Program-made: the position numbers and the translations under genes
Assembly (NCBI GenBank): GCA_006503475.1
Contig: RSEH01000333.1
Coordinates: forward strand, 1-43,996
Source of the DNA: Stentor roeselii
Lineage: Eukaryota > Ciliophora > Heterotrichea > Heterotrichida > Stentoridae
DNA: 43,996 bases
Direction: 5' to 3'
Shown here: positions 1-43,996 of the stretch, one piece after another
Numbering within the stretch: position 1 is the stretch's first letter
Layout of the letters: each line of letters starts with the position of its first letter
Notes under the pieces: model-generated
What the model saw: only the letters and a program-made list of their open reading frames with translations
Told to the model about the DNA's origin: nothing
Database searches by the model: none

Positions 1-129
1 GGTGGAATGTGTGTTGAAGAAGGAAACCCAAGAGAACTGATAAAAATAGAAAAATCGAAGTTTTTGAAGATGATAAAACATACAGGACCCGAAGAAAGTG
101 AATACTTAAAATCAAGACTTTCTAGTTAA
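1..129 (+). CDS. ABC transporter C-terminus, probably ABCC/MRP-like (5' partial)
   Basis: Frame 1 is open from the window edge to TAA at 127-129 and gives 42 residues. It begins GGMCVEEGNPREL and continues to FLKMIKHTG. Nucleotide-binding domains of ABCC-type transporters typically end in this pattern: the strand after the H-loop (GxVVExGxPxEL) followed by FYxMVKxxG. The gene would therefore encode an ATP-driven membrane exporter whose last NBD ends here. The Walker and signature motifs lie outside the window, so the family call rests on this tail alone. The next gene is convergent, with about 600 bp between the two stops. Confidence 0.55.
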   Translation, partial: GGMCVEEGNPRELIKIEKSKFLKMIKHTGPEESEYLKSRLSS

Positions 130-731
130 TTAATCATAGATTATCAGCTATATTTGTGGTTTAAATATGCGAATATTCAATATAAATTAAATATTAAGTA
201 TTAATTAAAATAAATTGGGATTTGGAAATATCAGATATAATTCAAATATTCTGATTATGTATAGTTATTCGATAAATTTGTTTTAGTAATAATGACTAGA
301 AATTATCAAATTAAAGGAAAAATTAAACCATTTGATAATTGTTTTAAATCATCGAAATAATTAATTTTTTTATAGTTTACCTAGTATTCGTTAAATAAAT
401 ATGTGAAAACAATTGATTGCTTAGTCTTAAAAAACGAGTATCAAAATTTACGAAATTTAATCTTCTATATATACTTATTAATTTAGAATATATTAAATAT
501 ATAAACTTATAAAAAACTCAAAAATTTCAGTCTTTTAACCTTTTCGCTCTTACAAAATAACTAATAAAACTATAATAGTCCGTGTAAGCAACTAAAAAAC
601 AACAATAATAAAATAAATTTAATAAAGAATATCAATGATTCGATTTCTAAAATAAACCATATCATCAGATTACAAATATTTGAATTACCAAGATAATTCA
701 AACTAAATAAATAACCATTAATAACTATTTG
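130..731. other. Intergenic, AT-rich, no gene seen
   Basis: This is the convergent spacer between the ABC transporter stop and the BTB gene stop. It is very AT-rich, with frequent stops in all frames. I see no RNA gene, repeat array or coding remnant. Confidence 0.6.
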
Positions 732-2261
732 TCATTCAAAAACCCATTCTTTTCCAAGAGCCAATCCATAAAGTTCGAAACACGAAAGACTTAACATGTG
801 ATTATCAGCCAAATTTTTATCAGTCATCAAGATCCTAAAAAATCTATACCCCCTCTCCTGCAGAGCCACTCCCCAAGTCGAAGTTTTTCCTTTTTCCCTC
901 AAATACTTAAGATCTTGAGCCTGCCTATTATTCCTTCTATCAAGAGAAACCCAATCACTTCCATTATTCGAAGCTTGAAAATTCCAACAAATCATTGTAT
1001 TCGAAGTTGAATTTCCATTTTTCAACGTATAAGCCGTTACCCTAAGCATTTTCCCTTCACCCAAATCAACCCCAACAAAAGAATTAATTTCATTCTTCGT
1101 TCTAAACCCATTCAACTCCCTTCCCGCCAGTTCTTCCACTTTTCCACTAGAAACACTTGAACAAAACGTTAAAACCTTTTCCCCAACAACAGGATTTTCC
1201 CAATTTCTCTGTTTTCCCGAAGTTCCTAAAAAGAAAAACAAGCCATTTTCATCCATATCAAAAGAATACACAAATTCTTGTCTTGGTCTCAAAAAAGTTT
1301 TGCTGAAATTTTGAGGAGGGTGTAAAAAAGTTTCAGAATTTTGGACTTTTAGGTTATTTTTCCAGCTGGTGGTTGTTTTTGATATGAATCGAATTGGAGT
1401 CTCTAGGTTTTGAGGTTTTTTCTGTTGAATTGAATAAGACTTTCTTGGTTTTTTTATGACTTTGTATTCATAGTCCTTCGCAATTTTATGTTCTGAAAGT
1501 TGAACTGAAATTCCTTCAAGTATCAAATCTTTACACATGGAAAGTCTTGAATTGTTAGCTGCTGCCAGCAACTCATTATGAGATAGAAAAGGCCAACGAA
1601 CTTCCTGCAAAAGTTGAAGAATTTCTGTTTCTTTCACCTTAGAAGGCTCAAGAGAAATAAAAGCAAGGACTGCATCGAAGACAGTTTTTTCTAAATCAAC
1701 TGAAAGCTCGTCACTTGAGAAGATCTTCAGAATGATATTGAAAGGAAGACTGTTGAAACTTTGAAGTTGATTAGAATCTTTTAGAACTTCTTGAAAATTA
1801 TGAATCACTTGGTTCATTGAAGCGTCAATCAATGTCTGACAATAAAATTTTATCCCTTCTGCAAGATAGTCCACACAATTTCTTCCACAAAGCAAATGGT
1901 CAATGATAAACTCCGCTGAAAGTTCAAGAAGATTCGGAATACCCATTGAATACCCAAGTGCTAAAAAGACATTAGCAGTCTCTTCATTAATCTTCGGCAA
2001 AATCTTTTCAGGGTCTTGATCCGCATAAAAAAAGCAGAGAAGGTCTTGAAAAACGGTTTTAACTGAAACATTTCCAAACTTCGGCTCAATGTAAGGTGGA
2101 AGGTTGACTTCATTTTTCGTCTCATTTTCAAAGGTTCTGAAAAAGTACTGAGAAGCTGCTGCAATGACGACTTTATGAGCTTTAAATGAAGTATCATCAA
2201 CTTTTATATTAACATCAGCTAAGTACTTGTTATTCAAGAACTTCATCAGGCCGAATTCCAT
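732..2261 (-). CDS. BTB-BACK protein with C-terminal discoidin-like domain
   Basis: The protein has 509 aa. Residues about 8-122 form a BTB/POZ fold (LADVNIKVDDTSFKAHKVV, then YFFRTF). A BACK-like helical region follows at about 125-260 and a low-complexity linker at about 265-330. Residues about 345-500 resemble the F5/8 type C (discoidin-like) domain found in HECTD1 and some BTB proteins (VGVDLGEGKMLRVTAYTL, WNFQASNNGSDW, YRFFRILMT, LSCFELYG). Such proteins usually act as substrate adaptors of Cullin-3 ubiquitin ligases; here that role is inference. Met6 (2246) is a good alternative start because BTB domains commonly begin (M)xFLNNxxLADV. The start lies 9 bp from the ATG of the divergent TMEM216-like gene. 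The stop codon is TGA. Confidence 0.88.
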   Translation of the reverse strand: MEFGLMKFLNNKYLADVNIKVDDTSFKAHKVVIAAASQYFFRTFENETKNEVNLPPYIEPKFGNVSVKTVFQDLLCFFYADQDPEKILPKINEETANVFLALGYSMGIPNLLELSAEFIIDHLLCGRNCVDYLAEGIKFYCQTLIDASMNQVIHNFQEVLKDSNQLQSFNSLPFNIILKIFSSDELSVDLEKTVFDAVLAFISLEPSKVKETEILQLLQEVRWPFLSHNELLAAANNSRLSMCKDLILEGISVQLSEHKIAKDYEYKVIKKPRKSYSIQQKKPQNLETPIRFISKTTTSWKNNLKVQNSETFLHPPQNFSKTFLRPRQEFVYSFDMDENGLFFFLGTSGKQRNWENPVVGEKVLTFCSSVSSGKVEELAGRELNGFRTKNEINSFVGVDLGEGKMLRVTAYTLKNGNSTSNTMICWNFQASNNGSDWVSLDRRNNRQAQDLKYLREKGKTSTWGVALQERGYRFFRILMTDKNLADNHMLSLSCFELYGLALGKEWVFE

Positions 2262-2270
2262 GTTTTTATA
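2262..2270. promoter_or_regulatory. Minimal bidirectional promoter spacer
   Basis: Only nine bases separate the ATG codons of the divergent BTB and TMEM216-like genes (24 if the BTB gene starts at its second Met). The core promoters must therefore lie in this AT-rich spacer or within the opposite coding region. No factor-binding motif can be assigned. Confidence 0.35.
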
Positions 2271-2726
2271 ATGTATACAGGGAAGCCTTCCAGTTCTCTA
2301 CCCCTTCAAATTGTTCTTTATATCGAACAGGTCTATTCTTGGGTTTATTTCTTGTTAGAAGGCCTTTTGTATGTCTTTCGTGGACAGTTTCTCGCTTATC
2401 CAACCCACGCTTTGAACTTAGAACTCGCGGGTTTGTTTTTCTTCGGAGTTGTTCAGTTAACCCGTGTTTTTTTAGGTAGTTTTCAAATAGGTACAATAGG
2501 AAACAAGACAGAAAGATCAGATATTTTAGTCTGGGGACTGATTTTGCTGTTTCCTAGTCTTTTAGGAGGAATTTTCTTCATCCGACTACAAGTTTACGTG
2601 TAAGTCTTAAATAGTCTCTTCGCCGACATCGTCTTAAACATCATTCTTCTTTTTTTCATGGTTGTTGACTTTTTCCTGATGCTAGTCACGATGATTGGGT
2701 TCAAAAAGCAAGAAAAACTTCAATAA
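2271..2726 (+). CDS. TMEM216/TMEM17/TMEM80-family transition-zone membrane protein
   Basis: The gene is 2271-2599 joined to 2615-2726. Removing a 15-nt intron replaces a TAA and continues the frame to TAA at 2724-2726, giving about 146 aa. It opens with SSLPLQIVLYIEQVYSWVYF and has four hydrophobic segments. Family hallmarks are SLPLQ near the N-terminus, a YPT motif after TM1, and FFGVVQLTRVFLG in TM2. Human members are of similar length (about 140-200 aa) and belong to the MKS/B9 complex that forms the membrane barrier at the base of cilia, which fits a heavily ciliated cell. I cannot separate TMEM216 from TMEM17 or TMEM80. The gene shares its upstream spacer with the BTB gene and ends 7 bp from the convergent pseudokinase-LRR gene. 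Confidence 0.85.
2600..2614 (+). other. 15-nt spliceosomal intron
   Basis: GTAAGTCTTAAATAG. It interrupts a Val codon of the TMEM216-like gene. Splicing removes an in-frame TAA and adds the last transmembrane segment, and A lies at intron position 10. Confidence 0.85.
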
Positions 2727-2733
2727 TAACTAA

Positions 2734-5493
2734 TTACTTTGGATCTAGTTGAAATAAGTTCGTTTCAGGAATACCGATGCTCATTTGCATGCTCGTCGAC
2801 GGCTTGTGATTTATTTTTCCTGTCACTGGGTCGATAAGCAGTTCAGCGAGTTTCTTATCGATTTCGTCTTCATGATGTCCAAGTCGCGCAATGAGTTTAT
2901 TTTCCACAAATTTTGAGTTAGAAGTCCACCTGATGATACTTTCAGCCATCAAGTTATACCCGAACTCTCCAAATCTCTTATTCGTCGCTTTTAACTTTTC
3001 ATACTGGGTGTTAAACATCACACTTTGCAATATCGAATTTTTATGTTTTTCTTTTATTTCATTATCACCGATGCTTAACTTGTGAATGATAAAATTTTCT
3101 GTTAATGCAGAGCCGATCTTTCCTCCACCTTCTTTGCTGATCCCGTTGCGGAAAAGGTCGATTTCTTGGATGTTGTGGTTGTTTTTTATCAGTTTCGCGA
3201 TATAAACAGCGCCTTCGTCGCCACAAGAGTTGCTGCTAAGGTTGATATACCTTAAATTATTCATACTTTCCGCCATTTCACAGATGAACTTAACACCCTG
3301 GGGTCTCAACTCACATCCAGAAAGGTTTATTTTTTCTAAAGTCTTGTTTTTCGCTAAGGGGTGACAAAGTTTTTCAGCGAAATGAGGACCCAGGTCGACT
3401 CCTGCCAATTCAAAGCTTTTCAGGTTGGAATGATGATTAAGAGCTTCTAAGAAATCGTTAAAGCCGATGTTTGAGGCTTGGTTGTCATTTCCACTTTCGT
3501 GATTTTCTCTTCCAGTACTTTCATTTGGATGTCGTTGCATCAGAGGGTTCCTGAATATGAGTTACTTTGACAGGTCGATGTCAGTTAGTGAAGAGTTGAT
3601 TTTAATGAAAAATGAAAGAATTTTTAATTCTTCTGCGTGGATCGTCTGCCCGCTTAGTTCAAGACTTGTGATTTGGTTTAGTCTCAGTTGTCGAAGAGGA
3701 AAAACAGCAGCTCCGAAGATACGAATGTTTGGAATGTTACTTTCTAAGATGAACTTGTAGATATAATCAAGGCAGAAATCGTTGAAAGCGTATTGTTGAA
3801 GTTGAAGAACGTAGTCATCTTGAAAGTACTTCAATTTTTTATCTGGGTTTTTTATAGGAATGTGCTCTAAACATTTAAGTAACTTTTTAGGGATTTTTTC
3901 GAGGGACTCGTAAATTCTTTTTAGTTCTTTCTGGACTTTTGAGATGTCTTCAAAGCGTTCTTTAGGATTTTTATGTAAAATTTTCATGATAAACTTTACC
4001 ATTTCGTTAGAAATGATGATGTCGTCAAGACATTTAGGACTTTTATTCGAGTCTTCAGTGATTATTGCAATTTCTTCAGTGTAAGTTTTTACTTTTTTCC
4101 CTGTTAAGGCAGTGAAGAGAATAGCGCCAATGCTGTAAATATCGCAACTCGCTTCTATCTTCGAAGAAGGAATATTTCCAGTGGTTTGATATTCATCCGC
4201 AAGTTCCTTATGTTCAGGTGCAAGAAACTCCTCATCTCGAAAGGTAATATCATACTTATCTCCTTCAAGTTGTTGAAAATACGCATTAGGTTTCTTTAAA
4301 ATATCAATAGGATCCCAAATAGCGAGTTCTAAATCTAAAAACTGAATTTCACCATCAACCCAGTACACTGAAGACTTATTCAAATTCGAGTGAATTACTT
4401 TTTCCTTGTGCAGCTCATTGAGCTGCACCAACAATTTCTGCCCTAACTCAATAGTTTCATGTTCAGTCAAACAAACAATATTTCTTTTATTCTGTTGAAA
4501 CGGGTACAACATTTTAGCTTCTTCTTTTCTTTTATCAAATCTTTCAGCAAGAGTTTCCTGCATAGTCTCAACTTCACTTATCTGCTTATATAAAATCCCT
4601 CCAGGTAGTTCACCGAATTCATCTTCATTAGTCTTAAGCAGATGTTTTTTCAAGACAATCTCACGAAAGTAGTTCTGTCGAAAGCTTTTATCCCCATTGA
4701 TGCCAGTTTGATAAATAAGTTCAAATTTTAAATTATTTTCCTCTCCAATCATTGCCTTTACTTCTAAAAGAGCATGTTTGTATTTTCGTTTGTAAATTGA
4801 AGAGATGTATTTTATTAGTTCAGGAGTTTTCGTGATTTCGTATTTTCCGAGGAATAAGTTACCAGGTTGTAAAAAAGTTATCACGGGAAATGGGTCGTCG
4901 ATTATGTGAGTTGAAAGAGTTCGGAGGAAGTTGTAAGACTCTTGGAAGATGTGAGCTAACTTTGAACATTCGCTTGTTAGACTTGATTTGAAGTCGCTGA
5001 AACTTAGATTTGATTGATTTGAGAAGAGAGAGTCTTTGAAGTCCTCAAGACCTTCGGAATTTATGAAGTCTAACTCGATGCAGCCTTCTGAGGAGATTGA
5101 TCTTAGGGTCTTGTCGATTAGGACGTAAAACTCGTCTGGAGTCATTTTAGAACCTTCTTCGAATCGGTAGAAATCGAATAGACCTGAATAAGGATTACAT
5201 TTTAGCTTCTTGTCGAGTTCGCCGGTGCTCATCACAATCAATTTAGTCAAAAATCCCAAGGCCTCAATTTCATTCGAAGCTTTAAAATTTTCATAATTCA
5301 AATGCATATCCTCACTCATCACGACTGACTTCTGAAACTCATTGACAGTCATAATAAAAGGAATTCCGAGTTCCTTCCATCTCAAGCACATAGCCGAGAC
5401 TTTTTCAATACTAAGAATATTGATATTCTATCTTTTTTTTACCTTTTTCACATTTTCATGCACTTGTTTCAGTACTTCCAAGTTTTGTCCCAT
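2734..5493 (-). CDS. Pseudokinase-leucine-rich-repeat fusion protein
   Basis: On the minus strand the exons are 5493-5443, 5427-3566 and 3550-2734; together they encode 909 aa. The first exon is short (MGQNLEVLKQVHENVKK) and has Gly2, a candidate N-myristoylation site. A protein-kinase-like domain covers about residues 200-525, but the HRD aspartate position reads HSN (about 363-365), the DFG position reads DLE (about 382-384), and APE is kept (about 420-422). That pattern predicts a catalytically dead or strongly altered kinase. Ribonuclease-inhibitor-type LRRs follow at about 600-850 (repeated LKSFELAGVDLG, LEKINLSGCEL, LRYINLSSNSCGDEGA). Kinase-LRR combinations are common in ciliates. A scaffold or regulatory role is inferred. 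It is head to head with the next gene, with 29 bp between the ATGs. Confidence 0.85.
3551..3565 (-). other. 15-nt spliceosomal intron
   Basis: GTAACTCATATTCAG (minus strand). Splicing joins DLS-K to NPLMQRHPNE and links the first LRR to the rest of the LRR array. The unspliced frame stops at the TAA inside the intron. Confidence 0.9.
5428..5442 (-). other. 15-nt spliceosomal intron
   Basis: GTAAAAAAAAGATAG (minus strand). Removing it joins a 17-codon first exon to the frame upstream of MCLRWKEL. Without it, a TAG closes that frame 12 codons upstream of the internal Met. Confidence 0.75.
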
Positions 5494-5522
5494 TAATAGC
5501 CGGATTTTTTCATATTTAAAAA
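5494..5522. promoter_or_regulatory. Short bidirectional promoter spacer
   Basis: This AT-rich 29-bp gap lies between the ATGs of the divergent pseudokinase-LRR and repeat-tail membrane protein genes. Both core promoters probably lie here. No specific element is recognised. Confidence 0.35.
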
Positions 5523-8500
5523 ATGCTTGCAAGCAATTCAGCGGGTTTTATAGTCCCAGTTTTATTTTTAGTCTCAGGTTTTTTTGCTTTTTATTTGACT
5601 GTCAGAACTGTCAGGATGCTTCAGAATCTTTTTGCGACTTGGAAATTCAGAAGTCTTTCCGATGATGAAAATATCAGAACACGACTTGGATTTAAAATTG
5701 TTTTGAAAAGAATTTACCCGGTTTACGGAGCTTTGAGTTATAATTCAGTTCAATATGATGTTCCACCTTCAGGACATTTATTGCAAATTTTGAATTACCT
5801 TCTGCTTGTATGGGGCTTGAACCTGTTTATTGTTTCTGAGGAAGAAAGTTTAGGAAACCCTTTAGCAGTGATTGTTGGAATAACTTCTACAAGTGTATCG
5901 GCGCTTTTGTCTCTTTTAATGCATGATTCTTTTGTAAGGAGCTGGAATCGTAATGCAAGGCGAGAGGTAGAAATAAAAGTAGTGGACAACTCAACGATTC
6001 TTGATTATCGTTCAAAAGAAACAAGAGAAAACGACATCTCTTTACAACTACTTATTTCATTAGTCTTATCGATGATGAGTTTATTTTCAGGTTGTTTTTT
6101 CTGCATTTTTTCATCAACTAGTTCAAAAGAAGAGATTTTACTTCCTGCAGTTCTTGCAAGTTGTATCTCTTGGGTAGTTGACTTGCCTTTTCGACTTCTA
6201 ATCGCTTTTGTGTTGCAGAAGTGGAATCTTGTTGATTGTTATTACCTCAGCTTTCCTTCTCTTTTTATTGAAATCGACCCAAAAGACGTTGTTTTGCTAA
6301 GAGTGAGTGAAAACTTTGAAGAAGAGAGAAATGACAGTTTTCCGAATGGAGACTCAAATGCCCCTTTCGACTGTTCACAAGGATTTTCTCCGAAGTTGAA
6401 GAATAAGACGATGGTCTCTTGTGAAATCGTCGTTCCGAGGATGTCTCCTGTTGAATCTGAACCTGAACAAGAGTGCAGTGAAAAGGTGCCCAGTAGTCGC
6501 AGTTTGAATACTTTGGCTTCTCATAATGTTAACTCTGAAGATGAGAACTCACAGGAACATATTGTTTTTAATGCCACTCCGAGACCTAGGTCTCCTATCA
6601 AGTCGAAATTTAATAGTCCTGCTAAATATACCAGTCCTGTTAAGATGAGGGATGCGAAGAACTCTGGATTTATGTTCTTGTATGAGGTTTCTATGGATTT
6701 TGAACCTAATGCAGAAATGTCTAGGGATTATTTCAATAGTGATCAGGAGGAAAAGGCGGTGGTTAAGGAGAAGTTAAATGTTTTTCATGATACAAGCCTT
6801 GAGGAAGAAAAGGATGAAATTAGTGATTATTTTGATATAAAAGAGCAGGACTGGACTGATAAAAAACTTCAGAATATAAATTTTGCATTCGATTCAGAAG
6901 TAAAAAGAGAGAGCGACATTGATGAAAAAATTGAAAATCATAAAAATGAAAAATTTGAAAATGACAAAGACGAAAAAATTGAAAATGATGAAGATAAAAA
7001 AAATGGAAAATATAAAGATAAAAAAATTGAAAGTTTAGATGAAAAAATCGAAAGCAATAACTATGAAAAAATTGAGAGCAAGTATAAAGATGAAAAAATT
7101 AAGAGCGATAGAGAAAGAAAAACTGAGAGCAAGTATAAAGATGAAAACATTAAGAGTGATAAAGATGAAAAAATTGACAAGTATAAAGATGAAAACATTA
7201 AGAGTGATAAAGATGAAAAAATCGACAAGTATAAAGATGAAAACATTAAGAGTGATAAAGATGAAAACATTAAGTGTGATAAAGATGAAAAAATTAAGAG
7301 CGATAGAGAAAGAAAAATTGAAAATGATAAAAATGAAAAAATTGAAAATGATGGACATAAAAAAATTGAAATGTTTTCAGATAAAAAATTTGAAAGTGAA
7401 GATGAAAAAATTGAGAGTGAAAAAATGACTATTCAAGACCTTTATCTTGAAAGCAAACCATTCTCAATTCAATACATAAACCCTCCTGAAGAACCCTTTA
7501 AGCCAACTTTAAACCTAGTCCCAGAGCTAAAACTCAAAGAATCACCTACTAAAAAGAGTGAAAAATCATTGAAACCAATCCAAGTTGAACTAAAAAGTGG
7601 AAAATCTAGCAAATATCAAGGTGAAAACAATTCTTTAATCGACTCATTCGACCGTTCGGAAAATTTTCCAATAACGGAAGACTATAGAGCAGACCATGAA
7701 GGAGACGGTGAGCCCTACGCTACACAATCTCCTAAAAAGTCCCCCCACATAAAATCCTTATCAAGTGAATCAAACGAATCAATCCCCCCAGTCGAAAATT
7801 CATCCCTTCTTTCTCTTCTCCAAAGATTTCCAAAAGGAAAAAAAAACACTTCAATCCTTCCAAAACACCCAAAAGTCCCAACCGAGTCACGTACAGGAAA
7901 GACCTTAATAAGCCTTCACCGAAAGCTCATATCCTTTGAAGAAGACCAAGAAAATCACGTCCCATCTCACACCCAGTTAATCTCTCCATTAATCTTCTCA
8001 GGTATCGGTTCATTTGACCAAAACCCTTCAGGTCCAGTCCATTTCGACGAATTTTCCAAAATCACTGAAAATGACGAGGTGACTTCTTCAAACATCTCAA
8101 AGCGAGAAGAAAAAATAAATTCAAAAGAAAGTCCTTCAGAAGTTTTACTAATGTCAACAGTAAAAGAAGAGCAAGACACTAAAAATGATTCATTAAAAGC
8201 ACTGAACTCATTAAACGAAATAAAAAATAAAGAAAATCTTGACTTTATCATTTCAAGTTCATCATTCGCCTCAGAACTTTCATCATCTTCAGAAGTAAAA
8301 AAAGTAGAAAAAAAATCTTCTCGTAAAAAAATTTGTGTAATGACGTCGAATGGAGAATCAGAAGAAACAAGTAATCCAGAATGTTACAAACGTTATGTTT
8401 CTAAATCAGGAGATGAAAGGCGAGGGTCTCGTCCTCCATATCGTCCTTCTAAGTCAAACTGCAAGTCAAAAGACAGAAGTAGCGAAAGGGAAGTTTTAAG

Positions 8501-8969
8501 TTCAGCAGAAGCGAGATACCGTCCAAAGCTTGACTGTTACTTTTCAACAAAGCCTCCTGCGAAAGACCTGGTGAAGGACAAGAAGGTCTTTGATAAGAAG
8601 AACAGAAAAGAAATTTTGAAAAATATTGAAAAACTTTTAGAAGTTAAAGAAAATGATTATGATGATATTGAAATTGCTAGACTTAAAGCGATGCTTGCTT
8701 CGAGACAGTCTTTTAAGAAGAAACATGTGGAAACACCGAAAGATACTCCTTATAACCAGAAGATTCAAACTGTCTTTTCTGATGGAAGCACTCCTGTTGA
8801 AGAGTTCAGACTCGACCCCCAAGCAGCGAAAAAACGAGAAGAAAGACTTAAAAGAATCTCATCAATCTACACCTCAAAACGAGTAAAATCAGGAAAAAGG
8901 AAAAATAAAGGAACTTTAAGTCCTTCCAAGTCAGAAAATTCAATGAAAAAAAACTCTTTAATTAACTAG
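5523..8969 (+). CDS. Multi-TM membrane protein with long Lys/Asp/Glu-rich repeat tail
   Basis: The protein has 1,148 aa in one open frame. The N-terminal ~250 residues contain about five hydrophobic segments (about 8-28, 83-103, 110-132, 172-195 and 203-230). The rest is a long, polar, probably cytosolic and disordered region rich in Ser, Glu and Lys. Residues about 465-640 are degenerate charged repeats built on KYKDENIKSDKDEKID, followed by SP-rich stretches and a basic C-terminus. The hydrophobic part faintly recalls polycystin-1-type membrane blocks, but I cannot name a family. The start is the first ATG after the 29-bp divergent spacer. The stop TAG overlaps the stop of the convergent gene. 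The protein is probably real because its codon use stays coding-like over 3.4 kb. Confidence 0.8.
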   Translation: MLASNSAGFIVPVLFLVSGFFAFYLTVRTVRMLQNLFATWKFRSLSDDENIRTRLGFKIVLKRIYPVYGALSYNSVQYDVPPSGHLLQILNYLLLVWGLNLFIVSEEESLGNPLAVIVGITSTSVSALLSLLMHDSFVRSWNRNARREVEIKVVDNSTILDYRSKETRENDISLQLLISLVLSMMSLFSGCFFCIFSSTSSKEEILLPAVLASCISWVVDLPFRLLIAFVLQKWNLVDCYYLSFPSLFIEIDPKDVVLLRVSENFEEERNDSFPNGDSNAPFDCSQGFSPKLKNKTMVSCEIVVPRMSPVESEPEQECSEKVPSSRSLNTLASHNVNSEDENSQEHIVFNATPRPRSPIKSKFNSPAKYTSPVKMRDAKNSGFMFLYEVSMDFEPNAEMSRDYFNSDQEEKAVVKEKLNVFHDTSLEEEKDEISDYFDIKEQDWTDKKLQNINFAFDSEVKRESDIDEKIENHKNEKFENDKDEKIENDEDKKNGKYKDKKIESLDEKIESNNYEKIESKYKDEKIKSDRERKTESKYKDENIKSDKDEKIDKYKDENIKSDKDEKIDKYKDENIKSDKDENIKCDKDEKIKSDRERKIENDKNEKIENDGHKKIEMFSDKKFESEDEKIESEKMTIQDLYLESKPFSIQYINPPEEPFKPTLNLVPELKLKESPTKKSEKSLKPIQVELKSGKSSKYQGENNSLIDSFDRSENFPITEDYRADHEGDGEPYATQSPKKSPHIKSLSSESNESIPPVENSSLLSLLQRFPKGKKNTSILPKHPKVPTESRTGKTLISLHRKLISFEEDQENHVPSHTQLISPLIFSGIGSFDQNPSGPVHFDEFSKITENDEVTSSNISKREEKINSKESPSEVLLMSTVKEEQDTKNDSLKALNSLNEIKNKENLDFIISSSSFASELSSSSEVKKVEKKSSRKKICVMTSNGESEETSNPECYKRYVSKSGDERRGSRPPYRPSKSNCKSKDRSSEREVLSSAEARYRPKLDCYFSTKPPAKDLVKDKKVFDKKNRKEILKNIEKLLEVKENDYDDIEIARLKAMLASRQSFKKKHVETPKDTPYNQKIQTVFSDGSTPVEEFRLDPQAAKKREERLKRISSIYTSKRVKSGKRKNKGTLSPSKSENSMKKNSLIN
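6910..7430 (+). repeat. Coding minisatellite (charged DEKIKSDK repeats)
   Basis: Inside the preceding gene, short units such as GATGAAAAAATTGAAAGC recur. Between about 7125 and 7270 they form near-perfect ~48-bp copies encoding KYKDENIKSDKDEKID. The high A content lets other frames stay open, which produces misleading overlapping frames on both strands. Confidence 0.85.
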
Positions 8970-9847
8970 AAATTTTTTCTCTTTTTTAACCTAGCTCGAA
9001 GTCTAACAACATTTCTATTCGGGTCATAAGCTCCAGTTTTCATTAAATTCACGATTTTTTCCCTTTCAGCTTCTAAATCATTACGAGAGTTAGAAGAATA
9101 ATCATAAAGTTCTTTCATAATCTTCGGTTTATACTTTCCATAACTTTCAAGTACATCAGTAATCCATCCCATTTCCTTCGAATACTTCTCAGCGACTTTC
9201 TGTTGTTTTCCAATTAAAGGACTAGGAATTTTCAATGATTCTTCACAGACCTGTGCCAATGAAACTAAAGCATCTCGTTGTTTTTCCTTTGCAACTGTCA
9301 CTTGTCCTTGAAAAGTCCTGGGCGAGACTTCTTTGATTTCTTGCATTGGTACAAGTGAAGGTTCTCGATGAAGACTTGTGAAATTCGAGGGCAATTTAGT
9401 TTTAGTGAATACTGAAGGCACCTGTTGTGACTTTGACTTTACATGATGCGCTTTTTTTGATTTACTTGCATGAGTGAAGCTGTTTGTTAAAGCGACTGAC
9501 TGGCTCTTTTCTCGCAGCTTTTCCCGAGACTCACGGGTGAAAGCGATAGGTTTTTTAGAGAGGTAAAAAGCATCAGGACTGACGAAAATATCTACTTTTT
9601 TTACCTTTTTAGGCTCACGGGAATAACGGGAAGGAATCGGGGTTAGACTTGTTTTTCTTTGGGATAAAAATTTTTCTTCTGAAAATTTTTTTCGGCTGAT
9701 TCGATCGAAAAAGCTGATTTTTCCGTTTGAGTAAATTTCTTCCATTACTCGAAAGGATTCGTTTACTGTGCTGTTGTCGAATATACTTGAAGTGTTTCCG
9801 AGGATGAAGTCGATTTTTCGTTTTGGTTGGAGGATTGGATGTTTCAT
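8966..9847 (-). CDS. Basic hypothetical protein
   Basis: The protein has 293 aa, is rich in Lys, Arg and Ser, and has no signal peptide or membrane segment. Its C-terminal third is predicted helical (EKYSKEMGWITDVLESYGKYKPKIMKELYDY, ending in a very basic LRARLKKRKNF). The N-terminal two thirds look disordered (many RKT, SKS and REP stretches). I recognise no domain. A cytoskeletal or basal-body role would fit the composition but is only a guess. It lies tail to tail with the repeat-tail membrane protein gene, and the two stop codons share the palindrome CTAG. Confidence 0.75.
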   Translation of the reverse strand: MKHPILQPKRKIDFILGNTSSIFDNSTVNESFRVMEEIYSNGKISFFDRISRKKFSEEKFLSQRKTSLTPIPSRYSREPKKVKKVDIFVSPDAFYLSKKPIAFTRESREKLREKSQSVALTNSFTHASKSKKAHHVKSKSQQVPSVFTKTKLPSNFTSLHREPSLVPMQEIKEVSPRTFQGQVTVAKEKQRDALVSLAQVCEESLKIPSPLIGKQQKVAEKYSKEMGWITDVLESYGKYKPKIMKELYDYSSNSRNDLEAEREKIVNLMKTGAYDPNRNVVRLRARLKKRKNF

Positions 9848-9866
9848 TGGATTTGAAATGGATTTA

Positions 9867-10025
9867 TTATTTATTTAAGACTAGGGGTTCGAGGAAGACT
9901 TGGCCTTCTAGGTCTTTTACTTCTTTCATTATTGATTCGATACGAGATGCATCTCCTGCATGGACCGCTTCTGTCAGTCTTTTTGAGAGGGATTCGTCTT
10001 CGACTAGATTATCTTTATCGTCCAT
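9867..10025 (-). CDS. Small 52-aa acidic protein
   Basis: The frame runs from ATG at 10025 to TAA, with a second TAA directly after it, and encodes 52 residues. The sequence starts MDDKDNLVEDES and continues to LTEAVHAGDASRIESIMKEV and FLEPLVLNK. The middle resembles an amphipathic helix pair of the kind that opens ankyrin-type repeats, but one unit is too little for a call. Codon use is like neighbouring genes and clearly richer in G+C than the flanking spacer, which argues for a real gene. No 15-16-nt intron can join it to the gene starting at 9847. Confidence 0.5.
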   Translation of the reverse strand: MDDKDNLVEDESLSKRLTEAVHAGDASRIESIMKEVKDLEGQVFLEPLVLNK

Positions 10026-10472
10026 TTATATAGAAGTTTTTTAGTTTTAGGAATTTTGGTGTAGGGAAGTTGATATTCAAGTTTAATTTATATTTTTTGT
10101 CATTTCTTTAAACCTTATGAAAATTCTCTCGACAATGATACTGAAAATTAAACTGCTTAACGCTAAAAATGAAAAATAAGAAAAATTAGATTATTAAGTT
10201 AAATTTTATGAAAATTCTCTCAACAATGACACTAACACCTTAAACTGCTTACCTCTAAAAATGAAAAGTAAGAAAAATTAGATTATTAAGTTTAATTCTT
10301 TAAACCTTATGAAAATTCTCTCAACAATGACACTATAACCTTAAACTACTTATCTCCAAAAATGAAAAATAAGAAAAATTAGATTATTTTTAAAATTAAT
10401 TTTCCTTAAAAATCACTTATTCCACCATAACCTTGAACTAAACCATTTAAATTACCCTTCATTAGTTCCTCA
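10026..10472. repeat. Spacer with three ~95-bp imperfect tandem repeats
   Basis: Copies begin near 10111, 10202 and 10303. They share TTATGAAAATTCTCTC, CAATGA, AAACT.CTTA, AAAATGAAAA.TAAG and AAAAATTAGATTATT. The array ends near 10390. No coding frame runs through it, and the remaining bases are AT-rich. Confidence 0.8.
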
Positions 10473-11960
10473 CTAATTAACATCCACCATATCACAATAT
10501 TGAATTTCCATAATCCTTAAAGTTTTAAGGTCAAGTTTCCAAAGATTCCTCACAAAAAACTTAATAAAAAATGCACAATTACGATGAACAACAGGTTTAC
10601 AGTAAGTCCACCAGTCTTTATCAACAACATCAACATGCATCCAATTTCCAAATCGTTCTTCATCACAAAACAAGACTTTATTCCCAGTGATGCAAAAAAT
10701 TTTACCTTCATGATAAAAGAGAATTTTATTCTTGGTGCGAAAAGCTTCTAAAGAGTTGCCAAGGTCAGAGTAAGAGTTGAGGTGAAGACTGTACCCAAAG
10801 AGGCTAAGACAGTCATTTCCTGTCAAGACGACCTGATCTTTAACTAGACATGCTGCAGCTCGAGAGATTTGATAAGGAAGATCTGCCAAAGGTTCCCATT
10901 CGTTAAGCTGAAGACTGAACCTTTCAACGATTTTTCCTCGATTTCCTCCGAATGTATAGACAAAGTTATTGATTTCTATTAAAGCATGACCTGATCTTCC
11001 ACTGAATGAATGTTTTTTTAGGACTGTTAATGTTGTAGGGTTTATCAGAAGAACTTCGGAACTACTTGAACCGTTACCTCCGCAGAATAATATCTGCTTG
11101 TTTGATAACTCGCACCAGGATGCTTCAAATGGCCAGTTTCGCTCGAAGATTAAGTCTTTTTTCTCCATTTTTTCGAGGTTTATTCGTAGAATTGATGGAC
11201 GACCTGGGTTGGGAAAGTAGATAAGGTGTTCTATTGTGTTGGTGTTAAAAAGAACTCTTTCAATCAATTTTTCAACACAATCTAAAAGATCACTACCAGG
11301 CACAAAAGTTTTTTTCCTTCCACCTCTACCCCCTTGATTCCTCATAAAAAAACTAACAATTTTTCCCGCTTCCGAGTCAACATCAGGACATTTCTTCAAT
11401 ACTTGTAAATCAATTTCTTTTTTCATCTTCAAAACCTCATGATTTTCATCATTCTTCACTTTTTTCACCTCATCTTTTTTTTTCTGAATCATTCTCGAAA
11501 CAGCCTGAATAATAGTTTCCTTCAAACCATCTAAAAAGCTTTCATCAACCCAATTATTCAAACTTTCAACTTCCTCATAAGCAAGTTTCGCAACATGTCT
11601 TCTAAACCCAATTTCTTTAAGATCATCAATATTCGAAATAATTTCCTTCCACTTAACAGAAACAACAAAATCATTAAAATCTTCATTTTTTTGCTTTTTT
11701 TTACATTTTTTACATTTTTTACAAATTGGTTTCGCATAATTTTCACTAACTTGTAGAAGTTCAGGTCCTGGAGTAAGACAATTTGAGCAAATCACTGAAA
11801 AATCTTGATCATTTTTTAAAGTTTTCAATGAAATCAAGCCGTCTTCAGGTCTTTCTGAGAGATGAGCCTCGACACAGTCGAGGCAGAGATAAGCGGGCGG
11901 CTTACATTCGAAGCAGCGATGAGTGGCGAAAGAACCACAGAGACAATAAGAATTTTCCAT
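10473..11960 (-). CDS. Zinc-binding (B-box-like) coiled-coil kelch protein
   Basis: The protein has 495 aa. Residues about 5-70 carry a Cys/His cluster (CLCGSFATHRCFECK, LCLDCVEAHL, CSNCL) resembling a B-box, followed by CKKCKKCKKK. Residues about 120-215 are charged and probably coiled coil. From about 265 to the end, kelch-like blades are recognisable (RSGHALIEINNFVYTFGG, KIVERFSLQLNEWEPLADLP, AAACLVKDQVVLTG). Such TRIM-like or kelch proteins usually act as protein-interaction scaffolds, often with the cytoskeleton or ubiquitin ligases. No RING is present, so ligase activity is not claimed. Its ATG is only 24 bp downstream of the PWWP gene's stop on the same strand. Confidence 0.8.
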   Translation of the reverse strand: MENSYCLCGSFATHRCFECKPPAYLCLDCVEAHLSERPEDGLISLKTLKNDQDFSVICSNCLTPGPELLQVSENYAKPICKKCKKCKKKQKNEDFNDFVVSVKWKEIISNIDDLKEIGFRRHVAKLAYEEVESLNNWVDESFLDGLKETIIQAVSRMIQKKKDEVKKVKNDENHEVLKMKKEIDLQVLKKCPDVDSEAGKIVSFFMRNQGGRGGRKKTFVPGSDLLDCVEKLIERVLFNTNTIEHLIYFPNPGRPSILRINLEKMEKKDLIFERNWPFEASWCELSNKQILFCGGNGSSSSEVLLINPTTLTVLKKHSFSGRSGHALIEINNFVYTFGGNRGKIVERFSLQLNEWEPLADLPYQISRAAACLVKDQVVLTGNDCLSLFGYSLHLNSYSDLGNSLEAFRTKNKILFYHEGKIFCITGNKVLFCDEERFGNWMHVDVVDKDWWTYCKPVVHRNCAFFIKFFVRNLWKLDLKTLRIMEIQYCDMVDVN

Positions 11961-11984
11961 TTATAACCCCCCTGGTTTAATTGT

Positions 11985-12911
11985 TTAAGTGGCTTGGATA
12001 TGCTCTTTTAAAGAACGCAGAGTCACTCGGCATCTTCGTAGGTAGTCTTCGCCCATTGAATGGTGAGTCGTTCTTATGCTTTCTTCTAAGTTTAATGCTT
12101 GGATTTGGGACTCTCGACGTGGAAGACCTGACTTTTCGATGAACTTTGCGAATTTTCGACATACGTGTTTGCGTAGTTGAGGGTTTTTTACTGAAGCCAT
12201 TTCCAAATCAATATTCTCCTCAATCCTAAGTTTCTTCCTTAAAATCTGAAAATCCTCAACAACACTCGAAACCTTTCCAAACTTCGAATCAAATTCAACT
12301 CCAATTTTCAACAAAAACCTACAAATCCTATCAGGAACATCTTGAAAATTTTCTAAAATCCTAGCAAACTGAGCAGAAACATTAAAGCTATCCCTATCCT
12401 CAGTAGCTTTAACAATATCTAAAACCTCATCAATAAATTCAAACCTTTTATCAATTCTCCCAATTTTCTTAAGTTTTAAGTATTTTTTGAAGCTATTTCT
12501 GATATCCTTAATATAAGTCCTCGGTTTTTCCTTATTAACGATTTTATTCCTATTTTCCTTCAGATATTTTTTGATATCTTCATTAATCTCTCTAACACAA
12601 TCAACAGATTTAATCCTAATAACACCCTGTTCAATTTTTTGAGCATAAAGAATAGCAGCTTGTAATCTCTTTCTATTTCTTACTTTTTTCTTAAGTTTCA
12701 TAGAAGATTCTTGAATATCTTGAAAAGGTCGAATATTTGCAGCATTAAGAGTATCACTGACTGTCTCTTACTGTGTCGGCTCTCCAATGAACTTGACTTC
12801 AAATTCACTTTGAAAGTTTTTACTGATCTGCCTGTTCTTTACTATTGCAGGCCACCAGGGGTGGCCTTTAGCTCTTGCCCAAACAAGTTGCAGTTCTTTA
12901 AACTCTTCCAT
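11985..12911 (-). CDS. PWWP-domain protein with TFIIS central-like region
   Basis: Minus-strand exons are 12911-12772 and 12756-11985; spliced, they encode 303 aa. The first exon supplies a clear PWWP module at residues about 5-65: LVWARAKGHPWWPAIV, then FEVKFIGEPTHDTLNAANIRPF across the splice. PWWP domains bind methylated histone H3 (often K36me) and DNA. The C-terminal ~60 residues (LRKHVCRKFAKFIE, LNLEESIRTTH, YLRRCRVTLRSLKEH) resemble the TFIIS central domain seen in transcription elongation factors. A middle helical block may be TFIIS-N-like. A chromatin or elongation factor is inferred. Reading only the downstream ATG at 12701 would lose the PWWP module. The start is 9 bp downstream of the alcohol dehydrogenase stop. 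Confidence 0.87.
12757..12771 (-). other. 15-nt spliceosomal intron
   Basis: GTAAGAGACAGTCAG (minus strand). Splicing completes the PWWP core (EPT-H-DTLNAANIRPF). Retention leads to a stop at the intron boundary region. Confidence 0.9.
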
Positions 12912-12920
12912 TATTTCTAA

Positions 12921-14027
12921 CTAATGACTAGGAGTGAAAGTCTTAAAGAAAGACCCGGTCTCTAACACTGCTCGGTATCTCGGAGCTCTTGGCTTGCTAT
13001 TCCCAAGTGAATCAATAGCAGCCTTCGCATCAGAGAACTTATAAACTTCCGACTTGCAGTTAATTTTATGCAAACTGCAGAAGTCAATCATGCTCTGCAT
13101 GTCGTCCATAGACCCTGCAGCAGACCCTTTGATTGACAAGTTTCTTATAACGATTTCAAAAGCATTAAAAGGATTTTTCTCTTCCGTCGCTTCAGGAGCG
13201 CCGACAACAGTAAGCACGCCGTTCGGCTTTAACATCGCCAGAGAGGTGTTAACAGTGTAAGCCAAGGCGGTGTCCAGGATGTAATTAAGGGACCTTGAAG
13301 CTTGTTGCACTTGTTTCGTGTCTCGACTGTTGATGAAGTGATGAGCTCCGAGTTCTCGCGCCTCTGCTTCTTTTTCAGGAGATGTGGAAATCGCAGTCAC
13401 TTCACAGCCCATGTGTCGAGCGAATTTTATTCCAAGGTGGCCTAGTCCCCCGATGCCCACTACGCCGACTTTCATTCCTGCTCGAAGGTCTCGACGAAGA
13501 GGACTGTAGCTGGTCACTCCTGCACACATTAAAGGAGCGTTCAGACCTGCTATGTCTTCGGGAATCTTGGTGAAGTATTTGTGAGGCGCTTGATAGGATG
13601 TCGCCCAACCACCGTAGTGAAGCCCGATTGTGAAGGATGAGGATGAACAGGTGTTGTTGAAACCCATACTGCAGTGGTGGCAAGTTCCACATGATTCTCG
13701 GAATGGACCATGACCGACTCGGTCTCCGACTTGATATTGAGTCACTTTTTCTCCGACATGGGTGACTACTCCTATGATTTCGTGGCCTGGAACTATTGGG
13801 TATAAGGCTTGCTTCCAACAGTTCTTCATCCAGAGAGTGTCTGACTGGCAGAGACCTGTGTCTGTCACCCTGATGCGGATCTCGTTGTCGAGAAGGGACG
13901 GGTGACGGAAGGGTTGGAACTCGACGTCCAGACCGGGTTGGTTGCAGACTATTGCTACACCATGAGCGTCTCCCATGTCACATGGTCGACTCGCTCTGTC
14001 ACCAAGGAGCTCTGTAGTTGTTGACAT
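12921..14027 (-). CDS. Zinc-dependent alcohol dehydrogenase, cinnamyl-alcohol-dehydrogenase type
   Basis: The protein has 368 aa, the normal length of this medium-chain dehydrogenase family. It shows catalytic zinc ligands Cys60, His82-Glu83 and Cys168, and four structural zinc cysteines at 113, 116, 119 and 127 with exact family spacing. It also has a Rossmann GIGGLG (191-196). A Ser-rich stretch after the next strand (STSPEKE) suggests NADP(H) preference. It would reversibly reduce aldehydes to alcohols in the cytosol; the natural substrate cannot be read from sequence. It is visibly richer in G+C than its neighbours, which could mean strong expression or acquisition from bacteria. It heads a tight minus-strand run with the PWWP and kelch genes. 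Confidence 0.95.
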   Translation of the reverse strand: MSTTTELLGDRASRPCDMGDAHGVAIVCNQPGLDVEFQPFRHPSLLDNEIRIRVTDTGLCQSDTLWMKNCWKQALYPIVPGHEIIGVVTHVGEKVTQYQVGDRVGHGPFRESCGTCHHCSMGFNNTCSSSSFTIGLHYGGWATSYQAPHKYFTKIPEDIAGLNAPLMCAGVTSYSPLRRDLRAGMKVGVVGIGGLGHLGIKFARHMGCEVTAISTSPEKEAEARELGAHHFINSRDTKQVQQASRSLNYILDTALAYTVNTSLAMLKPNGVLTVVGAPEATEEKNPFNAFEIVIRNLSIKGSAAGSMDDMQSMIDFCSLHKINCKSEVYKFSDAKAAIDSLGNSKPRAPRYRAVLETGSFFKTFTPSH

Positions 14028-14844
14028 TTATATGGTCCAATCAATAACATGGGAACCTGGACATTGGAAATGGCTTGATACTTAGATCAATCAATCTTGA
14101 ATAGCTTTAATAGATGAATGATTGAAGAATAAAGAAATTTATCATTTTGGATTTTAAGTGAAACCTATGCTGCAAAGCTAAAAAATTTGAGAATATTTGA
14201 TACAGACTTTAGTTTTTATCGAATTTCTTATATCTGAGTGATATTTAATTTTCAGACATAACACTCAAGCTTTTAGATCTAAAATCGAAATAATAGTTGA
14301 ATACTTATAGTTTTAGTATTTTTAAAGTTTCAGTGTTTATCCAAACTATCATCACGCTTTCCATATCTCTATAGATAGAAGAAAAATACATCATAAAGAT
14401 AAAGTCACTTTTTTTGAAAAATATATTTATTTTTGAGGGCTCTACTCGAAAAGCGATTATATTATGAATATAAATAATTTTTTTTACATTAAATATCTAA
14501 GAAATCGATTTTTACTATTTACATCGATCTTATTTGAGTTTTATAAAATTTTGGAAAATTTCAGAATTTTCAAGGAATTGGAACAGAAAAATTAGGATTG
14601 AACAATAAGAATGAGTAACTAATACAAAAGAGCTCTCTAATATGCAATATTGAATAACTTATATTTATCAAAAGTTATCAAGACCATTTTAACACAAATC
14701 GTCTATAGATAATATAATTAGAATAAAATATGCTGTAGTAATTTCGAATTAGTAAATAATACAATAAATTAAGACTCAAATATATATTATCTATAAAGAT
14801 GATTATCTTCAAAATGGAAAATGCTATTGCTGGATTTTTTTTAG
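14028..14844. other. Divergent AT-rich spacer
   Basis: About 0.8 kb between the alcohol dehydrogenase and the GTPase, containing both promoters. No RNA gene or repeat array is seen. An upstream ATG at 14814 opens a 20-codon frame (MENAIAGFFLDAYNNNN) that runs into the AAT repeat at 14850-14866, one base out of frame with the GTPase. Confidence 0.5.
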
Positions 14845-16798
14845 ATGCTTATAATAATAATAATGAATCACTATGAAATAGAAATAAAGGATTACTTCAA
14901 CGTAGTAAAAACAACTACCAAAAATAATAATATAGAACCAAAGCGGGATTCATATTCAGATTCAGAGCAAAAATTTTTAAAACAAATCGAAAGTCTAAAT
15001 ATTCAACTTAATAGAAAGAGTAATGAACTTGAAAATATTTATAAAGAAAAACAAAATTATATGGATTTGTATCAAAAGAAGCTACATGAAATTGAAAAAG
15101 TCAATAAAAAGAAAAAATATTATAAAAATTTACTTGAGATCAAAACAAGAGAGCTTTCAAACGAAACCCAGAACAAAAATACATCATTAGAAAATAAAGT
15201 AAAAGAACTTAGTGATTTAAAAAGAGAAGATGAAAACTATAAAATCCCTAAATAACGAAGAACTTGAGAAGGTTATGGAAGAAAACAAGAAAAACAATTT
15301 ATTTATTCAAAATATGCAGATTGAACTTGAAAATTTCAGAAAAGAATGTGAAAGTAATAAAAGTTTACTTCTGTTAAAAAATAAAGAAATTGAAAATTTA
15401 AATAATACTTTACACGAAATCATGGAAGAGAATCAAAAAGAAAGTAGAGAATTATATAAAATTAAAAAGATTTTAAATCTAACTATGGATTGCAATTCAG
15501 ATGTGCAAGATTATGATGGAGTAATTACAATAGATAATTTCAGAGATATTATGGATATAAACAAAGGCTGGATTTTAGAATTTCCTAAACTAGATCGTAA
15601 TCCTTGTTTAAAACAACATCTGAATTCTTCTTCTTTATTTTCACATATAGGAGACACAGTTGCATTTGTGACTGTTACTGGATCATACGATAAAGGAAAA
15701 ACTTTCATCCTCAATATGCTCTGCAATAAACGCTATCCTGCTGGGAAAAAAATTGAAACTAAAGGAATTTCATTTGAAAACACTAATATTTCAGGTGTTG
15801 ACATGACAATTATTGATTCAGCCGGAAGCCACAGCCCAATTAAATTAAATGAAAAAATAGAGGACAAAAAGGAAACAGAAAAAAGATTAAGAGACATAAT
15901 TTTTTTGTTAAGTGACTTTTTTATATTAGTTGTAAATGATTATACAACACTCGATCAAGAAATACTTGAAAAATTAGAAAAGCAGATGCAAGGTAATAAA
16001 AGTAAGTCTAATAAAGAAATCATTGTTATTCATAATATAAAAGATACTTATGATGAAGATGGACAAAAATATATTTGGAAGAGACAAATCGAGAGCTTGT
16101 ACGACCTAAAGAAATTTGCAAAAACTCATACTGATATATGTGATGGTATTGAAATTTCTTATCTAAAAACGCAATTATCAAGGCATGTAATGCTAATAAA
16201 CGACCTAAGCGATTATGGAAAAATTTACAATCAAAAAGTGATCGCAATGATTTCAATATGGATGAAAACATTCTGTACTTCCCATACAACCAAAAACTTT
16301 TACGAAGAGTTTTTCAAGATTTTAAGTAAAAATTTGAACACTACAGATAATACATCTAATTCAACCCCTGAACCTGAAGGATGCTCTTTTTTATACAAAC
16401 AGAACGGATTGTATGTTGTGGGAAACAATGAAAATTCAAAGTTGAAAATCATCTGTGATGATTCAAAATTGAATACAATACTTATTGAGCCTAATAATTT
16501 TATTCCTTTTATTGATATTGTGATGAAGCCTGATGAATATCTTATTGTCGCTGATATTCCTGGGAATGTAGATGTTGATGATGAAATGGATGCTAATATC
16601 TTAAAACTGACTTTAATAAGAACATGTGATATCAATGGTGAATTTAGATCGAGGGAAAGAGCATTTGGAAGGTTTTTCAAGGAATTTAAAATTCCACCAA
16701 AATACGAATATGAACAGAAAAAAACAATAAATAATGGAGTTTTAAGACTTAGCTATGAGGCAAGAAATAAGGCCGTGAAAAATCAAATTAGTAAGTAA
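14845..16798 (+). CDS. GBP/atlastin-like coiled-coil GTPase, frame interrupted
   Basis: Two overlapping frames, 14845-15255 and 15230-16798, form one protein if a +1 shift is made at AAA-TAA (15250-15255). The first frame and the start of the second are continuous coiled coil. The G domain then shows G1 GSYDKGKT, a switch-I ETKGI as in guanylate-binding proteins, and a G3 DSAG. This is the dynamin-superfamily, GB1-type arrangement, acting on membranes or in large assemblies. The C-terminal ~150 residues have no recognised fold. No 15-16-nt intron can bridge the frames. The gene is more AT-rich in codon choice than its neighbours. It may be a pseudogene, contain a sequence error, or use true frameshifting. 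Met at 14863 is an alternative start. Confidence 0.7.
15250..15256 (+). other. AAA-TAA frame change
   Basis: In the upstream frame, CCT AAA TAA ends the reading. Skipping one base gives AAC GAA GAA CTT and re-enters the downstream coiled-coil frame. This resembles the AAA-TAR sites of Euplotes +1 frameshifting, but a single-base indel explains it equally well. Confidence 0.45.
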
Positions 16799-17437
16799 TA
16801 TTAATTTTTTAATCAGATTTCTTATTAATTTTATTTCTGGTTGAAAGGAAATTTAGTATGATTTAAGGAGTATAAACATTTTCAACCAGAAGAAATCTGT
16901 GAAAGATTGAGATCTATAGATATTGTCAATCACTTGGAGTTGATGAAATCATGTAAATTTTTAAATTTACATATAGAAATAATTTAATCTTAGGATATTA
17001 AAAATTGTGCATTTGTAAGAATTTCGAGGAGGCCTTAAAAAAAAACCTTTACTCTATGAATATTCTCTAAGATTTATATAAGTCTAATTTTCAGTAAATA
17101 ATTTAAAAAACAATAGATATTTGAAAGATAAGAGTTTGTTATAAAAGAAAAATTTTTATAAATGATTAAAATCATCACGAATGAATTTCTTATTAAGTTA
17201 AGTTAACTAAAACAATATTTCAGGATAGATAATCTATAAATAAAAAAAATTTCTCTTAATACTCCAACTGTGATTTTCTAATCATCAGTAAAAAATTCCT
17301 CTAACACTATAAACAATTATAAATAATCAAAAACTCAAATCAGAAAAAAAATCATTCTTACCTACCTCTACAAACTTAATAAAATCTCTCATTCCCTACA
17401 TAAAAAACCTTAATTATGTATTTTACATAAATTAAAC
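16799..17437. other. AT-rich convergent spacer with a small palindrome
   Basis: No gene is seen. A perfect inverted repeat with 10-bp arms and a 2-nt loop lies at 16951-16972 (ATGTAAATTT, TT, AAATTTACAT). It lacks a T-tract terminator context and is probably chance in AT-rich DNA. Confidence 0.45.
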
Positions 17438-18136
17438 TTACCTACACTTAGCCAAAACCAACGAGCAATTAGGACACTTATGAACCCTCATACTACAGAG
17501 CCAAAGGGGTCCATTACAACAAGTAAAAAGCGAAGAAAACATCTTCAAAATTCCTCCACTCATCCTTGTATTATAATACTCAACACTCGAATGCACATCA
17601 ACTTTACAAAACCTGCAATAAACAGCACAAGGCGAATTCCCAATAACCTGAAGCGACTTTCCAACAGAAGTCCTAACATTTTCCTTATTCCCAAAACCAT
17701 GCAAATTCTTCTCATCTCCTTGAATAATTGACTGACTTTCCCCAGGGTTCAAAGCACAACAAGGACTTCTGCTGTCTTCTGTGTACATCGAGACTTTGCT
17801 GGTATTTCGAGTTGAGGCCTCTTTTTTTAAAGTCAATTTGCTGATTTCTTGACAGTCGTTTATTGACTTTTGTCTTGAATGAGATGGTTTTCGAGCATGT
17901 CCTGCTTCGAAATTTAAGAATTTGTTTGATTTGTTCTCTAAGTCTAGGTCTTCTATGTAAGGAACAACCTGGTCGAAGACTTTGGTGTTTTGAGATGTGT
18001 ATCGACGCTCTGAACGACAACTGCGGCGACGAGAAGTCGAGTTGGAAAATATTGAATTCGTGGCTCGCTTCACTGTGCTTGAACTGTCTTCGTTTTCTGG
18101 GAAGAGTTTTTCAGGAGTTCTGAAGTCTGATAGCAT
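17438..18136 (-). CDS. LITAF-domain membrane-associated protein
   Basis: The protein has 232 aa. The first ~165 residues are polar and probably disordered (Ser, Arg and Asn rich). Residues about 170-230 form a LITAF/SIMPLE module: CRFCKVDVHSSVEYY, then a hydrophobic patch GILKMFSSLFTCCNGPLWLC, then HKCPNCSLVLAK. Two CxxC knuckles bind zinc, and the hydrophobic stretch inserts into the cytosolic leaflet of late endosomal or lysosomal membranes. Endosomal sorting is the role known for the family. The long N-terminal extension is unusual compared with typical ~80-160-aa members. Confidence 0.82.
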   Translation of the reverse strand: MLSDFRTPEKLFPENEDSSSTVKRATNSIFSNSTSRRRSCRSERRYTSQNTKVFDQVVPYIEDLDLENKSNKFLNFEAGHARKPSHSRQKSINDCQEISKLTLKKEASTRNTSKVSMYTEDSRSPCCALNPGESQSIIQGDEKNLHGFGNKENVRTSVGKSLQVIGNSPCAVYCRFCKVDVHSSVEYYNTRMSGGILKMFSSLFTCCNGPLWLCSMRVHKCPNCSLVLAKCR

Positions 18137-18194
18137 TTTTCCGTTAATTTAGTATATGGATGATGTGGATAAGTTTACATGACTTAAGTGTCGT

Positions 18195-18675
18195 GAGATA
18201 TTAATTGATTCGAGGAATAATTAATACTCAGGGTGTTAGGGTGTTAATTTATATTCGATTTATCTCAGGCGTCGTCAGCTATCAATTGATTCGAGGATTA
18301 ATTAATAGTCAGGGTGTTAGGGTGTTAATTTATATTCGATTTATCTCAGGCGTCACCAGCTATCAGTCGATTCGAGGAATAATTAATACTCAGGGTGTTA
18401 GGGTGTTAATTTATATTCGATTCATCTCAGGCGTCGTCAGCTATTAATCGATTCAAGGATTAATTAATACTCAGGGTGTTAGGGTGTTAATTTATCCTCA
18501 TTTATTTCAGGCGTCGTCAGCTATTAATCGATTCAAAGATTAATTAATACTCAGGGTGTTAGAGTGTTGATATATCTTCAATTTTATTTAATGAATCGTC
18601 AGCTATTAATCGATTTCAAGGATTAATAAATACTCAGGGTGTTAGGGTGTTAATTTATCTTCGATTTTATTAAAT
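18195..18675. repeat. 81-bp minisatellite, six copies, each with two telomere-like units
   Basis: Copies are spaced 80-83 bp (anchor CAGGGTGTTA near 18229, 18310, 18391, 18472, 18552 and 18635). Most units contain GGGTGTTAGGGTGTTA, two tandem copies of a permutation of TGTTAGGG, plus GGCGTCGTCAGCTAT and an ATCGATTC motif. The last two copies are more diverged. The array fills the spacer between the LITAF and eIF3g genes. Confidence 0.93.
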
Positions 18676-18697
18676 CTCTAAAAATTTCTAAATTTAT

Positions 18698-19354
18698 CTA
18701 TTTTCTCCCTCTTCCTCTTCCAGGGAAGTTTTTATTCTCTGCCGGTTCAGCTCCAAGAATCTGACTTTCACATCGTTTTCCATCAAGTTTCTTAATAGCA
18801 GTACTCGCATCAGCAGCATTCATATAAGTCAGCAAGGCAAAGTCCCTTGGCTTGTTTTCTTCTCGAGACAAAGGGCGATAAACCTTTCTAGGTTTTGCAC
18901 CTTCACTGATAAAAAAGTCTTCCAGTTCCTGCTGAGTGAGCCAAAGCGGGATATTAGTGACTTTGATTTGAAAAGAAGTAGGTTCTTGAGTAAAAAGTCT
19001 CTTCGCGGCACTGTCTTCAGTCCTTCCACTTCTTAGTTTATCCTCCTTTTGCTTAAGACTTTCCATTTTTTCACGATGAGTGCGATTTGACACGAACTTC
19101 GCGATAGAGTCCTCGTTTCTTTCTTGTCCGAAGGGCAGAAGGTAAATGTCTTTGTCGTCTAGAGTGATCGTTGGGTCTGGTTTACCCTTTTCGAGAAGAG
19201 CCACGGCTCCGAATTTCTTCAAGGATTGTCTGCGCTCGATGTCTGGATTTGATAGAACTTGTCGTTTTTGCACACGGACGACTGTTGTTACTTTGTACTT
19301 ACCGTCTTTTTGGTCCTCTGTGGTTTCTCGGTACTCGTAAGAACCTTCGTCCAT
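18698..19354 (-). CDS. EIF3G: Translation initiation factor eIF3 subunit G
   Basis: The protein has 218 aa. The N-terminal part has the eIF3g signature (KYKVTTVVRVQKRQV, then RRQSLKKFGAVA). A single C-terminal RRM lies at about 125-205, with RNP2 IKVTNIP and RNP1 RDFALLTY, followed by a GRGRGRK tail. eIF3g is a peripheral subunit of eIF3 that binds mRNA near the entry channel during scanning. It is shorter than the animal form (about 320 aa), and I see no CCHC zinc knuckle between the N-terminal motif and the RRM. Confidence 0.9.
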   Translation of the reverse strand: MDEGSYEYRETTEDQKDGKYKVTTVVRVQKRQVLSNPDIERRQSLKKFGAVALLEKGKPDPTITLDDKDIYLLPFGQERNEDSIAKFVSNRTHREKMESLKQKEDKLRSGRTEDSAAKRLFTQEPTSFQIKVTNIPLWLTQQELEDFFISEGAKPRKVYRPLSREENKPRDFALLTYMNAADASTAIKKLDGKRCESQILGAEPAENKNFPGRGRGRK

Positions 19355-19364
19355 TTATGGGATT

Positions 19365-19690
19365 TGAGAGAATAGTTTTTGATAAAAGGTTTTTGATAAA
19401 AGAGTTTTTGATAAAAAGGTTTTGATAGAAGAGTTTTTGAGAGAAGAGTTTTTGGTAAAGAGTTTTTGAAAGAAGAGTTTTTGAGAGAAGAGTTTTTGGT
19501 AAAAGAGTTTTTGAAAGAAGAGTTTTTGAGAGAAGAGTTTTGATAAAAGAGATTTTGATGGAAGAGTTTTCATTATAGAGTTTTGATTGAAGAGTTTTTA
19601 AGAGAATTATTCATGAAAGAGTTTTGATTAAAGAGTTTTTCAGAGAATTTAAGAATTTTTATGGAAAAAGTTTTTAGAGTTTATACGAAA
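19365..19690. repeat. Degenerate ~17-18-bp (A)GAGTTTTTGA.A.A repeat array
   Basis: The sequence directly upstream of the eIF3g ATG consists of about 17 variants of AGAGTTTTTGATAAA and AGAGTTTTTGAGAGA. On the minus strand it is (A/T)C.AAAAACTC. Its periodicity holds a 70-codon minus frame of Leu/Phe/Ser repeats open, which is not a credible gene. Confidence 0.85.
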
Positions 19691-19718
19691 TAATGTATTA
19701 TTGTTAGTTTAATGAGGA

Positions 19719-21122
19719 CTAGAAATTCATTATAAGATCCACAAATTCATCAATGTTGAGGCTTTGGTCTTTATATCTGTTTTGAATGGTTTTCGTGATA
19801 TCCACCTGAAAAGCTTCATTGATTTGAACAACACCGACGACCCCATCTTGCTTGAAATCAATGACTCTGAACACTTTTTCTATATTTTTTCTGTTAATTT
19901 TACATTCAAGTCTAGCAAAAGAACAAACAAATTCACTATAATCAATAAAATGATTACTGTTCAAGTCATACTCCTTAAAGAACTTCCTCGTTATTAAATT
20001 CGCTTGATCCTTCCCCAGACTTTCCCTCAAATACTTAGCAAATTCATTTTTCTCAATAAATCCATTATGATTGTTATCAATAATCGAGAAGATCTTATTA
20101 ATTTTCCTGAAATCTTCACATTCAGCAAAAGTTTTATTATAAAAAACCGTGAAAACCTTCTGAATCCAAGACCGAGTTGAATTTCCAATGGCCTGATCCA
20201 TTAAAACTTGATTAAATCTCGAATTTTTCTGCATTTTTACCATCCAAGGATCATTAAGCGCTTCTTGAGCCGAGTATCTTTTCGCTGGGTTTTTTTTTAC
20301 TAACTTATCAAGAAAAGCTGTAAGTTCATCAGAACAGTTTCGAAGTTCTGCCCGTTTTGAAGAGACTGGATTTAAACAGATCTGTGCAAGTAAACCTTTT
20401 TTATTTTTGCTTGAATATGGAGAACAACCTGTGATGAGAATGAAAAGAACTACTCCACATGCCCAGATATCAACTTTTTCAGTTACTTTCCCTTCGAAGA
20501 CTTCTGGAGACATGTAAGTCATGGTACCTGCTAATGTTTCACTGTCGAGGTCTTTTTTTAGTGATGCACAGCCGAAGTCACCGAGCTTTAAAGTTAGTTT
20601 TGGATCTGATGTGATGAATAGGTTTTCTAGCTTTATGTCTCGGTGGATTATTCCTCGTGTGTGGCAGTAACAAAGTGCCTGTAGAAGCTGCTTTATTAGT
20701 GATGCTATTTTTTCTTCGGAGAGAGGAGATTTGTTGTTGTTTAGGTACTCTCGCAGGTTACACCCATCAACATACTCTTGTGAAAGAAAAAAAGACTCAT
20801 CATTCTCAAAAACTTCAAAACACTTTATAATATTCGGATGGTCCAATTCTTTCAAAATCTCTCCTTCCAAAAACTTTTCATCTTGACTTATCTGATAAGT
20901 TTTGACTAGTTCTTTACTTACAACTTTCAAAGCCCTGAGATGATTAGACTGGTTTTGCCTTGCAAGAAAAACTTTTGAAAAAGAACCACTTCCGAGTTGC
21001 TTAAGAATTGTGTAAAACTGACTCAAAGTCTCAGAACCTGAAAGAGATTTTCGATGTAGACTTGAAAAAGTACTAAGTTTTGTTGAGTTTATTTTAAATG
21101 TTGTGATAGACCCACAGCCCAT
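19719..21122 (-). CDS. Calcium-dependent protein kinase (CDPK) 1
   Basis: I start at ATG 21122, giving 467 aa beginning MGCGSITTF (Gly2 and Cys3: candidate myristoylation and palmitoylation). The upstream in-frame Met at 21170 would add 16 hydrophobic residues and hide Gly2. The kinase domain covers about 36-295: GSGSFS loop, Lys66, HRDIKLEN (160), DFG (182-184), SPE. EF hands 1 and 2 are canonical (DNNHNGFIEKNE, 349-360; DLNSNHFIDYSE, 386-397). EF3 lacks the usual Glu at position 12 (DFKQDGVVGVVQ), and EF4 is not recognisable as a calcium site. It is an active Ser/Thr kinase by sequence, tethered to membranes and gated by calcium. Confidence 0.93.
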   Translation of the reverse strand: MGCGSITTFKINSTKLSTFSSLHRKSLSGSETLSQFYTILKQLGSGSFSKVFLARQNQSNHLRALKVVSKELVKTYQISQDEKFLEGEILKELDHPNIIKCFEVFENDESFFLSQEYVDGCNLREYLNNNKSPLSEEKIASLIKQLLQALCYCHTRGIIHRDIKLENLFITSDPKLTLKLGDFGCASLKKDLDSETLAGTMTYMSPEVFEGKVTEKVDIWACGVVLFILITGCSPYSSKNKKGLLAQICLNPVSSKRAELRNCSDELTAFLDKLVKKNPAKRYSAQEALNDPWMVKMQKNSRFNQVLMDQAIGNSTRSWIQKVFTVFYNKTFAECEDFRKINKIFSIIDNNHNGFIEKNEFAKYLRESLGKDQANLITRKFFKEYDLNSNHFIDYSEFVCSFARLECKINRKNIEKVFRVIDFKQDGVVGVVQINEAFQVDITKTIQNRYKDQSLNIDEFVDLIMNF

Positions 21123-21565
21123 GATATATTTATAGAGAGTTTTAGGAAATGGAAAATAAAAGGGTTTCAAATTTTTTAGAAATTTTCAGGAAATTCAAAA
21201 GATTTAAGTAGGAAAAAAATGAGGCTTTGGAATTTGGAAGGTTTTATTGGGTTGAGTTTTGATTAGGATTTTTAGGTGATGAAAAGGATTTATAGAAGAA
21301 ATTTAGAGGTTTTAATTGTTTGGTAGGATTTTTAAAGGGTTTCATATTGGAATAGGATATGGTTATGCTAGAAATGGATTTGTGAATGTAATGAATTATT
21401 TTGGATTTGAGAAAATTTCGAATAAGAATCAATAAGTTTCCTGTTTTGAAATCAGAAAAGTATTGAATCTAAATTTTTACTCAAATTTCTCAAATAAAAA
21501 CAAAGAAATTATATAAATTCATCATCCCTAATATTATAAAAATCATCTAATTTAATATCTTAAGT
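21123..21565. other. Spacer between the CDPK genes
   Basis: AT-rich upstream region of CDPK 1 and downstream region of CDPK 2. Frames over 50 codons occur here but are repetitive and low-complexity. No RNA gene or repeat is seen. Confidence 0.5.
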
Positions 21566-22966
21566 CTACAAACATACTATATTGTTCTTTAAGTGTACAA
21601 TCATTTTAAATTCATTCACCGAAACCAATCCATTAACAAAATCATTCCTTCCCATCTTAATCCCAAAAAACTCTTCAACATCCTTCAAAAAAACCTTTTC
21701 CTTTCCTTCACAAGAAATAATCCTAAAAACCTTTTCCAAATTCTCATCTTTTAAAACTTTCGAGCTTCTCGAAAGTGCATTGATAAATTCACTATACTCA
21801 ATAAATCCATTTCTATTCAAGTCAAACCTTTCAAAAAATCTTTTAGTAATTTTTTTCGCTTGTTTAATTCCAAACATTTTTTCCGAAACCTTATAAAATT
21901 CAAAAGCATCGATTTTTCCATTAGAATCCAAATCAATTAATTCAAAACAATTGTTTTCTTCATCCATTTCTTGATTCCAGTTCAACATCGAGTTGATAAA
22001 AAGTGAAACAGCATTTTGAAGGTCATTCAACTTCGGATTTTTCAAAACTTTTTCAATAATTTTCGTCTGAATGTTTTTTTTCTTTATTCCAGAACTAAGC
22101 CAAGGGTGTTTCAAGGCTTCAGCTGCTGAAATCCTTAGTTTCGGCTGAGGACAGAGCATTTTTTCTAGTAAGTCCTGAAGATCTTTTGAAAGACAAAGTT
22201 TTTCTAATCCAAGTTCAGCATTTTTTATCATTTTTCTGATTTTTTTCGGGTCTGACTCGTTGTAAGGCGAGTGGCCAGTGATCAAGACATATAAAACAAT
22301 TCCACAAGCCCAGATGTCTACTTTTTCATTATAGTCTCCAGTGAAGACCTCCGGGGCGAGGTATGTTAAAGTCCCGACGTATTTTCCTCTTTGTTGACTC
22401 CAGACTGCACTTCCGAAATCTCCAAGTTTGACTGAAAGATTCGGATTTAATTGAAGGAAAAGGTTTTCAAGTTTCACATCTCGATGAATCACTCCTTGTT
22501 GATGACAGTACCGAAGTGCTTTTAACACTGAAGACATTATAAGAGAAACTTGTTCCAATGGAAGTGGAGATGAAAAAGACCTTAAGTATGAAAAAAGACT
22601 TCCACCGTCAAGATATTCAAGAGTAATGAAAAATTTTTCATTTGATTCGAAATTCTCAAAACATTTTATTATGTTTGGATGGTCAAGAGTTTTAAGAATT
22701 TCTGTTTCTGGGAAAAATGAAAGGCTTTCAATTGATTTTATATTTGGGGACTTGGGAATCGCTTTTAAGGCCACGTATTGACCACTTAGGCTCTGTTGGG
22801 CGAGGTAGACTAAAGAATTTCCTCCTGAACCGATTTGAGAGAAGATTGTGTAATGCGGGTGAAGGTCCATCTGATGTGATTTCACGAACCAGGTCTTGGA
22901 TATCTGACTTGGTTTAGAAAGGTCATTTGAGTTAGAAAGTGACTTACGAGAAGATGTGCAACCCAT
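21566..22966 (-). CDS. Calcium-dependent protein kinase (CDPK) 2
   Basis: The protein has 466 aa, beginning MGCTSSRKS with a candidate myristoylated Gly2 and palmitoylated Cys3. The kinase domain covers about 39-290: GSGGNS loop, Lys68, HRDVKLEN (161), DFG (183-185), APE (204-206). EF1 (DLDSNGKIDAFE, 345-356) and EF2 (DLNRNGFIEYSE, 382-393) are canonical. EF3 (CEGKEKVFLKD) and EF4 have lost their calcium ligands. It is a tandem duplicate of CDPK 1 (same domain order, about 0.4 kb apart) but clearly diverged, so the duplication is not recent. Role: membrane-bound calcium-triggered Ser/Thr phosphorylation. Confidence 0.93.
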   Translation of the reverse strand: MGCTSSRKSLSNSNDLSKPSQISKTWFVKSHQMDLHPHYTIFSQIGSGGNSLVYLAQQSLSGQYVALKAIPKSPNIKSIESLSFFPETEILKTLDHPNIIKCFENFESNEKFFITLEYLDGGSLFSYLRSFSSPLPLEQVSLIMSSVLKALRYCHQQGVIHRDVKLENLFLQLNPNLSVKLGDFGSAVWSQQRGKYVGTLTYLAPEVFTGDYNEKVDIWACGIVLYVLITGHSPYNESDPKKIRKMIKNAELGLEKLCLSKDLQDLLEKMLCPQPKLRISAAEALKHPWLSSGIKKKNIQTKIIEKVLKNPKLNDLQNAVSLFINSMLNWNQEMDEENNCFELIDLDSNGKIDAFEFYKVSEKMFGIKQAKKITKRFFERFDLNRNGFIEYSEFINALSRSSKVLKDENLEKVFRIISCEGKEKVFLKDVEEFFGIKMGRNDFVNGLVSVNEFKMIVHLKNNIVCL

Positions 22967-23153
22967 TTTTTTTGGTTTATTATCGATTTTTATGGGTTTT
23001 TATTGAAATTTAAAATTTCGGGTTTTTTAGAACTTGAATGGATTTACTGGGGTTTGGAAATAATGAGAAATTTATAGAAGATGTTTTTGGGGTGGAATGG
23101 ATTTTGGAGGTGGAGATAATAAAAAGTTAGAAATATTTAGTTTTAGTCGAAGG

Positions 23154-26100
23154 TTATTTAGTGATCTTTAAGTGAGATAAGATTTGAGAGATTTTTTCAT
23201 CTAAGGTGCAGATTTTTTCTTGGATTGTTTCAATTTTAGTTTCGAGTAAAGAGACTTTATAGTTAGTTGTTTCTATTTGTTCCAAGGTATTTTTTTCTGG
23301 TGGAATTGTCTGTCTGGTGATGGAATCATCTGCGTTTGATGCTATTAAAGCTGTTCTCAAGTCGATACTATTTAGTAAATTATTTACTTCTTTATTATTT
23401 TTCTCTCCTGTTAAAGAAAAATTTCGCATGTCATTTGCCAATTCAGAAATATTTAGTTTTACCTTGTCTTTAGAGTTTTCAACAGTTTTTACTATCTTTT
23501 CTCCTATTTTATTATTCGAATGTAAAACGCGTTCAAATATATTTTCTAATCGTTTCAATATAAAAATAATTCTTCCATCCCAGTCAGTTCTGTTCATATC
23601 TTTTTTATCTGAAGAAGAAACAAGTAAATGAAGATATTTTCTTCTGCTTCTTTCAACTCTTCTACATGTAAAAACAGTTTGAACTTCTAAGATGATATCG
23701 ATTTTTTCCTTATAATCAATAACATTTTTTTCAATCATGAACTGATCATAACTATCTCCAAGTATTGAAATCAGCATATTCAACATCAGTATCTGATTGA
23801 AAATCATTGCAATAAACATTGAAGTAAAAATCAAATATTGATCTCCTGTTAATTCTATCTCTCCTGTAAAGTTAAGTTTCCAAGATAGACTCAATAAATC
23901 ACTGAGTAAAGATTCATCCGATGCTCCAATATGAAAGAGAGTAGCGAAGAAAAGTGTTGAGTAAAAAAAAATAATAATGAAATATTTTATGCTGTTGACT
24001 GAGCTCACAATTAAGTTTATATAATAACGAATTCCTTGAATCACTCGAAAGCATGTGAGTCCTCTGAAGAATAGTAAAAAAGCAAGTAAAAACTCTTGGT
24101 AATTATTTGAAAAGCCAGCGTATATTGATTCAATCCAGTAAAATGATGAGATAATAGACATAACATCAATTAGGTTAAGGTAATGCGTTAAATAAGATCT
24201 TGTATTAGAAAAAAGTTGAATGATTTCCCAGAACATCAGTAAAACTGTAGTAAAAACAAAAGGGATTAAAACCAAATTAGACTCATTTCCAAATATCTCA
24301 GCAACAAGGAATCCGAAAATATTTAAAAAAATAACAAGAGAGTAAATAACAGCCCAAGGGTAGATAACTTTCCAGTTATAATCAACAATCTGAGTAACGA
24401 CGATATTATCAAAAATCTTCGAATTATAACAATTCAAAAAAGTTTCAAGTACCAAGAAATTTTCATGACTATAAGGTTGTATCGGAATCTTATAAGCACT
24501 TTGCTTGATAACTGCAGCAATGTCAGTACTTTTCCCTTGAAACTCGAAATCATGGGGATCAGGAACAAAAGACTCACTTAAAACAAACTTAGGTAGTCTT
24601 TTACTTCCAGGAACACTGACGATTTTATAGTCTACAACGATTTTATCCAGATAAGCAGGAAGTAACTTGGAAGAATTTTTTACAATTAGAAGAAAATCAT
24701 TTCTTGTTGAGTTCAGATTGAAAATGACTAATTCTTTATTCTCATCTTTCAAACCTACTAAATACTTCAACATAATTTGAATACATTTCTGATTTTTTCT
24801 ACTAATCGAGTAAAAAAGAGGCGATTTTCCAAAAATATCACTTTTTATAACAATTTCACTATTTTTTATAAGAGTTTCTTTTAAAATCGCTTGTTTTCCA
24901 GTGAAAGAGGCGAGATGAAGAAGAGTGTATTTAAACTGTGATACCAGAATTTCTGAATGTTTTTTAGAAAATTTCGAATTTCCCTTTTTTCTATACTCAA
25001 GAGTTTCTTTCAATGTGAAGTAGTCTTGAAAGTAAGGGTCAGACATACTCCTTGGCGAATAACTCAAATCATTTGTATCAATGCACTTTGAAGAAATCGT
25101 TATTTTCAGTCCTTGTTTCTTTTGGTAGTCAATTATCGCTTGCAGTGAAGAATTCAACCTTAAAGGCTTTTGCAGTTGAAACCTCATCTCAACTGAATTT
25201 ATTTTCACTTTGAACTCAAGAACAGATGTTTCAAGGATTTTAAAGAGTTCTACTCGTTTACCTTTTAAAAATTCGTAAATTTTGAAACCTGTTTTTGTTT
25301 GAATCATGAAAAAATCAGCACGATTTGAAAAGACTGCTGATTCAACTGTGAAAAAATCGATGAAAGTCTCGAAAACTTTAAGATTTGTTGAAATTTCAAA
25401 GATTTTTATTGAGTGATTTCGGGAAAGGACTGAGAGATGCTTTAAGTCACTTGAAAGTTGAATGGAATAAAGGTATTTGTTATCGTTTAATATTGAAGAA
25501 ATCTCTAAGTTCATGTCAGTTCTGATGATTTTAATGATATCGTTTTCTAAAGCGTAAACAAGGAACTCGCTTTGATGACTGAAAGAAAAACAAATAATTG
25601 CCTCATCGTTATGAACTGTTCGAATAGGATTTTCTTGATGTAGGTTCCAGATAATGATGATATTTTTTTTATTTCCAGGACTTTTTGCAGCAAGTAAAGA
25701 CTTATCAGGGGAAAACAGAAAATCACAGCAGTTAAAAAAATCACTTTTAAAAAAAAATCTTTCATTTTTTACAACATCCAAGACTATCACATTTCTATTA
25801 TCAAAGCGAAGAGCGAGATATTTTCCATCACGAGAAAAAACAACAGATTCTTTAAAATTGCTTATTTGATCAATAGTTTGAATCACTTCATCATTTATAA
25901 TTCTTTTCACCCTAACCAAGTCATTATCATATTTTTCAACAATATGCATGTTATCCTGAGAGACATCAATAAAATTTTCATTAGAATTCAAAAGTTCTTC
26001 ATGATAATCATCACTTTCCTTCAGTTCCCAAATCAATACTTTTCCATCATCTGAACAACTCGCATAAGACCTTCCATCAGATGAAAAATTTCCACAAGTG

Positions 26101-28826
26101 ATTTTTTCTGAATGTGCTGAAAGTTGAAACTCGTCTTTCATTTGTTTAAAGTTAAAAATTTTGACCTTTCCATCTGCACATCCAATGCCGATGTAGTTTC
26201 CATCAGTTGAAAAAGAGACAGTTCCCACTCCATTAGTCATTGTTTGGTAATAGTAATGAGCTCTTTGTTCCCTTATCAGCCAAATTATGATTAAACCATC
26301 GTCAGCCCCGCTTATTAAGTACTTTCCTTTAGGGTCAAAAGAAATTGACTTGATAAATTTTGAATGTCCTGTAAAAGTTAAAATTTTTTCATTGAAGTCC
26401 CAGATTTTTACTGTGAAGTCGAATGAACCACTTGCCAAGTACTCGCTGCATGGACTGAACTTTAAACTGCTTACTAAGTCGTAGTGACCCATTAATATGG
26501 ACTTTTGAGTGGTTGGAAGAGAGTTTTCGGTGTTAAATACGGTTATTATGTGGTCGGTTGAACCTGTTGCTAGAAGGTTTAGGTTAGGAGAATAAGCTAG
26601 AGACCTAATACTTTCATTAAACTCCCTTTTTTCAATTTCAACAAGACCCTCTAAAGAAACCCTCCAAAATCTCACAAATTTATCTTCAGAAGCACTTGCC
26701 AATATTTCTCCATCATAAGAAAAAGCAAGTGCAGTAGTAGCAGCAAAATTTTTATTAACACTTCCAACAACTCTAAAAATTTTCCTACTCCACAAAAAAA
26801 TCTCTCCATTTTCATCAGCAACAGCAAGAAACGTTCCAGAAGGTGAAAAAACAACAACTCTTACAATAGTTTCACTTTGAAGTACAAATTCAGGTTGTTT
26901 TTGTGAAACATCATTAATTTTAACAGTGCTATCTGAAGAGCAGGTAATAAGTTTCTTTTGACATTCAGTAAAAGCAAGTGCCAAGACACTTTTCGAGTGT
27001 AAGTTGAGTGAAAATCGTTTGTTATCTTTATTTAAACTATGAACTTGAATAGAAGCATCTAAAGACCCGCTGATGATTTTTTGACAGTCCTTTGAAAAAA
27101 TAATGCAAGTTATGGAATTTGAATGAGAATTGAATTTAAAAAGCATTTTCTTTGAAGTAACATTCCAGACTATCACAAAATTATCTCTTGACCCACTGGC
27201 TACCCGAAGTCCATCATTTGAAAAGACCACAGCCTGTACAGAACTAGAATTTTCTGTAAAGGTATGTAAATGTGTTTCATTTTCAACATCCCAAAGTATC
27301 ACCTTCCTATCAAAATCTCCACTAACAGCTAATTTCGAATCATTTGAGAAGGCAACAGCATTAACAATGTTACTATGTATTCCTCCAAACATCAAATTAT
27401 GTTTTTCATTGATTAAATCCCTGACAATCACATCTTTATCTTGTGAACCGCTAATTAACTTTTGACCATCTGAGGAAAATTTAAGACATTTGACTGGTTT
27501 TGAATGTTCTGCGAAATATCTGGGATGTTGTTGGTCTAGTCTTTGATAGACTATTATTAATTTTTCCTCGATATAAGCGACGCTGTCTCCTGTTGGTGAG
27601 ATGTCTAAAGCGTTTTCACCACAAGTGTTTGTTTTGTATTCTGATATAAGATTGTCTTTTAATAAGTCCCAGACCCTTAATACCCCATCAGTGGAAATAC
27701 TTGCAAGGTGAGTTGATTTAGATGATATTGCTACTGAACGGAATTCAAAAGGATAGCTGAGGGTCTTTGATTCTTTTTTTTCATTTGAGCTTAACATTAA
27801 AAGACCTTTTTGCTCTGAGGATAATAATAGAAATTTACCGTCTTTTGTGAATTTTAAGTCGTTTGCTTTCACTGAAAATCTGAAGAATTCGGAGGGGTTG
27901 GAAAGTTTGGTTATTGTTTGGAGTAAGATTCGACCGTCGGTGTGACTGGTTCCGAGAGTTTCGCTGTTGGGGGAGAAATAGATTGAGGTTATTGGGCTCA
28001 TGTGGTAGGGAAGTGCTCGGAATACACGACCGATATTTGTATTCCAAAATGTTATCAAACCGTCTTTATTACTGTAAGCTAAGAGCTGCGAGTTTTCAGA
28101 AAATGCTAAACAGGAAACTTCCCTTTCAATATTCTCGAGATGAGTCACTTCTTTTGTGATCATGTTTTTTAAAATAACTCTCATGTCTTGGTAAGAACTC
28201 ACCAAAAAAAATCCATTCGGAGAGAAAAGTACAAAAATAACAGGCGAGCCATTACCATGAATCCCTATTTCAACCTCCATTCTCTTATGAATATGAAATC
28301 CTTTCAAAGATCCATCATCTAATCCACAAACCACATTGCTATTATGTAAAGAAACAGTGATGCAATTGATAGGATATTCATATTCATATCTAAAAACTTC
28401 CCTCATCAATTTCATATTCCACATCCTTAAAGTCTTATCCTTTGACCCTGTGATTAATAAGGCTCCATCAAGATTAAACCAAAGTGATGTGATTATCTCT
28501 GAATGGCCTGCCAAGATACACTCAACTCGTTTTTCTTTCAAGTTTAGGACTTTGATTGTTTTATGCGTACTAGAAACAATCGCTACTAAAGTATCATCAG
28601 GCGAAATCGCTACAGACTTTATGTTTTCTCCATGGTCTCCGATAATACTCTCCTGAATCGAACTCGATTGGACTTCTTCTATTGAATGAATCAAAAAATC
28701 ATCGAATTTATCTCTTTTTTGAGGATCTTCTGGGTTTTTTGATGATTCAGCCTCGTTGGTTTTAGGGTTTGGCCTGTTTTCTGTAGGGTTTCTGTTGATC
28801 AGATTTAGTCTGAGGGTACTATCCAT
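23154..28826 (-). CDS. Giant WD40 array-ankyrin-like-TRP-like ion channel fusion
   Basis: The protein has 1,890 aa in one frame. Residues about 60-1250 are about 25 WD40-type units (SPDDTLVA, GSKDKTLRMWNM, SGDFDRKVILWDV, GSFDFTVKIWDF), enough for several propellers. Ankyrin-like units follow at about 1301-1356 (TLLHLASFTGKQ, FGKSPLFYSI). Residues about 1485-1694 hold six hydrophobic helices with a pore-loop-like stretch (LSWKLNFTG, about 1647) and NMLISILGDSYD at the end of S6, a TRP/polycystin-like ion-transport signature. A charged coiled coil ends the protein (about 1840-1888). No signal peptide is present, so both ends are probably cytosolic. The inference is a cation channel with a huge cytoplasmic scaffold. 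Ion selectivity and gating cannot be read. Confidence 0.9.
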   Translation of the reverse strand: MDSTLRLNLINRNPTENRPNPKTNEAESSKNPEDPQKRDKFDDFLIHSIEEVQSSSIQESIIGDHGENIKSVAISPDDTLVAIVSSTHKTIKVLNLKEKRVECILAGHSEIITSLWFNLDGALLITGSKDKTLRMWNMKLMREVFRYEYEYPINCITVSLHNSNVVCGLDDGSLKGFHIHKRMEVEIGIHGNGSPVIFVLFSPNGFFLVSSYQDMRVILKNMITKEVTHLENIEREVSCLAFSENSQLLAYSNKDGLITFWNTNIGRVFRALPYHMSPITSIYFSPNSETLGTSHTDGRILLQTITKLSNPSEFFRFSVKANDLKFTKDGKFLLLSSEQKGLLMLSSNEKKESKTLSYPFEFRSVAISSKSTHLASISTDGVLRVWDLLKDNLISEYKTNTCGENALDISPTGDSVAYIEEKLIIVYQRLDQQHPRYFAEHSKPVKCLKFSSDGQKLISGSQDKDVIVRDLINEKHNLMFGGIHSNIVNAVAFSNDSKLAVSGDFDRKVILWDVENETHLHTFTENSSSVQAVVFSNDGLRVASGSRDNFVIVWNVTSKKMLFKFNSHSNSITCIIFSKDCQKIISGSLDASIQVHSLNKDNKRFSLNLHSKSVLALAFTECQKKLITCSSDSTVKINDVSQKQPEFVLQSETIVRVVVFSPSGTFLAVADENGEIFLWSRKIFRVVGSVNKNFAATTALAFSYDGEILASASEDKFVRFWRVSLEGLVEIEKREFNESIRSLAYSPNLNLLATGSTDHIITVFNTENSLPTTQKSILMGHYDLVSSLKFSPCSEYLASGSFDFTVKIWDFNEKILTFTGHSKFIKSISFDPKGKYLISGADDGLIIIWLIREQRAHYYYQTMTNGVGTVSFSTDGNYIGIGCADGKVKIFNFKQMKDEFQLSAHSEKITCGNFSSDGRSYASCSDDGKVLIWELKESDDYHEELLNSNENFIDVSQDNMHIVEKYDNDLVRVKRIINDEVIQTIDQISNFKESVVFSRDGKYLALRFDNRNVIVLDVVKNERFFFKSDFFNCCDFLFSPDKSLLAAKSPGNKKNIIIIWNLHQENPIRTVHNDEAIICFSFSHQSEFLVYALENDIIKIIRTDMNLEISSILNDNKYLYSIQLSSDLKHLSVLSRNHSIKIFEISTNLKVFETFIDFFTVESAVFSNRADFFMIQTKTGFKIYEFLKGKRVELFKILETSVLEFKVKINSVEMRFQLQKPLRLNSSLQAIIDYQKKQGLKITISSKCIDTNDLSYSPRSMSDPYFQDYFTLKETLEYRKKGNSKFSKKHSEILVSQFKYTLLHLASFTGKQAILKETLIKNSEIVIKSDIFGKSPLFYSISRKNQKCIQIMLKYLVGLKDENKELVIFNLNSTRNDFLLIVKNSSKLLPAYLDKIVVDYKIVSVPGSKRLPKFVLSESFVPDPHDFEFQGKSTDIAAVIKQSAYKIPIQPYSHENFLVLETFLNCYNSKIFDNIVVTQIVDYNWKVIYPWAVIYSLVIFLNIFGFLVAEIFGNESNLVLIPFVFTTVLLMFWEIIQLFSNTRSYLTHYLNLIDVMSIISSFYWIESIYAGFSNNYQEFLLAFLLFFRGLTCFRVIQGIRYYINLIVSSVNSIKYFIIIFFYSTLFFATLFHIGASDESLLSDLLSLSWKLNFTGEIELTGDQYLIFTSMFIAMIFNQILMLNMLISILGDSYDQFMIEKNVIDYKEKIDIILEVQTVFTCRRVERSRRKYLHLLVSSSDKKDMNRTDWDGRIIFILKRLENIFERVLHSNNKIGEKIVKTVENSKDKVKLNISELANDMRNFSLTGEKNNKEVNNLLNSIDLRTALIASNADDSITRQTIPPEKNTLEQIETTNYKVSLLETKIETIQEKICTLDEKISQILSHLKITK

Positions 28827-29502
28827 TTATTGGTATTGAAAATTTGACTTATTTTTGAAATTTTTAGACTTAGATTGGTTCTTATTCATGATTTGGGGTG
28901 AAAGTTTATATTTTTTAGATTGAATAAGGAGTATTATGATTAATTTGATAGTGATTTGTTGATTTAAAGAATTAGGAAAATTTTTTGGAGTAGATAAGCT
29001 TTTGGTAGGACTTTGATTTATTTAGCAAATAGACCTGTGCTTTACAAAAAGTTATAAATTGATAAGGATTAAGATAGTTTAAGTAGTGAAATTATTATCT
29101 GTTCTTTCCTCTTTGCAATAATTATAATCAGTTGTCAATACTTATAAATCTTTTTATCTTTATCTCTACTAATAATCTCCTTTTCTAATATAATCTCTTT
29201 TTTATCCTTATAATCTTCTTCTCTACTTAAAGACTTTTAGGTATAAGTTATCTTATGTTGTTTAAAGTAAGCTGTTATCATAAGACCTATGAGTCTTTAA
29301 AGTTAAAAAGAATCAACTTTATATGAGTAATTAAATTACATAAAATTTAATATTGTTTAAGAAATAATCCCCCTGCCCTCGAACTAACTCATCAATCTAT
29401 CAGATTTTCAATCGATTTTTATAATTTCACTAGATTAACCCAAAACAGCAGACATAATACTAAAAATAATCTAACCCTTAATCCTAAATATCTTAAGTTT
29501 TA
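28827..29502. other. AT-rich spacer, nothing recognised
   Basis: Upstream region of the WD40-channel gene and downstream region of the LamG/Cys-rich gene. No RNA gene, repeat array or coding frame with coding character is seen. Confidence 0.5.
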
Positions 29503-32500
29503 TTAAAGATCCTTTATTTGAATTGGTTCACTTTGATGTCTTGTTTTGAGATGATCCCTATTTTTCCATTTCTCAATAATTTTCCTAAAAATTCCAACAA
29601 TAAGCTGCAAAGAATTGACGACCATATTAAAACCAAGTGCAGCAAGAATAACTCTAGTCCCATATAAAGACTGATCTTCAATGGTTGTCTCAAGTCCGAA
29701 GACAAGCGGTACTAAAAAGACTAAATAAAAAACAAGAGTAAGAATTTCATTGATTAAGCCAAAAAAGTTGGAATAATTTGATTTATAAGGTGCAGCGAAA
29801 ATCAAGTAAAAGATAACCTTTTTAAAACTTACCATAAGAGAAAAAATTGAACTTGTTAATAACTGGATAACTAAAGCACTCATGCAGACGATTACCACTG
29901 AAATCATCAGTCTTCTGATAATAAAGATCATGTAATATAAACTTGCTGATGATTTAAACTCTTCTAACAATGACTGGAACTGAACTTTCAGTTTCACTTT
30001 TCTTTCCAAAGAGATTTCAGGACTTTGAAAAGATAATAAACAGTAAAAAGTGTATAAAATCGCTATAAATTGAACTGTCTATATTTTTCTTACAATAACA
30101 ACACAGATCACTACATGGTCTATATAATTCCACTTTGTTTCAAAACGCTGATACCTCAGCCCAATAAGCCCTACAAGTAAAACATCAAAGCAAGTCTGCA
30201 GAAGAAACCTTAAAAACCCATTAAACCTAAAAAAACTTTCAAATTTTCTGTAAAACCTTTCAAAAAACCTAATATTTTTCCTTTTAACCACTAAAAACAA
30301 GAAAAACATGAAAAACATTCCAAAAAGGCCAATTAAAAAAGTCCCGGCATTAAATACAAATAAGTTATTTTCAATTCCAACTCTGAGGTACTTTTTAGGC
30401 AACTTGTCTTTGGCAGGGCTGAAAAAAGTTCCTATAAAATTAGGAAGTTTTACTGAAGACCTGAAACCATTAATGAAATCAACAAAGCTCTGTTCTAGGT
30501 CGATATCAAAAAGAATAATATAAGAAAGCATTTCTATGAAATTGATAAAATTGAAAAAACTTGTCGGGTTCATCGATAAGATACTTGACCCTCCTACTGC
30601 TACTAAAGAGGAAGTAGTGAAAGTAGATGATAATGAAGTGAAAGTCTTTAGTTTTGATGAAAAAGTTTCAGGAAATAAACTACAATGTAAAGATTCTGTG
30701 ATTAGTTCACTGTTTTCATCTGAGGTTAAAGTAACGGTGAAAGAAATTATCACGGAATAGCTGGAGGTCTTTGGAAGTGAGGTAAAAATTATCAGGTAAG
30801 TATTTTTATCTGAAAATTTTAGTGAAAAAGTCGCTTGCTCGGAATTTATTGAAATGTTTAGTGAAGAGATGTTTAGTGGGGTTGAAAGAGACTCGTTAAA
30901 GATTAATTTTACCTCGTTTGACTGAGACACTGATACTGAAACTGTGAAATTTTTTCTGATACATTTTCCATGATCTGCATAACCTTTTTCACAAAAGCAT
31001 TTCAAACTTTTTAACTCACTGTTTTTTTTGCATGTCATGCAAATCTCTAGGTTTTGACAGGATGAACATAGACTAGGACAAGGTAAGCACTTTTTATTTG
31101 AAGTACTGTAAAAACTTCCTTCAGGGCATTCATTGCATATTGAAGACTGAAGTTCAAATCCAGGACTGCATTCTAAACATTGATTTAGATGGGTCTTGTT
31201 ACATGACCTGCAGTTGGAAGTCGTACAATACTGACAGGTTTCATTGTCTATACATCCAAAGCGACACCATTCAGGACAGGTCCAGCATGAACCAGTTTGG
31301 AAATATTCTGTTATGTTGCAATCTGGAAGACATTTATGAGTTCCATTCGGACACAGCCCACACCCGATACACTCTTTAGAACTAAAGCTGAAATCGAATT
31401 TTTCATTAAAAATCTCGAAATTATAAACAAATCCTTTAAAATCCTCATATCCTTCAACCCCACAGCCTAGTTTTAATCTACTTTCTTCAGAGTCTAAAAA
31501 AGGTAAATCATGAAAATCTTCTACAAAAGCAATTTTTTCATTTATCAATACTTTGCAAGTACTTCGAGAACTATACAAAATATTTATTAAAAAGTGACTC
31601 CATTTTTCAAACTGAATATTAAAAGCTCTTTCAAAAATTTGCTCCATTAAAATGACCTGAATTGATTCAGTTTTGATCAAAACACTAAAAGTTTCAGAAG
31701 ATTTTAAATAAGAAACTTGACTGGAGTTTGTAGGGTTCAACCATGTTGCTATGTAAAAAGTTCTTGAAACGAAAACTGTGCTGCCAGACTGTCTTGGATA
31801 TGAGAGACAAGAGAGTCTACCGTTGAAGTAAAGTCCACGTCCCAAGACAATCTGAAGTCCTTCTGTTGGGCCAAAGGGCTCTAAATGCGACTCCATGTCT
31901 TTCAGTGAGTTTGTTGTTGTATTTAACTCTAGTCGGAAAATTCGATGCTTTTTAAACTCGCAGGTCTTGTCTGAGGTTTTTAGGTAGCCTAAAGGACAAA
32001 ATTCATAGCACATATTATTTAAAATAAAGTTTGAGCATTGAGTGCATTGGTTGTGATCAGAACCTGAACATTTTTCACAATTTTTTGTGCAAGCCTCACA
32101 TGATTGCACCTCGATTTTATAGTAAAACTTTAGATCACATTCACATCCTCTAGAAACAATATTAAAACTAGAGTTTTCAACACATTTCGCACAAGTCTCA
32201 TCAATTTTTTCACAATCCTGACAAAGTATTTCACATAAAGAGCAATCCTCCCTTCTCTTACATCCATCACTACAAGAAGACAGGCACGCAGCACATTGAC
32301 CTCCATAAAAAAACCAATCAAAATCACAATCCACAAGGCAATTACTTAAAATACTATTTGAACAAACCTGCCAATTAACAACTAAATCTTTAGAAATCAA
32401 TCCAGAATAAATAAAGAATTGCCAAATAAATCCAACAAACCCTTCACCAAGAGTGATTTTTGATAGAAAATCCTTGAAAAATCCAACATTTTTCTCAAAA

Positions 32501-34947
32501 AACCCAAAACTCTCATCAACCCAAACAAAAGTATCTCTTGGAAAATTTCTTGAATTAAACCAAATCAAAATTCTTGTCCATTTTTGAAGATTCACTTCAA
32601 ACAAAGAGAAAGTTGAACTTCCTTTTGAAAGAGAAAGAAATGAATTAAAAATCAGGTCGTTTTTCATGAAAAATTGACCTTTTTTATTGACTCTCACCCA
32701 AAAAATAAGTGAAAAGTTAAAAGGTAGGAAAATTTCAGAAGTTTCAATGAAAGAAGTTGACTTGAAATAAAATCCTCTTCCAAATGTTGGAATCGGGTCA
32801 GTTTCATGGAAATCAGGGTAAAACATCGAATTCGCTCCTGTGTAGAACAAGTTTCCATAAATATCAGAAAAAGTGTTTGATAAAGAGTTGAAAACTATTT
32901 CTAAAACCATTTTTGGACCTGAAGTTTTACAGTCTTGATTTTCTTTTATATATGAAACTGGACAAATTTCAAAGCAGGTGTAATCATGAAGGACGTAAGG
33001 CTCGCGACAGGAAAAACAACTTGAAAAGTCGCCTTCGAAGCAGTTTTTACATCTAGGATGACAGCATTTTTTATTATCTTCTGAAAGACTGTAACCTGGC
33101 AGACAAGGGTTGATTTGATCTTCTTGACAAGAAGACAAGTACCCATCAGGACAAGAGGAGCATAAGATATCAAGACAACTGTTACAGGTTCCCCATGTCG
33201 AGCACCCATTTTCACATTCTTCATCACAGTTCAGGTTAATGTTCAAGAAATCATTTTTGTAAGACTCTGGGTTTGTACCTATTAATTTTCTTGGTGAGTC
33301 ACTGAAACAAGAACTCAGTTCAGAGTCGTCTGGATCAAAAGATATGAAAACTTTATACAAGAAAAAAATACTGGAAATTTCACCGATTTTCATGTTTTTA
33401 GTAGGGTAAAAGGCAAATCCAGTTGTAGAAAACATAAACTTTCCATTGTCAACACATTCAGAAATGACTGTCGCGGTATCAACATCTAACCTGACAGTCA
33501 CCTTTATAACCTTCCAAGTATTTAAAAACGAACACACTCCTCTAATACTAAAATTTTTTTCCCCTTCTCCATTTCTCAAACTAATTAAAACTGATCCACT
33601 TGTATTAATTTTAAGTCTTTCATTAGAAATAATCAAATTTTGAAGACCATTTTCAGATGATCGAAGCCAAAATCCAATCAGGTACTTAAAATTCAAATTC
33701 AATTCTGGAGCTGATAAAAATTCAGAACCATTGAAAAAAAGGCCTCTTTTGTAATAAGGAAACGGGTCATCATCATCTGGGCTCTGGTAAGGCGCGTAGG
33801 TTAAAGGATTCAACCCTGAATGGAAAAATTCTCCGTAATATTGAGTAAAAGGTTCAAATCCGAAGCATTTTATTGACAGGGTCGAACGAGTTTGAATGCA
33901 CATCTTGTCAGTTAGAGTAGCTCCTGCTTCACATGTAATACATTCGAACTCTGAAAGGTAAGTCAAACAATTTCTACCAGGCATGCAAAGTTTTGTATTC
34001 AGAAGGGAACAGGCCAAGCAATGTTCAGGCCCAAACCCAGAACATGATAAACAATATGAAGAATAACAAGACCTGGCAGGTGGAACGTTTTTAATACAGT
34101 TAATCCATGAGCCATCACAAACTTCGCATTGAGAGACCCCAGAATAAAACCCAAAGAGACAACTTGAAGGATTTTCTAGAGTTTCATAGTAAAAATCCTC
34201 ATGATTTACGATAAAAAACTCGTAAAAAAAACCTTTGAATGAAGAAGTTTGGGACCCGAGCTGATAAGAAAAGTCATTAGAATTCATTTTAACTTGAAAT
34301 GAATTAAAAGTACCAGAGGTGTCATTAAGCATCAAGGAAACAGAGTTAAAGTACTGTTTCGACCTGATAAACAAAAGTGACCAAGTCCCCCAAGGACTAC
34401 GAGGTGAATGCGAAAGATCTCTCACCCATTTACTTTCATCATCATTCTTAAAAACACTCATCCTCATCAAAAACTTCTCATTATCCGCTTCAAGACTCAT
34501 CCAATTAATCAAATTTTTCTGAATTTCTAAAATTATTCCTTCTTCGATTACTTTTATAAAAAGACTGAATGTGAAATGAGGAGCCATCACCCAACCTGTT
34601 GAAGAAGATAAAAAACTTTTTGAGTCAAAGTAAAAACCTCGGTCGTATGTTGGGACTGGAGTGGTTTTTGAAGAGTCTTCGAAGGGTAGGTTTGAAAGAC
34701 TTGAAAAACTTGAGATTGATGATGCGGAGTATTTCAGAAAGCTTTTGAATTCGATGTGGACTACTTCGAAGTTTTGGTCTGAAGGAGGAAAACATTCTGA
34801 GATTGAGTCGATGTAGGTGGATGGGCAGGTTAATAGGCATGAGAGATCTCTGTATTTCTTTTGGAAACAGTTACTGCATGATGAGTCGAGACATGTTGTA
34901 GAGAGTGTGATTTGAACTTGAAGGAAGAAGGAAAGGACTAGGGCCAT
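29503..34947 (-). CDS. Giant LamG/Cys-rich multi-TM surface protein A
   Basis: Minus-strand exons are 34947-30094 and 30078-29503, giving 1,809 aa. It starts with a signal peptide (MALVLSFFLQVQITLS). Four LamG-like beta modules (about 53-260, 353-553, 680-860, 1000-1187) each carry an RGxYF-type motif. They alternate with Cys-rich furin/EGF-like blocks (repeated CxxC, CSxCxSGYL). A beta-rich linker precedes about seven TM helices from about residue 1526 onward, and the intron lies inside the TM region. A large surface receptor or adhesion-type protein is inferred; ligand and signalling are unknown. It is the paralog of the gene that follows on the right: same architecture, same linker (NPTSFFNF against DPTSFFDF) and same TM order. 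Confidence 0.87.
30079..30093 (-). other. 15-nt spliceosomal intron
   Basis: GTAAGAAAAATATAG (minus strand). It joins CVVI to TVQFIAIL within a membrane helix and removes an in-frame TAG. Confidence 0.92.
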
Positions 34948-35638
34948 TTTTTAGGTTTATTGGTTTGAGGATTGTAAATCTGTGGAAGATATTGGATTTA
35001 ATGTTAAAGATGTTTGAAAGGTGAAAGTTTGGGGGTTTTTTATTGTGGATGATTAGTTGGGAGGTTTTATAGTCGTGATGCATGATCTGATTGTTTTTTA
35101 GGGATTTATTAGAGAGTTGATTGGAAAATTATCTTAAAGATTGTGTGTTTAGGTGGGATAAATTGAAATTTTTTGAAATATGTCCTCGGATTATAAATTT
35201 GAGTTCATCAACTTTTCACTTATTCTATAATAATTACTAATTTGTTATTTTTATTTATTTTGATTCAATATGAGTAATCTATTTTTGAGCTTTTATTCAT
35301 TTCAGTTAACCCTGAACCTAATTACGATTTTTTGAAATTGATAATTATTAGCAGTTGTACTAAAGCATAATAATTATTAAACCTAATTACTCAACAATAA
35401 AATAACCATTTACCTAATTATCAGATGCATTCTTAAATAATTTTTACCTGAAACAAGGTGACATGCATTATTTCTTAAGAGCATAAACATAATATTTAAT
35501 ATTGAATAATTCTCTCTTTTTAAAGATAATCAAATAAATCTTCATGCTTCTACAGAAAACTAACTCATCTTAAAAAAAATAAACTTTATAATCCTCAATT
35601 CCATAAATCCTTAATCTAAATTAAAACCTAATAACCTT
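34948..35638. other. AT-rich spacer, nothing recognised
   Basis: Gap between the two giant paralogs on the minus strand. It is AT-rich with homopolymer runs, and no gene or RNA was found. Confidence 0.5.
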
Positions 35639-38600
35639 CTAAAAATCCACCACTTTTAATTCATTTCCATTTTGAGGTTCAGGATGAGTTTTAAACTTAT
35701 GATCATTTTTTTTTTCCTTTCTTTTCGCCATGATATCCCTAACCTTATAAACAACAGCTTTGATAGTATTCGAGATACTAATGACAATATTCAAAATCCA
35801 AGCTCCCAGTATAATTTTCATGCAAATATCAGTCAACTTCTCAGAACTACCAGAGACTCCTTCGATAAATGAAACAAGGATGACGGCATGATAAACGCCA
35901 ATTAAAATCTCATTGAAAAAATGATAAACATTATAAATCCAAGTCTTAAACCCTTGAACAGTGACGATATACAAAGGAATCTACTTACTCCATACCGAAA
36001 ACGAGAACATAATAGAAAAAGCAAGTTGAAAAGCCCCATCATCAATAAACTGATAAGAAATCTGTATCATCAACCTTCTCAAAATATAAATAAAGTAAAA
36101 CAGCCAGTCCTTCAACCCTTCATCTTTAAACTCTTCAAAGAAAGTTCCATATTTCTGAACAAAACCTTTAATTTCTTCCTCATCTGTCATTCTAGAGCGT
36201 TTTTTTATCAAATGTAAAAAAAGTAAAATCCCTGAAATTTCTACACCCTGATTGAAACTTACAACAAAAATACAGGAAATAACATAATCAACCCTTTGAG
36301 TCCAGTTTTCCTTTTTCGACATTCGCAAGCTAAGTCCCACCGCAGTTGAAAGTTCAAAAAAAGTCTGAAGCCAGAACCTTAAAAATATCTTATATCTGAA
36401 AATATTCATTAAAAACTGCAACTTTTCCTTTAAAAACCCGATTCTTGTAACAATCCAAACAATCAACCCCAAAGCAAAAAAAATCAAAAGTACCTGTAAA
36501 TGAACAGCAGTGTTAATCAAGAACAAATTCGAGGAATACCCGAATTTTCTGTACTTTTCATTCACTTCAACCCCTTGATCCACGTCAATAAACAAGGAGA
36601 AGAGTTTAGGGATTTGATTGTGAATTCGAAGACCCATCAAGAACTCTGAAAGGACTGGGTTCAACTCGAAGTTAAACAAACAAACTGAATAAAACATCTC
36701 TGCTGTGTTCATGAAGTCAAAAAATGAGGTAGGGTCGAAGTTCATGAAGCTCAGACCCACTGCAACTGAAACTCCTGCAGTTGCTCCAGTTTTTCCCATT
36801 TCTTTCGAGGTTTTCGCTTGTTTCAGAAGAGATAATTCTTCTTTTAAGGAATCGGTCAATACTGTTTCTTTTGAAAGTTTTCCGACTTCTAGAAGACTGT
36901 TTGATTTCGAAGTTATTTCTTCGAGGAAAAAAACTTCGACTATTGAATTTTTTGAAACTTTTTCAAGAGCGAAAATTAGTCGAAAGGTCTTCATGTCGAT
37001 TTTTTCGATTGAGAAGGAAACGATCAGGTTGTCGAGGTGAAGAGTTAGAAGGGAGGGCTTTAGATCGGAACTTAAGTTTTCGGAAAACCAAAGAGTTATC
37101 TCGTTTTTTTGGTTTATTGTCATTTGTACGCTGAATCGGTTTCGGAAACATTTTTCTAATGTTAGGGAATACCCCTGGTTGCAGTTGCATTGGCCATAGG
37201 AAGTGAGAGAACTGCTTTTTGAACATGTTAAGCAGGTAGATAGAGATGAACAGGTCTGACATAACACTGGACATGGAACACACATCAAGCTTTGACCATC
37301 ATAAAAAGTTGTAGAAGAACAAATTTCACATGTTTTGTTCTGCACTTCAAAGCCAGGAAGGCACTGATAGCAACTATTTGATTCATAAGAATTACAAAAT
37401 TCGCAGTCGTCATCAACACAAGAGAGACAAGTTGATGAATCTTTGCATGAGTTAGGACATTCATCAGGACAACTAACACATTTTCCAGACCTTTCTACAT
37501 AAACCTGTCCAACATCACACAAGTTGATGCAAGTTTTATCAGCGAAACAAACATCACAAGTAAGACAATTAACATCAGAAACAAGCCGATCAATACTCAA
37601 ATAATTCCCATAAACTTCAATATTATAAACAAATCCAAAAAAAGGTGAAGATCCATCAACATCATCTCCAATAAAAACAACTGAGCTATCAGTATCAATA
37701 AACGGAAAATCTGAAAGACTAACCAAAGGTCCTTGTTTATTATTAACCCAAATCATAATAGACGTGTTTAAAGAATGATTACAAGTAAAGTAAACATGAT
37801 TCCAGTACTCAATATTCAATTTCACTCCAGAACTATAACTAAAAGTAAAATTTTCTAGAAAAATCTCACCTTTCATCATCGAGTCCTCAACAAAAAGCTT
37901 CAAAGAATTAACCTGAAAATCCTGAGAATACTTCGAAAAAACCGTCGAGGACCTGTTCAGAGGTCGAAACCAGAAAGAAACTGAAAAATCAATATTCAAG
38001 ATTTTTGAATCATTTTTCTTAATCTCTAAAAAAGAGTTGCCTGGAAAGTAAACTCCTCTTTGATAAACTGCAAAAGGTAAAGTTGAAGTCAATCTTCTTC
38101 TTGTTTTTCCTTCAGCTTCAAGACCATTCACAACGTCGAAAAAAGTATCTCCAAGGCCTTGAAAGAGGAATTTTAAAGTAGGGTAATTAGGAGTTTCTAT
38201 TTCACAAACACCTGAAGAATTGATAAAACCTAATGGGCAGCTTTCAGAGCAAATAGTTTTTAGAAGAAGTGAAGAATTGCAGGAAGAACATTCGTATAAA
38301 GTACTACCGAAACATTTTAGACAACTTTTGTCACAATCTTGGCAGAGGGGCAGAAATGAATGAGTTGATTTGCAGGTTAAACATGATGTGCTTGAGTTGC
38401 AGGAATCGCATATGTTTAGACAAGGCATGCAAAGGTCTTGGGTTGTGTTGTAATATGTTTGTTTTTTACATTCACAGCCTTCGAGTGATTGACTGGCATT
38501 CGAGTCTTTACAAGCTAAACAAAGGTTTTTATCTTGGCAGCCGAGACAAGTCGGATGGCATTCCAAGCATGAAGAAGAGTTAAGGTAAAAGTTTTGGCTA

Positions 38601-41600
38601 CAAGAAGTGCAGAAAGTTTCATTTAAACAACTAGTACAGTTAATATTGCAAGCAGCACAAGAATTAACTAGGGTAAAATCTGATGATATAGGGTAAAATC
38701 CTGTCATGCAAATGCAACCAGATGTTAAATCTGGCTGAGAATTCAATGTTTTACATGATAAACATTTTAAAGCGTTGATGCATGTTTTGCAGTGACTGTG
38801 GCAAGGAAGGCAAGTGAAAGTTGTTGAACTTGTTGGGTTTTGGTAATACCCAGCGGAACATTGACAAACTCCTGATGATGAAATGAAGGAGTTGATATCG
38901 AAACAAGAGAGACAAGGATTGGAAGAGTCGCAAGATGAGCAGCCGATTCCACATTGGAAACATGATGTACTAGAAGTCAGAGGAGATACCCCACCATACC
39001 CCGTAGGACAAATGCATTGACCATTCGATAAAATCGCGTAGATGGCTTTACAAGAGTCACAGGATCCTAATGATCTGCATGTGGCACATTCAGATGAACA
39101 AGCGACGCATGTATAAATTCCATTTAAGCCATTATTCCGATAATAACCAGAGTTGCAAACACAACCTGAAGAAGGTGAAGGACTCGAGTTGCTGTCGATG
39201 CATGTCAAACAAATAGCGAAGTCATTACAAGTGAGACAGTCTGTATTACATAGACTGCAAGCATTTGTAGTTGATAATGATGAACTAGCAAAATAACCTT
39301 GAACACAAGTGCATCTACCATATGAGTCGATAAATGTATTTGCTGCTATACATTGAGTGCAACTTTGTGAGTCTGAGCATGATAAACATTCATTTAAACA
39401 GCCACTACAAATGGTTGATGTAAAACTCAAAGGACCAGTAGCAAAAGTAAGTGAAGGGCACTGACAGCCAGTATTTAGAGGAACAGCGGTAGTAACCAAG
39501 CATTTGTCACAAATTAAAGAAGAGCTGCATGTAAGACAATCAGATGAACAAGCTACACACAAGTAGTCCCCATTGGTGTCTACCGATCGATAATACCCTG
39601 AGTCACAAAAGCACCCTGATGAACTATCAGGACTAGAAAAACTTGCCTTGCAGGTCAAGCAAAGAGAGGCCTCGGAGCAAGTCTTGCAGTCAGGGTGACA
39701 AGAGGTGCAAGCCGAAGATAGAGACATTGAGGATGACTGGTAAAATCCTGCAAGACATTTACAGACTCCGCTATTGTCTGTTATTGAATTCAGTGCAGTG
39801 CATTGGGTGCATGATATAGTGTTGGTGCATGAAAGGCAGGAGGAATCACAAGGGCTGCAGGTCGTTGATAAGGAATTCATCGGACCTCCGGGGAAGAAAC
39901 CTTGAGGGCACTCACACTTCACCCCATTAAAACTAGCCCCTAAAACCTTGCACGTAGAACACGAAGTCCCAGAAGAGCACAATTTACAATCCTCCCTACA
40001 AGCCAAGCACGAATAATCATTTCCAGAAACACTCTTATAATACCCATCAATACAATCACATCCAGAACTCGGAGAAACAACAGAAAGTGTATTTTTACAA
40101 CTAAGACACAATCCAAGTTGATCACAAGTTTTACAATCCGAAGAGCAAGCTTCACAAGAATACATTTCAGATCCATCAATTCTAAAAAAGCCTTCATCAC
40201 AGTAACATCCTGAGTCACTTCTAGGAGTTGAATTCAATGAAAGACAAGTAATGCAGATGTCAGGGTCAGAGCATGTGGAACAATCGAGATGACACTGAGA
40301 ACAAGCGGTGGGCACGTTCATGACATCAGTTTGATAAAACCCTGGACTACAGACACAGATTGAGCCAGTGTCAGGCATCGAGTTACTCGCCAAGCACTTT
40401 ACACAAGACTCTCCGTCAAGGCAAGTAGAGCAAAAACTAAGACAAGTTAAGCAGATAGTAGAAGTTGTATCTAAAGGGCCTGAAGGGTAAAACCCGTCAC
40501 TACAGCCACAGCCGACTGTAAGAGGAACGGCGCCATTCACTATACAAGTTTCACAAGATGATGCATCGAGGCAAGTACTGCAATGTGAATGGCAGATCTG
40601 ACAAGAATTCACATCAGACATTTTAGGAATTAATGCGTAGTAACCATTCAAACAAGAACAACCTCCCAAGGAATTCACTTTTGAATTAGTAGAAATGCAA
40701 GTGATGCAAGAACTAGAAGTGCAAGTCAGACATTGACTGTCACAAGCCACGCAAGTTCCGCCTTGGCTTAAAATTCCACTTTCAAAAAAGCCTTCTTTAC
40801 AAGCACATCCATTATCTCCAGGTTGTGCATGAATATCTACACAAGTTAAACAAGTCACTCCATTTGCACAGGTCAGGCAGTCCTGACGACACTTAAGACA
40901 AGCAGGGCCACTAGTGTAATAATTAGACTGGGTGCAAAGACAAGTGCTTCCAACAAGCGAAGTGCCTGGTAAACAGTCACAGATTAACTGGGATGATGAA
41001 AGAACGCACATTGACGGAGAGCAACTGCAATCGAGACAAATGGTTCCAATGCACACTCCAGATGAACAGTACTGTGAACAAGCACCTGAGGAGGAAGAGT
41101 AAGGGTCTGTTTGATATGAAGTGCAACCTGTCATCGCCAAGACAGGGTCGACTATTGATGGATTGCATTCGTTGCAACCAGAGTAAAAACAAGCAGTTGA
41201 TGAGGACTGATGGATAAAGTTATCGAAAAGTGAAACTGTGTAAACGTGGTGATAGTACCATATAAATCCAACTGTGCCGAAGAATGAACCGGCCGAACCG
41301 ATGCTGCTTTGTTCTACTGAGGTCTCGATGTAGGGAGATGGGAGAGATAAAGTGGATAATGGAGAGTTGTTTGTAAAGATTTTTACTTGGTTTACGTCGA
41401 TTATTATTCCGAATAGAAGCCAGGACGCTGAGTGGCAATTACGAGGATTTATTGTAAATACGTTGGTCCAGGCACCTGCAGAGTTTGCACCTGATACTGA
41501 TACATAAAATTTCTTCGAATAGCCAAAGTGATCAGCATAGATATAACCTCCTGCATTACTCTTTCTAATAAAAATGATCCCATCTGAACTTGGAGTAACC

Positions 41601-41878
41601 AAATACCATATTGCAGCAGAAAAAGCTCCAGAAATAAGAGTTGTCTCTGATGAAATATCATTTGGGTAGACTCTTATCCCTGCTGAATGATGTGGGATGT
41701 AGGCGCCTCTGTCAGTAGGCACTATATCTAAGCTGTCAATGCTTGAACTCGACCCACTCACTGCAACTCTACTAGAAGAGTACAGCTTATCTCGAAAGAC
41801 CTGCCCGAAAGAATTCCCGAAATGATAAAAAACTTGACCTGAGGAGAGAATGACTAAAAACGCGACCCAAATTAACAT
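35639..41878 (-). CDS. Giant Cys-rich/LamG multi-TM surface protein B
   Basis: Minus-strand exons are 41878-35996 and 35980-35639, giving 2,074 aa. A signal peptide (MLIWVAFLVILSSG) precedes an N-terminal LamG-like module (to about residue 230). About 20 Cys-rich modules of ~48-50 aa follow (residues about 234-1227), each with CxxCxxxCxTC, GCxC and G(F/Y)(Y/F) positions. A second LamG-like module lies at about 1237-1427, then more Cys-rich units, a beta-rich linker, and about seven TM helices from about residue 1790. Expansion of the Cys-rich stalk distinguishes it from its tandem paralog (protein A), which has more LamG units. Surface receptor or cell-coat function is inferred. Confidence 0.88.
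35981..35995 (-). other. 15-nt spliceosomal intron
   Basis: GTATGGAGTAAGTAG (minus strand), with A at position 10. Splicing joins MFSFS to IPLYIVTV within a TM region. The intron carries an in-frame TAG. Confidence 0.92.
38640..40560 (-). repeat. Higher-order Cys-rich repeat, period ~450 bp (three modules A-B-C)
   Basis: Within protein B, three module types recur in fixed order. Type A has GYYRS and ACSSDC, type B has GP and ST.C..C, type C has a DSxGxCxC start and GFYQ. Matching A, B and C modules are spaced about 445-450 bp, with one extra A-like copy near 40040. See the matching finding. Confidence 0.8.
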
Positions 41879-42626
41879 TATAAGGCACCAATGGTGATGA
41901 TACTGTTCAATGGTTAGATATAGACTTTAAAGATTAGAAGAGTTTATTAAGCTTAGGGTTGGATAATTATTGTAAGATGGCCGAGGTTGAAAAGCATTTT
42001 CGAGTTGATATTAGAATTTATATAAATTGTTCTGATCATAGAATAAGAAAGCTTGTAATAGAATTTTTTTTCTGGTAAGAAAGAATCAAATAAGAGTATT
42101 TTGAAGGTTTTCAACATCTGATTGATTTTTCAAGAGTTTTACAAATTTTTAAATTAATTGGGTATATAAGATAAGTATATTTGTGAAGGTAAATTTTTAT
42201 ATTATCAAATTATCAAAGCAAGAAGCCTAACGCTCAAGTGAGGTTCTTTTGACTTGAAAGAAAATAAAATGGAAATGGTTTAGTTGATATGAGATAAATA
42301 GATAGTTGCTTCCTAATTTTAATCGAAATAGACTTAAATTTATTGATTTTTGTTAAATCTTTATCATTTTCGAGCCATGATGTCTGGCCAGATTTTCTTC
42401 TTTAAATTGCTTTTCGATATTTAATAAATTAAAGACCTTATCTTAGACTTACTTAACATAAGTACATTGTTTGAGTACTATTCAAACTTAGAACCACCCT
42501 TGATGTGAAACTCCAAATACCAAGAATTACTTTGAATTTGAAAATAATTCCTGAAGTTATTGAAATAAATAAATAGAGAATGGATTATTTTTAAGCAGAT
42601 CAAAGCATGATCTACATTCTCAATAA
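41879..42626. other. AT-rich spacer upstream of surface protein B
   Basis: Likely promoter of the giant protein B at its right end, plus sequence without recognised genes or repeats. Confidence 0.45.
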
Positions 42627-42812
42627 TTAGTCTCTGATTCTATTTAAACTATGAACAGAAACTATATTAGGTGATAGCGAAAATCCTCCATTCTCACCAA
42701 CATGATCAATCTCTAAAAAAATCAAATGATTCCCTAAGTCAAATCCTTAAATAAAAATATCTTCTATTTTCAAGAATTTCATAAAATCAATATATTGATA
42801 CATAATTATCAT
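42627..42812 (-). pseudogene. Possible decayed or short coding remnant with in-frame TAA
   Basis: A 62-codon minus frame from ATG 42812 to TAA 42627-42629 carries one TAA at 42747-42749. After that stop the translation looks protein-like (GFDLGNHLIFLEIDHVGENGGF, then SPNIVSVHSLN). No 15-16-nt intron removes the TAA. It may be a remnant, an unrecognised exon, or chance. I recognise no family. Confidence 0.25.
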
Positions 42813-42860
42813 CTAAACTACCTAAAGTCCTTCAATTCATAAAAAAAATTCATCATCAAA

Positions 42861-43733
42861 TCATCTCAACTTTCTCGTCAACACAGCCAAAGCCGACCAA
42901 ATGATAAACCCAAGCCAAATCCCTGAATGACAGACCCAAATTTTCAACCATTGCCTTAATATCTCTCACCAAAAAACCTTGCATTGTCGTGATTTTGTCA
43001 GTGCTATAATTGCATAAGTCACCTGAATACTCTTTACACACATAAATATCAAATAAAATAAAGAAAACAGAAAGAGTATCAAGTTATATCGATGTCTTGA
43101 TTCAAAAGGTTCCTGTACAACTTGATCCTCGAAATTTTGATTGAGACTTTCATCGGGTTCATTATTTATATTTCCCTCATTCAGAGGTAAAGCAGCGTCT
43201 TTATATGAATTACTCTGAGGAATTCTAGGAATCTGCTGAGAACTATTCGAGTTTGGAGCGTATCCGTTCGCCTCGATTCTCTTCATCTCATCTAGTCGGT
43301 CTTGCTGATTGAAAAAAGTCTTTTCGCTCACATTTTCCCCGAATTTTCGCCTTAAGTCGTTGATATCGGCTTCGGCTTCTGTGTCTAATCTGAAGAAATT
43401 AATGGAAAATGGAATTTCCCAACGACAGGTAGGACAACTTTTTCTTCTTTCATATTGTTCAATTAGACAGACCGAGCAAAATAAATGAGAACAAGGAAGT
43501 CTTATTGGGTCTTTACAGAGCTCTATGCAGATCGGACATTCTAAACTTTTGTATTTCTCGAGATTTGCTTTTCGGAATTCATGATTTTCTAGTTGAGATA
43601 AGTTTTTATGGATTTCTGTCAGTTCTTCTGAGATCTCTGCGGAACATACTGGGCAGATTTTGAGGAGTTGAGAGATTTCTGAGGTTTGAGTGACTTTTAG
43701 CTCATGAGAGCATCGCAATATAAATAGACTCAT
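42861..43733 (-). CDS. RING-HC E3 ubiquitin ligase with two C-terminal TM helices
   Basis: Minus-strand exons are 43733-43038, 43022-42970 and 42954-42861, giving 280 aa. The start has a Cys/His cluster (CSHEL, CPVC). The RING follows at about 66-100: CPIC, CKDPIRLPCSHLFCSVCL, CPTC. Splicing two 15-nt introns yields the continuous helix LILFLFSLFYLIFMCVTYAIIAL and a second helix GIWLGFIIWSALAVL. Retaining them would insert VKSIQ in the first helix and end the protein before the second. It resembles membrane RING ligases that act in ER or endosomal protein turnover, though substrates are unknown. Confidence is high for the RING and moderate for the exact C-terminus. Confidence 0.85.
42955..42969 (-). 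other. 15-nt intron with GTG 5' end
   Basis: GTGAGAGATATTAAG (minus strand), A at position 10. Splicing removes a TGA, keeps the frame and yields KVFWQWLKIWVC and a second TM helix. The 5' end is GTG, not the GTA seen in the other introns here. Confidence 0.65.
43023..43037 (-). other. 15-nt intron without in-frame stop
   Basis: GTAAAGAGTATTCAG (minus strand), phase 0, with A at position 10. Retained, it reads VKSIQ; removed, it gives an uninterrupted membrane helix. Length and signals match the other introns. Confidence 0.78.
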
Positions 43734-43872
43734 TGGGTTTATTAAGAACTTGTTTATATTTAGGATAATTAATTCGTATTTTAGGATTTTTAAAAGGTTT
43801 TATTCGAAGAAACTTAAAAATTTTGTTGATTTGGTTTTTCTTGGCTTTGGTTTTTTCTGTTTGCTTGTGTTT

Positions 43873-43995
43873 TTATGGAGTGAATATTACTAGCAGCTTA
43901 GAATACTCTTCTATGGAGTACTTTGGCGTCTGAGAAACTTCGGACGCTTTTTTCCAGCTTTTTTCATCTCCAGGCATTTCAGGATGTTGATGGCA
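43873..43995 (-). CDS. C-terminal tail of an unknown protein (5' partial at window end)
   Basis: A minus-strand frame stays open from the window edge to TAA at 43873-43875. It gives 40 residues starting CHQHPEMPGDEKSW and ending YSKLLVIFTP. Codon use is coding-like and richer in G+C than the flanking 140-bp spacer. The rest of the gene lies outside, so no family is named. Confidence 0.5.
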   Translation of the reverse strand, partial: CHQHPEMPGDEKSWKKASEVSQTPKYSIEEYSKLLVIFTP

Positions 43996-43996
43996 C

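Follow-up and report, generated by a model that had tools for sequence, protein, structure and literature searches.

WD40–ankyrin–channel fusions with a TRPV/TRPA1-like channel form a large paralog family in Stentor roeselii

TRPV channels are heat and pain channels, and the animal members carry six N-terminal ankyrin repeats, which together with a layer of strands touch the gate in TRPV structures. TRPA1 and NOMPC (TRPN) place a long cytosolic repeat tower before the channel, and in NOMPC force on this ankyrin spring is reported to gate the pore. Chlamydomonas ADF1 is reportedly also a TRP channel. Like TRPA1 and NOMPC, the protein described here has a long tower before its channel, whereas their tower is made of ankyrin repeats and this one of WD40 repeats. 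Among the titles and abstract openings covered by our literature search, no TRP channel with a WD40 tower is described; the pair may be listed in UniProt or InterPro. Version 3 of PMC9882060 has neither ‘WD40’ nor ‘channel’ in its text, and one ‘WD40’ was counted in version 1.

The window, meaning the whole stretch of 43,996 nucleotides that was analysed, is a complete contig (C268) of a 44.4 Mb assembly in 522 contigs. On its reverse strand, positions 23154–28826 read as one frame of 1,890 aa, open throughout from ATG to stop, exactly as a sequence-only reading of this DNA had placed it. The parts of this frame are as follows.

23154–28826, minus strand: complete frame of 1,890 aa in the order WD40, ankyrin, channel, coil (ORF reading)
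25236–28634, minus strand: WD40 array, aa 65 to about 1197, about 27 units (Pfam, unit profile, AlphaFold model)
24639–24965, minus strand: ankyrin-like helices, aa 1288–1396 (Ank_2 under its cut-off, family-profile matches, model helices)
24408–24638, minus strand: strands and pre-S1 helices, aa 1397–1473, where TRPV has its coupling layer (model strands, structure alignments)
23733–24404, minus strand: six-helix channel S1–S6, aa 1475–1698
23850–23890 (approximate), minus strand: pore loop with NFTGEIEL, the TRPV filter region by profile alignment
23738–23792, minus strand: S6 signature ILMLNMLISILGDSYDQF
23673–23729, minus strand: post-S6 helix at the position of the TRP helix; lacks the W-K-L-Q-R motif of TRPV1 (profile alignment and model)
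23163–23285, minus strand: C-terminal coiled coil, aa 1848–1888 (model helix, fragment residues 609–649)

Ion_trans scores 17.4–20.6 bits on the window protein (E 0.0026–0.00028), below its cut-off of 25, so that this protein taken alone fails Pfam for a channel. Across the family the same profile reaches E≤0.01 in 22 of 34 channel members, with a best value of 2.6e-11, and the six-helix Ion_trans domain with an S5–S6 pore that marks the TRP superfamily is found by family profile, model and fold matches alike. TRPV and TRPA1 lead the PDB profile and fold matches of the channel part and swap the lead between searches, TRPA1 topping the Foldseek list and TRPV coming best in the PDB profile and structure-alignment matches. 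When a longer family profile was compared with the PDB, the second-best match was NOMPC, through its ankyrin part, and TRPA1 was matched in its channel. The S6 end had been described at the outset as TRP/polycystin-like; by PDB profile and fold it is nearer to TRPV/TRPA1 than to polycystin, and PKD_channel reaches E≤0.01 in 4/34 members (best 7.3e-6), the window member not among them. The profile searches proposed together with that description thus gave a clear WD40 result, with Ank_2 and Ion_trans both under their cut-offs in the window protein and Ion_trans passed by the family.

Ankyrin-like units had also been proposed, and Ank_2 does match the C-terminal 651 aa at E 9.1e-5, although its 23.4 bits lie below the cut-off of 27.3. 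The region is further supported by helices in the model and by family-profile matches to ankyrins, NOMPC and TRPA1, and its repeats are fewer than the six of animal TRPV. The model places strands before S1 at fragment residues 158–167, 174–178 and 196–204 and a further strand at residues 491–498, and structure alignments extend to TRPV1 residue 750. In TRPV the strand layer is closed by a strand that follows the TRP helix. Ankyrin helices, strands before S1, S1–S6 and a post-S6 helix are features that the modelled window protein shares with TRPV1, TRPV3 and TRPV5/6, at an identity of 11–17% in the structure alignments among the matches listed. It differs from them in having about four WD40 propellers in front of the channel, in its filter region (T-G-E where the profile alignment places the G-M-G-D of TRPV1), and in lacking the W-K-L-Q-R of the TRPV1 TRP box, in whose place the alignment puts the family's i-d-y-k-E-k. 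Of the 34 channel rows, 29 have an acid close to the filter glycine, which is weak evidence given that these loops are highly charged. The C-terminal coil is another difference from TRPV: its best 28-residue stretch has hydrophobic residues at 8/8 a/d places against a shuffled mean of 4.9. This coil is not general, since two of the 34 rows (L017 and L039) do no better than the shuffled mean.

In the tower, the Pfam WD40 match has an E value of 5.1e-113, and a profile that we made for single WD40 units detects 24 of them at iE<0.01 and 25 at iE<5; the sequence-only reading had counted about 25. One degenerate slot and one unit recognized by eye bring the total to about 27, spaced mostly 40–45 aa apart. 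Blade numbers in multiples of seven were considered, and 14 units in L041 and 21 clear units in L046 fit such a rule, but it was dropped because L054 and L055 have 31 units and the window protein about 27. An AlphaFold model of aa 41–1240 (pLDDT 74.1, pTM 0.45) shows three regular strand stretches that read as propellers, at about aa 69–340, 362–640 and 655–935, the first of them confident only to about aa 270 (local residue about 230). Low-confidence breaks fall at local residues of about 267–317, 603–611 and 898–961, and a fourth stretch is poorly modelled at low confidence. When this model was used in a fold search, the repetitive propeller 2ymu came first, followed by ribosome-biogenesis propellers.

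The reading we prefer, to which we give a probability of roughly 0.6, is that the window gene encodes a subunit of a TRPV/TRPA1-like cation channel, in which a cytosolic WD40 tower of about four propellers senses or holds a partner and gates the pore. The subunits would probably assemble as a tetramer, each with its stack of propellers on the cytosolic N-terminus, and the tower would have an intracellular ligand or protein as its binding partner. When this is bound, or when the tower is pulled, the ankyrin and strand layer would move against the post-S6 helix, and this movement would open the pore to cations, probably including Ca2+.

The tower might instead act as a mechanical tether, tying the channel to microtubules or to the ciliary or cortical skeleton such that force gates the pore. 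Stentor is a large contractile cell, NOMPC is the second-best match of the longer family profile, and axonemal doublet proteins (9e78_0L, 7ung_e, 8g2z_0U) are among the array's fold matches, as is the actin-interacting protein 1nr0. However, the first axonemal chain appears only at rank 23, behind 2ymu and the ribosome-biogenesis propellers, and for that reason the match is generic and says little on the link to cytoskeleton, calcium or cilia that the sequence-only reading had raised as a possibility. A tether alone also needs neither the at least 140 loci nor the focus of blade variation on a few surface positions that are described below, and we consider it doubtful. A further alternative is that the array serves as an assembly or trafficking scaffold that sorts channels to one membrane, for example that of the cilia or the oral apparatus, and has no part in gating. 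WD40 arrays are common scaffolds, and the blades of the window protein, with a mean identity of 0.22 over 32 positions, lack the homogenisation of recognition-type arrays. Against this stands the layer that touches the gate in TRPV, which is present in the window model and adjoins the array, making a pure scaffold improbable.

Searching the genome with the window C-terminal part returned at least 68 places at E 2.9e-36 or better, its own locus included, and two paralog channel queries (308 and 305 aa) returned at least 128 and at least 131 rows. Merged, these give at least 140 channel loci on 113 contigs, at least 126 of them with an open frame of 1,000 aa or more; all of these counts are lower bounds because only the best candidates were scored. 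The long frames of this WD40-channel family alone sum to about 556 kb, or about 1.25% of the assembly. WD40 repeats stand in frame before the channel at 25/29 of the loci L010–L038, at all eight of L039–L045 and L048, and at three of four more distant loci, so that 36 of 41 distinct loci, on different contigs, carry the fusion in one open frame. The four misses among L010–L038 are all broken frames, with WD40 beyond the break in two. Nine full genes were put to Pfam, including L046 and L047, the full-length copies of L010 and L013, and every one has WD40.

Judged from these frames, the WD40-channel fusion is the rule of a family and not the oddity of one contig. The sequence-only reading had described a fusion and called an assembly artefact unlikely, and both statements are borne out, since the same domain order recurs in one frame in many paralogs. 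A misassembly, a read-through of two genes or a decaying gene could account for the five of 41 related loci with a broken or short frame and for the stops inside some genome matches. Given the intact fusion at the other 36, and a dN that is lower than dS in both array and channel of close paralogs wherever dS is computable, this explanation is very improbable.

In a tree of 34 channel domains, the window gene has a long branch and is placed next to L010 and the clade containing L011–L025, and the nodes adjoining it have low support (0.08 and 0.86). Scans with the channel alignment covered prokaryotes and viruses, and so have no bearing on other ciliates: they gave 89 pattern matches in prokaryote contigs and 127 in viral contigs, none of which was confirmed as a relative. 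Among the channel relatives, L012, L026, L034 and L035 have broken frames and are pseudogenes or intron-bearing genes. The assembly also holds about 16 frames of 1,416–1,859 aa (for example on C55, C97, C131 and C502) with multiple strong Ion_trans matches per frame, in the manner of four-domain calcium or sodium channels, and frames of 2,618–2,715 aa with a partial Ion_trans match (C488, C130, C80:59337 and C85:56990).

To compare the two parts of the fusion we used 21 paralog pairs with more than 60% identity in the channel part. Channel dN is below dS in all 19 pairs with a computable channel dS. The channel parts of L011 and L018 differ by dN 0.059 and dS 0.348, the final 500 aa of their arrays by dN 0.103 and dS 0.327; the higher array dS of some pairs arises in part because their blades are out of register. 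By these comparisons the tower changes faster than the channel. L025 and L011 are 81% alike in the channel and 47% alike over the last 500 aa of the array, a break for which an exchange of arrays was considered. Their full genes, L053 and L055, suggest that L053 instead lost about one propeller: it lacks seven divergent channel-proximal blades that L054 and L055 keep, and the blades it retains are similar to those at the distal end of the L055 array. Arrays therefore appear to change in length by about a propeller. Similar breaks are seen in partial-length comparisons of the pairs L016–L024 and L013–L017. Since in the wider family it is the propellers that change while the channel is steadier, the most likely reading is that the paralogs sense different targets and share a single output. 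The array of the window gene is old and unhomogenised, so this gene probably has one fixed target.

Some paralogs have a different kind of array, for which the closest described system is the HNWD proteins of Podospora (HET-E, HET-D and HET-R), which are fungal self-recognition receptors of the NACHT-WD40 type. According to PMC12222747, functional HNWD alleles usually have 11 blades and blade positions 10, 11, 12, 14, 30, 32 and 39 are named, and according to PMC1805685, codons 7, 9, 25 and 27, on the propeller top, are under strong positive selection. The full-length paralogs L053, L054 and L055 (1,782, 2,083 and 2,104 aa) likewise have many near-identical blades, 20–23 of 41 aa against the usual 11 of functional HNWD alleles, with a mean identity of 73–79% (82–85% in DNA), whereas the blades of the other family members measured, the window included, are 14–41% alike. 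Homogenisation is thus seen in only part of the family, and a recognition reading does not rest on the window gene, whose blades are only 22% alike. Unlike in HNWD and other NACHT-WD40 receptors, the array is N-terminal and the output is a channel. No NACHT was seen: even with E values of up to 10 allowed, Pfam does not match it in the C-terminal 651 aa of the window protein, and it is absent among the best 25 of 46 Pfam families of the whole window protein, all of which are propeller models.

The blade test was restricted to units of 41 aa that resemble the consensus by 60% or more, namely 23/25 in L053, 22/31 in L054 and 20/31 in L055; the window array is too diverged for this measure. The variation clusters at blade positions 2, 3, 4, 6, 22, 24 and 31, counted from the histidine, with positions 12, 37 and 41 variable too. 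As judged by the conserved residues between position pairs, which set the register to the fungal numbering, these seven are the places named for the fungal arrays. They were fixed after the blades had been viewed and before computing, and were matched to the positions in PMC12222747 later. For L053, L054 and L055, respectively, mean entropy at the seven positions is 1.95, 2.00 and 1.64 against 0.48, 0.48 and 0.34 elsewhere (permutation p 5e-5, 5e-5 and 1e-4), and pN/pS is 1.99 (bootstrap 1.68–2.58), 1.18 (0.96–1.52) and 1.02 (0.87–1.25) against 0.29, 0.28 and 0.21 elsewhere in the blades. At four core positions pN/pS is 1.45, 1.15 and 0.69, and the four-residue combination is distinct in 23/23, 21/22 and 17/20 blades. 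The test is not clean proof of selection, because the intervals of L054 and L055 include 1 and because the same positions are also more variable in the old arrays, that of the window gene and most of the others.

Homogenised arrays that vary strongly at these blade positions also occur in four non-channel frames of this genome, L056–L059 (contigs C53, C441, C92 and C119). Their pN/pS is 1.18–1.40 at the seven positions against 0.39–0.68 elsewhere, with an interval that excludes 1 in two of the four (L056 and L057). At its end L059 carries a protein-kinase-like domain (Pkinase 4e-11). A genome search with the C-terminal part of L059 gave 99 matching rows, the weak ones among them probably ordinary kinases. 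With homogenised arrays found both with a channel and with a kinase-like domain, a single type of array serves at least two outputs.

A bolder reading, which we consider less likely than not, is that this is a ciliate recognition repertoire, in which HNWD-type WD40 arrays are wired directly to ion channels (at least 140 loci) and, in other genes, to a kinase. Concerted change would keep the arrays alike, with diversification on one propeller face, and the NLR-like output would be an ion current rather than cell death, with the window gene an old, fixed-array member. If so, fungal NLR-type arrays would be linked to direct electrical signalling. The family itself supplies many different towers on a single type of channel, and does so in a giant cell that lends itself to recording.

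Each of the three stop codons terminates members of the family, TGA in one (L029), and they do so at comparable alignment places, so the standard code appears to be used. PMC9505925 reports the standard code and introns of 15–16 nt for Stentor coeruleus. The only intron looked at here is a 15-nt intron-like GTAAG...TAG stretch at 30079–30093 (minus strand) with an in-frame stop inside. It separates the minus-strand frames 30079–34947, which has no Pfam match, and 29503–30009, which are probably one gene. Elsewhere in the window, a 1,965-aa frame at 35981–41878 (minus strand) has a Laminin_G_3 match and a furin-like cysteine-rich match under its cut-off. The frame 21566–22966, which shares the strand of the channel gene and lies 187 bases downstream of it, encodes a protein kinase followed by EF hands, of the calcium-dependent kinase type by Pfam.
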